This document shows, piece by piece, positions 1 to 64,000 of a DNA stretch of 64,000 nt. Every line of letters begins with the position of its first letter. Within the stretch, counting starts at the first letter, position 1. Under the pieces are notes generated by a model. That model worked only from the letters and a program-made list of their open reading frames with translations. It had not been told where the DNA came from and ran no database searches. The stretch is taken from assembly GCA_938007995.1 (NCBI GenBank), contig CALLLW010000056.1, forward strand, positions 1-64,000, given 5' to 3'. The position numbers and the translations under genes are program-made. The DNA is from an uncultured Granulosicoccaceae bacterium. GTDB lineage: Bacteria; Pseudomonadota; Gammaproteobacteria; Granulosicoccales; Granulosicoccaceae.

Positions 1-182
1 GGGGATGAAAATACTTAAAAAAGCCGGGATAATTCGTTTTTTATGCCCTTGCTAATCGCATATTTGCATTTGGCCTTGTCCGTCTGCGGTATTCGCAAAC
101 ATCCAGCGGGCCGACTTTCGCTTATCAATTTCCTATAGCGAAAAATCCCCGATAACTTCACCAACGGGCTTGTACAACCATT

Positions 183-213
183 GGATAAGATCGCCGCTTC
201 GGGCGATCTATCC
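183..213. other. Stable hairpin upstream of the toxin-antitoxin operon
   Basis: Arms AGATCGCC (188-195) and GGCGATCT (202-209) are perfectly complementary around a GCTTCG loop. The pairing extends outward through GGAT/ATCC with one bulged A. There is no T-run on either side, so an intrinsic terminator is not well supported. It could be a regulatory dyad or a structured RNA end of an upstream gene. The first 180 bases hold no recognisable gene. Confidence 0.45.
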
Positions 214-255
214 TATTCGTTATGCTGACCTTACTAACCTCATGGTTATTACTTA

Positions 256-265
256 CGTTATAACG
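256..265. promoter_or_regulatory. Palindrome in the toxin-antitoxin leader, likely operator
   Basis: CGTTATAACG is a perfect 10-bp palindrome ending 11 bases before the antitoxin ATG, and it contains a TATAAC that could serve as a -10 element. AbrB/MazE-type antitoxins usually bind palindromes over their own promoter, so autoregulation here is a reasonable inference. Binding itself is not shown by the sequence. Confidence 0.4.
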
Positions 266-276
266 GACAATACACC

Positions 277-501
277 ATGCTGAAAGTGAAAATTACCCCC
301 GTTGGCAACTCCATGGGTATTTTGCTGCCAAAGGAAGCCCTTTCTAAGCTGAAGGTCGCAAAGGGCGACACTCTTTACCTGGTAGAGGGCCCGGTCGGAT
401 ACACAATAACACCATACGAACAGGACTTTGAAGAGCAAATGGATGCCGCCAGCTCTTTAATGAAGCGATACCGAAACACACTGCGCCAACTTGCAAAATG
501 A
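277..501 (+). CDS. AbrB/MazE-family antitoxin
   Basis: This 74-residue protein carries a SpoVT-AbrB swapped-hairpin DNA-binding domain over about residues 1-47 (GNSMGILLPKEALSKL region). A short charged helical tail would bind and neutralise the toxin. The start codon ATG lies about 9 bases after a weak GGA. Its stop overlaps the start of the Doc-type toxin gene by four bases (ATGA), the usual antitoxin-first arrangement with translational coupling. By analogy with the family it should repress its own promoter, and a palindrome lies just upstream. The pairing and the domain together make the assignment firm, although the subfamily is not certain. Confidence 0.85.
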   Translation: MLKVKITPVGNSMGILLPKEALSKLKVAKGDTLYLVEGPVGYTITPYEQDFEEQMDAASSLMKRYRNTLRQLAK

Positions 502-881
502 ATGAACCACGCTGGTTACTGGAACAAACTATTGTTGCGGTTCACTCTGTTGTTTTGGAGGAGCACGGCGGTGCTCCCGGGATTAGAGATGAGGATATGT
601 GGGCCTCAGCACTTAAGCGCCCGATAGATAGCTTTGCCTACGATTTTGATACAACAATTTTTCAGTTGGCTGCGGCCTATAGCTTTGGCTTGGCCAAAAA
701 TCATCCGTTTGTTGATGGAAATAAGCGTATTGCATTTCTTGCAGGCACTCTATTTTTTGAATTGAACGGATACAATTTCATTGCAGAAGAATCAGATGCC
801 GCTTTTGTTTTTGAGAGGCTTGCCGCCGGCAAAATCAAAGAGAACGATCTTGCTATTTGGCTTAAAAAAAATTCATCGTAA
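498..881 (+). CDS. doc: Doc-type Fic-fold toxin of a toxin-antitoxin pair
   Basis: This 127-residue protein has the Fic/Doc core HPFVDGNKRIAF at residues 69-80. The catalytic His is followed by the loop that binds nucleotide phosphates. Short Doc proteins phosphorylate elongation factor Tu and arrest translation, whereas longer Fic proteins AMPylate. The length and the 'GNKRIAF' ending fit Doc. The G-N-K-R loop looks intact, so the toxin is probably active. It is coupled to the AbrB-type antitoxin by an ATGA overlap. Phosphorylation of EF-Tu is family knowledge and not visible in the sequence. Confidence 0.87.
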   Translation: MNEPRWLLEQTIVAVHSVVLEEHGGAPGIRDEDMWASALKRPIDSFAYDFDTTIFQLAAAYSFGLAKNHPFVDGNKRIAFLAGTLFFELNGYNFIAEESDAAFVFERLAAGKIKENDLAIWLKKNSS

Positions 882-1248
882 TTTTGTCGTTGCGCTTGTA
901 CGTTTAGCATCACGGTGAATTATAACACTACGTCTACATGTTCTTTTATTTCTCACTTCAATAATCAGAATTAACAGACACGAATTAAAAATAATCAGGA
1001 AAAGTACGCCTTTCAGTTTAGCGCGATCGACCCGTACACCCGATCCACAGCTTCATTGAGGAAAAGTGTCGAGCATAGTTGCTTACTGCCACACACGAAA
1101 CAAGTGAACTGCTGTAATTAGTTGCCATGCTATGTGTCAGGGCGACAAATCTATAACCGCACTACAACGAAACCGGTCATAGAAACAAATAATGCTCCCA
1201 ATCTAAAGAACATTCAATTTACCAAAATACAAACATCATCTACCGCGC
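882..1248. other. Intergenic stretch without a recognisable gene
   Basis: This 367-base stretch between the toxin gene and the convergent ankyrin gene contains no ORF with recognisable content, no strong hairpin followed by a T-run and no repeat. Short open frames in it resemble nothing known. Confidence 0.5.
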
Positions 1249-2025
1249 TTATCGTAGCTTATTCGACAAGTCAGCATAGCCTGCTGTTTCTGCAACGTCT
1301 GCTGGCGTAAGTCCGTTCTTATCTTGTAAATCCTTATCACTGCCAAGTTGTAGTAGTGTGGTGACAATTTCAGTTTCACCGGTAAGTGCTGCTATGTGCA
1401 ATGCACTGGAGCCATTTTCATTGGTGTGGTTGACGTTGATACCCGGCGCTGCCAGTAAATACACAGCAACATCCGTATGACGATTGTCGATGGCTCGCAT
1501 CAATGGAGTCCACTGGTATACATCTGGCAAGTTGATATCTGCACCTGCCTGATGCAAATCAAGTACTGCTGATCTGAAGCCTTTAGCAGCAGCAATCATT
1601 ACTGCAGTCCATCCGTTTGTGCTCTGTTCATCAGGGTCCGGCTGATACGATAAGACCTTTTCAATCATCTCCGGCTGATTGCCAAGCACTGCGTACATTA
1701 ACGCGGTTCCGCCTGTATAACTCTTTGTGGAGAATTTAAGCCCACGCTGCATTAGCTCTTGTAGCAGGCAGTTATCTCCCACCTTAACGGCTGCCATCAG
1801 TGCAGTTTTTCCCTTGTTGTTGGTGAGAGCGACATCAACGCCCGGCAATAGTCGCTTTAGGTCTGCGACTTTGTCCTGATCGATAGCCCGCTTCCATTCG
1901 GTCTCAAGTTGTTCAGTTTGAGATTGTGGACTTGTTGGTGGGATCGGTATGCAGCTTTGTTCCGAGGCATACGAATTTACGGTGACCGATAACAGCAAAC
2001 ACACCAGCGCTGTACGGAGCTTCAC
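1249..2025 (-). CDS. Exported ankyrin-repeat protein
   Basis: A hydrophobic signal peptide (GTG start giving V/MKLRTALVCLLLSVTVNSYA) is followed by about 220 residues made mostly of ankyrin repeats. Typical consensus pieces are NKGKTALMAAV, GWTAVMIAAAKG, WTPLMRAID, GSSALHIAALTG and GLTPADVAETAG, giving about six units. Ankyrin repeats bind other proteins, so this is probably a periplasmic binding or scaffold protein with an unknown partner. The open frame extends to 2064, overlapping the upstream gene, but the GTG at 2025 gives a clean signal peptide. It is probably cotranscribed with the unknown gene immediately upstream. Confidence 0.75.
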   Translation of the reverse strand: MKLRTALVCLLLSVTVNSYASEQSCIPIPPTSPQSQTEQLETEWKRAIDQDKVADLKRLLPGVDVALTNNKGKTALMAAVKVGDNCLLQELMQRGLKFSTKSYTGGTALMYAVLGNQPEMIEKVLSYQPDPDEQSTNGWTAVMIAAAKGFRSAVLDLHQAGADINLPDVYQWTPLMRAIDNRHTDVAVYLLAAPGINVNHTNENGSSALHIAALTGETEIVTTLLQLGSDKDLQDKNGLTPADVAETAGYADLSNKLR

Positions 2026-2047
2026 CACTCTCACAACAGATATTAAA

Positions 2048-2611
2048 TCAGCTGCGCAACGCATAGTGTGAAACTACTTCTGCAAAAGCCGCCTGCGCGT
2101 TGTATTTGCCGGAGAGCCGTATCAACGTATCGCGATTGAATGACTCGTCGCGTAGATCAAGAAACTCTTGACGCCATTCATCATTCAACGGTTGTCGTTG
2201 CTGGTGGATTACCTGAAATTCTTCATCCGATAAAAACCATGTGAGTGTTTGCTGCTTGCTGAGCAGCGTGAGGATCTCGTAGTGAGTTTCCGCACCGCCT
2301 GGTGTAATCAGAACCTCACCTACCAGCGGGTTATCAGGGTTTGTGTACATCTGCAGTCTGAGCAATACCACGGTTGCATTGGCATGCTCTATCAGATCAG
2401 TCTCAATACCTACAGCAAGTGCTGATTCCTGCTTTAACAGGAGCTCTATATCGGCCTGGGATTCACTTCCTCCCAACCTGAAAAAAACTGCAGACTGCCA
2501 ATCTACATCTGATTCAAGCTTAACCGGCAGGCAGGTGACGGTGGATCCGCCTGCCTTCATCATTTTAATGACTGATTGCGGGAAAGTTTTATTATTCAAT
2601 TCATTCGACAC
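2048..2611 (-). CDS. Hypothetical protein, 187 residues
   Basis: A soluble protein with no signal peptide or membrane segment, and not a family I recognise. It is acidic, and its middle part (LLRLQMYTNPDNPLVGEVL) looks like beta-sheet. The coding frame is well formed. It ends just before, or slightly inside, the ankyrin-repeat gene on the same strand, so the two are probably one transcription unit. Function unknown. Confidence 0.6.
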   Translation of the reverse strand: MSNELNNKTFPQSVIKMMKAGGSTVTCLPVKLESDVDWQSAVFFRLGGSESQADIELLLKQESALAVGIETDLIEHANATVVLLRLQMYTNPDNPLVGEVLITPGGAETHYEILTLLSKQQTLTWFLSDEEFQVIHQQRQPLNDEWRQEFLDLRDESFNRDTLIRLSGKYNAQAAFAEVVSHYALRS

Positions 2612-2661
2612 GAGAATGATAGCGCCCTGACAAGTGTACTAATTACAACCGAATGCTACAT

Positions 2662-2691
2662 AAAAAAAGGCAGGTTATCCCTGCCTTTTTG
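2662..2691. terminator. Intrinsic terminator of the formate dehydrogenase operon
   Basis: AAAAGGCAGG (2665-2674) pairs perfectly with CCTGCCTTTT (2680-2689) around a TTATC loop, with an A-run on one side and a T-run on the other. Read on the minus strand it lies 66 bases after the cytochrome b stop codon and ends in a run of U. It also insulates the unknown gene at 2048-2611 from the operon. Confidence 0.8.
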
Positions 2692-2756
2692 TTAATTGCG
2701 ACAATTCAGCCTACCAATCGCGAACATATCAGCGATTGGCAGCCGGTAACATCCTG

Positions 2757-3890
2757 CTATAGCGAGCGCTGCCTGATGGCTGAATGACCTCTGGAATACC
2801 GATCAGGACTTTGCGACACCTTACCCTCCCGACGCTGTTGGTAGAACCACAGATTGTGATGCTGCTCAGCCCACTCGGCAGAAACATAACCGGTTGCCAT
2901 TCCCTGAAAAGCACCTTCGGTTCCTGCTGTGCCGATATAAATATGTCCGATTGCAACAGCCATCCAGAAGATACCAGCTACCACATGCCAGACGTTTGCA
3001 TCCTGCATCATGCCGCGGGTTATAGATACAGGAATCAAAGCCTGCAGCGATGGGAAGCTTGGCGCTACCATGATCAAACCGGTAATCACTACCGCCATAC
3101 CGAACGTTGCAATAATCCAGAACCAGACTTTCTCGCCAAAGTTCATACGCCCGGCACTCGGGTGTTTATCACCGATCATACCGCCACCGGCCTTGATCCA
3201 GCCCCAGTCTCCCTTTGAAGGAAAGTTGTGCCAGATCCACATTACTATCATCAGCACGATACCCACACTCAGCACCGGCCCCATCACATTATGCAGCTGG
3301 ATAGACAGCTGAGCCCACGCAGCGTAAGCGGCTTTACCGCCTTCCAGATTGCCAAACAGTGGCAACAGTAAGGTACGCCCGAGCAGCATACTCATGCCGG
3401 TAATAGCAAGAATGATAAAGGATATGGCAGTGGTCCAGTGCACCAGCCGCTCAAACCACGACCAGCGTTTTACCAGCACGCCGGATGGACGATGGGTTAA
3501 CTTGTTGCGGCCATGAATCAGGTGATACAGCAGAATTAACAAGCCCATTGCCGCTATGGCCCAGGGAGCATACTTAACAATCGGGCCACGCCGAAAGTTT
3601 GCCCAGTCAACACCGGCACTCTGGGTTAACACACCGGTCTCAGGCCCCTTGATCGAGCTATAACCAGAGACGCCGCCTTTCACGGCGCGCCAGTAGTCAG
3701 CGCGAGGATTAGAATCAGACTGCTCCTGCGCTACAGCACTGCTTACTCCGACTAACTTGCCATTCAATAAAAACCCGCTGAATGGTGCAACAAGTGCCGC
3801 GAGCATAATAAATGCAAACGTCCAGACGGCGATTCTTTTGCGCCGTTTAATCCGTGCTGGATGATTTTTAGGTAAGTCTTTTACTTTCAT
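2757..3890 (-). CDS. fdhC: Formate dehydrogenase cytochrome b (gamma) subunit
   Basis: Membrane anchor of the formate dehydrogenase, passing electrons from the iron-sulfur subunit through b hemes to quinone. An N-terminal hydrophobic segment (about residues 19-40) and a second helix near 105-122 precede a four-helix cytochrome b561-type core (about 140-320). Likely heme histidines include those in WFERLVHW, QLHNVMGP and NVWHVVAG. At 377 residues it is much longer than E. coli FdoI (about 211) but fits the extended gamma subunits of many proteobacteria. It is the last gene of the operon and is followed by a terminator. The symbol follows the alpha/beta/gamma naming and is not definitive. Confidence 0.88.
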   Translation of the reverse strand: MKVKDLPKNHPARIKRRKRIAVWTFAFIMLAALVAPFSGFLLNGKLVGVSSAVAQEQSDSNPRADYWRAVKGGVSGYSSIKGPETGVLTQSAGVDWANFRRGPIVKYAPWAIAAMGLLILLYHLIHGRNKLTHRPSGVLVKRWSWFERLVHWTTAISFIILAITGMSMLLGRTLLLPLFGNLEGGKAAYAAWAQLSIQLHNVMGPVLSVGIVLMIVMWIWHNFPSKGDWGWIKAGGGMIGDKHPSAGRMNFGEKVWFWIIATFGMAVVITGLIMVAPSFPSLQALIPVSITRGMMQDANVWHVVAGIFWMAVAIGHIYIGTAGTEGAFQGMATGYVSAEWAEQHHNLWFYQQRREGKVSQSPDRYSRGHSAIRQRSL

Positions 3891-3940
3891 TGTTTATTCC
3901 CCCGATTACTTAAATAAGTTGCAGACAGGCAATCGTTACG

Positions 3941-4162
3941 TTACTGACGTCCCTGAATCTGATCAAAGCGGTCTGCCAGACCACCCGCTCTCTCTGCGGC
4001 CGGTACACTCAGCAGTGGATCTGCAGCGCCTTTGTATTCATAAGCTGACGGATCCAGAGCTGCCTGATCGACTTCACCGGAGCTGGTGAAAGAATCACAG
4101 CCAGAGATAACAGTTATCATCGGTATCAATAAAACCAGTCGCGCTGCGTTTTGCATGTTCAA
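3941..4162 (-). CDS. Small lipoprotein within the formate dehydrogenase operon
   Basis: This 73-residue protein has a hydrophobic signal ending in the lipobox VISG-C (Cys22), followed by an acidic linker and an AERAGGLADRFDQIQ helix. It sits between fdhB and the cytochrome b gene on the same strand, 50 bases upstream of the latter. I do not recognise the family. The predicted lipidated N-terminus and operon position suggest a periplasmic accessory or assembly factor for the membrane-bound enzyme. That role is inference. Confidence 0.62.
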   Translation of the reverse strand: MNMQNAARLVLLIPMITVISGCDSFTSSGEVDQAALDPSAYEYKGAADPLLSVPAAERAGGLADRFDQIQGRQ

Positions 4163-4250
4163 ACTCTTTGGTAATTAGATTTCTGCGCCATTTAAGACTC
4201 AACAGCCTGCGAATCAAACCGGCAAGGTAAGACAGGGCTTAAACAACAAC

Positions 4251-4268
4251 GGCGGTCTAAAGACCGCC
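4251..4268. other. Intercistronic hairpin after fdhB
   Basis: GGCGGTCT (4251-4258) and AGACCGCC (4261-4268) are perfect inverted repeats separated by AA, 35 bases after the fdhB stop on the minus strand and before the lipoprotein gene. There is only a weak T-rich tail on that strand (GTTGTTGTTT), so it could be a partial terminator or an mRNA-stabilising stem setting subunit ratios. Confidence 0.55.
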
Positions 4269-4302
4269 GCTATTGATGACTCTACCAGACGCACTGTAAA
4301 GA

Positions 4303-4890
4303 CTAGCCTTTGTACGCTGTGTCCCAGCCCCAGTTATTCGGTCTGCCACCGCGCGTGGTAATACGCTCACGATAGATATCCGAAACCTTATCACCATCAC
4401 CGGCAATCAGAGCTTTGGTTGAACACATTTCAGCGCATAGTGGTAGCTTGCCTTCGGCAATACGATTACGACCGTATTTTTCATACTCCACCTGAGACAG
4501 ATCATCAGCAGGACCGCCGGCGCAGAAGGTACATTTGTCCATCTTGCCACGCGCACCAAAGGCTGACTGCTTCGGATATTGCGGCGCGCCGAAAGGACAG
4601 GCATAAAAGCAATAGCCGCAACCGATACACAGATCTTTATCGTGCAATACGATGCCGTCGTCAGTGGTGTAGAAACAATCGACCGGACATACCGCCTGGC
4701 AAGGCGCATCTGTGCAGTGCATGCAGGCGACCGAGATCGATCGCTCAGCACCGACTTCACCGTCGCCTATTGTTACAACCCGCCGGCGATTGACACCCCA
4801 GGGAACCTCATGTTCGTTCTTACATGCGGTGACGCAGCCGTTACACTCAATACAGCGCTCGGCGTCACAAAGAAATTTCATTCTAGCCAT
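4303..4890 (-). CDS. fdhB: Formate dehydrogenase iron-sulfur (beta) subunit
   Basis: Electron-transfer subunit linking the molybdenum subunit to cytochrome b. Its 195 residues carry four 4Fe-4S motifs: C13-x2-C16-x2-C19-x3-C23, CMHCTDAPCQAVCP, CIGCGYCFYACPFG and a fourth built from CTFC plus CAEMC near residue 150. It has no C-terminal transmembrane helix, unlike E. coli FdoH/FdnH, so it must be held by contacts with the cytochrome. It begins 12 bases after fdhA on the same strand. The cysteine pattern is complete. Confidence 0.93.
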   Translation of the reverse strand: MARMKFLCDAERCIECNGCVTACKNEHEVPWGVNRRRVVTIGDGEVGAERSISVACMHCTDAPCQAVCPVDCFYTTDDGIVLHDKDLCIGCGYCFYACPFGAPQYPKQSAFGARGKMDKCTFCAGGPADDLSQVEYEKYGRNRIAEGKLPLCAEMCSTKALIAGDGDKVSDIYRERITTRGGRPNNWGWDTAYKG

Positions 4891-4902
4891 GACTGTTCTC
4901 CT

Positions 4903-7809
4903 CTAAGCTGCGTAGATTTTGCAGAGCGTTACCTTCGACTCTTGCATTTGCGTGACTGAATCGTAGCCGTAGGTAAAAGCGGTATTTGCCGCCTCACCTC
5001 TAACATACGGTGCTGTACCTTCAGGGTACTTTGACTCAAGATCTTCGCCTTCAAAGTGACCGGCAAAGTGGAACGGTGTAAACACCACCCCGCGGCCAAC
5101 CCGTGGTGTGACCAGCGCCTTGACTTTAATCTTGCCGCCTTCCGGGCTTTCTACCCACACCATTTGCTCGTCATCAATTCCAACATCGTTCGCATCAGCC
5201 GGATTGATTTCAACAAACATGTCTTGCTGCAGTTCTGCAAGCCATGGATTAGAACGTGATTCATCACCACCGCCTTCGTATTCAACCAGTCGTCCACTGG
5301 TGTGAATCAACGGGAAGTCGACTGAGTGATCTTCTTCCTGAATGGATGCGTAACGAGTAGGCAGTCGATAGTGCGACTTACGATCTTCATAGGTTGGATA
5401 ATCAGCCACCAGATCACGGCGGTTGGTATACAGCGGCTCACGATGAATTGGTACCGGATCAGGGAAGGTCCAGACAACTGCACGGGCTTTGGCGTTGCCA
5501 AAAGGAGCACAGCCGTGTTTTATTGCAACGCGCTGAATACCACCGGATAGATCGGTTTTCCAGTTCTTGCCTTCAGCGGCGGATTTTTCTTCGTCTGTCA
5601 GATCATCCCACCAGCCAAGTGACTTGAGTGTCTCATGGGTGAATTCTGGATAACCATCCTCTATCTCTGCGCCAACTGAGTAAGAGCCATCAGCCAGCAG
5701 GCTTTCACCGTTGCGCTCAACACCGAATCGCGCACGGAAGTTCAGTCCACCTTCAGCCACCGGTTTGCTGGTGTCATAAAGCAGTGGTGTGCCGGGGTGT
5801 TTCATCTCTGCAGTACCCCAACAAGGCCATGGCATGCCGTAGTACTCGCCATCCAGCGGGCCGCCTTCTGCCTGAAGTGTTGTGGTGTTAAAAGTACTGC
5901 GATGCTCTTTATGAGCTTTTAATCGCTCGGGGCTCTGACCGGTATAGCCAATGGTCCACATACCGTTATTGAACTCTCTGGTGATGTCTTCAATTAACGG
6001 TTCATCATCATTGACTGCAATATTGGCGGTAAACTCATCAGCAAAGCCAAGCTTCTTTGCAAACTTGTACATGATGACGTGATCCGGCTTTGACTCAAAC
6101 AACGGTTCAATCACCTTTTCACGCCACTGCAGCGATCGGTTTGATGCAGTCACAGAACCATAGGTTTCAAACTGAGTTGTTGCCGGCAGTATGTACACGC
6201 CGTCCTGCCGGTCGGGTAGCACTGCTGAGTGAGTTGGATAAGGATCGATGATCACCATCAGATCAAGCTTTTCCATTGCCTCTTTCATTTCGGGCCCGCG
6301 AGTCTGACTGTTTGGCGCATGACCCCACAACACCATTGCACGGATATTATCTTTTTGTGCAATGTTGCCACGATCTTCGAGCACGCCGTCTATCCAGCGG
6401 GATACCGGCATGCCTTTGGTATTCATCGCACTGACCGGCTTGCCACCTGCTTCTTCATAACTGCCGGCATCAAAGCGTGATTTCACCCATTCATAGTCGA
6501 CACCCCATACCTTGGACCAGTGTTTCCATGAACCTGCAGACAGTCCGTAGTAGCCGGGTAATGAGTGCGAAAGAATGCAGAAGTCAGTCGCGCCCTGTAC
6601 GTTATCGTGACCACGGAAGATATTCGCTCCACCACCGGAAACCCCCATATTGCCCAGCGCCAACTGCAGCACGCAATAAGCGCGAGTGTTGTTGTTACCG
6701 ATTGTGTGTTGCGTACCACCCATACACCAGACAATGGTGCCTGGCCGGTTTTCAGCCATGGTTTGTGCGGCCAGCTTAACTTCGGCTTCCGGCACACCGG
6801 CTACACGTTCAACTTCATCAGGCGTCCATTTTGCAACTTCAGCTTTGATATCTTCCATACCGTAGACGCGCTGATCGATAAACTCCTGATCCTCCCAGCC
6901 GTTTTCAAAGACATGCCACAGCATGCCCCAGATCAGTGCAACGTCACTACCCGGCCTGAAGCGTAAAAACTGATCAGCGTGCGCTGCGGTTCTTGTGTAA
7001 CGAGGATCACAAACAATAAGCTTTGAGCCGTTCTCTTTGGCACGCAAGATATGTTGCATTGCCACCGGATGGGCCTCTGCAGCATTCGAACCGATAAAAA
7101 ACATCGCCTTCGAATTGTGCATGTCGTTGTAAGAATTGGTCATCGCACCATAGCCCCAGGTGTTTGCTACACCTGCAACTGTGGTCGAGTGACATATACG
7201 CGCCTGATGATCGACGTTGTTAGTGCCCCACATTCCGGCAAACTTGCGGAACATATAAGACTGTTCGTTATTGAATTTTGCAGAGCCAAGCCAGTACACA
7301 GAGTCAGGACCGGATTCTTCTCGAATCTGCATCATCTGATCACCGATGTCGTCTATCGCTTCTTCCCAGCTGACCTTCTTCCACTTGCCACCTTCAAGCT
7401 TCATCGGGTACTTCACGCGCTTTTCACCGTGCCCGTGCTCTCTGACTGAAGCACCCTTGGCACAATGACCACCGATGTTCAGCGGCGAATCATAATCGGG
7501 TTCCTGACCGGTCCAGACACCATCCTGAACTTCGGCTACCACGCCGCAACCGACCGAGCAGTGCGTGCAAACCGAGAGCTTGATCTCTGTCTCTACGCCT
7601 TCTTTCGGTGAAGTTTCTGCAGCGCGAACTTTTTTTACCATGCCCGGCGCTGCGATGCTTGCCAGCGCCGCCCCACTTGCAGTGACTCCAGAGTGACGCA
7701 AAAAGGTACGTCTGTTTACCGCGCGACCAAATAAACCGGCACCTGAGCCTGAAGGTTTGTTATCTGTAGCGCCGTTGGAATCGGCACTTGTCTTTCTTCT
7801 GAGTTTCAT
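4903..7809 (-). CDS. fdhA: Formate dehydrogenase catalytic (alpha) subunit, cysteine form, Tat-exported
   Basis: Molybdenum or tungsten bis-MGD enzyme oxidising formate to CO2 in the periplasm. A twin-arginine motif NRRTFLRHSG (residues 32-41) starts a long Tat signal. The 4Fe-4S ligands are C81, C84, C88 and C116 (CTHCSVGC ... GGHCAKG). The active site reads QARICHST, placing Cys206 where the E. coli enzymes have selenocysteine, with the conserved His207 next to it. The molybdopterin-binding and dinucleotide-binding domains follow, and the C-terminus is intact. At 968 residues it is slightly shorter than FdoG/FdnG. Neighbours supply Fe-S and heme subunits, a chaperone and FdhD. Confidence 0.95.
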   Translation of the reverse strand: MKLRRKTSADSNGATDNKPSGSGAGLFGRAVNRRTFLRHSGVTASGAALASIAAPGMVKKVRAAETSPKEGVETEIKLSVCTHCSVGCGVVAEVQDGVWTGQEPDYDSPLNIGGHCAKGASVREHGHGEKRVKYPMKLEGGKWKKVSWEEAIDDIGDQMMQIREESGPDSVYWLGSAKFNNEQSYMFRKFAGMWGTNNVDHQARICHSTTVAGVANTWGYGAMTNSYNDMHNSKAMFFIGSNAAEAHPVAMQHILRAKENGSKLIVCDPRYTRTAAHADQFLRFRPGSDVALIWGMLWHVFENGWEDQEFIDQRVYGMEDIKAEVAKWTPDEVERVAGVPEAEVKLAAQTMAENRPGTIVWCMGGTQHTIGNNNTRAYCVLQLALGNMGVSGGGANIFRGHDNVQGATDFCILSHSLPGYYGLSAGSWKHWSKVWGVDYEWVKSRFDAGSYEEAGGKPVSAMNTKGMPVSRWIDGVLEDRGNIAQKDNIRAMVLWGHAPNSQTRGPEMKEAMEKLDLMVIIDPYPTHSAVLPDRQDGVYILPATTQFETYGSVTASNRSLQWREKVIEPLFESKPDHVIMYKFAKKLGFADEFTANIAVNDDEPLIEDITREFNNGMWTIGYTGQSPERLKAHKEHRSTFNTTTLQAEGGPLDGEYYGMPWPCWGTAEMKHPGTPLLYDTSKPVAEGGLNFRARFGVERNGESLLADGSYSVGAEIEDGYPEFTHETLKSLGWWDDLTDEEKSAAEGKNWKTDLSGGIQRVAIKHGCAPFGNAKARAVVWTFPDPVPIHREPLYTNRRDLVADYPTYEDRKSHYRLPTRYASIQEEDHSVDFPLIHTSGRLVEYEGGGDESRSNPWLAELQQDMFVEINPADANDVGIDDEQMVWVESPEGGKIKVKALVTPRVGRGVVFTPFHFAGHFEGEDLESKYPEGTAPYVRGEAANTAFTYGYDSVTQMQESKVTLCKIYAA

Positions 7810-7837
7810 TTCAATTCCCCGTTACGTGTCGATTCGA

Positions 7838-8035
7838 TCAGAACCGGGCACGATCATAGTAATTGCGAATGTAGTCGTTCTCTTTGTAGCCTTTGCTGTT
7901 TTTGTCGAGTGTTTCAACAGGCTGCTTTAGATCAGAAGCGACTGTGGTGGCTGGCGCTACGGCTGCAGCACCGGTGGCGACGACCGCGCCTTTTAAAAAA
8001 CTCCGCCGCTCGGATTTGATGAATTTCTTACTCAT
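7838..8035 (-). CDS. Small Tat-signal protein of formate dehydrogenase loci
   Basis: A 65-residue protein starting MSKKFIKSERRSFLKGAV, with the twin-arginine motif ERRSFLKG and an alanine-rich hydrophobic stretch, ending in DYIRNYYDRARF. It matches the 'formate dehydrogenase region TAT target' family found just upstream of fdhA in many proteobacteria. Its role is not established. The start at 8035 is supported by GGAGGG about seven bases upstream. A longer open frame to 8098 lacks such a site. Confidence 0.82.
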   Translation of the reverse strand: MSKKFIKSERRSFLKGAVVATGAAAVAPATTVASDLKQPVETLDKNSKGYKENDYIRNYYDRARF

Positions 8036-8142
8036 AAAGACCCTCCAATTTTTATTTATTGCCGGTGTGAGATTTCCTCTCCATTCCCAACCGGACAAAT
8101 TTAGCTACTACTGAACCTGCCCTGTAAAAAGACCCTGTAAAA

Positions 8143-8163
8143 CGGTACTGAAAAACAGTACCG
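8143..8163. other. Hairpin between chaperone gene and fdh structural genes
   Basis: CGGTACTG (8143-8150) and CAGTACCG (8156-8163) pair perfectly around an AAAAA loop. On the minus strand the stem is followed by TTTTACAGGG, a short U-tract. It lies 15 bases after the TorD-type gene stop, in a 142-base gap. It may be a weak terminator or attenuator separating accessory from structural genes, implying a second promoter before the small Tat gene. Confidence 0.55.
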
Positions 8164-8177
8164 GGCTGGATATGGCG

Positions 8178-9014
8178 CTATAAGTCCATACCAAGATACT
8201 GCTTTTCTATACTGAAAAAACTGTTACCAAGATTACCTACAGCACGATAAAAACCGGCGCCCGATGCTTCATCCAGCGCTGTGAAAAATTGATCTGACCA
8301 CGATCCAATGTGATCGTTAAAGAACTGCCGTTCGGTAGAAAAATCTATTTCATCCGCGAGTATTATTGCCGCCATTGCCTGGCACAGACTGGCTATGTGG
8401 TCTTCAGACTCAGCAACACCCTCTGCTCTTTCGAATCCAAGCCTGCGTAAATCTGCACGCAGCTGGCCCAGTGGTTTCTCCATCAAAAAGCCGGTCAGAT
8501 GCCATGACCCGTAGGGCACCACTTGACCCCGACCCAGGCCTATAAAAAGCTGATGGTATTCATCATCGATTTGTTGAAGGGTGTAATCATGTGCGGCCTT
8601 GCGAAGCACTGTCCATGCAAGATGCATTTGAGACTGAGGTTGCTCGATTTCAGGCAGGCTTCGGAGAACTTGCAGGTGTTCAGCGTTCAACGGGGCAGCC
8701 AGCAGTGCACCAAGAGAGTTATATAGATTGGAACGATCCGCTGCTGCGGCCAGTAGGTCGTGCATTTCTGCAGCACTGATCGCGGAGGGAGTGCCGGGTG
8801 AGGTACTACTGGCTGAGTTGTCTGCAGCAGTATTTCCGGCACGTGCATGCGCTTCAGGAGTGATCTCGATGAACGCCCCTTTTAAAGTAGATTTTTTATT
8901 ACTCACCGCTTCTGCCTGCACCAGCTGCCTCCGCTTTCCCCTAAAAGGAGTTTGCTCCAACTCATAAGCTTTTACCAGCCCTATGATGAAATCGTTAGAT
9001 TCAACGACTTTCAC
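8178..9014 (-). CDS. TorD-family chaperone for formate dehydrogenase maturation
   Basis: The C-terminal 190 residues have the all-helical TorD/DmsD fold signature, including EYHQLFIGLGRG, VVPYGSWHLTGF and SEDHIASLCQAM. Members of this family bind the Tat signal of molybdoenzymes and hold the apoprotein for cofactor insertion. Here the client is almost certainly FdhA, encoded two genes downstream. The first 85 residues are an unusual extension rich in Ala, Ser and Thr. The GTG start at 9014 has only a weak ribosome site, and no better internal start was found. Hence the true N-terminus is uncertain. Confidence 0.82.
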   Translation of the reverse strand: MKVVESNDFIIGLVKAYELEQTPFRGKRRQLVQAEAVSNKKSTLKGAFIEITPEAHARAGNTAADNSASSTSPGTPSAISAAEMHDLLAAAADRSNLYNSLGALLAAPLNAEHLQVLRSLPEIEQPQSQMHLAWTVLRKAAHDYTLQQIDDEYHQLFIGLGRGQVVPYGSWHLTGFLMEKPLGQLRADLRRLGFERAEGVAESEDHIASLCQAMAAIILADEIDFSTERQFFNDHIGSWSDQFFTALDEASGAGFYRAVGNLGNSFFSIEKQYLGMDL

Positions 9015-9063
9015 CTTACGTTTCGGTTATCAGTTTTTGCTTTCTCGATAACTATTGGTAACG

Positions 9064-10683
9064 CTATGTCTTGTGTACATCAATGCCTGTGGCATCCTGC
9101 TCGAATATATCTTTGACCCTGCAATCCTCACACATTTTGAGTCGCCGGGTAGCTTTGTCATCTTCAAACATCCAGTGACCGGCGAGTTTTGCCTGCATTC
9201 TGCCGATCATCTGCTGTGTTGCGAACGGCGTGTTACAAACAATACAGTTAAACGGTGTTTCTTCATTCAGCACACGGGGTTTTCGCGCATCTTCAGAGTT
9301 ATAAAGGTATCGCGAGCTAAGGGTTATGGCGGACTCCGGGCAGGCTTTTTCGCACATTCCACACTGCAGGCACTGACTTTCAATGAAGTTGAGTTGCGGC
9401 AAGGTGGCACCATCCTGCAACGCACTTGCGGGACACACAGTGACACAGGCTAAACATAAGGTGCAGGCATTAGTATCAACCAGCACTTGCCCAAATGGAG
9501 AATGGCGACCTAACTGGACAGAATCTAAATCGCATACGCTATGCGCTGCCAGATGATCGACCGAGTTTCTGATCATCTGTCGCTTGTCATTAAACGCCTT
9601 AAATGTCGCTATCGGAATACTTGCATAATCACGGCCAGCCAGTTGATTAATTTCTTCGGCACTGCCTGCATCAATCAGCACAATGCGATTTTCAAGTCCA
9701 AGGCCCTGCAAAATAGCATTGGCGGTAGTGCTTTGAGCCTGCAGGGCTCGAGCCGCACCACTCTCTGACGACGGAGCATCGACAGCAATAGCAGATACGC
9801 CATAGGCCATTGCACCAAACCAGAAATCCATGCCGACACTGGCTACCTCTTCGACTGCCAATGGCAATACTTTTTCCGATAGCGACGCACGTACAGATTC
9901 AAGTCGTGCCGCACCGGACTCGCCATCATGCAGCAACACCGTTGTCACCTGGTTCTGTTTATCTTTCAGCAGTGAAGTTAGCTGGGTAAGCGCATCGACA
10001 GGTGACGGATAGGCATAGCGGACTGCACCACTTGGACAATGAGTCGCACAGCTGCCACAGCCCTGACATAGATACGGCTCAATAGAAATACCATCACCCT
10101 GACTACTGATGGCACCGGTACCACAAACATCAAGGCAGTTAGTGCAGGCTGTGATGCTGCTTCTTGAGTGAGCACATATTGATGCGTTGTATTCAAAATA
10201 CTTTGGCTTCTCAAACTCTCCCTGCAGTTCTGCAAGCTCTGCTATTGCAGCTTCAATTTGTTTTTCATCAGCACCGGTTGCTTTGTATCCAAACGGCAAA
10301 ACCTCCTGCTGCAACATGGGATGCTCGCCTAAATCCAGCACCAGATCAAAACCACCCAGCAGTGAAACGCCTGCCAGCATAGCCAGTGAACCGGGAGAAT
10401 CCGGATCACCAATGGCACAATCAAAAGCACCAAGATAGCCTTTTAAAAGTATCGGATTGGCTTCAATGACAGTAACTCCGTCTTCGGTCGCCTGTTTGTT
10501 TATATCCATCGAACCAGGCACAGGAACCAACACAGTCTGCGCCGGGGTGTCTATTTGATCAGCCACTTCGAGAGCAAGGTCCAGCGGACCGATAACCAGA
10601 CAGTGCCCTCGTGACTGATAACCGATCAGTGATGTTGTCTGCACTGCATTGGAAGGAGTAAATTCAATCGGCGTGCTTGGCAT
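9064..10683 (-). CDS. Polyferredoxin-like 4Fe-4S protein of the fdh locus
   Basis: This 539-residue protein carries two pairs of 4Fe-4S ferredoxin motifs. One pair is near residues 178-215 (CTNCLDVCGTGA and CQGCGSCATHCPSG). The other is near 408-455 (CTLCLACVTVCPAS and CQCGMCEKACPES-like). Between them lies a region without cysteines. Two further CxxC pairs near the C-terminus (CIVC, CEDC) may bind another metal. Such proteins recur with DUF3305/DUF3306 genes next to proteobacterial formate dehydrogenases and may shuttle electrons during maturation. The exact role is unproven. It starts 21 bases after the DUF3306 gene. Confidence 0.83.
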   Translation of the reverse strand: MPSTPIEFTPSNAVQTTSLIGYQSRGHCLVIGPLDLALEVADQIDTPAQTVLVPVPGSMDINKQATEDGVTVIEANPILLKGYLGAFDCAIGDPDSPGSLAMLAGVSLLGGFDLVLDLGEHPMLQQEVLPFGYKATGADEKQIEAAIAELAELQGEFEKPKYFEYNASICAHSRSSITACTNCLDVCGTGAISSQGDGISIEPYLCQGCGSCATHCPSGAVRYAYPSPVDALTQLTSLLKDKQNQVTTVLLHDGESGAARLESVRASLSEKVLPLAVEEVASVGMDFWFGAMAYGVSAIAVDAPSSESGAARALQAQSTTANAILQGLGLENRIVLIDAGSAEEINQLAGRDYASIPIATFKAFNDKRQMIRNSVDHLAAHSVCDLDSVQLGRHSPFGQVLVDTNACTLCLACVTVCPASALQDGATLPQLNFIESQCLQCGMCEKACPESAITLSSRYLYNSEDARKPRVLNEETPFNCIVCNTPFATQQMIGRMQAKLAGHWMFEDDKATRRLKMCEDCRVKDIFEQDATGIDVHKT

Positions 10684-10704
10684 TAGTTTTCCAGCTGTAC
10701 TTTG

Positions 10705-11487
10705 CTATGCGTTTTTCGATGATTTTTCAGTGGCCGTAATCGCGACTTCACTATCTGACTGACACTCTGTTTCTGATTGTACGTGCTCATCTCTTACAGA
10801 TAACCCGGGTGTTGCAGATAACCCGGGTGAAGTACCCTCTACTGTTTCAACAGATTCCGGCTTGACGTGCTCTGACTCTACACTTTCTTGAGGTTCGGAC
10901 TTCGCACTCTCATCAAGGGATTGATTATCTTCCGACTGTTGAGCGATTTCCGCTAGGCGTTGTTCTTCTTCAAGTGCTGCAATGCGGGCTTTTTCCTTGC
11001 GCCGCGCATGGTATTTCATATCAGAGGTAACGGTATCGCCAAGTGGTTCGAAGTTGGTGAAATCATCATCGTAGTCATCAAGCCCGTCACGCGCATTAAA
11101 CTTACCGCTGAAAAACAGTTTTTTTAGCGCCTTGTTCCGCAGCTCTTTACTCACCCCTTCGGAAAAGAAGGGACTAAAGTCACTGTTGCCGTCAAGTGTT
11201 TCAATGTCTGGCATTTCAGCATCTGTCAGCACGGGCTGATCTATGGCTTCAGGCGTTACTGCACCATCAGCCGGGCAATCAAGATCTGACGGACTATCTG
11301 CAGACACCGGAGATAACAGTTCAGTATCAGCAGTAGTGTGCACCTCTGCATTTACATCACTCTTACGACGCGACCATCGACTCAGAAAACCGCCTTCACT
11401 TTCTTCGCTGCTATGCTGCTTGTCAGAAGCCTCTACAGCAGCAGTTGTAGATTTGTCAGTTGATTGGTTTTCGTGCGAACGATTCAT
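10705..11487 (-). CDS. DUF3306 protein of the fdh locus
   Basis: A very acidic, low-complexity 260-residue protein. The recognisable core is FLSRWSRRK near residue 34 and FSPFFSEGVSKELRNKALKK with KFNARDGLDDYDDDF around residues 103-145, as in DUF3306 proteins adjoining formate dehydrogenase genes. The C-terminal 100 residues are Ser/Glu-rich and probably disordered. It starts with a strong GGGGGAGAGG-type ribosome site and overlaps the DUF3305 gene by 32 bases. Function unknown; restricted co-occurrence suggests a maturation or regulatory role. Confidence 0.78.
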   Translation of the reverse strand: MNRSHENQSTDKSTTAAVEASDKQHSSEESEGGFLSRWSRRKSDVNAEVHTTADTELLSPVSADSPSDLDCPADGAVTPEAIDQPVLTDAEMPDIETLDGNSDFSPFFSEGVSKELRNKALKKLFFSGKFNARDGLDDYDDDFTNFEPLGDTVTSDMKYHARRKEKARIAALEEEQRLAEIAQQSEDNQSLDESAKSEPQESVESEHVKPESVETVEGTSPGLSATPGLSVRDEHVQSETECQSDSEVAITATEKSSKNA

Positions 11488-12043
11488 CCTCTCCCCCGTG
11501 CCACTGCTTGCGCTTACGTCGCTTTTTTTCTGCTGGCGTATAGTTTTCCAATATAAAACGCTCCAAAGCCAGGTAGATTTTCTGCGGCATTGGTGTGCTC
11601 AGTATGGTGTCATCTGCTTCCTGATAAGCCATCGCTTCATCATAATCTGCTGTGACCAGTATCGGCGCAAACTGTCCGTCTTCATCATCCTGACAAACAA
11701 CAAAAATTTCCTGCTGTTCACCTATCAGCGTATGCCAGTAGCTTTGCCCGCCATCACGATAGAACTCAAGCGTAAACCCGGTCCACAACACATCAAGCTG
11801 ATCCTGTGTTTCGGTGATGACAGTTTTTTCAAGCACTGCGGCACGCCTGCCTGACAGCACCTCTGTCTCAGGCTGTCCACGCACCACTAACTCGCGTAAC
11901 GACCAGACCGGCAGTTTTATTTCTGAAGTTTTACCGGCAGCTAAAATACGGTGAGTGCGAGTAAGCATGACACCAACCTCAAACACGGGTGCACGGCGTC
12001 GCTCAATTAATAATCCGTCTTCCACACCAGCCTCCTCATTCAT
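11456..12043 (-). CDS. DUF3305 protein of the fdh locus
   Basis: This 195-residue soluble protein looks like the DUF3305 family, which nearly always sits beside DUF3306 and formate dehydrogenase genes. Recognisable stretches are VFEVGVMLTRTHR, LPVWSLRELVV, LEFYRDGGQSYWH and CQDDEDGQFAPILVTADYDEA. No catalytic motif is apparent. The ATG at 12043 is preceded by GGGGAA seven bases upstream and is preferred to the open-frame start at 12115. It is the first gene of the leftward fdh operon and divergent from fdhD, so both are likely controlled from the same intergenic region. Confidence 0.78.
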   Translation of the reverse strand: MNEEAGVEDGLLIERRRAPVFEVGVMLTRTHRILAAGKTSEIKLPVWSLRELVVRGQPETEVLSGRRAAVLEKTVITETQDQLDVLWTGFTLEFYRDGGQSYWHTLIGEQQEIFVVCQDDEDGQFAPILVTADYDEAMAYQEADDTILSTPMPQKIYLALERFILENYTPAEKKRRKRKQWHGGEDESFARKPIN

Positions 12044-12418
12044 ATACGCTTCCCCATAAGCATTGACAACACAACTGCAATTCCAATCACACCACCAGAC
12101 AGCCACCACCTGCACACCATCGTGAAGCGGATAGCAGACAAATGCAAACCAGCCACGGCAGAAGTCGATCTAACCAGGCTACAGGCACAGGCCATTGCTG
12201 CCGCCACCGACCGGAAAATCTGCACCAAAGCTGTGATTCACCTCAAGGGCATACAATAATTTTGCGCTGGAAAACCTGCGCAAACCGGCCGTGGGACCGC
12301 GGAAGTCACTGTCAGCCTGTGATAACCTGTCGGCCAGACATACCAGACAACGGCAAGTCAACGCCGGACAACAAGGCACTTTTACGTGGGACAAAACGAC
12401 CAGCTGTACCGGCCAGAG
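12044..12418. promoter_or_regulatory. Divergent promoter region between the fdh operon and fdhD
   Basis: About 340-375 bases separate the DUF3305 and fdhD start codons. Open frames crossing it on both strands resemble nothing known and lack ribosome sites. It should hold the promoters of both units, but I cannot point to a convincing -35/-10 pair. A TTGACA at about 12062 on the plus strand has no good -10. Confidence 0.45.
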
Positions 12419-13276
12419 ATGAGCCAATCGGGCCTGCGCCCGACACACCCGGTGACAGTCATCAACGAGTATGGCGAACAGTCCGAGGCGCATATTCCCG
12501 GCGAATTTCCACTGACCATACGCATTGACGATACCGAGATCGTCACATTGATGACTCTCGGGTCTCAGCCAGAAGCCCTCACGCTGGGTTATGTGCGCAA
12601 TCAGAAACTGATCGAATCAATCGAAGAAATCCTGTCGATCCACGTTGACTGGGATCGTGAACTGGTCAGCGTTGAGACACGCGCCGGCAATGGTATTGAA
12701 GACTGGCAGGAAAAGCTGAACCGCAAAATTGTAACCAGCGGCTGCGGCCAGGGCACTATTTTCAGTTGCACCATCGATAAACTTTACGAAGTTATTCTGC
12801 CCAGGGCTAACATCAAACAATCTGAACTCTACGAAATGATCCGTGAAGTCGGAAAACTGAATGACATCTATAGAAGCGCTGGTGCCGTTCATGGTTGTGC
12901 CTTATGCCACGGCACTCAGTCTCTGATACATGTTGAAGATGTTGGCAGACACAATGCAGCTGATGCGGTCTCCGGTTATATGTGGCTCGAAGGCATGGAT
13001 GGCTCTGACAAGATTTTCTATACCACCGGTCGCCTGACATCAGAGATCGTTATGAAGACTGCTTTTATGGGCATACCTGCACTGGTATCGAGATCTGGTG
13101 TCACACACATGGGTCTTGAGCTTGCGGAACATCTTGGCTTAACCATGATTGCTCGAGCCAAAGGCAAACACTTTCTGGTTTACCATGGCGCTGACAACGT
13201 TGAGCTTGATGCAATCCCACAGAAACGTATTGTGCCGCCACCCACCAAGGGTATGCTGGACTTAAAAACCAGCTAA
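12419..13276 (+). CDS. fdhD: FdhD sulfurtransferase for formate dehydrogenase cofactor
   Basis: FdhD transfers sulfur from a cysteine desulfurase to the Mo-bis-MGD cofactor before insertion into FdhA, without which the enzyme is inactive. The protein has the hallmark VHGCALCHG, whose two cysteines (CxxC) carry the persulfide, plus VTSGCGQGTIFS, EDVGRHNAADAVSGY and SRSGVTHMG. Length is about 285 residues, close to E. coli FdhD (277). The ATG at 12419 gives a natural N-terminus. A GTG at 12386 in the same frame is possible, and neither has a strong ribosome site. It is divergent from the fdh operon it serves. Confidence 0.93.
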   Translation: MSQSGLRPTHPVTVINEYGEQSEAHIPGEFPLTIRIDDTEIVTLMTLGSQPEALTLGYVRNQKLIESIEEILSIHVDWDRELVSVETRAGNGIEDWQEKLNRKIVTSGCGQGTIFSCTIDKLYEVILPRANIKQSELYEMIREVGKLNDIYRSAGAVHGCALCHGTQSLIHVEDVGRHNAADAVSGYMWLEGMDGSDKIFYTTGRLTSEIVMKTAFMGIPALVSRSGVTHMGLELAEHLGLTMIARAKGKHFLVYHGADNVELDAIPQKRIVPPPTKGMLDLKTS

Positions 13277-13360
13277 CACCTTAATTTGAGTTCATTGAAC
13301 AGCACCCACCACTCCGCTTTACCGCTGTGATCGATTTTATTGCGGCACTGGACTATTGCA

Positions 13361-14665
13361 ATGGCTAATATTGACTTCGCTAAACGCGTTTACGATCACA
13401 CCTTCAAGATGGATCCGATTGTACGCAGCATACTCGATACCGATGTATACAAACTGCTGATGTTACAAACCATTCTGCAGGAATGGAGCGACATACCGGT
13501 AACGTTCTCACTAATCAATCGCAGCAAAACAGTGCGACTTGCTGAAGAAATCGATGAAACCGAATTAAGAGAGCAGCTTGAATATGCACGCACATTAAAG
13601 CTCACCAAAAAAGAAAACATCTGGCTTGCCGGTAATACTTTTTATGGCAAAGAGCGACTGTTCAATGCAGAGTTTTTACATTGGCTTAAAGAGTATCAAC
13701 TGCCGGAGTTTGAGCTCACCAGGCAGGACGGCCAGTACATCATTGATATACATGGCACATGGGCTGAAACCTCGCTGTGGGAAATACCTCTGCTAACGAT
13801 AATCAGTGAGCTGCGTTCCCGTGCTGCAATGCGTGGCATGGGCAGGTTTGAAGTCGATGTTACCTATGCCCGTGCAAAAGCCAAAATGTGGGAGAAAGTA
13901 CTACGATTAAAGCAGCTGCCCAACCTTAGAATAGCTGACTTCGGTACTCGCAGGCGGCACAGCTTCCTGTGGCAGCGATGGTGTGTTGATGCGCTAAAGG
14001 AAGGCCTGAACGATAACTTTATCGGCACCAGTAATGTTTTGTTGGCAATGGACCATGATCTCGAAGCAATCGGTACCAATGCACACGAACTGCCCATGGC
14101 TGCTGCTACTTTATCTAACAACGATCAGGAGCTGGCCCGCAGTCCATTCCAGGTCCTTGAACGCTGGCAGAAGACCTACGACAGCAACTTGCTTATTGTT
14201 CTACCTGACACTTACGGCACAACACGCTTTCTTAAAGATGCGCCCGACTGGGTCGCCGACTGGAAGGGTTTTCGAATTGATTCAAAAGGCCCTATCGAAG
14301 GCGGCGAGGAAATTATTGCCTGGTGGAAAAGCAAAGGCATTGACCCAAAAGAAAAGCTGATTATCTTCTCAGACGGCCTGGACATAGAAACGATCGAATC
14401 CACTTATCATCACTTCAATGGCCGTGTGCGCATGAGCTTTGGCTGGGGCACTAACCTCACCAACGACTTTCGCGACTGTGCACCGTATGAAAACGAAAAC
14501 CTTCGCGCTTTCTCGGTTGTAGTGAAGCTAACCTCCGCCAATAACCAGCCCACGGTAAAACTGTCTGACAATCTGGCCAAAGCCACCGGACCACAAAAAG
14601 AGATCGATCGGTATCTGAAAGTTTTCGGGCAGGAAAATAGAACTGAAATCGAAGTAGAGGTTTAA
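13361..14665 (+). CDS. pncB: Nicotinate phosphoribosyltransferase
   Basis: Salvages nicotinate into nicotinate mononucleotide for NAD synthesis, using PRPP and ATP hydrolysis. The protein has the family's opening [15 protein letters not shown], the central FGTRRRHSF and the phosphorylatable-histidine region [13 protein letters not shown]. Further pieces are [13 protein letters not shown] and SDGLD with [10 protein letters not shown], which lines the PRPP site. About 434 residues, standard for PncB. The ATG at 13361 lacks a clear ribosome site; a TTG at 13340 is an alternative. It follows fdhD by 84 bases on the same strand but is functionally independent. Confidence 0.94.
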
Positions 14666-14722
14666 AGGATGCGGCCTGGTCTGGCAGTAACAGGCACTGC
14701 AAAGATTTTCTCGATCAGATAA

Positions 14723-15205
14723 CTATCGACTGGCGCGCAGCATCCGGTTGCGCCTTGCTACACCCAAAGCATGTTTACGCTCAATACGCGATACTACCGG
14801 GGCAAGGAACATCAGCAGCAGTGCTGCCAACCAGAAAAAATACCCTGAACGTAAAGCCACTTGATCATTCAGCGTAACCAGTACGCCGGTGTAGGCAGCC
14901 GCAACGATGAATAAGAGACTAATCCACCAAAACCACTTGAGTGACGTCACTTTGGTTGGTGAAAACACCAGCAATGCCCAGAAAATAAAAACAAAATTGG
15001 CGGCAGCTGACATAAGCGCAATAAAGTGAGAGATAAAACTGCTGAGCGACACTGGTGAAAACAACCCCGCAGTACCGTAGCGCAGCGCAGAGATAAACGC
15101 CTGTATACCCGAAAGACTTTTGGCATCACCGAACGTCACAGTCGCCATGAATAGCGAAGTGCCAAACAAAAATGCTGCTATGCCAAATACAATTTTTCCG
15201 ATCAT
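14723..15205 (-). CDS. Four-helix inner-membrane protein, unknown function
   Basis: About 160 residues with four hydrophobic helices: near residues 3-22, 55-80, 90-110 and 125-145 from the ATG at 15205. It ends in a basic tail rich in Arg. The layout is TM-loop-TM-TM-TM, but I do not recognise the family. An open frame continues to 15316, but the extra part is polar and has no ribosome site. Converges with pncB. Confidence 0.55.
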   Translation of the reverse strand: MIGKIVFGIAAFLFGTSLFMATVTFGDAKSLSGIQAFISALRYGTAGLFSPVSLSSFISHFIALMSAAANFVFIFWALLVFSPTKVTSLKWFWWISLLFIVAAAYTGVLVTLNDQVALRSGYFFWLAALLLMFLAPVVSRIERKHALGVARRNRMLRASR

Positions 15206-15643
15206 TTGTGTGGTATCCGCCGGAGCGTTCCGGGTTCTTTTACCCTGCCGTATGGTGTCGGCATCCTGCCAAAATAGTTTAACCGCAACGAATCGCTGCT
15301 GAATCGGGCGCGTCACGGATTACTGGCCGGTCGGTGTGGAGCTGCTTGTTGAAACGCCCCATTGTGCGCGCCCCCGCTGCCGCAGCCTCACCAGAGAATA
15401 TGGGGCGTGCGCAGAGCACCACAAGCCTGCCAACAATGCTGGCTGTCAATGTCAGATTTCCACTGAACACGGCTGCTCAAACCAGCATCAGTACCCGCAG
15501 CAGCACTAGGAACATGCAACACTGGGACAATGGCAAAAATCAGCAGTTCAGTTGGTCTAATTTATCGGCCTTTGTAATCGGCCTTTGTAATCGGTGAGGT
15601 TTAGCATTCTGCTTCACCTGATTTACAACCATCTTTTGCCGGA
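15206..15643. other. Intergenic stretch with a 13-bp direct repeat
   Basis: No convincing gene lies in this 438-base gap. Open frames on both strands are Ala/Ser-rich and look non-coding. At 15564-15594 the unit ATCGGCCTTTGTA occurs twice in tandem, followed by a partial third copy (ATCGG). The promoter of the four-helix membrane gene should lie near 15210-15300, but no clear consensus was found. Confidence 0.45.
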
Positions 15644-16129
15644 CTAACGACTGGCTTCAGTTTCCGCAGGCTCATTCGGATATCGCGCCTCAAAACGCGT
15701 TTTTTCCTGCACCACATACTGGTAAAAAGGATCACGCTCCAGCCGCGCAATGTATTCAGCCCAGGCACCTTTTGAGCGCTGCCAGCTTTGAATTCCGTCA
15801 ACTGATTCCGGCAGTGCAGCACCCAGAACGGCTTCTTCTGTCACTGACTCTGCCTGCACTGTATATACAGCTGCAGAAGCAACAGCACGATTCCACCTGT
15901 CAGAAAACCCGTTCACCAACGCGGCACCAAAAACGCAGGCACCAACAACAAAACAACAAACCAGTTTATAGTGTGACCGGAAAGCACCAGACGATGTTGA
16001 ACCCTGGGCATGTTTAACTGCCAGCTGCACCTTGTCACTGACTTCATCAGGTATAGACGGGCAGGCGTCATTGAAAAGCCGCTGAAGATCTTCATCGATA
16101 GAACTTTTAATGCTAACCACATTATCCAT
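15644..16129 (-). CDS. Single-pass membrane protein paired with a sigma factor, possible anti-sigma factor
   Basis: A 161-residue protein with a cytosolic N-terminal segment of about 50 residues, one transmembrane helix (LVCCFVVGACVFGAALVNGF, about residues 55-74) and a periplasmic C-terminal half. It begins inside the sigma-factor gene with an ATGGATAA overlap (8 bases), a strong sign of coupled translation. The topology and pairing fit an anti-sigma factor, but the HxxxCxxC zinc motif of common anti-sigma factors is absent and I cannot assign a family. The C-terminal part has the sequence QRSKGAWAEYIARLERDPF. Confidence 0.6.
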   Translation of the reverse strand: MDNVVSIKSSIDEDLQRLFNDACPSIPDEVSDKVQLAVKHAQGSTSSGAFRSHYKLVCCFVVGACVFGAALVNGFSDRWNRAVASAAVYTVQAESVTEEAVLGAALPESVDGIQSWQRSKGAWAEYIARLERDPFYQYVVQEKTRFEARYPNEPAETEASR

Positions 16130-16799
16130 TAAATCGATCTCCGTGAGCCTGAGCCATCGGTACTTTCTGACGGAGCAGAATCGACGCTTCGCGAGCAATT
16201 CGATCAACGGTAGATTTGCTCACATCGATGAACTCGGCAATATCCTGATTCGACATCGAAAAGCAAAACCGCAGCAACACCACTTCTTTCTGCTCCGCTG
16301 ACATAATCTTTATCACTTCAATCAACGGATGGTCAATCAACGGATGGTTGTTAGTTTTTTCGACTACGGGCGTATCGATAGACACGGTGGACTGAGTTGC
16401 TGCCGCCGTTTTAGAGGGTTCGTTATTAGCCAGAAAATCAGCCATCGTCACCACCGTTGAGTCCCGCGATACGGACCTTAAGTTATCCGGATCACGATCC
16501 AGTGAATGCAGTCGAAGGTGATCGTGCAATCTCGCCCAGGCAGAATGGTGCAGCCAGTCGCAAAAATTTATATCGTGGGTGTAGCGCAAACGGCCTCGCA
16601 CCACAGTCATCCATACATCGTGAAACAGCTCTGCCGCCAGCACCTTATCAGCATGGGTGCCAAAGTAAAAAAAACGATAAACAGAAGCGCTGTGACGCTT
16701 GTAAAGAAGATCAAATCCTTCGGGATCACCCGCAGCAAATGACATCATCAATGCGCTGTCTGACTGCTGCAGATTTTTGGTTTTGCTATGTGATTGCAT
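16122..16799 (-). CDS. ECF-type RNA polymerase sigma factor
   Basis: Region 2 is visible in DPEGFDLLYKRHSASVYRFF with AELFHDVWMTVVRG. Region 4 is visible in MSAEQKEVVLLRFCFSMSNQDIAEFIDVSKSTVDRI (shown only in part), a helix-turn-helix that would read the -35 element. The linker between the two regions is unusually long, about 75 residues and Thr/Ser/Asn-rich. The ATG at 16799 is chosen; the frame is open to 16964 but the extra residues are atypical. It overlaps the membrane protein gene by eight bases, forming a likely sigma/anti-sigma pair. The signal sensed is unknown. Confidence 0.8.
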   Translation of the reverse strand: MQSHSKTKNLQQSDSALMMSFAAGDPEGFDLLYKRHSASVYRFFYFGTHADKVLAAELFHDVWMTVVRGRLRYTHDINFCDWLHHSAWARLHDHLRLHSLDRDPDNLRSVSRDSTVVTMADFLANNEPSKTAAATQSTVSIDTPVVEKTNNHPLIDHPLIEVIKIMSAEQKEVVLLRFCFSMSNQDIAEFIDVSKSTVDRIAREASILLRQKVPMAQAHGDRFNG

Positions 16800-17082
16800 C
16801 AGAGATTGGCAAAGCCCTCGATTGCCCGACTGTTTCTCGCCGGTTGGTGTAACAATGCAATCCACCGGCCATGCCGACCAATCAAACCGACATAATCCCG
16901 TTTTAGCTGCCTGCGACACAGACAAAAAGTTCAAACACCCGCTTCGCAGCAAAGCACTAAACAAAGGAATCTAATTACGCGGTTTGCGCTGCCTCTCTAC
17001 TAAATTGACATACCCTCAGGACTCTACAGCGATTAAAGTGAGCGTCTCTATTAACCAACCCATGAGACTAGAGAGGCAACCA

Positions 17083-17313
17083 ATGAAAAACCTTGCACGC
17101 ATTACCTTAGCCAGTTCGATTTTATTCGTCATAAGTGGATGCCAAACCATTCAGGGATACCTGCCCGACACGAGTCAAAAGACGTTTACCGCACCCTCGT
17201 TTTATGGCAAAGAGCTGCCATCAGGCTTTGTGTCAGAAGCGCACGGAAAAAATGCAGACAACGGCCACCGATTTCGCGGTTATCACATTGGCAAAAGACA
17301 TTGGGACTTTTAA
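17083..17313 (+). CDS. Small lipoprotein, possibly frameshifted
   Basis: A 76-residue protein with a lipoprotein signal (MKNLARITLASSILFVISGC, lipobox ISGC at Cys20) and a GAGAGG ribosome site about eight bases upstream. The C-terminal part of this frame (GHRFRGYHIGKRHWDF) is less protein-like than the overlapping +1 frame, which reads TATDFAVITLAKDIGTFKQAF and continues to 17377. One indel near 17250 would therefore join a longer protein. Function unknown. A strong terminator follows at 17463. Confidence 0.55.
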   Translation: MKNLARITLASSILFVISGCQTIQGYLPDTSQKTFTAPSFYGKELPSGFVSEAHGKNADNGHRFRGYHIGKRHWDF

Positions 17314-17462
17314 GCAGGCGTTCAGCCTGTTACATGAAGCCGCCAACCCGAGTCATGTGTCGAAGTCATCTGTCTAAGTCATCTGGCAGGGAAAAAAGAT
17401 TGCAGTTCAGGATCGATTAAGAGTGAAAATTATAGTGTGGTAATCGCAGTACCACCCCTGTT

Positions 17463-17504
17463 CGGCGAGACAATTCTTCCCTGTGATTGTCTCGCCGTTT
17501 TTTT
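17463..17504 (+). terminator. Intrinsic terminator
   Basis: CGGCGAGACAAT (17463-17474) is exactly complementary to ATTGTCTCGCCG (17486-17497), a 12-bp stem with an 11-base loop, followed directly by seven T. It terminates plus-strand transcription coming from the small lipoprotein gene before the convergent transporter gene. Confidence 0.9.
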
Positions 17505-17536
17505 CTTCTTTACGCTACATTGTTAGATTTAGCGCA

Positions 17537-18778
17537 TCAGTTAGTTAGAATAACGTCTGTGGTAGAACCCGTTTGCGAGTCATCAATGATTGACTCAAAT
17601 GCCTTCAGTCGCTTGTGGATAGACATCAACTCAATAATAGTTGTCCATGAATTGACAAGGAACTGAAAAGAGTTTTCTACTCTTGAGAACGCATTGTTAA
17701 TCTGTTGGTAAATGCCAAAGGTTATCGCGCCGGCTACAAACGTCGGCCCCAATGCAATCAACGGGATAAAGTTTGCACCCTGCAAATAGGCATATCTGAA
17801 GATATTGAAGTACAGATAATTAAAGTACAGCTTAAAGTAATTTTTCCTTACATGACCGAATAGCTCATTGACTGTTGGCGGTGTAGCACGAGCTTCTTCA
17901 TCTTCTCCATAGACCAGCTCTTTACGGTAGGCCGCCTCCACCTTCTGGTTATTAAATTCAAGCCCCGGCAGGCGATAGCCAACGGCCGCAAGCAACACAG
18001 TACCGAACATCGCAGACAGTATGGCAAGAAAGACCAGTGAACCATTCACAGCACCGATCACTGGCAACTCGGTAATCTCTTTCGAGAGAGTCCACAACAA
18101 TGGCAGAAAAGCGATCAGAGTCATGATTGAACCGATAAAGGCTGACCCGAGACTTTCAACAATACTGGCAAAACGCATGGTATCTTCCTGAACACGCTGC
18201 GCCGCACCTTCGACTGTTCGCAGATTACCCCAGTGAGTCATGTAGTATTCGTTCATCGCAGTTCTCCAGCGAAAAACGTAGTGCTGTGTAAAGTAGGCAA
18301 ACAACACCAGCACCATGATGTACGGTACCAGAATATATAACAGTGTCAGCAGCTGGCTGTAGTATTCGTCAAAGGTGACATTGCTAACCCCCGGCTCCGA
18401 CAATGCCAGCTGAATCAAATCATAGAATTCACCATACCAGTTATTGATATAGACACTGATCTGTACCTGAAAATAAGTCACCAGAAGGATTAGCGCTGAA
18501 CCACAGACCGACCACCAGTACCAGCGGTTGCGCTCAATGAAAAACCACATCACACAAAACAACACTGTCACGATGACAATGTACTGGTAGAGCCAGATTT
18601 TTTCGGGATTCAGAAACGGCGGTCGCGCGCCTTCTTCCGTGGGTAGCGGTTCTCGCATCAGGCTGAACTGATCTGCCATGCCGTCCATCAAGCCGTACCA
18701 CAGGAACAAACTGGCAAAAAACCATGCCACCGCTGACCACAAAAACTTGCGTGGTGATGGAAAAAAAGAATCAAACAT
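17537..18778 (-). CDS. SbmA/BacA-like inner-membrane transporter
   Basis: 413 residues with the transmembrane part of the SbmA/BacA family and no ATPase domain, as in that family. It starts with FFPSPRKFLWSAVAWFF. The conserved VQISVYINNWYGEFYDLIQ and WRTAMNEYYMTHW segments lie in the N-terminal half. Helices continue through VAGAITFGIYQQINNAFSRV, and the end is RLKAFE-type. SbmA and BacA take up peptide antibiotics, bleomycin and proline-rich peptides using the proton gradient; natural substrate unknown. Its ATG at 18778 is natural. No linked gene suggests a substrate. Confidence 0.86.
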   Translation of the reverse strand: MFDSFFPSPRKFLWSAVAWFFASLFLWYGLMDGMADQFSLMREPLPTEEGARPPFLNPEKIWLYQYIVIVTVLFCVMWFFIERNRWYWWSVCGSALILLVTYFQVQISVYINNWYGEFYDLIQLALSEPGVSNVTFDEYYSQLLTLLYILVPYIMVLVLFAYFTQHYVFRWRTAMNEYYMTHWGNLRTVEGAAQRVQEDTMRFASIVESLGSAFIGSIMTLIAFLPLLWTLSKEITELPVIGAVNGSLVFLAILSAMFGTVLLAAVGYRLPGLEFNNQKVEAAYRKELVYGEDEEARATPPTVNELFGHVRKNYFKLYFNYLYFNIFRYAYLQGANFIPLIALGPTFVAGAITFGIYQQINNAFSRVENSFQFLVNSWTTIIELMSIHKRLKAFESIIDDSQTGSTTDVILTN

Positions 18779-19178
18779 CGAGGTCAGGCCCTGTATTTTT
18801 TTATCAAGTTAACCGGTTGTGCTGAAGACCGGACTGAAAATCAACGTCACATCACGTGACTCACTGCATACTACGACTTAACACCGACCCATAGGTTTCA
18901 TACAAAGTCACCACACATCCAACTCGAATCTGCAGAAATATTCATGCCGAATATGCCGGATATCACTGATACCACAAATAACTGGATTCGCACCTGTAAA
19001 ACAACCACTTGAGGCATGACAGAAAGGTAAGCGCGCCTTGAAGTGTGCCGTGGTGCCAAAAAATCAACACATTGCATGTGGTCCGCTGGCGGGTGCTCAA
19101 GTAATTCTGCAGATTTGCCGTTACGTGTGAAAATACCGACCACTTTAATTACGTCAAATAGATATATTGGAGCTTAAG
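18779..19178. promoter_or_regulatory. Divergent intergenic region, no gene seen
   Basis: 400 bases between the start of the SbmA-like gene (minus) and that of the DHH phosphoesterase (plus). The only open frame of note (minus, 18898-19143) has unlikely composition and no ribosome site. Both promoters should be here; AT-rich sequence at 19145-19166 is a candidate for the plus-strand -10. A TTGGAGC ribosome site at 19167-19173 serves the DHH gene. Confidence 0.45.
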
Positions 19179-20147
19179 ATGGGTCTCCCCCAGACAGCGA
19201 GTTACGGCTTTACACTCGATACGTCTAGAAAGTATCGTCTCATAACCCGCAGTGATTTCGACGGACTGGCCTGCGCTGTCCTGCTAAAGCACATTGATGT
19301 GATCGATGACATCAAATTCGTTCATCCGAAAGATATGCAGGATGGCACGATTGAGATTAATGAAAACGATATCACGACCAATCTGCCATACGTATCAGGG
19401 TGCTACCTTGCTTTCGATCATCACCTGAGTGAAACCATCCGCAACGGAGCGCACGACAATCACCTAATCGATGCTGACGCTCCTTCGGCTGCCAGAGTGG
19501 TATATGACTATCTTGGTGGTGCCAGCACTTTCCCGGAACACCTCAAAGACATGATGACCGCGGTTGATAAAGCAGACTCTGCCCAGTATGTTCGCAGCGA
19601 AGTGCTAGAACCGAGCGACTGGACACTACTGAACTATCTGATGGATGCCAGAACCGGCCTTGGCAGGTTTAGAGACTTCACCGTTTCAAACTATGAATTG
19701 ATGATGAAGCTGATCGACTACTGCGCAGAGCACAACATCGAAGAGATCCTGCAGCTGCCTGATGTCATGGAGCGCATCGAACTTTATATGTCGATGAAAA
19801 ACAAGGCTAAAGAGCAGATCAAAAAATGCGCTACTGTGCATGACAATCTGGTGCTACTGGATTTACGCAACGAAGAAACCATCTACCCCACCAATCGCTT
19901 CATGATTTATGCATTGTTCCCTGAGTGCAACATTTCAATCCACCAGATGTGGGGATTGAAGCAACAGAATGTGGTCTTTGCTACAGGCAAATCGATTCTC
20001 AAGCGCGACTCCAAAACCAATGTGGGTGAACTCTGCCTGCGCTATGGTGGCGGCGGTCATCAGGCGGCCGGCACCTGTCAGGTAAGTACGGAACGGGCCG
20101 ATGAAGTCCTTGCCGAGCTGATAAAGACGATCAACGCTGACGGCTAA
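19179..20147 (+). CDS. DHH-family phosphoesterase, exopolyphosphatase-like
   Basis: A 322-residue DHH/DHHA1 protein. The N-terminal metal-binding motifs are RSDFDGLACAVLL and AFDHHLSE, plus DKADS. The DHHA1 substrate domain ends in LRYGGGGHQAAGTCQV. Such proteins cleave phosphodiester or phosphoanhydride bonds with Mn; relatives include oligoribonuclease NrnA, exopolyphosphatase-like proteins and c-di-AMP phosphodiesterases. The exact substrate cannot be read from the sequence. The ATG at 19179 is five bases after a good TTGGAGC site. Confidence 0.85.
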   Translation: MGLPQTASYGFTLDTSRKYRLITRSDFDGLACAVLLKHIDVIDDIKFVHPKDMQDGTIEINENDITTNLPYVSGCYLAFDHHLSETIRNGAHDNHLIDADAPSAARVVYDYLGGASTFPEHLKDMMTAVDKADSAQYVRSEVLEPSDWTLLNYLMDARTGLGRFRDFTVSNYELMMKLIDYCAEHNIEEILQLPDVMERIELYMSMKNKAKEQIKKCATVHDNLVLLDLRNEETIYPTNRFMIYALFPECNISIHQMWGLKQQNVVFATGKSILKRDSKTNVGELCLRYGGGGHQAAGTCQVSTERADEVLAELIKTINADG

Positions 20148-20221
20148 CAGGTCATACCGCGGATGGCCATAACTTGGCCATAATCTGGGGCCGCACTCAG
20201 CCTGTAGTCTGTCTGCAGGCG

Positions 20222-20254
20222 GACGTGACACTCGCAAGCGCCGGGTGTCACGTC
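20222..20254. other. Inverted repeat downstream of the DHH gene
   Basis: GACGTGACAC (20222-20231) and GTGTCACGTC (20245-20254) form a perfect 10-bp stem with a 13-base loop, 75 bases after the DHH stop. There is no T-run, so it may be a Rho-assisted or RNA-stabilising stem rather than a classical terminator. Confidence 0.5.
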
Positions 20255-20317
20255 AGGCTCGCCACTTACGCAATACATTCCGGCAACCGACACCACCTGG
20301 CTAACGCTATCTTCCGG

Positions 20318-20347
20318 CTCAACAAATCATTAGAATGATCTGTTGAG
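20318..20347. promoter_or_regulatory. Long near-perfect palindrome before the cystathionine enzyme gene
   Basis: CTCAACAAATCATT (20318-20331) and AATGATCTGTTGAG (20334-20347) are complementary except at one position, with only AG between them. The dyad ends 16 bases before the start codon at 20364. A tight 30-bp dyad at this place looks like an operator for a dimeric repressor covering the promoter or ribosome site. A second candidate is an RNA hairpin sequestering the leader. Confidence 0.5.
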
Positions 20348-20363
20348 CAACCAGTTGAGCGTT

Positions 20364-21530
20364 ATGAGCAGATCAATCAAAAACCGCCTCGGTTTTACTA
20401 CCAGAACTATCCATGCCGGACAGGCACCGGACCCATCTACCGGTGCGATAATGCCACCAATCTACGCCACCTCTACTTATGTTCAGTCGAGCCCGGGCGT
20501 GCATCAGGGCTACGAGTACAGCCGTTCGCAGAATCCGACCCGCATGGCCTACGAGCGCTGCATTGCAGATCTTGAAAGTGGCAATCGAGGCTTTGCATTT
20601 GCGTCCGGACTCGCCTCTCTGTCCACCCTGCTCGATCATTTCAAACCGGGTGATCATATCGTTGCGATGAATGATCTGTACGGCGGTTCGTTCAGGCTGT
20701 TTGAAAATGTCAGGCGTGAATCCCAGGGGCTGGAATTTTCTTTTATCGATCTGGCCAATACCGATTTACTGGAAGCGGCAATCACACCCAAGACCCGAAT
20801 GATCTGGGTTGAAACACCGACCAATCCGTTACTAAAACTGGCAGACCTCGAACGCATTGCAGCTATTGCAAAGAGCAAAGGAATACTATGTTGCTGTGAC
20901 AATACGTTTGCCAGCCCCTATGTACAACGGCCACTTGAGTTCGGTTTTGATCTGGTGATGCACTCTGCCACTAAGTACCTCAACGGTCACAGTGATATGG
21001 TAGGCGGTGTACTGGTTGTTGGTGATAACAAGGAGCTCGAAGACAGTCTTACCTTCCTGCAGAATTCAGTTGGCGCTATACAAGGTCCGTTTGATAGCTT
21101 TCTTGCTTTGCGCGGACTAAAGACATTATCGCTTCGTATGCAAAGGCATTGTGAATCTGCGATGGAAGTAGCCAGCCATCTCGAGGCACACAGTGCAGTT
21201 GAGAAGGTCTACTACCCCGGACTCAAGAGCCATCCGCAGTACGAGCTGGCACAGCGCCAGATGGACGGCCCGGGCGGCATGGTGACGGCAGTGCTTAAGG
21301 GCGGACTACCCACCGCTAAGAAGTTTCTCGAAAAAGTAGAGATATTCTCGCTTGCTGAAAGTCTCGGCGGTGTTGAAAGCCTGATTGAACATCCGGCCAT
21401 CATGACTCACGCGTCTATCCCTGCTGCACAAAGAGCCGAGCTGGGTATTGATGATGGACTGGTCCGGTTGTCAGTCGGTATTGAAGATCTTGAAGATCTG
21501 ATCGCAGATCTTGATCAGGCACTTGAATAA
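20364..21530 (+). CDS. Cystathionine gamma-synthase/gamma-lyase family PLP enzyme
   Basis: 388 residues of the Cys/Met metabolism PLP family. It has TRTIHAGQAPDPSTGAIMPP at the start, the YSRSQNPTR phosphate/substrate motif, FASGLASLST near the cofactor, and SATKYLNGHSDMVGG containing the Schiff-base lysine. The C-terminal SLGGVESLIEHPA is typical of gamma-lyases and synthases. These enzymes either make cystathionine from an activated homoserine ester or split it to cysteine. Sequence alone does not separate them, but the N-terminal GFTTRTIHAGQ and the SLAESLGG region lean to gamma-lyase. The ATG at 20364 is used; an in-frame TTG at 20343 is less likely. Confidence 0.88.
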   Translation: MSRSIKNRLGFTTRTIHAGQAPDPSTGAIMPPIYATSTYVQSSPGVHQGYEYSRSQNPTRMAYERCIADLESGNRGFAFASGLASLSTLLDHFKPGDHIVAMNDLYGGSFRLFENVRRESQGLEFSFIDLANTDLLEAAITPKTRMIWVETPTNPLLKLADLERIAAIAKSKGILCCCDNTFASPYVQRPLEFGFDLVMHSATKYLNGHSDMVGGVLVVGDNKELEDSLTFLQNSVGAIQGPFDSFLALRGLKTLSLRMQRHCESAMEVASHLEAHSAVEKVYYPGLKSHPQYELAQRQMDGPGGMVTAVLKGGLPTAKKFLEKVEIFSLAESLGGVESLIEHPAIMTHASIPAAQRAELGIDDGLVRLSVGIEDLEDLIADLDQALE

Positions 21531-21562
21531 TAAAAATAAGTGACCTTCTGTTAAAGCAGCTT

Positions 21563-21600
21563 ACCGGGAAAGCGTGAAACGCTCAGGCGTTTATCCCGGT
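21563..21600. terminator. Nested inverted repeats between convergent genes
   Basis: ACCGGGA (21563-21569) pairs with TCCCGGT (21594-21600). Inside lies AAACGC/GCGTTT (21577-21582 and 21587-21592) with a TCAG loop. The structure sits between two converging genes and probably ends transcription, although no clean T-run follows on either strand. Confidence 0.45.
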
Positions 21601-21623
21601 GGGCGTTTTACCAGCTTCGGTGC

Positions 21624-22646
21624 TTACAACCCGACGTTATTCAGTTCAAGTACACGCTCCGCCCGGTAGCTGGATCGCACCAGAGGACCAGAAACCACTT
21701 CAAGAAAACCACGCTCCAGACCCCACTGCCGATACTGCTCGAATTCATCCGGACTGACATAGCGCTGCACTTCGAGGTGATTCACAGTTGGTCGCAGATA
21801 CTGGCCCATGGTTAAGATATCCACATTCGCTGCACGCAGATCATCCATGGTTTCGATAATCTCTTCTTCTGATTCACCGAGACCAAGCATCAAACTGGTT
21901 TTACTTAGTACCTCCGGCCGGTGCTTTTTTGCATGCGCCAGTACATTGATCGTCTGCTCATAGCCGGCACGAATATCACGCACCGGATGCGTAAGCCGAC
22001 GAACGGTTTCAACGTTCTGTGCAAACACTTCAAGACCAGAGTCGACTACCAGCTCGACCAACTCTTTACGGCCATCAAAATCCGGCGTTAAAGCCTCTAC
22101 CGCAGTTTGCGAGCGCAGGGTTTTAATTGCCTTAACACATGCTGCATAGTGCGCAGCGCCACCGTCGGCAAGATCATCACGATCAACCGAGGTTATCACC
22201 ACGTATTTAAGATCCATCAGTTCAACAGATCGTGCGGTATTGGCAGGCTCTTCTGCATCGAGCCAGCCTTTCGGGTTACCGGTATCAACCGAACAGAACT
22301 TACAGGCACGCGTACAAACCGCACCCATCACCATGATAGTTGCTGTTCCGGATGTCCAGCACTCGCCGATATTAGGACACTTGGATTCTTCACAGACGGT
22401 GGCGAGCTTATGTTCACGTACATTGCTTTTAACCGCTTCGTACTTGCCACCACCCGGCACTCTGGCACGTAACCATGACGGTTTTTTACCCGCAACCGGT
22501 GCTGCGTTGTCGCCCTGCTTTACTCCATCTTTAATCGCTCTGACACCATGGTCAGTGACATACTTGTTACCGGAATTGACAACAACAGCAATGCTATCGA
22601 GACTGGAAATTTTGTTTGCAGTTTTATTAGTCGTGTTATCAGCCAT
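21624..22646 (-). CDS. lipA: Lipoyl synthase
   Basis: Radical-SAM enzyme inserting two sulfurs into protein-bound octanoyl groups to give lipoyl. Both cluster motifs are present: the auxiliary C-x4-C-x5-C ([12 protein letters not shown]) and the radical-SAM C-x3-C-x2-C (CTRACKFC). [14 protein letters not shown] and [15 protein letters not shown] are classic LipA, and the C-terminal RSSYRAE supplies the serine ligand. 340 residues, with an N-terminal extension of about 45 residues. Its start overlaps the last base of lipB, indicating coupled expression. Confidence 0.97.
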
Positions 22647-23290
22647 CAGACAGATCTGTTTTGCAGTGCTACGGTACGTTTAGCTTCAAGCGCTGACACC
22701 AGCAGCTGCTGCAGCTGATCCGCTACCGGGGCAATCTGCACTGCGCTGCTAAAGTCAGCAATTTGCGTGACTTCCAATCCTGTGTAGCCACACGGGTTGA
22801 TACGCTTAAAGGGCTCCAGATTCATTTCAACATTCAGAGAGAGTCCGTGAAAACTGCAACTGCGGCGAATACGTAAACCGAGCGCTGCGATTTTTTTTTC
22901 ATCCACATAAACTCCGGGAGCATCACGACGGCTAGCCGCCGAAATACCGTACTCTTCAAGCAATAGAATAACGACGTTTTCCAGCAACTCAACCAGACTG
23001 CGCACACCTAGTTTATAGCGCCTGAGATCAAGCAACGGGTAGATAATTAGCTGGCCCGGTCCGTGGTAGGTCACCTGCCCGCCACGATCCGACTGAATTA
23101 CCGGAATATCTGCGGCGTCAAGTATGTGGCCGGGATCACCCGCCTGACCCAGAGTATAGACGGGCAGGTGCTGCAGCACCCAGATCTCATCATCAGAATC
23201 TGCAGTTCTGTTGTTGGTGAACCGTTGCATGTTGTCGTGAACCGACGCATACGGCTGCAATCCCAGTTTTTTTACCACAAGATCTGTCAT
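22646..23290 (-). CDS. lipB: Octanoyl-[acyl carrier protein]:protein octanoyltransferase
   Basis: Transfers octanoate from acyl carrier protein to lipoate-dependent enzymes, the step before LipA. Motifs [19 protein letters not shown], the catalytic lysine in [14 protein letters not shown] and the catalytic cysteine in [11 protein letters not shown] are all visible. 214 residues, standard length. It follows ybeD and precedes lipA on the same strand. Confidence 0.96.
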
Positions 23291-23332
23291 TGGTTTCCCG
23301 GTGTGCCGCCGTGACTATAGCACCCACAAAAC

Positions 23333-23599
23333 CTACAGCACCCATAAAACCCGGGCATCTGCGTTTACCGTGGTAAAAACCAGATCAAGCTCCTGCTGAT
23401 CTTTGGCGGTGAACTGCACAGTGACAGAAATATACTTACCGTTCTTGCTTGCGCGTGTTTTGTGCGTGACCGAATCACCAGACTCAATGATTGATGAAAC
23501 CAGCGCCACCGCAAACGCTGCAAAGTCATCCTGATCGTTGCCTACGGCTTTTATCGAGTAGGTGTCAGGGAATGTTCTGAGAGGCCTGCCATCATCCAT
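23333..23599 (-). CDS. ybeD: DUF493 (YbeD-like) protein
   Basis: An 88-residue protein of the YbeD/DUF493 family, with FPDTYSIKAVGN near the start, the SKNGKYISVTVQF strand and the LDLVFTTVNADARVLWVL end. The fold resembles ACT-type regulatory domains. Role unknown, although it almost always lies between dacA and lipB, as here. ATG start, and its stop is 43 bases before lipB. Confidence 0.92.
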   Translation of the reverse strand: MDDGRPLRTFPDTYSIKAVGNDQDDFAAFAVALVSSIIESGDSVTHKTRASKNGKYISVTVQFTAKDQQELDLVFTTVNADARVLWVL

Positions 23600-23605
23600 T
23601 TTCGA

Positions 23606-24826
23606 CTACTCGAGTAAACGCTTGAACCGATCAGTGGCACGAGTAAAAAAACCACCTTGTCCAACCTGCTGCAATGCCACGATTGGCAACTCGGCAATCA
23701 GTTTATCTTCAACCTTAACCTTGAGCATACCGAGCTCCTGACCCGCATCGATGGGTGCGACCAGGTCACGCGACAAATGCATTTCGCGTGAGACAGCGGC
23801 ACTCTGCCCCGTTGGCAGCGTAACAAATTTATCGTCTGCCACAGCGATATCGACATTATCTGCCTGACCACCCCAAACACGCACATCACCCAGCTTTTTA
23901 TTTGCCGATGCGAGTTTGACAGTTTCAAAAAATCGAAAGCCGTAGTTAAGCGCACGCAAACTCTCTGTGCTGCGAAGCTGCTCATTACGAGCGCCCATTA
24001 TCACACTGATCAATCGCATGTTGCCGCGCTCTGCGGAGGCAACAAGGCAATATCCGGCGGCATTAGTGTGACCGGTCTTCATGCCATCGACTGTAGGATC
24101 GCGTAGCAACAGTGTATTGCGATTTTTTTGATTGATACCGTTGTACGAAAATTCTTTGACCGAATAAAGTTTGTAGTGATCGGGATGGTCACGAATAATA
24201 GCGCGCGCCAGTACTGCCATGTCTCTGGCTGTGGTGTAGTGATCAGGTGCCGGCAAGCCGGTTGAGTTGACAAAATTTGAGTCGGTCATACCCAGCCGCT
24301 GCGCCATCTGATTCATCATCGACGCAAAGCCTTCTTCACTGCCACCAACATGCTCGGCTAACGCAATACTTGCATCATTGCCGGACTGCACCACCATTCC
24401 ATACATCAGGTCTCTTACTGAAACCAGTGATCCCGGTTCAAGAAAAGATCTGGAGCCTATCGCTTTATGTGCGTTATTACTGACTGGCACCATCTCTTCC
24501 GGGCTCAGGCCGCGGAATTTGATCTCGGCCGATACCAGATAAAACGTCATCATTTTGGTTAAGCTGGCAGGTTCAACACGTTTGCCAGAATCATGTTCTG
24601 CAATCACTTTACCGGTGCGATAGTCGATCAGTATGTAGCTGTCAGCAGCAAGTCCCGGGGGGGCTGGTATTGGCATCGCAGCACTTCGAACCGGCTCAAT
24701 CGTGCGGCTTTCAATAGTGCCGTTCTGTGCAAAAGCGTGGTGCAGGGGTAGTGAAAACAAAGCCACTGCAGATAACACTGCCAGCAACACTCGATGACGA
24801 GTTACCGGGCTGACAACAGAATTCAC
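23606..24826 (-). CDS. dacA: D-alanyl-D-alanine carboxypeptidase (PBP5/6 type)
   Basis: Removes the terminal D-Ala from peptidoglycan pentapeptides at the outer face of the inner membrane. It has all three active-site motifs: SLTK (in PASLTKMMT), SGN (VQSGNDAS) and KTG (MKTGHTNAAG). A signal peptide (RVLLAVLSAVALFSLPLHHAFA) and a C-terminal beta domain ending in an amphipathic helix (FFTRATDRFKRLL) match PBP5. The open frame runs to 24916 with no ATG; the GTG at 24826 is proposed because it leads directly into the signal peptide. Order dacA-ybeD-lipB-lipA matches E. coli. Confidence 0.93.
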   Translation of the reverse strand: MNSVVSPVTRHRVLLAVLSAVALFSLPLHHAFAQNGTIESRTIEPVRSAAMPIPAPPGLAADSYILIDYRTGKVIAEHDSGKRVEPASLTKMMTFYLVSAEIKFRGLSPEEMVPVSNNAHKAIGSRSFLEPGSLVSVRDLMYGMVVQSGNDASIALAEHVGGSEEGFASMMNQMAQRLGMTDSNFVNSTGLPAPDHYTTARDMAVLARAIIRDHPDHYKLYSVKEFSYNGINQKNRNTLLLRDPTVDGMKTGHTNAAGYCLVASAERGNMRLISVIMGARNEQLRSTESLRALNYGFRFFETVKLASANKKLGDVRVWGGQADNVDIAVADDKFVTLPTGQSAAVSREMHLSRDLVAPIDAGQELGMLKVKVEDKLIAELPIVALQQVGQGGFFTRATDRFKRLLE

Positions 24827-24944
24827 ACCAGAGGAAATGGAGATAGCGGTCACCGGGGTATCCACAGTACTTAAAACAAACAAAAGGCTGGCGCACAATG
24901 CACCAGCCACGAGCAAACAGCAGCAGTTATTTTTTCACAGCTAA

Positions 24945-26237
24945 TTATTCAACCCGGACGGTAAAATTGTCCAGCCCGGCTTCAGTCAGCTGGCCTGACA
25001 CAATACCCGCACGCTCTGATGACGCAATGGGTCCGAGTGTTACGCGGTACAAGTCAGAGCCTTTGAGCGGCTTTACGTGAACTTCTTCTTCACCGTCTGC
25101 CGCAAGAACCGCATCCACAGCTATTCGCTCAGCATCAGATATCCGTGCGTACACACCAGCCTGAATGTAGTAACCACTATCATCTGTTGCGTCTTTGAGT
25201 TGGGTTGCATCAGGTGCAGCAACCGACTGGACTGCAGCGGGCACAGGCACCAGCCCCTGAACATTGACATCTGCCACCGCAGGAACTATTGCGTCAGCAA
25301 TCTGCTCGTCAGTATCAGCAGCCACATTCGCCGCTGTGATTTCTGCACGGGTCTTATCATCCAGTATGTCATCATTTAACAGATCGTCATTTAACAGATC
25401 GTCGTTTGACGGATTTTGGCTTGATCCCGCAGCGGTGCTGTTTTTTGCTGCAGCCGCTATTGCTGTTGCTCCGAGTGCCGCTGATTGCCCGGTAATTGCT
25501 TTTACCTGGATAGGATTCGTATCCAGACTTACCGCCGCCACACTAATAGAGTCGGCTTCAGCAGAATCACCGGCAACGTCTGCCAACGTTTCCTGATTCT
25601 CTTCACCTGCATAGTAAAAATCTACATCAAACTTGTTCTCCGGACCGCTGAGTACCATCACCTCTTCCGGACTCAATGTCTTCACTTCAACTTCACCGGT
25701 ACCATCGTTTATCATACCGAGCCGAAGTGCAGCGGCAAATGAAAGATCGATAATACGGTCACCCGAAAACGGACCACGATCATTAATTTTTACAACCACT
25801 GATCGGCCGTTATCAAGGTGGGTTACTCGTGCATACGTTGGCAATGGCAGCGTTTTGTGTGCTGCAGTCATACGATACATATCGTAGACTTCACCGTTAG
25901 ATGCTGTACGACCATGAAAATTCGGTCCGTACCATGATGCCGTTCCACGCGCAGAGTACTCTTCTGCTGTGTCCAGCGTATAGTAGCGCTGCCCTCTGAC
26001 AACATAAGACTCCATGTTGCCTCGCTTGCTTTTTCGTATTTTCAAGCCGGGCTTCTCTGGCCCGCTGGCCACCCTGGGCGCTGCTACCGGAACTGTATCG
26101 GTATCCAGATCATCAACAAACAAGCGAGCTGGCGACTCAACTTCTGCGGCCACTCGTGACGGAAAGCCCTGAGGCAGATTTGCGCAGCCGGAAGCTATAG
26201 CCAATAAGCTGCCTGCAGTTATCAGTTTAGTAAGCAT
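24945..26237 (-). CDS. rlpA: RlpA-type septal lytic transglycosylase lipoprotein with SPOR domain
   Basis: Outer-membrane lipoprotein (lipobox AIASGC) with the double-psi beta-barrel catalytic domain (GTASWYGPNFHGRTASNGE, then VKINDRGPFSGDRIIDLS). It ends in a SPOR domain (GYYIQAGVYARISDAERI ... TLGPI) that targets denuded septal glycan. In Pseudomonas RlpA cuts glycan strands lacking stem peptides. About 430 residues, longer than usual, with a Ser/Ala/Asp-rich linker containing a tandem NDDLL repeat. The start is either 26237 or 26258; neither has a strong ribosome site. Confidence 0.92.
   Translation of the reverse strand: MLTKLITAGSLLAIASGCANLPQGFPSRVAAEVESPARLFVDDLDTDTVPVAAPRVASGPEKPGLKIRKSKRGNMESYVVRGQRYYTLDTAEEYSARGTASWYGPNFHGRTASNGEVYDMYRMTAAHKTLPLPTYARVTHLDNGRSVVVKINDRGPFSGDRIIDLSFAAALRLGMINDGTGEVEVKTLSPEEVMVLSGPENKFDVDFYYAGEENQETLADVAGDSAEADSISVAAVSLDTNPIQVKAITGQSAALGATAIAAAAKNSTAAGSSQNPSNDDLLNDDLLNDDILDDKTRAEITAANVAADTDEQIADAIVPAVADVNVQGLVPVPAAVQSVAAPDATQLKDATDDSGYYIQAGVYARISDAERIAVDAVLAADGEEEVHVKPLKGSDLYRVTLGPIASSERAGIVSGQLTEAGLDNFTVRVE
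25371..25412. repeat. 15-bp tandem repeat inside rlpA
   Basis: ATCATTTAACAGATC, GTCATTTAACAGATC and a partial third copy lie head to tail. On the coding strand they encode consecutive NDDLL units in the linker between the catalytic barrel and the SPOR domain. Being a multiple of three, gain or loss of units would change linker length without breaking the frame. Confidence 0.75.
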
Positions 26238-26344
26238 GGTATTTTTCGTTGCATCCATAGACAGCTTTAACGACCTGTTATGCACAAGCTCTGGTAAGCG
26301 GAAATTCATTTGGTTAACCCTCGGTGCGCGAGAGCTCGAAACAA

Positions 26345-27412
26345 TCAGCGAGTTTCTTTGCGCGAGTTTATTTTCTGACTGAGCTGATGAACAGCCATAG
26401 CGTAAAGATTACTGTGGTTATATCGGGTGATGACGTAAAAATTATGGTGCGTCACCCAGTACTCAGCTCCCGAATTAGCCTCTAACTTTAATAAGGAGTA
26501 CTCTCCAGTGCCTTTACGTTTTGGATAGATGCCGGCTTTCTCAAGACTTTTTAACGGGATCGATGGCTTGGGACTATCAACAACGAGCCTTTTTCCCGCT
26601 GCTGTTATTGCCATTTTTTCAGCAACCGCCTGGCCCGACTTCCAACCATGCCGCTTAAAGTAGTTGGCAACACTACCCACCACGTCCGGAATGCTCTGCC
26701 ATAAGTCATTTTGATTATCGCCATCAAAGTCAATGGCATATTCACGATAGCTGCTGGAGATAAACTGCGGTATGCCAAAAGCACCTGCATAGGATCCTTC
26801 AAGCTCGTCAATATCAAGCTTTTCCTCTTCGACCAGCAGGAATAGCTGGGCCAGCTCTGAACGGAAAAACCGCGCTCGCGGCGGATACTCAAACGCCAGA
26901 GTGCTCAATGCATCAATGGCGCGAAAACCGCCTTTAATACGACCATAGAAGGTTTCAACGCCGATTATTGCAACAATAACCGATGCAGGAACACCGTACT
27001 CTGCCTCTGCTCTGGAGAGTATCTCCTGGTTTTCCTGCCAGAAAGTGACACCGGCATCTATCCGCTCTTCGGTTAAAAATATTTTACGATAGTCTTTCCA
27101 TTCAAGCCGTTTCTCGGCGGGCCTGCTGATCAATTCAAGCACTCGATCACTGCGTTTTGCTTTTCTTAATGCAGCAGTAACATCAACAGAGCTTAGCTGA
27201 TGCTCTGTGACCATCTCTGCAATAAATTGTTTGCCTGCAGGTGTATCACTGTAGTCGGCATAGACTGGTGACGTGCAAGCCAGCAAGGCAATCACACTGG
27301 CGTATCGCAAGTAGCGATTGTTGGTTATTTTGCATGAATCTACTTGCAACGTCTGAAGCATGGTTAATAAGTTCATTGCCGGAAGGCGGGCATCGTACGG
27401 ACTGCCAATCAT
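26345..27412 (-). CDS. mltB: Membrane-bound lytic murein transglycosylase B
   Basis: Cleaves glycan strands with formation of 1,6-anhydro-muramic ends. The catalytic glutamate is in IIGVETFYGRIKGG. The family pieces AFGIPQFISSSYREYAIDFDGD, LWQSIPDVVGSVANYFKRHGW and VITRYNHSNLYAMAV are intact. 355 residues, standard. A hydrophobic segment (YASVIALLACTSPVYA) serves as signal; its lipobox is imperfect. The ATG at 27412 lacks a clear ribosome site and a shorter start is possible. It occupies the place held by rodA (mrdB) in E. coli. Confidence 0.92.
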   Translation of the reverse strand: MIGSPYDARLPAMNLLTMLQTLQVDSCKITNNRYLRYASVIALLACTSPVYADYSDTPAGKQFIAEMVTEHQLSSVDVTAALRKAKRSDRVLELISRPAEKRLEWKDYRKIFLTEERIDAGVTFWQENQEILSRAEAEYGVPASVIVAIIGVETFYGRIKGGFRAIDALSTLAFEYPPRARFFRSELAQLFLLVEEEKLDIDELEGSYAGAFGIPQFISSSYREYAIDFDGDNQNDLWQSIPDVVGSVANYFKRHGWKSGQAVAEKMAITAAGKRLVVDSPKPSIPLKSLEKAGIYPKRKGTGEYSLLKLEANSGAEYWVTHHNFYVITRYNHSNLYAMAVHQLSQKINSRKETR

Positions 27413-27614
27413 GCGTTATTTCGATTTAGCCTGTCATCGCATAAACCATACAACACGGTTGCTTTTCCGATGTGTAACTGTTGAGAGAGAGTGACAACAT
27501 AGCCTGCGATTTACACTTCCTGAACCCGAACATCAAACCTTAACACTGCCACAGAAAAACGTGCTGGTTGAGGCACTGCCTTCGCTTGCAAACAGAACAG
27601 CGGTTTTTAAAAAC

Positions 27615-27645
27615 AAAAAAGCCCGGCACTGAGCCGGGCTTTTTC
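27615..27645. terminator. Bidirectional intrinsic terminator after hppA
   Basis: AAAAAAGCCCGGC (to 27627), ACTGA loop, GCCGGGCTTTTT: a G/C-rich 8-bp stem flanked by A- and T-runs. Read on the minus strand it lies about 40 bases after the pyrophosphatase stop and ends in six U. Confidence 0.9.
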
Positions 27646-27682
27646 TACTTCTGAGTTACTACAACTCAAGTGAACTTCATGA

Positions 27683-29686
27683 TTAAGCCAACAGTGGTGC
27701 GATTACCAGCGACACAATCGCCATTACGTTAATCAGGATGTTCATTGCAGGGCCGGAAGTATCTTTGAACGGATCGCCGACGGTATCGCCCACAACAGTT
27801 GCCGCGTGGGTCTCTGTGCCTTTACCGCCAAGGTTACCTTTCTCAACATACTTCTTGGCGTTGTCCCATGCACCACCGGCATTCGCCATCATTAACGCAA
27901 GCATCACACAACCCACCAGCGCACCACCCAGAAATCCGCCCAGTGCTTCAGCACCAAGACCGAAGCCAATTACCGGCGGAGCACCTACCGCCAGTACACC
28001 CGGCAGAATCATGCGCTTGAGTGCCGCAGTCGTTGCAATCTTCACACAACGGGCGTTGTCGGGTTTACCAGTACCCTCAAGCAACCCTGGAATTTCACGG
28101 AACTGACGGCGAATCTCCTTGATCATGTCGAATGCTGCAGCACCTACTGCACGCATAGTGATCGCGCTGACCAGGAACGGGAAAATACCCCCGATAAACA
28201 TCCCCACCAGCACCACCGGGTTACCAATATCCAGATTGAACTCAGGGTTTTTAAGTTTAATGGTTTGTATAAAGGCGGCGATAATTGCCAGAGCCGCTAA
28301 ACCTGCAGCACCGATTGCAAAGCCCTTACCGATCGCGGCCGTGGTGTTACCCACTTCATCAAGGCCATCAGTAATTTTACGCGTTTCTTCACCCAGTCCA
28401 GCCATCTCTGCAATACCACCGGCGTTGTCTGCAATCGGACCGTAGGCGTCGATTGCCATAGTAATACCCACAGTCGCCAACATACCGACCGCAGCAATAC
28501 CAACACCATAAAGACCAACCAGTGAACTGGCAGCGAAGATAATTGCGCAGAGTGTCAGCACTGGCACTACGACTGATTCCATACCCAGTGCAAGACCCGA
28601 GATCATGATCGTTGCAGGACCGGTTTCACCGTCTGCGGCAAGTCGCCTTACCGGTGCACCACCAGTGTAGAACTCGGTCACCAGACCAATCACCATACCG
28701 CCGACCGCACCGGCCAGTACACAACCCCAGACACTCAGTGAGATCCCGCTCATCACAGTGACTAACAGTGCCGCAACAATGAATATCAGCGTAGCGCCAA
28801 TGGTGCCGTAACGCAGCGCCTCCTCCGGTGCCTTATCAGACATGCGCTTAACAATGAAGATGCCGGCAATAGAGCACAGCAGACCGACTGAGGACAGTGC
28901 CAGTGGCAGGAAGCTTAACGTGCTGTTGGTGACACCTTCACCAAGACGGCTCAATTCCATCGCAGTCATGGTTGAGGCGATCGCAATTGAAGCGATCATG
29001 CTGCCACAGTAAGACTCAAAGATATCTGATCCCATACCGGCAATATCACCGACGTTGTCGCCAACGTTATCTGCTATCACACCCGGATTACGCGGATCGT
29101 CTTCCGGAATACCGGCTTCAATTTTACCGACCAGATCGGCACCAACGTCTGCGCTTTTGGTAAAAATACCACCGCCAACGCGGGAAAAAAGTGCTACCGA
29201 AGAAGCACCCATACCAAAGCCGTGAATCGCTTCAGCATGCTCATGCCCCCAGAAAAAGTACAACAAACCCAGACCGAGAAGACCTGCAGATGCAACGGTC
29301 AACCCCATGATTGAACCGCCGAAGAAGGCTACCGTCAGTGCTTCCGAAGCGCCGCTTTCAGATGCAGCAACCGTGGTGCGAACGTTGGCACGGGTTGCGG
29401 TATACATACCAAACCAGCCAGCAACCGCAGAGAAAAAAGCGCCAACCAAAAAGGCGATGCCAGTGTGATGACTTTCAAATGCGTAAAAGAGAACCGCAGC
29501 CACTACAGCCACAAAAATCAACAGAATGGAGTATTCGCGAATCAGGAACGCCATGGCGCCTTTTTGTATCTCGCGGGCGATCTCAGCCGCCTTGCCTTCA
29601 CCTTGCGGGTACTTGAGCACCTGCATGTAAATGTAAACTGCCATCACGAGCCCGAGCACGCCCAGCAGTACCGGAATAAACTCCAT
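27683..29686 (-). CDS. hppA: Membrane-bound ion-translocating pyrophosphatase
   Basis: Couples hydrolysis of pyrophosphate to export of protons or sodium across the inner membrane. 667 residues with about 16 helices. The pyrophosphate-binding motifs are intact: [33 protein letters not shown] and the C-terminal [17 protein letters not shown]. The cation-site segment reads [14 protein letters not shown]. The alanine after GNTTA, where potassium-independent enzymes have lysine, predicts potassium dependence. Whether it moves protons or sodium cannot be read safely. Single-gene unit followed by a strong terminator. Confidence 0.95.
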
Positions 29687-29868
29687 CAGCTATTTCCTCT
29701 GTTAGATTTTTGGAAGGTGTTGTTTTCGGTAGCTATTTTGTCGCGAGGAAAAATCAACGCGGCCAAAACGCTTAATTTTGCCTCATGCAGCGACACAGAC
29801 ACAAGACAAAAGACGCATTTAGTCCCCTGTCAGTAATATAGACCAAATCCAGCCTGGCTTTTTGACGC

Positions 29869-30717
29869 TTATACCGGCTTGCCCGGACTTTCCGGCAGTT
29901 GCCAGTCAATTGTTGATTTACCGCACTGCTGCAGGAACGCGTTGGCTTTTGAAAAATGCCTGCAGCCTGTGAAACCGCGTACAGACAAAGGGGATGGATG
30001 AGCACACTGCAAAACCAGATGACGGTTCTGGTCAATCATCTGGCCTTTGCGCCGGGCGTAGCCACCCCACAGCATAAAGACCGTATTCTCGGTGTGCTGG
30101 TTAAGAACGTTGATCACTGCATCTGTAAAAGTCTCCCATCCCAGCCCCTTATGTGATGCCGCATCACCCTGCTCAACCGTTAAAACACTATTCAGTAGAA
30201 AAACACCCTGCTTGGCCCAGGACTCCAGAAACCCATGACCCACTGGAGGAATACCCAGATCATTCTGTATCTCTTTGTAGATGTTGCGCAGCGAGGGCGG
30301 AATTGGGACACCGGGCAGTACAGAAAAACACAGACCATGCGCCTGATTCGGGCCATGGTATGGATCCTGGCCCAGTATCACTACCTTCACTTGATCAAAG
30401 GGGGTTAAATTAAATGCGGTAAACCAACGATCCGGTGCAGGATAAACCACCTTTCCAGATTTCATCCGCTCAACAATCGTGGCGCGCAATTCGTGCATGT
30501 AAGGCTGCTCGAACTGGGTTTTCAGGCGAGTCCCCCAACCACGCTCCATTTTTAGTTTGCCCATCTTTGCTGGTTTGGATGGTAAGTCGGGTTTAGCTGG
30601 CAAAACCTTTGGTCCTTTGATGATGATCAGACTTTCATTGGATAGATTCGCAATTCCGGATAGATTGACACGTTGTAGCCCTACGCGCAGCCCCAAAACA
30701 TCGCTATTCTTAGCCAC
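29869..30717 (-). CDS. ung: Uracil-DNA glycosylase
   Basis: Excises uracil from DNA. Catalytic Asp in [14 protein letters not shown], and the minor-groove loop [10 protein letters not shown] are intact, as are [19 protein letters not shown] and [11 protein letters not shown]. The C-terminus is normal. The open frame gives 282 residues, about 50 more than E. coli Ung. The extra N-terminus resembles nothing. If used, it leaves only 26 bases to the divergent lptD frame. The internal ATG at 30564 ([11 protein letters not shown]) gives 231 residues, a family-typical length, and is the likelier start. Confidence 0.93.
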
Positions 30718-30743
30718 TATTCAAAAGACCTTGCTTACCAGCC

Positions 30744-33080
30744 TTGAATCCCGGCCCTTCATCATTAGTGGCTCGCGCTATTGCCAGCCTGCACCATTGC
30801 TCTCGCACAACAATTGTTACCTGTGTTGTGTCGTGGCCTCTTGTCTGCGCTGAATACGCAGCGGCACAAACAGTAGGTCAAAGCCAGGGGCCAACACTGG
30901 CTGATGCATCCGCCTTTGCGCACTGCAGGTCGAGTCACACCAACAATCAACCCGATAATGCAACCAATGCTGCGATAACAAATAACGAAGGCGCTCAGTC
31001 CACCAGGCAACTGCAGCCTGCAGACAATGAAGTTATTCTCTCGGCAGACAGTGCCAACAGCGATCCGAATGACCCTGAACAGATCATTCTCAATGGCACC
31101 ATCGATATCCGCCACATAGACGGAGCCATCACTGCAGAAGATGCCCGCTACGATACACGCACGCAAAGCACGATTATCGATGGCGAGCTGTCTTTCGAAT
31201 CAAACGGGCTCAGAGTCAACAGTGAAAATGCCAACATAAAACTCGACGACGGCACTTTTGAGCTTGGTGAATCAGGTTATGAACTTGACAATCAAGAGCT
31301 GATATCACGCGGTCGTGCGCAGAGTATTGATCGCAACCAGGAGGGCGAACTCAGACTGAAAGGCGCCACATATACCAGCTGCCCGGAGGGTGACAATGGT
31401 TGGTTAATCAGCTCTGACAGCATCAGTCTCAACCCGGATGAAGGCATCGGTACCGCCAGAGACATCACGTTGCGCTTTAAAGATGTACCGATATTCTATG
31501 CGCCGTTTTTCAGTTTCCCGCTTGGCAGCCAGCGCAAGACCGGATTGCTCGCACCGAGAATTGACCAAAACGATACGACCGGTCTGGAATATCGGCAACC
31601 TTTCTACTGGAACATCAGACCCGACACAGACGCCACCTTCACCACACGGGCGATGAGCGCTCGTGGCCTGCAGCTGCAGAGTGAATTCCGGCATCTAAAC
31701 CATATTGGCCTGTGGACGGTAAACCATGAATTTATCAGTAACGATAATCGCCATATACCCGGTGTCAATCGTCACTTCACCAGACTGCGTCATCTGGGCG
31801 GTTTATCAAGCCGATGGTCTACTGCGATAGACATTAGCAACGTCAGTGACGGTGATTATTTTGAAGACCTCGGCGATACACTTAACATTGCCAGTATTAC
31901 TCACCTGCAACGCCGTGGTGATATCACTTACGCTGCAGAAAACTATGTCTTCCGTACCAGGCTGCTCAGTTATCAAACTGTTGATGAGTCTATCGCAGCG
32001 GATGAAAGACCTTACCAGCAACTGCCACAACTGACTTTTGACTACAGAAAATCCATTGCAGCAACAAACATCGATGCAACCATAGACTCGGAACTGGTTT
32101 ACTTTGATCGCGATAACTCTATCACCGGTGCACGTCTTGATATTGAACCAAAACTTGAATGGAACTTACGCCGTGCTGCATGGTACTCAACCATTGGCAG
32201 TAGCGTCAGGCATACCCGCTACGATCTTGACCAACTATCATCTGAAACCCGTACTGTGCCGATTTTTTCTGCAGAGGGCGGCATGTTCTTTGACCGCATA
32301 AACGAGCCCGATGGCAGCGTACTGACACTGGAACCGCGTTTGTACTATCTCTATGCAAGACGCACTGAGCAAAGCCAGATACCGGTGTTTGATTCCGGTG
32401 CTCTGGACTTTAACTTCTCACAACTGTTTCGAGAAAATCGCTTCTCCGGTGCTGATCGGGTTAACGACGCCAATCAACTTACGCTTGCGTTGAGTTCAAG
32501 GCGTTTGAATAAAGACGGACGTGAAACTTTCCAGGCAAGTATCGGCCAGATTCAGTACTTTGAAGATCGCACAGTAACCCTGCCCGGCGAAGCCATAGAA
32601 ACCACATCAGGCTCCGATGTGGTTGCAGAAATGGAACTGGAGTTTGATCAAAACTGGACTATCTCTTCAGCGCTGCAGTGGAACACAGACTCCGCAACCA
32701 CAGAACGTTCATCAGCTGCCATTCGCTATCGCAATAACGATGATCGCCTGTTTAATATCGGCCATCGTTTTCTTGATGATGAAGGCGAGTTCATTAACGC
32801 CTCTTTTGCCTGGCCGGTCAGCGAAAAATGGCGCGTGGCCGCTGGCTGGAACTACTCGCTGGATGACAAGGTGTCGATCGAGTCCGTGCTGGGTATAGAA
32901 TACGAAGACTGTTGCTGGGCATTTCGCACTGCCGCACGCCGCTTCATCGCTGACGATGGCCAGGACCAGAACACCGGATTCTTTTTCCAACTGGTACTGA
33001 AAGGACTGGCACCGGTCGGCCAAAATGTTACCGAAGTGCTGCGCGAGGCAGTTGGCGGTTATACTAGTGATGTGGAATAA
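30744..33080 (+). CDS. lptD: LPS-assembly protein LptD
   Basis: Outer-membrane barrel that inserts lipopolysaccharide in the outer leaflet with LptE. The N-terminal OstA/beta-taco domain covers about residues 95-200 (IILNGTIDIRHIDGAITAED, TIIDGELSFESNGLRV). The LptD barrel follows, with YAPFFSFPLGSQRKTGLLAP and NRHFTRLRHLGG; the C-terminal EYEDCCWAFRTAARRF carries the paired cysteines used for disulfide formation. 778 residues. The frame opens with TTG at 30744; a GTG at 30768 is a second option, so the start and signal peptide are uncertain. First gene of the lptD-surA-pdxA-rsmA run. Confidence 0.94.
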   Translation: MNPGPSSLVARAIASLHHCSRTTIVTCVVSWPLVCAEYAAAQTVGQSQGPTLADASAFAHCRSSHTNNQPDNATNAAITNNEGAQSTRQLQPADNEVILSADSANSDPNDPEQIILNGTIDIRHIDGAITAEDARYDTRTQSTIIDGELSFESNGLRVNSENANIKLDDGTFELGESGYELDNQELISRGRAQSIDRNQEGELRLKGATYTSCPEGDNGWLISSDSISLNPDEGIGTARDITLRFKDVPIFYAPFFSFPLGSQRKTGLLAPRIDQNDTTGLEYRQPFYWNIRPDTDATFTTRAMSARGLQLQSEFRHLNHIGLWTVNHEFISNDNRHIPGVNRHFTRLRHLGGLSSRWSTAIDISNVSDGDYFEDLGDTLNIASITHLQRRGDITYAAENYVFRTRLLSYQTVDESIAADERPYQQLPQLTFDYRKSIAATNIDATIDSELVYFDRDNSITGARLDIEPKLEWNLRRAAWYSTIGSSVRHTRYDLDQLSSETRTVPIFSAEGGMFFDRINEPDGSVLTLEPRLYYLYARRTEQSQIPVFDSGALDFNFSQLFRENRFSGADRVNDANQLTLALSSRRLNKDGRETFQASIGQIQYFEDRTVTLPGEAIETTSGSDVVAEMELEFDQNWTISSALQWNTDSATTERSSAAIRYRNNDDRLFNIGHRFLDDEGEFINASFAWPVSEKWRVAAGWNYSLDDKVSIESVLGIEYEDCCWAFRTAARRFIADDGQDQNTGFFFQLVLKGLAPVGQNVTEVLREAVGGYTSDVE

Positions 33081-33160
33081 CCGAGAACACTGTCGGCGTT
33101 TGCCGGTCAGAGCGGGCATAGACCGGATAAAGCGCTGACCAAAATATTGGCAAACCCCGG

Positions 33161-33244
33161 GTCAAAGTACAGCTCAATGCACAGGCCGATTCACGGGCCA
33201 ATGCACGGGCCAAAGTACAAATAAAAGCACAGATCAAAGCACAG
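33161..33244. repeat. Seven-unit 12-bp tandem repeat between lptD and surA
   Basis: Seven head-to-tail 12-bp units of approximate form RYCAAWGCACRG: at 33161 (GTCAAAGTACAG), 33173, 33185, 33197, 33209, 33221 and 33233 (ATCAAAGCACAG). Units differ at two to five positions. The phase read from 33161 is open, giving a four-residue [V/A/I]K[A/V]Q periodicity, but lacks a start codon after the upstream stop at 33128, so it looks untranslated. It fills most of the lptD-surA gap. Confidence 0.8.
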
Positions 33245-33354
33245 ACAGGTGTCTTGTTATGCGATTACTCAATAATTTTCACTACAACTCCCATCAGAGA
33301 AAAGCCTTCACCTTGAATAGATCTCAGATGAAACACTCGCAGGCAGTATTATCA

Positions 33355-34659
33355 ATGACACTTATGCTGAAACAACACTTAAAAACACTGCTCTGCGCTA
33401 CCGCGCTGATTGCTTTTGCAATACCTGCCACCGCGCAGGAGACAAGCCTTGACAGCATCATTGCGGTTGTCAACGAAGATATCATTCTGAGCAGCGAGTT
33501 CTCGCGTGAGCGCGACACCATGCTGCGTCAGAACCAGCCGGGCCTGCCACGTGGTGAAGAACTCGACCGACTGGTGGTAGAACGATTAATCATCCGTTCT
33601 ATTCAACTGCAGGAAGCTGAGCGCAGAAACATCAGAATAGATGAAAGCGCACTGCAACGAGCCATCGAAGACATGGCCCGCAACAACAACTTAACGCCCA
33701 ATCAACTACGCGAACAAATCTCCGCTGAAGGCATAGACTTCCTGCAGTTCCGCGAAGATCTTCGTAAAAATCTGATTGTCTCAACACTGACCCGTCGGGA
33801 AATTCAATCCAACCTGTTTGTTTCAGATGCAGAGGTAGAAGAGTTACTCAGCGCAAACACCACCAGTGAAGGTGAGTTCCGCTACACGCTCGAACACATC
33901 CTGGTGAAGCTACCTGAACAGGCCGATACCCAACAAGATGCTGAAGCACTGCGTGTTGCGCAAACACTTGCCAGCCGCGCCAGAGATGGTGAAGATTTTG
34001 TCACCCTGGTTAGAAATACCCGAGCCGCCGGCACAGACATCGAAGGCGGCAACCTTGGCACCAGAAGCCTTAACGATATGCCTGATCTTTTCGCTCGCCA
34101 GATGAACGGCTTGCAGGAAGGTGATATCACTGAACCACTGCGCAGCGTTGCAGGCTATCATCTGCTGAAACTGGTGGCGCGTGCGACGGTCAGCCAGGCG
34201 ACACCGGAACGAGTAAGAGCACGGCACGTACTGGTCAGCACTCGCGGTGGTCGCAGTAACACAGAAGCCCAGAACCGCATCAGAGAAGTACAGCAACAAC
34301 TCAATAGCGGTGCAGACTTTGCCGAAGTGGTACAAACCTACTCTGATGATGCATCCACTGCGACACAGGGCGGGGATCTTGGATGGTTTGGCACCGGTGA
34401 AATGGTTGGTGAGTTCGAACAGGTCGCTTTTTCAACACCGGTTAATGTGGCAAGCCAACCATTTAAAACTGCATTTGGCTGGCACATTTTGGAAGTACTC
34501 GAACAGCAGATGCCCGAAGTGTCTGAGGCTGCCGTAACAGAGCAGGCACGCAGCCAGATACGGCAGAAAAAAGGCGAAGAAAGATTTCAGGCGTGGCTCG
34601 ATTCACTACGTGACAATGCTTATGTCGAACTGCGCGGCTTTGCAAAAAGGTATCAATGA
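33355..34659 (+). CDS. surA: Periplasmic chaperone and peptidyl-prolyl isomerase SurA
   Basis: Escorts outer-membrane proteins, including LptD, across the periplasm. The signal peptide is LKTLLCATALIAFAIPATAQ. The N-terminal chaperone domain (DSIIAVVNEDIILSSEF, RLIIRSIQLQEA) is followed by two parvulin domains: one around YTLEHILVKLPE and GGNLGTRSLNDMPDLF, the second RARHVLVSTRGG and GGDLGWFGTGEMVGEFE. The frame is open from 33259. The ATG at 33355 gives a compact signal peptide; those at 33259 and 33328 are alternatives. Its stop overlaps pdxA's start (ATGA). Confidence 0.94.
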   Translation: MTLMLKQHLKTLLCATALIAFAIPATAQETSLDSIIAVVNEDIILSSEFSRERDTMLRQNQPGLPRGEELDRLVVERLIIRSIQLQEAERRNIRIDESALQRAIEDMARNNNLTPNQLREQISAEGIDFLQFREDLRKNLIVSTLTRREIQSNLFVSDAEVEELLSANTTSEGEFRYTLEHILVKLPEQADTQQDAEALRVAQTLASRARDGEDFVTLVRNTRAAGTDIEGGNLGTRSLNDMPDLFARQMNGLQEGDITEPLRSVAGYHLLKLVARATVSQATPERVRARHVLVSTRGGRSNTEAQNRIREVQQQLNSGADFAEVVQTYSDDASTATQGGDLGWFGTGEMVGEFEQVAFSTPVNVASQPFKTAFGWHILEVLEQQMPEVSEAAVTEQARSQIRQKKGEERFQAWLDSLRDNAYVELRGFAKRYQ

Positions 34660-35630
34660 GCGATACCGTCCGTATTGCTATCACCGCAGGAGAACCGGCA
34701 GGCATTGCACCGGACCTGTGTGCCACACTGCAGGCTAAACCAGGTGCGGAGCTGATCTTAATCGCTGATCCCGAGCTGCTGAATTCCCGCGCCAGCCAAC
34801 TCGGACTAAGCTGTTCTGTAAAACACTTTAATAAAACCGCAATGGCAGAACAGGTTTCTATTTTGCCACTCAAAACCAATGTACCGGTGCAGACAGGCAG
34901 GCTGGATCCAGCTAATTCATCTTACGTGCTTGAATCGATCAATATCGCCACGGATGGGTGTCTTGACGGTTTGTTCGACGCGATGGTCACTCCACCGGTG
35001 CATAAAGGTGTAATCAACGATGCCGGTATGCCTTTTTCAGGACACACTGAGTTTATCGCTGAAAGACTAAACGCCACACCACTGATGGTATTGGCTGCAG
35101 AGCAATTAAAAGTAGCACTGGTCACCACTCATTTACCGTTGAAAGATGTCGCCAGTGCGATCACGCATGATGCGGTAGTCGATTGCCTGCAGATACTGCA
35201 TCAGGATTTACAATCCAAATACAAAATTAGAAAACCACATATTCTGGTTTGTGGATTAAACCCGCATGCCGGAGAGTCCGGTCACCTTGGCCGTGAAGAG
35301 ATAGAGATAATTACACCTGCAGTTGAATCAGCACGCGCAAAAGACATTCATGTGACCGGCCCGCTACCGGCTGATACACTTTTCACACACAGGCATCTGA
35401 AAGATGCAGATGCGGTATTGGCAATGTACCACGATCAGGGTTTACCGGTGCTAAAGTACGCAGGCTTCGGGAAAGCGGTAAATATCACCTTCGGTTTACC
35501 TATCATTCGCACATCGGTTGATCATGGTACGGCCCTTGATCTGGCAGGCACCGGCAAAGCAGAAGCAGGTAGCCTGTATGCTGCTATCGACCTTGCGATA
35601 GATTTAGCGCGTCAAAATAAAAAACAGTAA
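34656..35630 (+). CDS. pdxA: 4-hydroxythreonine-4-phosphate dehydrogenase
   Basis: NAD-dependent step of de novo pyridoxal phosphate synthesis. Metal-binding histidines lie in PFSGHTEF, GLNPHAGE and MYHDQGLPVLKY. TSVDHGTALDLAGTGKA is diagnostic, and ITAGEPAGI is a family-typical opening. 324 residues, standard. Translationally coupled to surA by a four-base overlap. Confidence 0.96.
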   Translation: MSDTVRIAITAGEPAGIAPDLCATLQAKPGAELILIADPELLNSRASQLGLSCSVKHFNKTAMAEQVSILPLKTNVPVQTGRLDPANSSYVLESINIATDGCLDGLFDAMVTPPVHKGVINDAGMPFSGHTEFIAERLNATPLMVLAAEQLKVALVTTHLPLKDVASAITHDAVVDCLQILHQDLQSKYKIRKPHILVCGLNPHAGESGHLGREEIEIITPAVESARAKDIHVTGPLPADTLFTHRHLKDADAVLAMYHDQGLPVLKYAGFGKAVNITFGLPIIRTSVDHGTALDLAGTGKAEAGSLYAAIDLAIDLARQNKKQ

Positions 35631-35689
35631 AGCGCTGAACAACCTATACCAAACGACAGATCTGTCTGTCAGTCAATGAGCTAAAGACT

Positions 35690-36472
35690 ATGACAAGACA
35701 TCAGGCGCGTAAACGCTTCGGGCAGAACTTCCTGACTGACCATCAGATCATCGATCAAATCAGCAGCCTGTTTGCAGGACCGCCTGAAGAAGAATATCAG
35801 TTAATAGAGATTGGCCCCGGCAGAGGTGCTCTAACCGAAGCGTTGCTTAAGCACAATACTCCTCTGATAGCACTTGAGCTTGATCGCGATCTGATACCAA
35901 TCCTTATCGCTCGATTTTCGCATCACCGCCACTTCACGCTCCAACAGGGTGATGCGCTACAAACTGACTTTACAACACTTGCGAACGGACTGCCGATGCG
36001 CCTTGTTGGCAATTTGCCGTACAACGTCGCCACTCCGCTTATTTTTCAGTTGCTGGAGAAATTAGAACAGATCGTAGACATGCACTTTATGCTGCAGTGG
36101 GAAGTCGTTGCCAGAATATGCGCCCAACCGGGAGACAGTCACTATGGCCAGTTATCAGTAATTGTTCAAAACCAGTGTCACACCAGAGCGCTTTTTCAAG
36201 TGCCACCGGAATCCTTCTCACCGGCACCTAAGGTAGATTCCGGTTTTATTGCTATCACACCGCGAGAAACACCAGTCATAGCAAAAGAAAAACAAAAGCA
36301 ATTTAGCCAGCTGGTTAAAACAGCATTTGCTCATCGGCGCAAAACTCTTAGAAACAACCTGAAAAACCTTCTTGATAAAGACGCAATAGAAAGTGCAGGT
36401 ATTGATCCTTCCACCAGGGCAGAAACACTCAGCCTGGAGGATTACGCCAGACTGACTGAACAGCTGGCCTGA
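35690..36472 (+). CDS. rsmA: 16S rRNA dimethyladenosine transferase
   Basis: Dimethylates the two adjacent adenines (A1518/A1519 in E. coli) near the 3' end of 16S rRNA during 30S maturation. Motifs: RKRFGQNFLTD at the N-terminus, SAM-binding EIGPGRGALTEALL, and catalytic NLPYNVATPLIF. The C-terminal FAHRRKTLRNNLK is also intact. 260 residues. 59 bases after pdxA. In E. coli apaG follows directly, but here apaG is more than 6 kb away. Confidence 0.96.
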   Translation: MTRHQARKRFGQNFLTDHQIIDQISSLFAGPPEEEYQLIEIGPGRGALTEALLKHNTPLIALELDRDLIPILIARFSHHRHFTLQQGDALQTDFTTLANGLPMRLVGNLPYNVATPLIFQLLEKLEQIVDMHFMLQWEVVARICAQPGDSHYGQLSVIVQNQCHTRALFQVPPESFSPAPKVDSGFIAITPRETPVIAKEKQKQFSQLVKTAFAHRRKTLRNNLKNLLDKDAIESAGIDPSTRAETLSLEDYARLTEQLA

Positions 36473-36579
36473 ACTGCCTGACTGCACAGATCAAAAAATT
36501 ACTCCAGTTGAAAGCCCATACCTAAGCGCAATCATCTGCTGCGTAAGCGATGGAAGTCGTTTACTACCAGCCTGGTTTT

Positions 36580-37932
36580 CTAAAAAAACACTGACAGTAA
36601 AGCCGCTGCCAACGCTGACATCACAAGTATCACCGCTATAGATTGATGATAGATAAAAGCAGCAATACCACATAGCACACTCAATAGAGCAACCCGCCAG
36701 TCAATCGAGCTTAGCGTTGGTGTCCAGAGTGTCAGTAAGCCGTGCTTGATCGGCTCCACCTGTCGAAACAAAACGTGAAGTGCGAACCAGACAGACAAAT
36801 TCAGAATCACTCCCACCACAGCTGCCGTTATAGCCGACATCGCGCCTTTTAGCCTCGGCTGATCGCTGAGCCAGTCAATGTAGGGAGCACCGGCAAAAAT
36901 CCATAAAAAGCACGGTATAAAAGTCACCCACAAAGTCATCAATGCTGCACCGGCAGCAAGTGCAAACCCGCCCTCCTTAAACCCTGCCAGAAAAGCGACA
37001 AACTCGGTAACCAGAATCAGTGGACCGGGCGTTGTCTCTGCAAGCCCGAGCCCGTCCATCATCTCACCCGCAGTCAGCCAGCCATAGTGAGTGACCATGT
37101 CCTGCGCAAGGTAGGCGAGAACTGCGTAAGCGCCACCAAAAGTTACTACTGCAAGTTGTGAGAAGAATGCCCCAACCTGCAGCAACAGATCATGTGCACC
37201 AAGCGTCCACAAGCCGATAAACGGCAACACCCAAAGAACCAGCCAGACAACGACTGTAGATATCGTGGAGCGAAATTGATGTGCATCGGGGGCTGCGATG
37301 TGTTCACTGACAGTATTGTGATTTTTGCTACGCAGAAAACCATACAGTGCAGCCGCTGCAATGATAAGCGGGAACGATACGTTAAAGAAAAAGATCATTA
37401 TAAAAGCCAGTACTGCGACAGCCCAATGCTCAGCATTGGTCAAGGCTTTTTTTGCCACTCGTAACAATGCTTCGATAACAACAATAATAACTGCCGCCTT
37501 TATTCCAAGAAACAAAGTTTCTACCAGGCCCACCTTGCCGTACAGCGAATAGATAATGGCGAAGATGAATACCACTAAAGCACCTGGCACCACAAACAAC
37601 AACCCTGCTACCAAGCCACCTCGAACACCGTGCAGTTTCCAACCTGAATAGGTTGCAAGTTGCATTGCTTCGGGACCGGGCAACAACATACAAAAACTCA
37701 ATGCACTCAAGTACTGCTTTTCAGTGAGCCATTTCTTTTCTGCAACAACGATTTTATGCATTAACGCAATTTGTGCCGCTGGACCACCAAACGACAATAG
37801 TCCGATTTTTAGCCAGACAAGAAATGCCTGTGTTAATGAAGGCTGCAGACCGGAACAATCAGATTCATGCGGGAATTTATCTGCATTACTATCACCTGAC
37901 TGGCTGAATTGCTGTTTCGATTTTTTCTCCAT
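36580..37932 (-). CDS. chrA: Chromate transporter ChrA (two-domain CHR family)
   Basis: Exports chromate from the cytoplasm. About 450 residues with two homologous halves, each opening with the family motif: LKIGLLSFGGPAAQIALMHK near residue 50 and FSQLAVVTFGGAYAVLAYLAQ near 240. PGPEAMQLATYSGW and ETTPGPLILVTEFVAFLAG are the matching second motifs. About 10-12 helices. The ATG at 37932 lies six bases after chrB's stop codon. The longer frame to 37971 overlaps chrB. Coexpressed with chrB, forming a chromate-resistance unit. Confidence 0.92.
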   Translation of the reverse strand: MEKKSKQQFSQSGDSNADKFPHESDCSGLQPSLTQAFLVWLKIGLLSFGGPAAQIALMHKIVVAEKKWLTEKQYLSALSFCMLLPGPEAMQLATYSGWKLHGVRGGLVAGLLFVVPGALVVFIFAIIYSLYGKVGLVETLFLGIKAAVIIVVIEALLRVAKKALTNAEHWAVAVLAFIMIFFFNVSFPLIIAAAALYGFLRSKNHNTVSEHIAAPDAHQFRSTISTVVVWLVLWVLPFIGLWTLGAHDLLLQVGAFFSQLAVVTFGGAYAVLAYLAQDMVTHYGWLTAGEMMDGLGLAETTPGPLILVTEFVAFLAGFKEGGFALAAGAALMTLWVTFIPCFLWIFAGAPYIDWLSDQPRLKGAMSAITAAVVGVILNLSVWFALHVLFRQVEPIKHGLLTLWTPTLSSIDWRVALLSVLCGIAAFIYHQSIAVILVMSALAAALLSVFF

Positions 37933-37937
37933 GTGGA

Positions 37938-38780
37938 CTACCTTGATCCAGCATGACCGGCACCGGACCAATCGTGCTTTTCATCATAGGCATCCCGCGC
38001 CCAGCGATACATTGCATCATAGAGGTGCATACCCGCTTCAAGCTGTTCGAGATCATCACTGTACTGGCGTGATAAACCCAGCGACATCGCCATCAAACCA
38101 GCACACTGTGGTGCGAGATCAAGCTGGTCAGTGTCCGCTCCGCGTATTACAGTTGCCAGTCGACCAAGCGCTTCAGCGGGTTTGCTATCACCTCGCAACC
38201 CAAATTCCTGCAGCATCGTGTCAAAGGTACAGCCGGAATCACGATGGGTGAAGCGTACATCTTCAACATCAAACGCCGTGGCATTAAACTTTTCAGCCAC
38301 AAGCTTTACCTGTGAACCGGTAACAAACATAAACTTCGCTTCAAGATCAACAAACCGCCTGATCAGCCACGCACAGGCAATGCGATCAACCTTTGGCCGG
38401 GTTCTGGTGACCCAAACGGACTGCCCGCCACCATTACGCGGAACATCGTTAGTCATCAGCATTCCAGCATCACGCCAGCCAAATTGCCCACCTTCAAGCA
38501 CCTCGGCAGCCACTCCTTTTGACCTGAGCAATGCCGCAACACCTTCGCTAATTTTAAGGCCTTTCTGGCAATAGACAACGGCACGCTGTCCGCCAGTGTC
38601 AGCAGCGATAGCATCAATCTGATCGACTACAGACGGAAACTCACGGCGAATAGCACAAGGTATTAAGCGCGGATCGTCATCGAAATCTTCACCATTGCGT
38701 ACATCGATGATGGCTGGAGCTGCAGGAGTTCCGACAAGACGGGATAACTGTGAAACGGATATCTGTACCGGTGACGTCAT
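37938..38780 (-). CDS. chrB: Rhodanese-ChrB fusion protein, chromate resistance
   Basis: 280 residues. The first 115 form a rhodanese domain with the active-site loop VVYCQKGLKIS (catalytic Cys). The rest matches the C-terminal ChrB domain: WVTRTRPKVDRIACAWLIRR, FDVEDVRFTHRDSGCTFDTM, and YDAMYRWARD near the end. Canonical ChrB has a different N-terminal domain and acts as a chromate-responsive regulator; the rhodanese version may do redox or sulfur chemistry instead. Its role here is inferred from its position 5 bases before chrA. GGGAAGG seven bases before the ATG at 38780 fixes the start. Confidence 0.85.
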   Translation of the reverse strand: MTSPVQISVSQLSRLVGTPAAPAIIDVRNGEDFDDDPRLIPCAIRREFPSVVDQIDAIAADTGGQRAVVYCQKGLKISEGVAALLRSKGVAAEVLEGGQFGWRDAGMLMTNDVPRNGGGQSVWVTRTRPKVDRIACAWLIRRFVDLEAKFMFVTGSQVKLVAEKFNATAFDVEDVRFTHRDSGCTFDTMLQEFGLRGDSKPAEALGRLATVIRGADTDQLDLAPQCAGLMAMSLGLSRQYSDDLEQLEAGMHLYDAMYRWARDAYDEKHDWSGAGHAGSR

Positions 38781-39050
38781 AACGCATCCTTCCCTATTTT
38801 CAGGGTTAACGAATACTGTACCGATGTTTACCGGTACGGTCAGTAGTTGGATGCGAATCTTCAGCTGACGCCTCAAGAGGCGTTCGCAGCCCCTTGTCGA
38901 TATTCTCTATAATCCTGATGGCAGGATCAAGTCAATTGACTGGTACTATGCATTAAAGGTGTAATATCAGTAATTTGCAATCAGCACGGTCAGTGATACT
39001 TCATGTCCGTCCGGATTGCAATCATATCTATTGTTTGACACGCAGCCATA

Positions 39051-39777
39051 CAAGATAACAACGTCTCTACCGGCCAACTTAAAGAAATCCGTCAGCGCGG
39101 GTGCCTGATTATCCGCAACGTGTTTGAAAGCCAACAGGCAGAAGACTGGAATAGCGAGCTTGGCGATTATCTCAATAACAATAACTACTACAACAAACAA
39201 AAAGAAAAAGCCGGCCTCGATAACTACTTTGATAATCTCCAAGACGCAAAGCCGCAGATATTTGGCGTCTATTGGTCTCGCCCACAGGTGCTAGCCAGAC
39301 AAGCGCACTCAATGGCTGTAACCAAACGTTTTTAAACAACTTATGGGATGTATCAGCTCCCGCCGGCGCAGAGTTCAATTCCGATCTTGACTACACCTAT
39401 GCCAATCGCACACGACGCCGCGCACCGGGTGACAAGACACTGGGCTGTTACCGCACGTAGATGCAGGATCTTACGAGCGATGGGTTGACCCGGCTTTTCA
39501 GCCATCCAGACTGTCAAGCCGGGAGACACCGTCTGGTGGCACCCGGATGTTGTCCATTCTGTCGGAAGTGAACATCGCGGTAACAACTATGCGAATGTGA
39601 TCTACATTGGTGCAAGCCCTGCATGTGCAAAAAAACAAAGCATATGCACAACGCCAGGCAGCGTACTTTTTATCTGGCAAAAGCGCGCCCGACTTTGCCG
39701 CATAGGACTATGAAGGTCGCGCGACACTGAACGACCTGACTGATCCTGGTAAAAAACAAATGCTTAATGCCAATTAA
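39051..39777 (+). pseudogene. Decayed DUF1479 (YbiU-like) gene
   Basis: Remnant of a DUF1479 protein, related to Fe(II)/2-oxoglutarate enzymes. Fragments in order: QLKEIRQRGCLIIRNVFESQ, FGVYWSRPQVLARQA, then after a frameshift FLNNLWDV and YANRTRRRAPGDKT. After another shift come LPHVDAGSYERWVDPAFQ and VKPGDTVWWHPDVVHSVG, with a large piece missing between these two. The end reads KAYAQRQAAYFLSGKSAPDF, a TAG stop near 39700, and DYEGRATLNDLTDPGKKQ. The N-terminal 50 or so residues are absent (in-frame TGA at 39036). At least three frame changes and one internal stop make it non-functional. Homology is from memory of E. coli YbiU. Confidence 0.85.
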
Positions 39778-39841
39778 GAGTTTCAAGCTAGAAGTTTGTA
39801 GCTGCAAAATACAGCTACGAGCAGATCATGCCCTAAAATCA

Positions 39842-40534
39842 TTAAGCTGCAAGCTTACCCTTACGTCCCATGCCGTCGTACATATCGAGCAATGTATTAA
39901 ACCATCGCAATACCGCCGTATCACCGCTCAGGTAATCTGTACTGCTGGTTGTATTTAACCACTGCAGTGCACCAAAAACTGCGTAGTCGGCAAATAGTGG
40001 CGTCGCACCACCAATAAATGACTGGGTTTTCAGGGTCATTTCTAATGGCGTTAACGCTTTAGTTAATCCGTCAGCATTCTTCGGGTGCTTTGCTGAAAAC
40101 TCTTCAAGTGTACAACCGAACATTTTCTCACGGGTTGTGCGAAAGAATTCCTGATCTGCAGGCGCTAACGCTTTGTAGATGTCCATCAGGCAAAGTTTTG
40201 CGACTTCAGGATGAAGAGTGACCACCGACCAGTTGACAATTTGCAGTGACAGCGCCTCGCCTGCAGCACCACCAAACAGACTGGGCTTGTCTGCGTAGTT
40301 TGCTTCCAGGTACTTTGCGATCTCAAAGCTCTCTTCGACCACATTGTCACCGTCTCTGATTACCGGCACCCGTCTAGAATCACCGCCTTCAGTCGCAGCC
40401 ACTTCCGTGAAAGGCACTGGTATGGTTTCCCACTGCAACCCTTTATGGGCGACAGCCATACGGACTTTCCAGCAATGCGGGCTGAAAAGATGTTTCTGGT
40501 CTGCGCCACAAAGCTCGTAAATCTGGATAGTCAT
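39842..40534 (-). CDS. Glutathione S-transferase family protein
   Basis: 230 residues. The N-terminal thioredoxin-fold half has FSPHCWKVRMAVAHKGLQW, with Ser-Pro-x-Cys at the glutathione site, and RRVPVIRDGDNVVEESFEIAKYL (cis-Pro and Glu-Ser of the glutathione-binding site). The C-terminal helical half has GGATPLFADYAVFGALQW. The SPHCWK arrangement points to the class of bacterial beta-etherase/omega-like enzymes. Substrate unknown. The ATG at 40534 has a GGGAA site eight bases upstream; the frame is open to 40561. Confidence 0.86.
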   Translation of the reverse strand: MTIQIYELCGADQKHLFSPHCWKVRMAVAHKGLQWETIPVPFTEVAATEGGDSRRVPVIRDGDNVVEESFEIAKYLEANYADKPSLFGGAAGEALSLQIVNWSVVTLHPEVAKLCLMDIYKALAPADQEFFRTTREKMFGCTLEEFSAKHPKNADGLTKALTPLEMTLKTQSFIGGATPLFADYAVFGALQWLNTTSSTDYLSGDTAVLRWFNTLLDMYDGMGRKGKLAA

Positions 40535-40663
40535 TTTGAATTCCCGTTGTTCCTGAGACAATGAAGTTTGCCGTTTTAACGGCAGACTTTACCACATCAA
40601 CCCGCAATAATGCGCACGGGTGAACATTCAACGAGATCTACTCACAGACTACAAACATACCGC

Positions 40664-41002
40664 TCAATCAAGGATGATCATACCTTCAAATATTGACACA
40701 AAAGTTGCGTCATCAGCGGCAACGCGCGATCCCTGAACTGGCAATCCAAAAGGATAATCATAGCGCCGGCGCGTGCTGCCATCGGCCGGATTAATTGACC
40801 TGACGGTAAAGTTACGCACATCATTTATCGCAAGTGTGGAACCCACGACCTGACAGGTGGTTTCATTCTCCCAGCCCCGTCCGTCGCCATCAGGATCAGA
40901 TTCATCAGTAATACACATTTCCATCATCTGTGCAGATGTCGGAGCGATACTGACCAACAACCAACCCAGGAACACAACAACTGCCGCAACTTTACTACTC
41001 AT
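40664..41002 (-). CDS. Small secreted protein with DPDGDG/GWEN motif
   Basis: 112 residues with a signal peptide (SSKVAAVVVFLGWLLVSIAPTSAQ). The first mature segment contains DESDPDGDGRGWENETTC, a short acidic motif that I recall seeing in extracellular proteins of marine Gammaproteobacteria beside polysaccharide-binding modules. The remaining 70 residues look beta-rich (RNFTVRSINPADGSTRRRYD). No catalytic site seen. ATG at 41002 or, two codons earlier, 41008. Function unknown; probably periplasmic or secreted. Confidence 0.6.
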   Translation of the reverse strand: MSSKVAAVVVFLGWLLVSIAPTSAQMMEMCITDESDPDGDGRGWENETTCQVVGSTLAINDVRNFTVRSINPADGSTRRRYDYPFGLPVQGSRVAADDATFVSIFEGMIILD

Positions 41003-41173
41003 GTGCACTACACCTGATCAAATTCAAGTAAATAAAACAACACCAACTATCAATCCTTTATGGCGCAAGATGTAACCCAACAACATGCGACAATCTCATA
41101 GATACGATCAAATGTTTTCTTATTATGAGAATCAGATCGTGGTCGAGGGTATGCTGCTTGCGGTGCTCCGGCA

Positions 41174-41560
41174 ATGTCTTCTATCTACGTGCTCTCCAAT
41201 CCATCAATGCCGGGTCTGGTAAAGATTGGACTAACCAAACACTCAGCGCCCAAGCGCGCCGGGGAACTATTCACTACCGGCGTACCGGCCCCTTTTGTGG
41301 TCGATGGCTCATGGCACATACCCGATGCCGCGCTTTCCCGTACTGAAGCCGATATTCATCGTGAGTTAGCTGCCTATCGCTATCGGCACAACAGAGAGTT
41401 TTTCTTACTGGAGTCAGAAGAAGCCACAGAGGCCATTGATCAGTTTGTACGTAAAAATGGCTTAATGAACAAGGATGGTAATCTGACGCAGATTCAGGCG
41501 TGGGGCGTACTGACCGTAGCACTGGGCATAATCGGGCTCGCAGTGTTTATTGCCAGTTAA
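41174..41560 (+). CDS. GIY-YIG (T5orf172-type) domain protein with C-terminal membrane helix
   Basis: 128 residues. The N-terminal 90 match the T5orf172/Mug113 branch of the GIY-YIG fold: SIYVLSNPSMPGLVKIGLTK, the RAGELFTTGVPAPF strand-helix, SRTEADIHRELAAYRYR with the likely catalytic Glu, and NREFFLL. A hydrophobic helix WGVLTVALGIIGLAVFIAS ends the protein. GIY-YIG domains are usually nucleases, and a membrane tail on one is unusual. The role is not known. ATG at 41174 without a strong ribosome site. Confidence 0.8.
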   Translation: MSSIYVLSNPSMPGLVKIGLTKHSAPKRAGELFTTGVPAPFVVDGSWHIPDAALSRTEADIHRELAAYRYRHNREFFLLESEEATEAIDQFVRKNGLMNKDGNLTQIQAWGVLTVALGIIGLAVFIAS

Positions 41561-41665
41561 GATCTTCGCGCTTTTAATCAACCTTGCTGTACAAAAAAAT
41601 ATGTTGCGCGAGTTGATGCTACAACCACCGGGCACTTACGTACAGCTTGCCGATATTCGATAGCT

Positions 41666-42415
41666 CTATGCCACCCACTGTGCCAACTCAAGCACCAATA
41701 CGGTAGAAGCACCACCAATCAAATAAAGAAGCGGACCGTCCCAGGTATGCGGCGATAGCGCTTCAGCCAGAGTCATTGCAATGGGAATGATCAGTAATCC
41801 GATCGTCATCTGTACTGCCGTTAACTGCTCTGATAACAGCAATATTGCGAGTACGCCACTCAGAAACACACACAAACTTCCTTCAACAGAACGAGTGTAC
41901 TTCCGCTCTGTGAACAAGGCACTCACGGTGTACTTACGCTTGCCGAACCGAACACCAATCGGCTCTGCCAGTCCGTCTCCGATACCTGCAACCAACACTG
42001 TGATATATATCAATACCACCTTTTCATAACTCGATAGCCAGGCAACCATTGCTATCAGCACCAGATAGGTGACAACTATCTGTGTGGTGATCCAGATTAG
42101 CGTAAACGGCCTATCTTCCGGTCGATCAATAGCTGAATAGGCCGTCGCTAAAAAGCCGGACTTACTTCTAAACGGTTCAGATAAAACACCCAGGCATATC
42201 AACACAACGGCACCGCTGATTAATGTTGTGTGTGCGGATGATTCAAATGGAAGGCGCTCAGCCAGATAAACTGGCAGGAAAAAGAAAACAAAGTGAAATA
42301 TCTTGCGCGTATAGTTAACTTTGACGCCCTTTTGCACCAGCCACTTACCCAGAGCAAAAGCGGCTAGAAAAAACACGACAACCTTGAGTATCTCTCCAAT
42401 CCAGAAGTTGCTCAT
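41666..42415 (-). CDS. CTP-type lipid kinase of the phytol/dolichol kinase family
   Basis: 249 residues and about seven helices. The signature VAGIGDGLAEPIGVRFGKRKY followed by TRSVEGSLCVFLSG is the CTP-binding motif of the SEC59/VTE5/DGK1 family of membrane kinases (dolichol, phytol, diacylglycerol). The KIFHF motif near residue 38 is also typical. Bacterial substrates are mostly undetermined; an isoprenoid alcohol or diacylglycerol is plausible. Divergent from apaG, last gene of the accessory segment. Confidence 0.78.
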   Translation of the reverse strand: MSNFWIGEILKVVVFFLAAFALGKWLVQKGVKVNYTRKIFHFVFFFLPVYLAERLPFESSAHTTLISGAVVLICLGVLSEPFRSKSGFLATAYSAIDRPEDRPFTLIWITTQIVVTYLVLIAMVAWLSSYEKVVLIYITVLVAGIGDGLAEPIGVRFGKRKYTVSALFTERKYTRSVEGSLCVFLSGVLAILLLSEQLTAVQMTIGLLIIPIAMTLAEALSPHTWDGPLLYLIGGASTVLVLELAQWVA

Positions 42416-42837
42416 TACAAATCACCCTGTGGGTATCGGTAGTTACCGTCATTCATGTAGGTCACAGATTTCGCTTCGCTATCGATTGTTGTTCAAATTC
42501 ATAATTTTAAAACAATAGATTTGCTGTCACATTCGTCGCGATCACACTGCAAAATCTGATTAGGATTGAGATCAATAGTAGCAATTCAGACAACTTGAAG
42601 ACTGAGCTTGAGTGCAGCTGAATCCCATGGTATCCAGACAACGTGGACGCACCACTCTGGTACGCCTGCGGCCGTCCGGAGGCCAGATATTGTTATAAAA
42701 CCCTGGAATCAGTATGTGAGCCGAGTTTATGCCAGAAAATGCTGGACGAGCAGGCGCCAAAGTGGCGCAATCGTTAACAACGTAAGATTTGATAGCAGAT
42801 AGAATACAGAAACCCTGCGCCACTGCCCGGAACAACT
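42416..42837. promoter_or_regulatory. Divergent intergenic region before apaG
   Basis: A 422-base gap between the lipid kinase gene (minus) and apaG (plus). An open frame on the minus strand (42572-42892) runs through the apaG start and looks random. No hairpin, RNA gene or repeat stands out. The region must hold promoters for both flanking genes. It marks the right edge of the accessory segment. Confidence 0.45.
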
Positions 42838-43251
42838 GTGACTGACGATACCAAGCCATTAGCACCTGCTGCAGATACCTTCGCAAGTACAATTAAAGTC
42901 GATGTGGCGACCCGATACCTCGAAAGCGACTCAGACCCCGCAGAAGACAAATTTGTCTTTGCCTATACTATCACCATCACTAACCGTGGTGATGTTGCAG
43001 CCAAGCTACTGACACGACACTGGATCATTACCCACGGCAACGGCAAGACACAGGAAGTCAAAGGCGAAGGCGTGGTTGGTGAGCAGCCGCTGATCAAACC
43101 GGGTCAAGGCTATCAGTACACCAGCGGCACGATACTCGAAACCCCGGTCGGCACCATGGGTGGTAGTTATCAGATGATTGATGAAACCGGACAGCAGTTT
43201 GATGCAACCATACCGGACTTTGTTTTGTCTGGCCCGCATACGCTGCACTAA
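42838..43251 (+). CDS. apaG: ApaG protein
   Basis: 137 residues with the conserved fibronectin-like ApaG core: FAYTITITNRGDVAAKLL, RHWIITHGNGK, VKGEGVVGEQPLIKPG and YTSGTILETPVGTMGG. Linked to apaH in most proteobacteria. Its biochemical role is unsettled: the family has been tied to divalent-cation tolerance and nucleotide binding. Start is GTG at 42838. In E. coli it follows rsmA directly; here it lies on the far side of the accessory segment. Confidence 0.93.
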   Translation: MTDDTKPLAPAADTFASTIKVDVATRYLESDSDPAEDKFVFAYTITITNRGDVAAKLLTRHWIITHGNGKTQEVKGEGVVGEQPLIKPGQGYQYTSGTILETPVGTMGGSYQMIDETGQQFDATIPDFVLSGPHTLH

Positions 43252-43289
43252 AGAACAGTTACTGCACTCCTTCAGGGCAGATCACAGTT

Positions 43290-44093
43290 TTGGCCACTTA
43301 TGTTATCGGCGATGTTCACGGCAATCATGACCCTTTGTGTCGACTGCTTGAGAAGATAAAATTTGATCAATGCAATGATCGCCTGCTGTTTGTTGGAGAC
43401 CTGGTCAATCGTGGGCCAAAGTCACTTGAGACGCTTAGATTTATAATCAGCCTTGGCGACAGCGCCGTTTCTGTACTTGGTAATCACGATTTTCACCTGC
43501 TAGCTTTGCACTACGGAGTGCGTAAACGCAAGGCGAAAGACAATTCACTCTCGCAAATCCTCGATGCCAACGACGTAAACGAACTGATCAACGGGCTTCA
43601 GTCACAACCGCTGATTCATATTGAAGAGAAAACTATTCTGGTACACGCTGGTATTCATCCAGCATGGAATATCGATACACTCCTTTCACTCAAAAATGAA
43701 CTTGAATCATCAGTCGCAGCAATCAGTGAAAAAGCGGCATTACTATCATTATATGGCGACACCAGTGGCAACTGGACGAATGCAGAAAATTCACCGGATC
43801 GATTGAAGTATGCGCTGAATGTATTAACTCGAATGCGGTACTGCGAAGCCGATGCGTCACCCGAATACCTGTGCAGCGATTCACCCGGCAATCAACCGGA
43901 ACACCTGACCCCGTGGTTTGAAATACACAACCCACACCTGACTGACTATACAATTTTTTTCGGACACTGGGCCGCTCTCGGTTATCACCAACACAAGAAC
44001 ATCTACGCTCTCGACAGCGGGTGTGTCTGGGGCAATGCACTCAGCGCCCTAAGACTAAAAGACAAAAAATTGTTTCAGGTAAGCTGCAAGTAA
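43290..44093 (+). CDS. apaH: Diadenosine tetraphosphatase (symmetrical)
   Basis: Hydrolyses Ap4A to two ADP. All metallophosphatase motifs are present: GDVHGNHD, GDLVNRGPKS, GNHD, the histidines in VHAGIHP and FGHWAALGY, and the final LDSGCVWGNALSALRL. 267 residues, normal for ApaH. The frame opens with TTG at 43290, which gives a natural start LATYVIGDVHG, and GGGCAG precedes it by about ten bases. It lies 38 bases after apaG. Confidence 0.94.
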   Translation: MATYVIGDVHGNHDPLCRLLEKIKFDQCNDRLLFVGDLVNRGPKSLETLRFIISLGDSAVSVLGNHDFHLLALHYGVRKRKAKDNSLSQILDANDVNELINGLQSQPLIHIEEKTILVHAGIHPAWNIDTLLSLKNELESSVAAISEKAALLSLYGDTSGNWTNAENSPDRLKYALNVLTRMRYCEADASPEYLCSDSPGNQPEHLTPWFEIHNPHLTDYTIFFGHWAALGYHQHKNIYALDSGCVWGNALSALRLKDKKLFQVSCK

Positions 44094-44176
44094 AGTCAGA
44101 CAACCTGATAAAGTGAGCCAGATAAAGTGAACTTGAGTAAGCACGCCTACCCTAACACCAGGCACGTTTCAGTTTC

Positions 44177-44938
44177 TCAGCTCGATAAATACAGAATAGA
44201 TTGATAGGCAAATTCAATCTCCCCACCGCACTCATATTGTGAAAACAATTTCTCAGCCTCTGCCACTAAATCAATCAGCTCTTTTGTACCCTCTTCAGGC
44301 GTGTATGAAGATGACTTCATTCGACCAATAAAAGACGCAAGATCAAAGCACTGGACATAATCAAAACAGAACTTTTGCATTTGCCGCTGTCGCATGAATG
44401 ACTTTATATCGGCATCACAGATACTACGGTGATTGACCTCTGCATACTCAGCCAGATTAGAAGTTAACATGGCATCGTAATCACGCTGAAACCCCGAACA
44501 TGTTTCTCTTTGATTCCAGATAAGCGCTATCCGGCCATCAGGCTTCAATATGCGGTTGAATTCTTCCTTTGCACTTTCACTGTCAAACCAGTGAAAAGCC
44601 TGTGCCGCCGTGACTAAGTCGATTGAACCATCGGCAAGCCCGGTAGATGCCGATTCACCATCAACACTGATGAATTTCTTGTATTGACCCAGCAGCTCTT
44701 CAGCCGCCTGGCGCATTTCTCTATTCGGTTCAACACCAGCCACCTGTAGATCTTTCGCCAGCAGCAGTTCAGTGAGTTTTCCAGTGCCTGATCCCACATC
44801 TGCAATCACAGAGCCTGCATTAAGCTGGCACTCAAGAACAATTTTCTCAACCAACCCGGCCGGATAAGATGGCCGATACCTCACATAGTTGTAAACCCTG
44901 TCAGAAAACCTTTCTGTTGAGCTGACATTACTATGCAT
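44177..44938 (-). CDS. SAM-dependent methyltransferase
   Basis: 253 residues, class I fold. SAM motif I is VIADVGSGTGKLTELLL with the acidic residue in VEPNREM, then DLVTAAQAFHWFD and ILKPDGRIALIWNQRE. This is the 'Methyltransf_11/UbiE-like' type that acts on small molecules. The N-terminal FSDRVYNYVRYRPSYP is common in this subgroup. Substrate unknown. It is last in the rlmI-lgt-thyA-folA run and converges with apaH. Confidence 0.86.
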   Translation of the reverse strand: MHSNVSSTERFSDRVYNYVRYRPSYPAGLVEKIVLECQLNAGSVIADVGSGTGKLTELLLAKDLQVAGVEPNREMRQAAEELLGQYKKFISVDGESASTGLADGSIDLVTAAQAFHWFDSESAKEEFNRILKPDGRIALIWNQRETCSGFQRDYDAMLTSNLAEYAEVNHRSICDADIKSFMRQRQMQKFCFDYVQCFDLASFIGRMKSSSYTPEEGTKELIDLVAEAEKLFSQYECGGEIEFAYQSILYLSS

Positions 44939-44979
44939 ATCAGACCCCCGGGCAATTCAACCGTTGTGTTGTTTTGCGA

Positions 44980-45480
44980 TCATGAGGCTTTGCGTTCCAG
45001 CACTTTATATACGTACTGCAAACCGCCATCCGGTGTTTCATCATGACTTTCACTGGAAACCTCATACCATTCATCCGGCTGGTAACTGTTCAACCAGGTA
45101 TCCCCATCTTGAAACTCATGATCAATAACAGTCAGATAGAGTCGGTCTGTCAACGGCATAGCGGCCTCACAGACAGATGCACCACCGACCACCATCACTT
45201 CCTCAGTGCTGTGGGAGGCGGCTAAATCAAGTGCGTGTTGTAGCGACTCTGCAACTTGTACCCCGCTGACAGACCAGTCTTTATTACGAGTAATGACTAT
45301 ATTCTGCCTGCCAGGCAATGGCTTACCGATGGAGTCAAAGGTCTTGCGCCCCATGATCACCGGCTTACCCATGGTTATTCGCTTGAAGTATTGCAAGTCA
45401 GCAGAAATGTGCCACGGCATACCTCCGTCTTTACCAATAAGACGGTTGTTATCCATTGCCATAACCATTGATATTTGCAT
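44980..45480 (-). CDS. folA: Dihydrofolate reductase
   Basis: Reduces dihydrofolate to tetrahydrofolate with NADPH. Motifs MAMDNNRLIGKDGGMPW, VIMGRKTFDSIGKPLPGR and VVGGASVCEAAMPLTDRLYL are canonical; the catalytic acidic residue falls in the HISADLQYF helix. 166 residues. Close to apaH and convergent with it, as in E. coli. Its neighbour thyA produces its substrate dihydrofolate. Confidence 0.96.
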   Translation of the reverse strand: MQISMVMAMDNNRLIGKDGGMPWHISADLQYFKRITMGKPVIMGRKTFDSIGKPLPGRQNIVITRNKDWSVSGVQVAESLQHALDLAASHSTEEVMVVGGASVCEAAMPLTDRLYLTVIDHEFQDGDTWLNSYQPDEWYEVSSESHDETPDGGLQYVYKVLERKAS

Positions 45481-45521
45481 GAGCGTTTAGAGTTATCCCG
45501 TGTTTTTATAGGAAAATGAAA

Positions 45522-46379
45522 CTACTTGTCTGCTACCTGACGCAACTCGGCTAAACGTTCTTTCAGATAGCTACCTGCTGTATGCCGTTGCGACAACACG
45601 ACTTCAGGTCGTGGATGCAGAAAAAGCGGAATCGACACTCTCGACCTGTTATGAGCCACCCCTTCCGGATTAACAACGCGATGCGTGGTAGAAGGAAAAT
45701 AACCGCCTGATGCCTCCTGCAACATATCGCCGATATTAACAACCAGATTGCCGAAATCACAAGGCACTTCCAGCCAGCTTCCATCACGTGCCTTCACCTG
45801 CAGGCCCGGCTCATTGGCGGCGGGTAATATGGTGATCAGATTGATGTCTTCGTGCGCACTGGCACGAATAGCGTCGGGTGTTTCGTCACCACTTAACGGT
45901 GGATAGTGCAGCACCCGCAACAGTGACTGCTCACTACCATGCATCATCTGCGGCAGTGGCTCACTGTAGCCGGTTTTGATTTTCTCGGGACTGTGCTCTT
46001 CTATCCAGGAGAGCAACGTAGAACCAAACTCGCCTGCCAGTTGATAGTATTCTGCTATTTCAGCTTTCAGCGGATCAGGGCAGCGACCCCACGGATAGTA
46101 GTGATAATACTCTTTGATATCCCTGACCAGCCGACCTTTGGCTGCTTCCGCTTCCTGCGCCGGGAAGAAACCATCAAACTTCTGCGGATCAAATTTGTAA
46201 TTAAGCTTGTCTTCACCGGCAAAAAAGCTCAGCCAGTTTTTATAGATTGAATCTACCGCTGGTTGTGGAATCGGGTGATTACACAAGACGCCAAAGCCGG
46301 TATCCCGCAGAGATTCCACAAAACGTACCGGAGCGTCTGAATCAGTAAAATCAACAGTTTCCAATCTTTGAGCGGACAT
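45522..46379 (-). CDS. Isopenicillin N synthase-like 2-oxoglutarate/Fe(II) oxygenase
   Basis: 285 residues of the non-heme Fe(II) dioxygenase family. Iron ligands: His and Asp in SAHEDINLITIL, distal His in STTHRVVNPEG; the co-substrate Arg-x-Ser is in SRVSIPLFLHP. The N-terminal DTGFGVLCNHPIP is typical. Such enzymes hydroxylate or desaturate small molecules; the substrate is unknown. It lies between thyA and folA on the same strand, an unusual position. Confidence 0.88.
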   Translation of the reverse strand: MSAQRLETVDFTDSDAPVRFVESLRDTGFGVLCNHPIPQPAVDSIYKNWLSFFAGEDKLNYKFDPQKFDGFFPAQEAEAAKGRLVRDIKEYYHYYPWGRCPDPLKAEIAEYYQLAGEFGSTLLSWIEEHSPEKIKTGYSEPLPQMMHGSEQSLLRVLHYPPLSGDETPDAIRASAHEDINLITILPAANEPGLQVKARDGSWLEVPCDFGNLVVNIGDMLQEASGGYFPSTTHRVVNPEGVAHNRSRVSIPLFLHPRPEVVLSQRHTAGSYLKERLAELRQVADK

Positions 46380-46512
46380 TACTCAGGACTCATGTTTAAC
46401 CTTCGTCAGGTTACCACAGCTGTACATTTGGTTGGTATTGTTGATCAGCAACAACCATGCTGTACAAGCAGACCTTGCGGGCAGACTTTGCGGGCAGCAC
46501 ATGTGCGTGAAA

Positions 46513-47412
46513 CTACACTGCGACTGACGCTGCAATTGCACCATGTGACTGATAACCCGGCAGGTCAAGGTGCTCAATTCGATAATCAAATAACGATGTT
46601 ATTGCATCATCGATTTCAAGCGTTGCGAATGGCAGCGGCTCACGCTGCAGTTGCTCTTTCGCCTGCTCAATGTGATTTAAATACAGATGCACATCCATAC
46701 CAAACCAGACTATTTCTCCAGGTGCATAACCACACTGGCGCGCAAGTAAATGTGTTACCAGAGCGAGGTTGGCGATATTCCACGCCAGACCAAGAAAAGC
46801 ATCGGCACTGCGTTGCACCATCGCACCACTCAATGTGTTTTTATTCTGGTTAACGTAAAACTGATAGTGCTTATGACACGGCGGTAAAGCCATGTTATCG
46901 AGCTCGGCAACATTCCAGCCATCCCAGATGATTCTGCGTGATGTCGGGTTATCTTTCAGATCGTCGATCACCTGCTGAACCTGGTCTATCTCTGTACCGT
47001 CTGCAGCTTTCCAGCGACGCCACTGAGCCCCGTAAACCGGCCCCAGATCACCCCACTTTGCAGCAAACGCATCGTCAGCGAGTATCTTCGCTTCAAAGTC
47101 TGCTTGCGAGATATCCGTACCACTTTCATTGCGGTACTTTTTCAATGGCCAGTCTGTCCAGATCCCTACATTCTGTTGTAGCAACTCGCGAATATTGTCG
47201 CCACCACTGAGCATCCACAACATTTCCTTGAACGCAGTTTTCCAATAAACCTGTTTGGTGGTAAACACCGGAAAGCCTTCGGCAAGATCAAATCGCATTT
47301 GATGACCAAACACTGCACGCGTACCGACACCGGTACGATCTATACGTTGATCACCTTTATCAATCAGCAGCTGCAGCAGCTGTAAATACTGATGTTCCGG
47401 ATGTTGACTCAT
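46513..47412 (-). CDS. thyA: Thymidylate synthase
   Basis: Methylates dUMP with methylene-tetrahydrofolate, releasing dihydrofolate for FolA. Family motifs: RIDRTGVGTRAVFGHQMRFD, WKTAFKEMLWMLSG, the catalytic cysteine in MALPPCHKHYQFYV and QRSADAFLGLAWNIA. 299 residues, with an insert near residues 90-150 similar to that of Lactobacillus-type enzymes. Starts six bases after lgt's stop. Just past its 3' end, at 46468-46493, a 13-bp unit GCAGACYTTGCGG is duplicated. Confidence 0.95.
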   Translation of the reverse strand: MSQHPEHQYLQLLQLLIDKGDQRIDRTGVGTRAVFGHQMRFDLAEGFPVFTTKQVYWKTAFKEMLWMLSGGDNIRELLQQNVGIWTDWPLKKYRNESGTDISQADFEAKILADDAFAAKWGDLGPVYGAQWRRWKAADGTEIDQVQQVIDDLKDNPTSRRIIWDGWNVAELDNMALPPCHKHYQFYVNQNKNTLSGAMVQRSADAFLGLAWNIANLALVTHLLARQCGYAPGEIVWFGMDVHLYLNHIEQAKEQLQREPLPFATLEIDDAITSLFDYRIEHLDLPGYQSHGAIAASVAV

Positions 47413-47418
47413 TTAGGT

Positions 47419-48222
47419 TCAGTTGTTGGTAGATTCAGTTGTTGGCGGGTACTCAGCACGCTTGTTGCCGTACCAGATAAGAAATACACCAATCAAAATC
47501 ATTGGTACGGAGAGCATTTGCCCTCTTGTCATCCAGTCAAAAGCGACAAAACCTATGTGACTGTCCGGCTGTCGGAAAAACTCCACAAAGAAACGCTGGC
47601 TGCCGTATACCAGAGCAAACACACCAGACACAGTCATGATGGGTCGCGCTTTACGTGCAAATATCCAGACAATCAAAAACAGCAGTACACCCTCAAGGAA
47701 AAACTGATAGAGCTGCGACGCGTGTCGTGGCTCGGCCCCCGCATGCGGAAACACCATACCCCATGGTACATCCGTGGTGCGTCCGTAAAGTTCGCCATTG
47801 ATGAAATTACCCATGCGTCCCGCACCGAGACCTATCGCCACCACCGGCGCTACAAGATCCGCTACATCAAAGTATTTACGATGCCGGCGCCACGCAAACA
47901 CCCAGATGGCAACGATGACGCCGATAAAACCACCGTGGAATGACATGCCACCAACCAGTAACAATTTCGGGTTTTGCAAAAACGCTTCGAAGTTGTAGAA
48001 AAATATACTGCCCAGGCGACCACCGACAATCACACCTATGGCACAGTAAAACACCAGATCAGCCAGGTCATCTTTGCTGTACGCCAGGTTGCGGCGCTTG
48101 ATATGGTACTTGGCAAGAAACCACGCCGCAGCAAAACCGATCAGATACATGATGCCGTACCAGTGAATCGCGATAGGACCCAGTGATATGGCGACCGGAT
48201 TGATGTCAGGGTATTGGAGCAT
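47419..48222 (-). CDS. lgt: Prolipoprotein diacylglyceryl transferase
   Basis: Attaches diacylglycerol to the lipobox cysteine of lipoproteins in the inner membrane. The Lgt signature GRMGNFINGELYGRTTD is present. Also seen are IHWYGIMYLIGFAAAW with the essential His/Tyr, GGMSFHGGFIG and RHASQLYQFFLEG. About seven helices, 267 residues. ATG at 48222. Its products include the lipoproteins at 3941, 17083 and RlpA. lgt-thyA adjacency matches E. coli. Confidence 0.96.
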   Translation of the reverse strand: MLQYPDINPVAISLGPIAIHWYGIMYLIGFAAAWFLAKYHIKRRNLAYSKDDLADLVFYCAIGVIVGGRLGSIFFYNFEAFLQNPKLLLVGGMSFHGGFIGVIVAIWVFAWRRHRKYFDVADLVAPVVAIGLGAGRMGNFINGELYGRTTDVPWGMVFPHAGAEPRHASQLYQFFLEGVLLFLIVWIFARKARPIMTVSGVFALVYGSQRFFVEFFRQPDSHIGFVAFDWMTRGQMLSVPMILIGVFLIWYGNKRAEYPPTTESTNN

Positions 48223-48343
48223 CAGCAATCTCTGTTATACGAATAGGATGGTGGTTCGGACAAAGCGCACCAAGCCGGGTTCCGGAAGTATATCGGCTCA
48301 ACAGCCTGAAAGGGAGCCGCCGAGCCTGACAAACCTAACAGGA

Positions 48344-49609
48344 TCAGTGCACCAGGCGTGCGAATATGGCTTTCAAATATTCGGTTTCCGGAATCGCCGC
48401 GTGAACCGGATGATCAGGACCCTGGTGACCACGGGCCAGCACCTGCAACCCGCAACCGCTGCTACGCGCAGACTGCAGCATGACGCGCTGCAATTCAGGA
48501 TCAGTTAAATGATGCGAGCATGAAGCCGACACCAGTAGCCCATTGGTGTTCAGCAGCTTGCAGGCAAGCGAGTTGATTTGCTGGTACTTTTTTATACCGT
48601 TGCGTTTGTCTTTTGCTTTTTGAATTAACGCCGGCGGATCAAGCACAATAACATCAAACTTTTCTTTACCGCTTGCTTGCGCCAGATAGTCACTGACGTC
48701 GCTCTTGACTACTGAGTACCTGCTTTCAAACTGATTTAACAGCGCATTACGCACAGCACCATCACACGCTGCCTGCGAACTATCTACTGCAACAACTTCT
48801 TCTGCACCACCTGCCAGTGCATTGATACCCCATGCACCCAGATAACTGAATGCATCGAGCACGCGCTTACCCTTAGAGTAACGTTGTAACCACTTGCGAT
48901 TCTCACGGTGATCAAAAAACCATCCCGTTTTCTGACCCTCTACAACCGGCACATCAAACATCAGACCGTTTTCTTTGATAGTTACGGTGTCCGGCATATT
49001 GCCGAATACTGTTTCCTCTCTGGGATCAAGTCCTTCGAGTTGACGCACCGCACTGGTACTTCGAATATGCACCGCAGCAGGCTTAACGCATTCCACCAGT
49101 GCCTCAACAATCTCGTCTTCTACTGCCTGCATACCCGCTGTGGTGATTTGCACCACCAGCACAGAATCGTATCGATCTACAATCAGGCCCGGCAGCAGAT
49201 CACCTTCGCCATGTATCAACCGGTACGCTGGAAAATCATAGATCGAGTCACGCAGTTCCATTGCTGTTGTAATTCGCCTGACAAGCAGCTGTTTATCAAG
49301 CAGCTGGTCCTGACGAAAACTATATACACGAGCACAGATCAGTGAACGGTAGTTCGTGTAGGCGTTGCCACAGAACTGACCACGCTGCGAATACAGTGCA
49401 ACGGAGGTTCCCGGTTCTATTGACTTCAAAGGCGTTTTTTTTGTGTCAACCTCATTGCTATAGACCCAGAGATGCCCTGCATCCAACCTGCGCTCTTCGT
49501 TTTTATTGAGAAAAAGTTTTGGCAGATCGGTAGATGATTCAGCAGACAATGGAGGTTTCCCACTTGAGTTAGGAGCTAATAGAGCATCAGGGTAATTCGC
49601 GTCACTCAT
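48344..49609 (-). CDS. rlmI: Class I rRNA methyltransferase, RlmI-like
   Basis: 421 residues. N-terminal PUA domain (RRLDAGHLWVYSNEVD), then the RlmI-like middle domain and a Rossmann methyltransferase with DAFSYLGAWGINALAGGA (SAM site), VLDPPALIQKAKDKRNG and SASCSHH, the last holding the catalytic cysteine of 5-methylcytosine formation. E. coli RlmI methylates C1962 of 23S rRNA. The first 25 residues are an unusual extension. Probably first gene of the leftward lgt-thyA run. Confidence 0.88.
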   Translation of the reverse strand: MSDANYPDALLAPNSSGKPPLSAESSTDLPKLFLNKNEERRLDAGHLWVYSNEVDTKKTPLKSIEPGTSVALYSQRGQFCGNAYTNYRSLICARVYSFRQDQLLDKQLLVRRITTAMELRDSIYDFPAYRLIHGEGDLLPGLIVDRYDSVLVVQITTAGMQAVEDEIVEALVECVKPAAVHIRSTSAVRQLEGLDPREETVFGNMPDTVTIKENGLMFDVPVVEGQKTGWFFDHRENRKWLQRYSKGKRVLDAFSYLGAWGINALAGGAEEVVAVDSSQAACDGAVRNALLNQFESRYSVVKSDVSDYLAQASGKEKFDVIVLDPPALIQKAKDKRNGIKKYQQINSLACKLLNTNGLLVSASCSHHLTDPELQRVMLQSARSSGCGLQVLARGHQGPDHPVHAAIPETEYLKAIFARLVH

Positions 49610-49638
49610 GCAATAAAGCCTGCATGAGCCAATTTACA

Positions 49639-50127
49639 CTAGATGGGGTCACCGAGCCGGTGATAGGCGCTACCATAATAGAGTAACGGCGCTTCTTCAG
49701 AGTTAAAATCCACATCGATCACCAGTCCAATTAATATTCTATGATCACTGGCCTGATGACTGGCAATTGTTTCGCACTGCAGACAAAGCGGGCAATTATC
49801 AATAACCGGCAATTGTCTATCTGACATCTTCCAGTTCGTGCCATCGAATTTATCTATACCCGGTGTGGCGAATCTATTCGACAGATCTGTTTGATTTTCA
49901 CTCAACACGTGCACTGCAAACTGCTTGCAGCTGGCAAACACCTCATACTCCGAGGCCTGTGTGCCGGCACTCCAGAGCACCATTGGCGGGTCGAGAGAAA
50001 CTGAGTTGAAGCTACTGGCAGTCATTCCAACATTGCGACCCTCAGCATCCAGCGCAGTCACTATGGTGACACCTGTAGCAAATCGGCCAAAGGCACTGCG
50101 GATAACATCCGACTGGGGAGCGTTCAT
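49639..50127 (-). CDS. Flavin reductase-like FMN-binding protein
   Basis: 162 residues of the flavin reductase family (HpaC-like): FGRFATGVTIVTALD, GMTASSFNSVSLDPPMVL and FAVHVLSENQTDLSNRFA are diagnostic. These proteins reduce free FMN or FAD with NAD(P)H for a partner monooxygenase. The divergent monooxygenase-fold gene at 50227 could be a partner, but ABM proteins need no flavin, so this is only positional. ATG at 50127. Confidence 0.87.
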   Translation of the reverse strand: MNAPQSDVIRSAFGRFATGVTIVTALDAEGRNVGMTASSFNSVSLDPPMVLWSAGTQASEYEVFASCKQFAVHVLSENQTDLSNRFATPGIDKFDGTNWKMSDRQLPVIDNCPLCLQCETIASHQASDHRILIGLVIDVDFNSEEAPLLYYGSAYHRLGDPI

Positions 50128-50226
50128 TGTATTTCCTGATTGAATAAAGCAGGCAAGCGACGCAGTATACGGTTTACGCGCAGTAAACTCAGCCTCGGGT
50201 TAACTGCTTTTTCAAAGAAAAACCCC

Positions 50227-50541
50227 ATGACCATCGCCGAAACACCCACACCACCTTACTATGCGGTTATTTTCACCAGCATCCAGTCTGCCGACACTCA
50301 CGGCTATCGGGAAATGGCTGAACAAATGGTGGCACTGGCAGAACAGCAGCCAGGCTTTCTGGGCATGGAATCAGCACGTCTGGACGTTGGAATTACCGTT
50401 TCTTACTGGCAGGATCTGGAATCGATTAAACAGTGGAAAAACCACGCCGAGCACATAACGGCTCAGGCTGTTGGTAAATCCCGCTGGTACGACCACTACA
50501 CCACTCGTATTGCGCTTGTTGAGCGGGACTATGCTAAATAG
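50227..50541 (+). CDS. Antibiotic biosynthesis monooxygenase (ABM) fold protein
   Basis: 104 residues with a ferredoxin-like ABM domain: YYAVIFTSIQS, MVALAEQQPGFLGMESARLD and VSYWQDLESIKQWKNHAEH. Stand-alone ABM proteins act as cofactor-free monooxygenases or heme-degrading enzymes; this one is of the common YbiU-independent 'DUF4188-like' or hypothetical type and its substrate is unknown. ATG at 50227, with the frame open to 50140. Confidence 0.82.
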   Translation: MTIAETPTPPYYAVIFTSIQSADTHGYREMAEQMVALAEQQPGFLGMESARLDVGITVSYWQDLESIKQWKNHAEHITAQAVGKSRWYDHYTTRIALVERDYAK

Positions 50542-50589
50542 TACAGACGTGGCTTTGCAATGAAGGCAGATAACCTGCAGATCACATTG

Positions 50590-52098
50590 CTACTGCTCAA
50601 CGCTTGACGCTTTCTTGCGTGCAAGGCGCGCTCTGAAGCTCGGCAGCACGACAAGTATTACCGCCACTACCAACAACGCCAGTGTCATTGGTCTTTGCCA
50701 GATAAACCCAATGCCATCGTACAATTGCATTGAGCGCGAGAAGTTGTCCTCAAGCAAACCACCAAGAATAAACCCGATTAACAGTGGCGCAAGCGGGTAG
50801 TTGGCAAACTTCAAAGCCGTGGCAAATATGCCAAAACCTACCAGCATCAAAAGCTCGGTCGAGTTGTTTTGACCGATATAAGCACCCATCATGGTAAAAA
50901 ACAGAATGAAAGGTATCAGATAGTTGCGCGGCACCATCAATACTTTGGCAATGTAGGGAATCAACGGCAGATTGAGTATCAAAAGCACCAGGTTGCCGAT
51001 GTACATTGAAATAATTACCGACCAGAATATCTGCGGTTCATCGATCATCAGTCGAGGTCCCGGAGATACATTCAGTGCTATCAGTGCTCCAAGTAAGATG
51101 GCAGTGGTACCGGAACCCGGAATGCCCAGTGTCAGCAATGGTACGAACGAACCGGTACAAGCAGCGTTGTTGGCAGTTTCAGGTGCTGCAAGACCTTTAA
51201 CCGAGCCATGGCCAAACTGATCCTGCTCTTCTTTTTTGGCAATGTTGCGCTCTACCGCATACCCGAGGAAGCTTGCAATTGTGGCACCGGCGCCCGGCAG
51301 CACACCAATGAAAAATCCCTGAATCGACTGGCGGGTGATGACCGGTGCAATTGCCCACGCTTCTGATCGGCTAATACGCAGGTTGTTAATTTCACCAGCG
51401 GCCTGATCTTCATGTGTTCGAGGCTTGAGTACCAAGAACAATGCCTCAGGCAAAGCGAACAACGCCATTGCCAGTGTGATAAAACCAAAACCTGACTGCA
51501 AATCCATCATGCCCATGGTAAAGCGTGGCATGTTAAACAAGGCGCCTTCTCCAACGGTAGCTAAAATCAAACCGAGCACTGTCATTAACAAAGCTTTCAC
51601 TACCTGGCCTGAACCTGCGAACGCAGCAATGGCAGACAAACCCACCACCATCAGTGCAAAGTATTCAGCAGAATGAAACAACAACGCGACCGACGACAGC
51701 GCAGGGGCAAATACCATTAATAAAATCGCGCCAATTGTGCCGCCGCAGAAACTTGCAATTGCAGCAACGGTTAAGGCTTTACCCGCCTTACCTTGCCTCG
51801 CCATTGGGTAGCCGTCAAAACTGCTGGCTACAGTTCCCGCCACACCGGGAGCATTAAGTAAAATAGAAGAGGTTGATCCACCAAAGATAGCGCCATAGTA
51901 AACACCGGCGAGTAATATCAAAGCGGCTGATGGCTCCCCCATTGAAATGGCGACAGGAATCATAATGGCAATGATCGACATTGGCCCCAGACCAGGCAAC
52001 ATGCCTATAAAAGTACCAATCAAGCAGCCACCAATGACCATCAGTAAGCTCTTGATTGAAAATGCTGTTTGCAATCCCAGTAAGATACCGTCAATCAT
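50590..52098 (-). CDS. tctA: Tripartite tricarboxylate transporter large permease
   Basis: 502 residues, about 12 helices, TctA family. The conserved GGSTSSILLNAPGVAGTVASS loop and its internal repeat-like counterpart GSFVPLLTLGIPGSGTTAIL both show, as does MLPGLGPMSIIAIM. Works with TctB and the periplasmic TctC to import citrate or other carboxylates using an ion gradient. It is last in the tctC-tctB-tctA operon. Substrate not predictable. Confidence 0.94.
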   Translation of the reverse strand: MIDGILLGLQTAFSIKSLLMVIGGCLIGTFIGMLPGLGPMSIIAIMIPVAISMGEPSAALILLAGVYYGAIFGGSTSSILLNAPGVAGTVASSFDGYPMARQGKAGKALTVAAIASFCGGTIGAILLMVFAPALSSVALLFHSAEYFALMVVGLSAIAAFAGSGQVVKALLMTVLGLILATVGEGALFNMPRFTMGMMDLQSGFGFITLAMALFALPEALFLVLKPRTHEDQAAGEINNLRISRSEAWAIAPVITRQSIQGFFIGVLPGAGATIASFLGYAVERNIAKKEEQDQFGHGSVKGLAAPETANNAACTGSFVPLLTLGIPGSGTTAILLGALIALNVSPGPRLMIDEPQIFWSVIISMYIGNLVLLILNLPLIPYIAKVLMVPRNYLIPFILFFTMMGAYIGQNNSTELLMLVGFGIFATALKFANYPLAPLLIGFILGGLLEDNFSRSMQLYDGIGFIWQRPMTLALLVVAVILVVLPSFRARLARKKASSVEQ

Positions 52099-52159
52099 CG
52101 TTTTTTCCGCAAATGGTCAGGCGAGTTAAATGACAAATATAAAGTGTGGAGAGGCAACC

Positions 52160-52642
52160 CTACCCGCCCTTAAGCCGGGGCCACGGGCTCAGGAAAATGC
52201 CCAATACTTCTTGCACCAGATACCAGACGATCAGTGTTGCTACCAGTGAAACCGGTACCAGTAACTGCCACTTGCGTTCACCCAGAATCACCGAGCCAAT
52301 AATAAGAAAACCGGTGGTGGCAATGATGAATCCCAATGGCCTCAGACCAAGCGCATAGCCGACCATCAGCGCGAGTAACAGAACCACCTGTCCAACCTTA
52401 TAGTCACCCAACCGGCGGTAATCAATTTCAGGATTGTGACCTTGCGATTTTTCAAAGCCGAGCACAATGACAAATGATGCCACAACACCTATTATCGACA
52501 GTAATTTGGGGAAGGTGCTTGGCCAAATCGGATTGCGTCGCATGAACGGGGCGAGCGAGTCGTCCATGGTAAACCAGGCTGTATATCCATAGACCAGACA
52601 AATACCAAGAATAATCAGTGCAATCCAGCGATCAAGTGCCAT
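52160..52642 (-). CDS. tctB: Tripartite tricarboxylate transporter small permease
   Basis: 160 residues and four helices (ALIILGICLVYGYTAWF, LSIIGVVASFVIVLGF, VLLLALMVGYALGLRPLGF, LLVPVSLVATLIVWYLV), the TctB layout. The GLRPLGFIIATTGFL stretch is typical. The ATG at 52642 is preceded by GAGGAA; the frame is open to 52708 but that part overlaps the intercistronic hairpin. It lies 61 bases before tctA. Confidence 0.88.
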   Translation of the reverse strand: MALDRWIALIILGICLVYGYTAWFTMDDSLAPFMRRNPIWPSTFPKLLSIIGVVASFVIVLGFEKSQGHNPEIDYRRLGDYKVGQVVLLLALMVGYALGLRPLGFIIATTGFLIIGSVILGERKWQLLVPVSLVATLIVWYLVQEVLGIFLSPWPRLKGG

Positions 52643-52667
52643 CAGTTCCTCACAACTGCGATCGTTC

Positions 52668-52702
52668 AAAAAAATTATGGCAGAGCGCCTGCGCGCTCTG
52701 CC
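52668..52702 (-). terminator. Intercistronic terminator/attenuator between tctC and tctB
   Basis: GGCAGAGCGC (52679-52688) pairs exactly with GCGCTCTGCC (52693-52702) around CTGC. Read on the minus strand, after ATAA comes a run of seven U (52668-52674). It starts 34 bases after the tctC stop and ends 26 bases before the tctB start. This should terminate a large share of transcripts after tctC, so the binding protein would be made in excess over the permeases. Confidence 0.85.
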
Positions 52703-52735
52703 ACACATTTACCGCATTTTTCTTAAACTAAAAGC

Positions 52736-53719
52736 TTACAGAAAACCCAGCTTTTTCATTAAGTCACCAATGACTTTTTCCTGACCTTCCAGAAACGCCT
52801 GGAAGTCATCACCTGAGTTGTGGATGTTTACCCAGCCATTACGTGCACGTACTTCTTCCCACTCGTCTGTATCGTACATTGCAGCCAGTGCGTCCTGATA
52901 AGCAGTAAGCTTTTCATCAGGTAGACCTGGTGCTGCGAAGAATCCACGCCAGTTTACGAAAGAAGTATCGATACCCTGCTCCTTCATGGTCATTGCGTCT
53001 TCAGCGGCAGCCACACGCTCGTCTGCTGTGACACCAATGATTTTTACTTCACCGGCATTGGCCAGATCTACTGCTTCAGAAAAACCGGTTGAGAGTGCTA
53101 CTATCTCACCTGACAGCAAAGCTGCCATGGCTTTACCACCGGCATCATAAGGAATGTACTTTACATCTAAAGGATCTTTACCCGCAGCTTCCATAACCAT
53201 CGCTGCTACCAGATGATCCATACCGCCTGGAACTGAACCACCACCAATCGCAGTGGCACCCGGATCAGCGTCATAGGCTGCAATCAGATCTTCCATTGAA
53301 TTGATTGGGCTGTCTTTGTTTACCACCATCGCAGCATAATCACCGATGGTACCGGCAACCAAAGTTAAGTCGCGAAAGTTATGTGGAAAAACGCCGGTTA
53401 ATGAACGGATAACGATAGGCGTTGAGTTAACCATCAACGTGCCTTCATTGCTGCTGGCGTTTTCGATCAGAAAGCCAATGGCTTTACCACCACCGCCACC
53501 AGACATGTTCTCGTAAGACGCGTTACCTACCAACCCGGCTTTAGTGAGAGCCTCACCGGTACCACGCGCTGTGCCGTCCCATCCGCCACCTGCGCCACCC
53601 GGAATCAGGAAGTGAATAGAATCAAGCTTGGCATGGCCATCGGCATATGCAGGAGCAACTGCAGTGGTGGCGGCGACCACAGCGGCCATAAGCGCGTGAC
53701 GAATAATTCGCAATTTCAT
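52736..53719 (-). CDS. tctC: Tripartite tricarboxylate transporter substrate-binding protein
   Basis: 327-residue periplasmic receptor of the TctC/BugT family. Signal peptide MKLRIIRHALMAAVVAATTA then AYADGHAK. Family pieces: IHFLIPGGAGGGWDGTARG, ASYENMSGGGGGKAIGFL, VVNKDSPINSMEDLIAAYD, GGSVPGGMDHLVAAM and YIPYDAGGKAMAALLSGEI. The ATG at 53719 has GAGGAGAAA upstream, whereas the frame runs to 53881. It binds a carboxylate and delivers it to TctAB. Divergent from the regulator gene at 53909. Confidence 0.94.
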   Translation of the reverse strand: MKLRIIRHALMAAVVAATTAVAPAYADGHAKLDSIHFLIPGGAGGGWDGTARGTGEALTKAGLVGNASYENMSGGGGGKAIGFLIENASSNEGTLMVNSTPIVIRSLTGVFPHNFRDLTLVAGTIGDYAAMVVNKDSPINSMEDLIAAYDADPGATAIGGGSVPGGMDHLVAAMVMEAAGKDPLDVKYIPYDAGGKAMAALLSGEIVALSTGFSEAVDLANAGEVKIIGVTADERVAAAEDAMTMKEQGIDTSFVNWRGFFAAPGLPDEKLTAYQDALAAMYDTDEWEEVRARNGWVNIHNSGDDFQAFLEGQEKVIGDLMKKLGFL

Positions 53720-53741
53720 AATTTCTCCTCGTTTTAAAATT

Positions 53742-53761
53742 CGATCAGCATATAGTGATCG
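53742..53761. promoter_or_regulatory. Inverted repeat just upstream of tctC
   Basis: CGATCA (53742-53747) and TGATCG (53756-53761), separated by eight bases, form a dyad starting 22 bases before the tctC ATG. Spacing suits a response-regulator dimer site, but it also overlaps the probable leader. Candidate site for the divergent OmpR-type regulator. Confidence 0.4.
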
Positions 53762-53845
53762 GGATTGACATTGCAAAGCACTTAACAGATAAAGGTGCAA
53801 GCACTGGCGTAGTGGAACACACAAACCTGACACCAACCTTGCGCG

Positions 53846-53878
53846 CTCGTGCAAATCACTCAATTCGAGTGACACGAG
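53846..53878. promoter_or_regulatory. Nested dyads upstream of the Tct-type regulator gene
   Basis: TCACTC (53856-53861) and GAGTGA (53867-53872) flank AATTC. Outside them CTCGTG (53846-53851) pairs with CACGAG (53873-53878). The set ends 30 bases before the regulator start at 53909. It could be an autoregulatory operator or an RNA stem in the leader; no T-run follows. Confidence 0.4.
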
Positions 53879-53908
53879 CACTACCCGATTTACTTTTCGA
53901 GACTCGAT

Positions 53909-54583
53909 TTGAAGTTTTTACTGATCGAAGACAATCAGGAACTGGCCGGCGCTGTCGTGTCAAGGTTACAGCTCGACGGTCATGTCGTGAGCCACGCCAA
54001 TGGTATTGCGGAAGCTAATTCGTACTCACAGGCCGAAGACTTTGATCTGATCCTACTGGATATCATGCTACCGGATGGCGATGGCCGCGATTTTCTTCAG
54101 CAGCACCGCGCCAGCGAAAAGCACACCCCGGTTATTGTTCTGACAGCACGCTCCGAAGTGTCTGATAGAGTCACTCTGCTGGATCTGGGAGCGGATGACT
54201 ATATCACCAAACCTTTTGATCACGCCGAGCTACAGGCCCGCTGCCGCGCCGTAATGCGGCGAAAATCCGGTGCCGCTCAAACGGTTATACGCTTGCGTGA
54301 TCTACAATTTGATCCAGTATCAGGACAGCTTGTTGTCAATGGCATTACAACCGCACTGCGCAACCGCGAACTGCGATTGCTGGAGCTGTTAATCAATGAA
54401 CCGGGTAAAATTTTCTCAAAGCAAAAACTGTTTGATCGATTATTTTCCTACGACGATGATGTTTCAGAAAATGCAATCGAAGTCTATATTGCCAGACTGC
54501 GAAAGCATCTTGAAAAATCCTGCGTTTCTATTACTACACTGCGCGGCTTAGGTTATAAACTGGACGACGACCAGTGTGACTGA
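53909..54583 (+). CDS. tctD: OmpR-type response regulator, TctD-like
   Basis: 224 residues. Receiver domain with the acidic pocket in LIEDNQE, phosphorylated Asp in DLILLDIMLPDGDG, Thr in VIVLTARSE and Lys in YITKPFDH. Winged-helix domain from about residue 125, with RELRLLELLINEPGKIFS and VSENAIEVYIARLRKHLE, and GLGYKL at the end. Opening codon is TTG. Divergent from tctCBA and followed by its kinase, so it probably activates that operon, as TctD does in other bacteria. Confidence 0.87.
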   Translation: MKFLLIEDNQELAGAVVSRLQLDGHVVSHANGIAEANSYSQAEDFDLILLDIMLPDGDGRDFLQQHRASEKHTPVIVLTARSEVSDRVTLLDLGADDYITKPFDHAELQARCRAVMRRKSGAAQTVIRLRDLQFDPVSGQLVVNGITTALRNRELRLLELLINEPGKIFSKQKLFDRLFSYDDDVSENAIEVYIARLRKHLEKSCVSITTLRGLGYKLDDDQCD

Positions 54584-55949
54584 TACCAGTGTAACCAATA
54601 TTTCAGGGTCACTTCGCAGACGGCTGGCAATCACACTGATTGTTGGCATATGCATATTTGCCGTATTGCTGTTTTTTATCATACGACTCTATGCGGCACA
54701 GATTGCACAGCAGAGCCAGGACAGCATTCTGTCTGCGTCTGTGACTTCAATGCTGGACGCGGCAAAAGTACGTGACGGCCAGGTGGCAATGGATATCCCG
54801 TATTCCTCTTTTTCAATGTTAGCCACCCCGCAGGATGATCGCATTTTTTATGCGATATACCAGGATGACCAGCTATTATCCGGCTACGAATCACTAACAC
54901 TTCCTGAAACTTATAACAACACCGGCACTGTTTTTCGTTCAATTGACTTTATGGACACGCCGGTCAGACAGGTCATCGCATCACGTACATTATCAGGATT
55001 AACCACACCCGCAGCACTGATAGTGACGGTCGCACAAACGCAGGATAATTTATCAGTTACGCTGCGCGACATTGCCAAAAATGCCGCAATGATCGTTTTA
55101 GGATTTTTTCTGCTTGCCGTGGTTTTCAGTGCCTGGGCAAGCTCCACTACCATTGCCCCGTTAAATCGACTTACCCAAAGTGTTACCCGACGCGGCCCTA
55201 AAGATCTTAGACCAGTCACGCGACCAGTACCTGCAGAAATGGCACCACTGGTGTCATCGTTAAATCACCTTATGCAGAGACTTGATGACTCCCTCAATCA
55301 ATCAGAACAATTTATCACCGAAGCAGCACACCGGGTTCGAACCCCAATCGCCACCGTGCGTTCGCATGCCGAGATTACTTTACAAAGAGTAGATAAAGAG
55401 GAAAATCGGCAGGCGCTGAAAGCCATGATTCGAGCCACTGACGAAACATCACGCGCTGCCGGTCAGTTACTTGACCACGCGATGATCTCACTGCGAGCCA
55501 GTCAGTTAAATTCAGAGCCGATCGATTTATCCGAACTAATACAGGAGCTGGTACGTAGCTTAACACCGGTTGCCGACTTGAAAGATATAGAAATTCGTCT
55601 AGACGCAGCACCTGATGTACGCATTCATGGAGATTCTATACTGGTACAAAACGCCGTACGCAACCTGATTGATAATGCGTTGAAGTATTCCCCGACAGAA
55701 AGCACGATAAACATCCAGGTGCGCGCCAACCCTAAACCATCTATCGTTATCAATGACCAGGGTGATGGTTTTTTCCACGATGAAAAAGACAAGCTGACTG
55801 ATCGCTTTTCTCGAGGTAGAAACTCAACAGGAACTATCGGTTCAGGGCTTGGCTTAACCATTGCCAACGACGTAGCAAAAGCACACAGCGGATCGCTGCG
55901 CATAACAAATAATCACAACGGTGGCGCATGCGTAACCTTATCATTTTAG
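54576..55949 (+). CDS. tctE: Sensor histidine kinase, TctE-like
   Basis: 457 residues. Two helices, near residues 12-36 and 168-190, enclose a periplasmic sensor domain. A HAMP-like segment, then the phosphorylated His in EAAHRVRTPIATVRSHAE, the N box NLIDNALKYSP, and nucleotide-binding DQGDGF and GSGLGLTIAN. The H-box variant HRVRTP is that of the TctE group. GTG start overlaps the regulator by eight bases; the binding-protein gene begins 22 bases before its stop. Senses a carboxylate or the liganded binding protein by analogy. Confidence 0.88.
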   Translation: MTDTSVTNISGSLRRRLAITLIVGICIFAVLLFFIIRLYAAQIAQQSQDSILSASVTSMLDAAKVRDGQVAMDIPYSSFSMLATPQDDRIFYAIYQDDQLLSGYESLTLPETYNNTGTVFRSIDFMDTPVRQVIASRTLSGLTTPAALIVTVAQTQDNLSVTLRDIAKNAAMIVLGFFLLAVVFSAWASSTTIAPLNRLTQSVTRRGPKDLRPVTRPVPAEMAPLVSSLNHLMQRLDDSLNQSEQFITEAAHRVRTPIATVRSHAEITLQRVDKEENRQALKAMIRATDETSRAAGQLLDHAMISLRASQLNSEPIDLSELIQELVRSLTPVADLKDIEIRLDAAPDVRIHGDSILVQNAVRNLIDNALKYSPTESTINIQVRANPKPSIVINDQGDGFFHDEKDKLTDRFSRGRNSTGTIGSGLGLTIANDVAKAHSGSLRITNNHNGGACVTLSF

Positions 55950-56953
55950 TTTTTATACTGCTGCATCAGCCTGGTATTGCTGCAGACCAGAAGCTTGAAC
56001 TACTGGAAGAAAAACAGCTTTTCTCGGGCAGTGAAAATACAAAAACAACGTTACGCATGCTCTCAAGCACAGATACCGATGTGTTTGCCCCAACGATTGA
56101 TATTTTTCTTAAAGACAACCCCTCTCTCAGCATAGAGTATCTGGTAGCGAGCTCTACCGACATCGACACCTTGTTTCGCCAATCACCCGGTAATTATGAT
56201 GTTGTTATATCGAGTGCGATGGACTTACAGCTAAAGCTGGTTAACGACGGCTTCGCCTACTCTATACCAAACATTCAACACCCCGATTGGGCACAATGGC
56301 GTAGAAGCCTGTTTGGATTTACCCTTGAGCCTGCTGGTATAATTTTTAATAAAGAGTACTTTGAAAATATAGAGATTCCACAATCACGGCAGCAGATGAT
56401 CAGAGTACTGCGCGAACACCCGGAGCTCTTTCATGGAAAATTAGCCACCTACGATGTGCGTTTGTCCGGCTTGGGGTATCTATTTGCAACACAGGATGCA
56501 CGTGATTCAGAGACCTACTGGCGACTGATGGAAGTTTTTGGAAACCTTGATACCCGGCTATATTGCTGCTCGGGCGAAATGATAGATGATCTGGCAAGCG
56601 GAAAAGTGGTTATCGCCTACAACGTTCTGACCAGCTACGCCAAAGCCCGACTGGATGTATTTGACTCAATTGACTGGATATTGCCGAACGACTACACCAA
56701 CGTAATGATGCGCACTGCGATGGTGTCTGCAGACTCAAAAAAAATCAAAGCGGCTACCGCTTTCATGCGGTATCTGACAACCCAGGCCATGCAAACTACC
56801 GCCTCGGACAAAACACCCTTGCCACCGTTGCAGAGTGAGTCAAGCGACTTCCAGAACTCTGTTATTCCCCTTGATCCGGGCTTGATGATTTTCCTCGATC
56901 AGCTTAAAAGACGTACTTTCATTAACGCCTGGGAAAATGCAGTGATCCAGTGA
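55928..56953 (+). CDS. Periplasmic solute-binding protein linked to the kinase
   Basis: 341 residues. Signal peptide MRNLIILVFILLHQPGIAAD. The body resembles iron/thiamine/phosphonate-type solute-binding proteins (SBP_bac_11-like): VVISSAMDLQLKLVNDG, AGIIFNKEYFENIEIP, GKVVIAYNVLTSYAKAR and MRYLTTQAMQ. No ABC permease or ATPase is nearby. Starting inside the histidine kinase gene (22-base overlap) it is certainly coexpressed with it, so a role as soluble ligand receptor for the kinase is likely but inferred. Confidence 0.8.
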   Translation: MRNLIILVFILLHQPGIAADQKLELLEEKQLFSGSENTKTTLRMLSSTDTDVFAPTIDIFLKDNPSLSIEYLVASSTDIDTLFRQSPGNYDVVISSAMDLQLKLVNDGFAYSIPNIQHPDWAQWRRSLFGFTLEPAGIIFNKEYFENIEIPQSRQQMIRVLREHPELFHGKLATYDVRLSGLGYLFATQDARDSETYWRLMEVFGNLDTRLYCCSGEMIDDLASGKVVIAYNVLTSYAKARLDVFDSIDWILPNDYTNVMMRTAMVSADSKKIKAATAFMRYLTTQAMQTTASDKTPLPPLQSESSDFQNSVIPLDPGLMIFLDQLKRRTFINAWENAVIQ

Positions 56954-57056
56954 CAGAGGTTATTTTTGTCACGAACTGTCTTTTTGCAAAATACCTGTCA
57001 GAGCTTTCTTATCTGCTGACCAAAGCCTGCCGTCAGACGTAAACGCTACTGACGCG

Positions 57057-57590
57057 CTAACGGATGTTGGTATCTTTTGAGGGTGTTGATTCTTCCGAAT
57101 TGCGCAATTGCTTACCAAGAAGCGCACATGTGGGAAACACAATACACCAGACAAAAAAGAAGATTCCCAATGTTACCGGTAATGGCTCACGCAGAGAAAA
57201 ATCACTTAAACGTGTGCCCGCCAGATAACTGAGAGCGCCTGATATTCCACCCACACACGCAGCTATATACAGGTGGTTTTGGAACCACCTCATGCTGTGA
57301 TTTAGCGTGGTAGCAAACAAGGCCCACAAGCTGGTTAACCAGAGCGGCGGCCAAAGGCTGCTATCCGGCGGTATCAGCAGACCAGAACGTATAAAAATTC
57401 CATCCACAACGATTCCCAACAACACAACAACAAAGATCAATGCGATCTCAGCTTTGTTACTTGAGAAAAAATGCAAATGCACGGCTACGACTAACAGCAC
57501 TACTGGTGCGGCAACGACACTGCCACCCAGCACACAGGCAAGCCAACTGAGGTTAAACACTACACCATTGTACAGGGTTCGTTTCAGCAT
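57057..57590 (-). CDS. DUF2878 membrane protein
   Basis: 177 residues, about five to six helices, with VVFNLSWLACVLGG near the start, WPPLWLTSLWALFATTLNHSM in the middle and GGISGALSYLAGTRLS later. These match DUF2878, which commonly lies beside cyclopropane-fatty-acid synthase and DUF1365 genes in marine Gammaproteobacteria. Function unknown. Last gene of the leftward lipid cluster, 22 bases after cfa. Confidence 0.8.
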   Translation of the reverse strand: MLKRTLYNGVVFNLSWLACVLGGSVVAAPVVLLVVAVHLHFFSSNKAEIALIFVVVLLGIVVDGIFIRSGLLIPPDSSLWPPLWLTSLWALFATTLNHSMRWFQNHLYIAACVGGISGALSYLAGTRLSDFSLREPLPVTLGIFFFVWCIVFPTCALLGKQLRNSEESTPSKDTNIR

Positions 57591-57612
57591 GAAGACGAAA
57601 ACAACTTTGGCA

Positions 57613-59013
57613 TCAGGAGGGCCGGTAATCGGGCTTGGCGCTTAACACCTGATAAACGCCAATCACTCGCTCACGGAATCCACCTTCACAATAACAAAGG
57701 TAGTACATCCACATGCGGATAAAGCGCTCATCAAAACCCAGTGCGCGAACTTTATCAAGATTACTGGTGAAGGACTCACGCCATTGCTTCAGGGTTAGCG
57801 CATAGTCTTTGGTTAAGTCCTCAAGGCCGATAATATTAAGGTCAGTATCATTAGTTGTGTGATTGGCTATTACATTCAACGACGGCAGGCACCCACCTGG
57901 AAAGATATAGCGCTGGATAAAATCTACCGACTTACGAGCCTGCTCATAACGTTGATCGGCAATAGTGATTGCCTGCAGCGCCATCAAACCATCGGGCTTC
58001 AGCAGACTGGAACACTTGGCAAAATACTCTGAAAAATACTGATGACCAACCGCCTCTATCATTTCTATAGAGACAAGCTTATCGAAGCTGCCCTCGAGCT
58101 CCCGGTAGTCTTTTAACAGAACGGTGATTTTGTCTTGCAGTCCGTATTTACGTACCTGCTTCAGCGTGTGCTCTCGCTGCCGTTCAGACAATGTTGTTGT
58201 GGTCACTTTGCAGCCATAATTTCTAACTGCATGCAATGCCATCCCGCCCCAACCCGTACCGATCTCTACCAGGTGGTCCTCAGGCTTGAGCTCAAGCATC
58301 TGACAGAGCTGATCGAGCTTTGCTATGGAAGCTTGCTCGAGTGTTCTATCATAATTACCATCGAAGAGAGCTGAGGAATACATCATGGTGGGGTCGAGAA
58401 ACAATTCAAAGAAGTCGTTACCGAGATCATAGTGGGCTGAAATATTTTCCTTTGCCCTTGATAGACTGTTTCTGGTAAGTCGCTCAAGCAGGCTCAACGC
58501 AATTTTATTTGAAAGGTTACGCTCTCCGTCCATATCCTTTAGTTGAGATAGATTGCTGACAAAAAACCGAATTACTGCGACCAGATCTGGCGAAGTCCAG
58601 TAACCGTCCATATAGGCCTCTGCCGCACCCACCACACCATTCAGTGCAATCGCTTTGTAGGTTGCGGGATTTTCCACAACAATGTGTGCGTTAATATCCT
58701 TGCCGATTTCGCCTTGCGCACTGCCGAAGTGATGCTCTTCTTCGTTTTCAGTGATGGTTAAGTGCCCGCGTGGCATTTTTCCAATGTGCTGCAGCACAAG
58801 TTTGCGAAACCATTTGTCGGTTTTGCCATTAGTAACTCTACTCTGATTTTTTTTACCCCGATTTTTTGTACCGTGGGTCGATGTAGTAGAAGCGTTCTCA
58901 CCGGTCAGGCTGGCAATACGCTCAACCCCTTTGGGCAGTGCAGTGTTTGCAATGCCAAAGTCGCGTTGATCAAAACCAATTTGCACCTCGGTATCACTTG
59001 ATGTACTCATCAA
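57613..59013 (-). CDS. cfa: Cyclopropane-fatty-acyl-phospholipid synthase-like methyltransferase
   Basis: 466 residues. The N-terminal domain (GSAQGEIGKDINAHIVVENP) and the SAM-binding VEIGTGWGGMALHAVRNYGC with LSERQREHTLKQV are CFA-type. SIEMIEAVGHQYF, IFPGGCLPSL and the end RMWMYYLCYCEGGF complete the family's set. Methylates an unsaturated bond of phospholipid acyl chains using SAM, giving a cyclopropane or methylated chain. Within a run of lipid-related genes, typical of the stress-linked cluster rather than of E. coli's single cfa. Confidence 0.92.
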   Translation of the reverse strand: MMSTSSDTEVQIGFDQRDFGIANTALPKGVERIASLTGENASTTSTHGTKNRGKKNQSRVTNGKTDKWFRKLVLQHIGKMPRGHLTITENEEEHHFGSAQGEIGKDINAHIVVENPATYKAIALNGVVGAAEAYMDGYWTSPDLVAVIRFFVSNLSQLKDMDGERNLSNKIALSLLERLTRNSLSRAKENISAHYDLGNDFFELFLDPTMMYSSALFDGNYDRTLEQASIAKLDQLCQMLELKPEDHLVEIGTGWGGMALHAVRNYGCKVTTTTLSERQREHTLKQVRKYGLQDKITVLLKDYRELEGSFDKLVSIEMIEAVGHQYFSEYFAKCSSLLKPDGLMALQAITIADQRYEQARKSVDFIQRYIFPGGCLPSLNVIANHTTNDTDLNIIGLEDLTKDYALTLKQWRESFTSNLDKVRALGFDERFIRMWMYYLCYCEGGFRERVIGVYQVLSAKPDYRPS

Positions 59014-59039
59014 TCATTCACCGTAAATAGAAGTTAATT

Positions 59040-59960
59040 TTATAGCTTTATCGAAGCTGCTGATTTTGCCGGGTGTGGAACAAACGGCACCTTCTTTAAC
59101 CAAAGCTTTAAGGCCTGCCAGTATATGGCGAGTGTTACTTTTGCTGTCATGAGCGGATAAACGCAGAGAATCCAGGTGAGAGACCGGGTGGTTATTCTCA
59201 CGTGTTTAAAAACCACACCCGAGTCAAACTGTACCGAATCCCCGGATTTCTGCACCTCAGCGTTACTGGTGTGTTGTGGTCGAGCCAGAAGTGCAAGCGA
59301 ATAACGCAGCGTGTCTGTCGGCACGTTACCGCGCCACTGGTAAACAAGATTCATTGGCATAAAAGGTGAGACGTGCATTTGCTTTTCAAACTCAACTGCT
59401 TCAGCAGTTTCACAGGCTCGCAAATCAAGCACATAATGGTGTTTTTCTCCCCACGGGGTGTTAGTGACTTCAATCAATAACGCAAGTAAGTCGTGTGACC
59501 CGGCACTGTAGCAGTAGTAACAGCTTATAGGATTGGTAATATAGCCAAAGTAACGCAGGTTTGTCAGCACACATACTGAACCGGTTACGTCAACGCCGAT
59601 ACTATTCTTCACCGCCTGCCTGACAGCTGCGTCAACTGGCTGGGAAAAATCACCGTTGATAGAAAAATAATCTGCTCTTCGAAAACGCGCAAGGCAAAAT
59701 CGGCTAACTCCCCAGAACCAGTTTTTACGCAGAACGCTGTCAAGTTCAGACAGATTCAGGTACATCATGAAGACGCGATATTTAAATTTATGCGCGACCG
59801 GCTTATGGCGTTGATGCCAGACGATGCCACGGTAGATCGCGCTGCAATTTGCTACCGACCCGCACTGATCCGAAACAGGCGACTGACCCGAAACTGCCGA
59901 CTGGCCCGATTCAGGCAACTGAAGACTCGCTTTTCCCGGTTGATTCGCCAGGTAACGCTC
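59040..59960 (-). CDS. DUF1365 protein
   Basis: About 306 residues from an ATG at 59960. The family core starts with [20 protein letters not shown] and [13 protein letters not shown], then [33 protein letters not shown] and [14 protein letters not shown]. Function unknown; nearly always beside a FAD oxidoreductase and a CFA synthase. The region before the core is poorly conserved and has three repeats of about six residues (QSxVS). The frame runs to 60038. Either start overlaps the end of the oxidoreductase gene. Confidence 0.87.
59868..59921. repeat. 18-bp triplicate at the DUF1365/oxidoreductase overlap
   Basis: Three head-to-tail 18-bp units, ATCCGAAACAGGCGACTG, ACCCGAAACTGCCGACTG and GCCCGATTCAGGCAACTG, lie at 59868, 59886 and 59904. 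On the minus strand they encode repeated Gln-Ser-x-Val-Ser pieces at the start of the DUF1365 protein. The stop codon of the upstream gene lies in the same stretch, so repeat growth may have created the overlap. Confidence 0.75.
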
Positions 59961-61305
59961 CATTGTCGGCCATAACCGAGCGAGCCGGCCTGTGATGCGG
60001 GGTATCACTATTAGAGTTTTCGAAAGGCTGTTTTGCATTCACTGATTCAACCACCCGCAGTGCACTTTTAACCCCGTCTTCGTGAAACCCGTTCGCCCAG
60101 TATGCACCGCAGTACCAGGTGTTCTTCAAGCCTGCGATTTCACTCCATCGCGATTGCGCTGTAACGCCGGCGCGGGTAAATACGGGATGACTGTAATGGT
60201 AAACACCGAGTATTTTGTTTTGATCAATGGTTTCGGTCTGATTCAAACTCACACAGAATGTTGTATCTGCCTCTATACCCTGGAGAATGTTCATGTTGTA
60301 GGTCAGCATAGGCAGTGGATCCTTTTCATCACGCTTATGATCCGCTCTTGGCAGCCGGTAGTTCCAACTTGACCATGCCTGCTCACGCCACGGTAATCTA
60401 CTGCGATCAGTATGCAATACGACTTCATTTTCCCGGTACGGTATCGCACCCAGAATTTCCTTTTCAACAGTAGTAGCATCGTTAAGCAGCGACAGCGCCT
60501 GATCACTGTGAGTAGCAAAAATCAAGGCATCATAGCGCTCATTGACCGATGCATTACTGCCAACTTTATATTCAATATCGACCCACTGTTCAGAGCGGTC
60601 TATTTTCTCGATAGACACTCCGGTTTTAATTGAATCCTTGTACGGCTGCGTCAGTTTGGGCAGGTAACTGCGTGACCCACCTGTTACTGTATACCACTGC
60701 GGACGGTTCTTTACCGACAACAGTCCGTGATTCTTGAAGAATCGAATAAAAAACAGTGCAGGAAATGCATCCATACCCTCCAGTGACGACGACCAGATCG
60801 CAGCTCCCATCGGAACCAGATATTTTTCACGGAACATCTGACCAAAGTTTTTTTCTTTAAGATAATCCGCCAGACTTAAATCAGCGGAAATATTATTACT
60901 CTCGAGATCAGCGAGTGCGGTTTTATTGAACCGAACAATGTCGCTCAGCATTTTCCAGTAGGCAGGCCGCAGTAGATTTTTCCGATCTGCAAACAGTGTG
61001 TTGATATTACTGCCGGCGTACTCAAGGCCCGATTCCTCGCAGGTTACACTAAAACTCATTTCAGACTTGCGTCCGCTAACACCGATCTCTTTCATCAGCT
61101 CGATAAACCCTGGATACGTCCAATCGTTGTAAACGATAAATCCGGTATCTACGCTATACGATTTCCCGGCAACCTCGACATTTTTGGTTGCGGTATGACC
61201 GCCTACCTCTGCCGCAGCTTCCAGTACGGTGACGTCATGTGTGCGAGACAAATAGTATGCACAGCTCAACCCGGAAATACCGCCACCAACTATTGCAATC
61301 TTCAA
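59911..61305 (-). CDS. FAD-dependent amine-oxidase-fold oxidoreductase
   Basis: About 464 residues of the COG2907-like flavoprotein family. N-terminal dinucleotide fold [20 protein letters not shown] with [38 protein letters not shown] and [19 protein letters not shown] are characteristic, and the end has [15 protein letters not shown]. It probably oxidises or desaturates a lipid acyl chain. The frame is open to 61329, but TTG at 61305, six bases after AGGTAGG, gives the natural start MKIAIVG. The end overlaps the DUF1365 gene. Confidence 0.9.
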
Positions 61306-61350
61306 CACTGACCTACCTTTTCCAAGCAAAATTTGCGGTCTTTAACCTGT

Positions 61351-62127
61351 TCATGCCGACCTCACCAGACGTGGACCGATCCAACGGTACCAAACCGATG
61401 GTATCAAAGACGGAATTTTCAGTGACAACCACAAGCGCCAGGGAAAATTGACTGTCAACTTTCTTTTCGCAACGCCCTTGATTATTCGACTGGCAGCTTC
61501 CGGTGGATGCATCAGAAACGGCATCGGGAAATCATTCTGACTGGTCATTTCTGTTGCCACAAAACCAGGATTAACAACGGTTACATCTATCTTTTTTTCA
61601 AGATCCAGTCGCAATGTGTTGAATAGGTAACTCATTGCCGCTTTGGATGAACCATAGGCTTCGGCACGAGGCAAGCCGGTTACAGCAGACAAACTGGCAA
61701 TCGCTACGATTTGCGGCTTCGCAGTTGAATTAACTTCAGCCTTTTTTAACAGCGGCAATGCCACCACGGTTGAGTTGACTGCCCCGAACAGGTTGACATC
61801 ATAGACTCGCCTGAACAGGTTGACATCGAGATCTACATTATCAATGTACTCGCATCGTCCTGCACAGATGATCAGTATGTCGAGCGAGTCGACCATGCCA
61901 GTTAGAGTTGCTCGAACCTCGTCAGTGCTTTCATCTTGGGTAACATCGAAAGCGAGCGGTACGATGCGACCAGACAATGCCTGAGCTTTCGATTCAAGCT
62001 CTGTGAGTTTGTCTGTACTCCTTGCGCTGACTACAACCGTGTTGCCGGTAGCAGCAAGCTGTAGCGCAAGTTCAGAGCCGATGCCGGAACTCGCACCCGT
62101 TATCCAAATATTTTTATTCTCGATCAT
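61351..62127 (-). CDS. Short-chain dehydrogenase/reductase
   Basis: 258 residues of the SDR superfamily. NAD(P) motif ITGASSGIGSELALQLAA, the Asn/Gly stretch IICAGR, catalytic Ser in ASLSAVTG and YGSSKAAMS (Tyr-x3-Lys). A C-terminal hydrophobic/basic segment (FPWRLWLSLKIPSLIPSVWYRW) suggests membrane attachment. Coenzyme preference unclear, although the Arg in VVSARS leans to NADP. Middle of the lipid cluster, 45 bases after the NTF2-like gene. Confidence 0.9.
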   Translation of the reverse strand: MIENKNIWITGASSGIGSELALQLAATGNTVVVSARSTDKLTELESKAQALSGRIVPLAFDVTQDESTDEVRATLTGMVDSLDILIICAGRCEYIDNVDLDVNLFRRVYDVNLFGAVNSTVVALPLLKKAEVNSTAKPQIVAIASLSAVTGLPRAEAYGSSKAAMSYLFNTLRLDLEKKIDVTVVNPGFVATEMTSQNDFPMPFLMHPPEAASRIIKGVAKRKLTVNFPWRLWLSLKIPSLIPSVWYRWIGPRLVRSA

Positions 62128-62168
62128 TGAGCACCAGTTACATTAAACATCCAGCAGTTGAAATGTGT

Positions 62169-62624
62169 CTATTTGACCGGGTGCTGCTTGCCGGCCGATA
62201 CGCGATGAGCCCGACGCTTGAGCCATCTCACCGGTGCACCGAGTACCGGCACGTTTTCGTATATCAGCGCACCCACATCATATATGTCTTCGTGGAAAGT
62301 TACTTTCTCGTTGAATTCCAGCAAAGATACACCACGGACTTTGATTTCGTTGCCTCCCGACAGCTTTGGATGCTGAAAATACATGTCCCATTTGATTGAG
62401 GTTCGGTTGCTCAACCGACACTCTTCAAGATAATCAAACCTACAGCTGGTCACATTTTTGTAGACACCTTCAAAGTATTCGCTGAGCTGGTCAAGCCCTT
62501 CGACCCTGCCGAGCGGGTCCACGAAGGTCACGTCGTTGGCGTAGATTTTCGCAAGATCCTCTCGCTCAAGCGTGTGAGCATCAGCAAAGATCTGCTGCAG
62601 GTCGTCAACCACCGTTTGATTCAT
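62169..62624 (-). CDS. NTF2-like (SnoaL) domain protein
   Basis: 151 residues forming one cone-shaped alpha/beta NTF2/SnoaL domain: YANDVTFVDPLGRVEGLDQLS, RTSIKWDMYFQHP and FNEKVTFHEDIYDVGALIYE. Such domains bind small hydrophobic ligands or act as isomerases/cyclases. It is the first gene of the lipid cluster, and always travels with the SDR and FAD genes. ATG at 62624 fits the family start; the frame is open to 62723. Confidence 0.85.
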   Translation of the reverse strand: MNQTVVDDLQQIFADAHTLEREDLAKIYANDVTFVDPLGRVEGLDQLSEYFEGVYKNVTSCRFDYLEECRLSNRTSIKWDMYFQHPKLSGGNEIKVRGVSLLEFNEKVTFHEDIYDVGALIYENVPVLGAPVRWLKRRAHRVSAGKQHPVK

Positions 62625-62778
62625 ATGGACTGATTCCGTGTTGCCGCATCTGCCCGGCGTGTCATTTCGCGACGCTATGTTACCGGATTTTTCGTATACA
62701 CGGCGTAACCGCCAGGTGCACACACGCTTTTTCTTGTAACGTCTGAATGATCAAAGAAACACGATTAAAACTGAACAC

Positions 62779-63048
62779 TCAAGAGAAAATATCACACACT
62801 GTTTTTCGGGTTTTGACCTGGCCCGCTGCTATACAACCGATCAATATCACCAGTGATGAATGGTTTTATGCTTTTAAGAGTCAAATTACCCACGAAGGTT
62901 CTAAGCGCGGACAAGCGCGCCTGCGCAGCGTGGTACTTTCTTTGATGTCAGGCGCATCTTTCAGTGCCTTCGAGACAGTCGTCACTGCGAGACCCGTCAT
63001 ACAGGCGATCGTTTTAAGCGTGGGCTTTTTTCGCAGTTCCTCAACCAT
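62779..63048 (-). pseudogene. Remnant of a LacI-family regulator gene
   Basis: On the minus strand, from ATG at 63048, the frame reads MVEELRKKPTLKTIACMTGL then AVTTVSKALKDAPDIKESTT, a textbook LacI N-terminal helix-turn-helix. It then degenerates and stops at TGA (62881). The same frame later shows AAGQVKTRKTVCDIFS, recalling the hinge region of LacI proteins, before another stop (62779). The ligand-binding domain is gone. The next gene upstream on the plus strand is an FAD oxidoreductase, possibly its former target. Confidence 0.75.
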
Positions 63049-63669
63049 ATTCAGGCCCGATAACCCGCGAGGGTATCTTCACGCTCCTTTTCGTAGAATA
63101 AAACCTTTAGCTGCAACGTTGTAGTTGAGGATACCACGCTGTGCTAATCAGTAGACTTTTCAACCAACTCAACAGTCTGTATCTTTTGAAGACACCTGAG
63201 CATATCTCGCAGGCACATGTTTTTACAGCGAATTTTATTTTTACGTTTGGCACCGTACGACGCCAATGAAGCCAATTCGGGTTTGTCGGGCATCAATGCT
63301 TTTTCGTTTAAAGACCGAAGCAGTTGCAGGTAATTTTGCATTCCGCAGTGAGTTTACTTGTCGTTTTGCATCGATGCGATCGCACGCTTTCTAAAGCCGC
63401 TGAAGTATTTATGCGCTCTCTGCCAACGACCCACAACTCAGCAACGCAAAACGCACCGACAGTCGATAACAAGGATGCCGCTCCTGCAACAGAGATGGCG
63501 TAAGTCCGTCGGCCAACGATCAGCTCATTTTCACGCTACGAATCAGGCTACGATTGCAGACACTATTAACTGAGTTGTAGCTGACCCGCAGGCTAAAAAG
63601 GCCGACGCAGACAAGCACAGCAATAACCTGTGCTACATTGCCGGTTTATTCACAGTTGCGGGCCTTTCA
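63049..63669. other. Gene-poor stretch before the FAD oxidoreductase
   Basis: A minus-strand frame (63144-63341, 65 codons) and a plus-strand frame (63358-63573) both look unlike known proteins and lack ribosome sites. Nothing else was recognised. With the LacI remnant on its left, this looks like decayed DNA. The promoter of the FAD gene should be within the last 100 bases. Confidence 0.4.
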
Positions 63670-64000
63670 ATGCAATCACACGCACGCGCAGTAGTTATCG
63701 GTGGCGGAGTTGTTGGTTGTTCTGTCCTGTTCCATCTTGCCAAAGCGGGATGGACTGACGTACTTCTAATTGAACGCTCAGAGCTTACCTCAGGCTCTTC
63801 ATGGCATGCCGCCGGCGGTTTTCACACACTTAATGGTGATCCCAACGTCGCCAGATTGCAGGCATACACCGTATCGCTCTACCAGGAGCTTGAAAAGTTA
63901 TCCGGTCAGTCCTGTGGATTGCATCTGACAGGCGGTGTGATGATGGCTGACACGGAAGAACGCATGAACTTCCTGCGTTATATACATGCCACCGGTCGTA
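63670..64000 (+). CDS. FAD-dependent oxidoreductase, dimethylglycine/sarcosine dehydrogenase-like (cut by window edge)
   Basis: 110 codons visible, continuing beyond the window. N-terminal dinucleotide fold RAVVIGGGVVGCSVLFHLAK, then ERSELTSGSSWHAAGGFHTL, with the His (WHAAG) that in this family carries the covalently bound FAD. GDPNVARLQAYTVSLYQEL and GGVMMADTEERMNFL follow. The full protein probably has a C-terminal GcvT-type folate domain, as relatives do, giving demethylation of sarcosine, dimethylglycine or a similar compound. ATG at 63670. Confidence 0.85.
   Translation, partial: MQSHARAVVIGGGVVGCSVLFHLAKAGWTDVLLIERSELTSGSSWHAAGGFHTLNGDPNVARLQAYTVSLYQELEKLSGQSCGLHLTGGVMMADTEERMNFLRYIHATGR

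Follow-up and report, generated by a model that had tools for sequence, protein, structure and literature searches.

A conserved, unnamed lipoprotein is encoded between the genes for the Fe-S subunit (fdhB) and the cytochrome b subunit (fdhC) of an FDH3-type formate dehydrogenase, in a 64,000-nucleotide stretch of DNA from an uncultured Granulosicoccaceae bacterium (the window). Gene neighborhoods in several hundred genomes show well that this family, as judged from genomic linkage, is dedicated to FDH3. The best reading, to which we give about an even chance, is that the protein would be an accessory subunit dedicated to FDH3 and tethered to the membrane, strapping soluble FdhAB to FdhC.

The lipoprotein gene and its operon

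The genes concerned are as follows, with the position in the window and the strand.

2757 to 3890, minus strand: fdhC, cytochrome b subunit (TIGR01583), with a long N-terminal extension
3941 to 4156, minus strand: FDH3-associated lipoprotein gene, 71 aa, between fdhB and fdhC
4244 to 4275, minus strand: 14-bp hairpin with a 4-nt loop, then a T-rich stretch, between fdhB and the lipoprotein gene
4303 to 4890, minus strand: fdhB, FDH3 beta Fe-S subunit (NF038355), 195 aa, no transmembrane-like segment
4903 to 7809, minus strand: fdhA, catalytic molybdopterin subunit, with a TAT-like signal and, in its translation, RICHS, which we take to be the Cys active-site motif
7838 to 8038, minus strand: formate dehydrogenase region TAT target (formate_TAT, TIGR02811)
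8178 to 9014, minus strand: NarJ/TorD-type chaperone (PF02613)
9064 to 10683, minus strand: 4Fe-4S protein of the FDH3 operon
10705 to 11487, minus strand: DUF3306 protein of the FDH3 operon
11456 to 12055, minus strand: DUF3305 protein of the FDH3 operon (part scanned; the mechanical ORF extends to 12115)
12407 to 13276, plus strand: FdhD/NarQ, divergent (part scanned; the mechanical ORF begins at 12386)

Read along the minus strand, the order is DUF3305, DUF3306, the 4Fe-4S protein, the NarJ/TorD-type chaperone, formate_TAT, fdhA, fdhB, the lipoprotein gene and fdhC. The initial annotation had correctly placed a lipoprotein between the Fe-S subunit and cytochrome b genes of a formate dehydrogenase operon, and the assignment can now be narrowed to FDH3 by the upstream TIGR02811 gene and by the model scores of FdhB (342.1 bits against NF038355, FDH3_beta, cut-off 240) and FdhC (146.7 bits against TIGR01583, cut-off 115.85). 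FdhA scores 494 bits against the general Fdh-alpha equivalog TIGR01591, below the cut-off of 666, and matches nearly the full length of 9vap_A (residues 30-966, 1504 bits); we therefore regard it as FDH3-like and do not file it under TIGR01591. The window's own genome has one FDH3_beta, and the nearest named FDH3 loci are those of Granulosicoccaceae metagenome-assembled genomes, with FdhB identities of 96% (L162), 89% (L163) and 86% (L168). Elsewhere in the window, a MazE-like ORF below the Pfam cut-off overlaps a Fic/Doc-family ORF (277-881, plus strand), likely forming a toxin-antitoxin pair, and downstream of fdhC (1249-2611, minus strand) are two more genes, one for an ankyrin-repeat protein and one for a 187-aa protein that matches no family.

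The mechanical lipoprotein ORF (3941-4162, minus strand) opens at TTG 4162. An in-frame ATG at 4156, preceded by the purine-rich AAAGAG, is the likely start, and TTG 4162 was dropped in its favor; orthologues align from ATG 4156. The encoded protein has a signal peptide (residues 1-19), a lipobox (ISGC, VISGC in context) with a putative lipidated Cys20, and Asp at the +2 position, followed by an extended YxYKGxxDPL motif (residues 39-48), a C-terminal helix (about 53-68) and the C-terminus RFDQIQGRQ. It thus has the signal peptide, lipobox and Cys, the last kept in every one of the 42 aligned proteins, by which bacterial lipoproteins are recognized in sequence. Substitution patterns in the mature part indicate that the gene is under strong purifying selection, with dN of about 0.07 and dS of 1.96 (saturated) between the window and L002, and dN of 0.044 and dS of 1.18 between the relatives L002 and L003. 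Together with the in-frame ATG and conservation across classes, these features establish the annotated ORF as real; its reported length of 73 residues becomes 71 with the likely start. The family is in no Pfam or NCBIfam model: the window protein and nine relatives gave nothing above a curated cut-off in either collection, and a search of the PDB with the family profile gave no match (best E 0.18).

The intergenic hairpin downstream of fdhB (-23.9 kcal/mol for the stretch, z -5.7) is conserved, with the core GGCGGTC and CCGCC invariant in all 11 sequences compared. One flanking pair is G-C in six of these and C-G in five, and is always paired. Five of 500 shuffles attained the covariation score, but 291 of 500 attained the number of pairs altered on both sides, which is thus no higher than in shuffles. 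A scan for consensus terminators did not list 4244-4275. This element is possibly a leaky terminator or an mRNA stabilizer that sets FdhAB:FdhC ratios, and it could lower expression of the lipoprotein and fdhC relative to fdhAB.

Distribution, linkage to FDH3 and kinship

A single-sequence search of 57 related genomes, counting that of the window itself, gave 15 matches at E <= 2e-5, with fdhC adjoining in 15 of 15 and fdhB in 14; the remaining locus, L009, begins at a contig end. At loose E-values there were matches in 34 of the 57 genomes, mostly by chance, so only these 15 were kept, plus L018 (E 0.066), because fdhC follows the match. A match in G043 (E 0.0045) was dropped, no fdhB or fdhC having been found beside it. 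In the resulting 16-row alignment, M1, C20, Y41, K42, G43, D46, R63, F64 and Q68 are invariant.

Within the window's family, FDH3_beta is present in 29 of 36 genomes. All 11 genomes with FDH3_beta in the window's genus (g1, 14 genomes) have the lipoprotein at the same place, and in a twelfth carrier, G004, the gene lies beside fdhC where a contig ends; FDH3_beta and the lipoprotein are both missing from G007 (77% complete) and G008 (87% complete). In the sister genus g4, FDH3_beta is found in 13 of 15 genomes and the lipoprotein in none of the 13, with fdhC nearly abutting fdhB; nor was a lipoprotein seen in G022 (g2). The protein is thus dispensable, and the enzyme itself does not require it.

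For a broader view, we inspected the interval after each fdhB in samples of the class and the phylum. Of the 369 class genomes, 47 have FDH3_beta; of the 398 phylum genomes, 61 have it, in 66 copies, and three of these 66 loci are also in the class sample. The class loci comprise 19 with a Gamma-type lipoprotein, one with a Beta type, 24 with none and three where fdhC was not seen, in one of which (G128) a match lies at the end of another contig. The phylum loci comprise one Gamma type (the window itself), four Alpha, 11 Beta and 50 none. A lipoprotein therefore follows fdhB at 20 of 47 class and 16 of 66 phylum loci, which contradicts the earlier statement that operons of this type rarely have one. 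Among 80 named loci, which are a biased set because they were picked for likeness to an FdhB alignment, 22 have the Gamma type (six with a second copy), 21 the Alpha type, eight the Beta type and 27 none, and fdhC was not seen in two. Species whose loci carry it include Azospirillum melinis, Pelagibius litoralis and Filomicrobium insigne, and loci without the lipoprotein include those of Sulfitobacter dubius and Tritonibacter mobilis. A tblastn search of plasmids with an Azospirillum relative gave no match.

The orthologues read in Gamma- and Alphaproteobacteria lie between fdhB and fdhC, and strong matches are found almost only there, so that the search for orthologues at other fdh loci that had been proposed came out positive. 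A profile of the family (A1) gave 18 matches at E <= 6.3e-5 in the 369 class genomes, all in genomes with FDH3; 17 adjoin FDH3_beta within one contig, and the eighteenth, in G128, is split from it by contig ends. Four weaker A1 matches (0.0019-0.0098) are unlinked to FDH3. A second profile (A4) gave five matches at E <= 1.4e-12 in the 398 phylum genomes, all five adjoining FDH3_beta. Most of its weak matches (4.2e-4 to 0.01) span the signal-peptide part only; two weak full-length ones, just after fdhB, are Beta-type genes (G719, 4.2e-4; G747, 0.0054). On a FastTree phylogeny of 190 distinct FdhC sequences (Gamma or Alpha type 73, Beta type 19, none 98), presence of the lipoprotein requires 13-15 changes, whereas 100 shuffles of the labels never needed fewer than 49-63. 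Since related sequences favor low change counts, this result speaks for inheritance with FdhC and not for function.

The window, Gamma and Alpha proteins form a 42-row alignment in which C20, Y41, G43 and L60 are present in all rows, D46 in 41, R63 in 40 and a Gly at column 39 in 38. Sorting into types relied on pattern; 11 Alpha rows and a single second-copy row were then reassigned by hand. Full-length profile scores between types were not taken as proof of kinship because the signal peptide is shared, and mature parts alone were compared by hhalign, with three mature starts corrected by hand. The Granulosicoccaceae proteins matched other Gamma proteins at 95.3% (6.3e-9; reversed control 0.1%), and the Gamma set matched the Alpha set at 58.7% (1.3e-5; control 1.1%) and the second copies at 42.2% (4.3e-5; control 0.0%). 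Granulosicoccaceae against Alpha directly reached only 0.2%. These comparisons support the Gamma and Alpha types as one family, to which the second tandem copy moderately appears to belong. All Beta comparisons remained at 0-0.2%, giving no support, and the Beta type was rejected as a proven homologue; it retains the position and the lipobox.

Tandem pairs occur at many gammaproteobacterial FDH3 loci, including 11 of the 19 Gamma-type class loci; examples are L188 (offsets 43 and 252 after fdhB), L171, L180 and L183. The second protein has a (D/E)PWV motif, then an R-rich part and LRxR...QxDR, and is probably a diverged duplicate. Loci of the Betaproteobacteria type have a different lipoprotein at the same place, often with CGEKPQ... 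and then W...R...QNEY (L106, L111, L116, L120, L129, L134, L142, L154, L157, L158, L182, L185 and L186). A resemblance of the lipoprotein C-terminus to the N-terminal segment of FdhC at L133, which has no lipoprotein (E 23), was judged to be chance.

Possible roles at the membrane

A conserved family beside FDH3 genes in many proteobacteria is probably an overlooked helper or subunit. E. coli Fdh-N (FdnGHI) offers a comparison: its FdnH has a C-terminal membrane helix, and the enzyme is not known to have a lipoprotein. The window's FdhC matches FdnI (PDB 1KQF, 1kqf_C, E 8.6e-20); its FdhB, at 195 aa, is unlike FdnH in having no transmembrane-like segment, with no 19-residue hydrophobic window above 1.03, against six above 1.6 in FdhC. 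A review on CO2 fixation (PMC13397495) presents the solved FDH3-type FdhAB of Shewanella oneidensis (9VAP) as a dimer, of FdhAB only. Taken together, a membrane-less FdhB and a dimeric FdhAB suggest that an extra anchor would be useful.

We suggest that the protein would be exported by Sec, cleaved and acylated at Cys20, leaving a 52-residue mature peptide on the periplasmic face of what is most likely the inner membrane. This placement would rest on Asp at +2 here and, in most other relatives, on an acidic residue at +3. Asp at +2 occurs in nine of 14 Granulosicoccaceae, with Tyr in 30 of 37 other Gamma and Arg in 11 of 25 Alpha proteins; the +3 residue is acidic (Glu or Asp) in 32 of these 37 Gamma, 19 of the 25 Alpha and 17 of 19 Beta proteins. 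Asp at +2 is the inner-membrane signal of E. coli and is less common elsewhere, as far as the available parts of the literature go, and this Lol rule was accordingly given weak weight; because the +2 residue varies, inner-membrane retention is uncertain. The mature peptide may consist of a lipid tether, then the extended YKGxxDPL segment, then a short C-terminal helix in which one Leu is invariant and one Arg nearly so. A structure predicted for the lipoprotein alone (pTM 0.34) shows two helices, the N-terminal signal helix (2-18) and one at 53-68 (pLDDT near 90), joined by an extended stretch, a small shape that suits a peripheral strap better than an enzyme. The peptide would most likely bind at the junction of FdhAB and FdhC and could strap the FdhAB arm, which otherwise has no anchor, to the cytochrome b subunit. 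In a linked prediction of FdhB, lipoprotein and FdhC (L162), FdhB was unfolded (pLDDT about 30), so that it carries no docking information. Against the strap stand the FDH3 loci that have no lipoprotein, 24 in the class and 50 in the phylum sample, and its absence from all 13 g4 genomes.

The same linkage would also fit a periplasmic, membrane-tethered assembly factor that aids FdhAB docking or FdhC maturation and is absent from the finished enzyme, a possibility that we take seriously and consider less probable. Its small size and dispensability in some clades are in keeping with such a factor, as is the presence in the operon of other likely maturation genes (the TorD-type chaperone, formate_TAT and the divergent FdhD). 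Those genes, however, lie upstream of fdhA or are divergent, whereas the lipoprotein gene sits between two structural genes and on the fdhC side of the conserved hairpin; both are weak arguments. The initial annotation, which proposed a new accessory subunit or assembly factor, thus named the best kind of explanation, given the orthologues at FDH3 loci; the protein is not essential, being absent in g4. It is improbable that the operon serves for co-expression only, for instance of an outer-membrane lipoprotein with a formate-related role off the enzyme. A +2 residue that is not uniformly Asp and the many operons without the gene would agree with such a passenger, but a passenger would be expected elsewhere too, and the matches outside FDH3 loci are weak and mostly of the signal peptide; the presence of the lipoprotein also tracks the FdhC tree. 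That the ORF is spurious, as its shortness and mechanical TTG start might suggest, is refuted by its conservation across classes, the in-frame ATG and purifying selection.

The lipoprotein appears in no FDH3 description that we found. Putative lipoproteins have been noted in TorD-fdh operons, as DUF1439/PRK10598, in the available part of Bay et al. (2015; PMC4464133), and the present gene is likewise in an fdh operon with a TorD-type chaperone; it matches no Pfam family at E <= 10 and hence not DUF1439 (YceB lipoprotein). The part of PMC2824531 available has no mention of lipoproteins in such operons. Across the literature on formate dehydrogenase lipoproteins and operons and on FDH3-type structures, only that general TorD-fdh mention was found in the texts available; subscription journals were thinly covered, and earlier notice is possible.

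Returning to the strap, we tentatively propose, at somewhat less than even odds, that undescribed lipid-anchored strap subunits make many FDH3 enzymes four-part (FdhABC plus lipoprotein), inherited with FdhC in Alpha- and Gammaproteobacteria and possibly Betaproteobacteria, with tandem duplicates in many Gammaproteobacteria and loss in some lineages, among them the sister genus of the window's organism. FDH3 is widespread, and an FDH3-type FdhAB figures as an oxygen-tolerant tungsten formate dehydrogenase in the CO2-fixation review (PMC13397495). If the lipoprotein holds the native enzyme on the membrane, FdhABC made without it would not be the native complex in many bacteria, and if the strap role is true, a conserved, unnamed small gene would gain a testable role.
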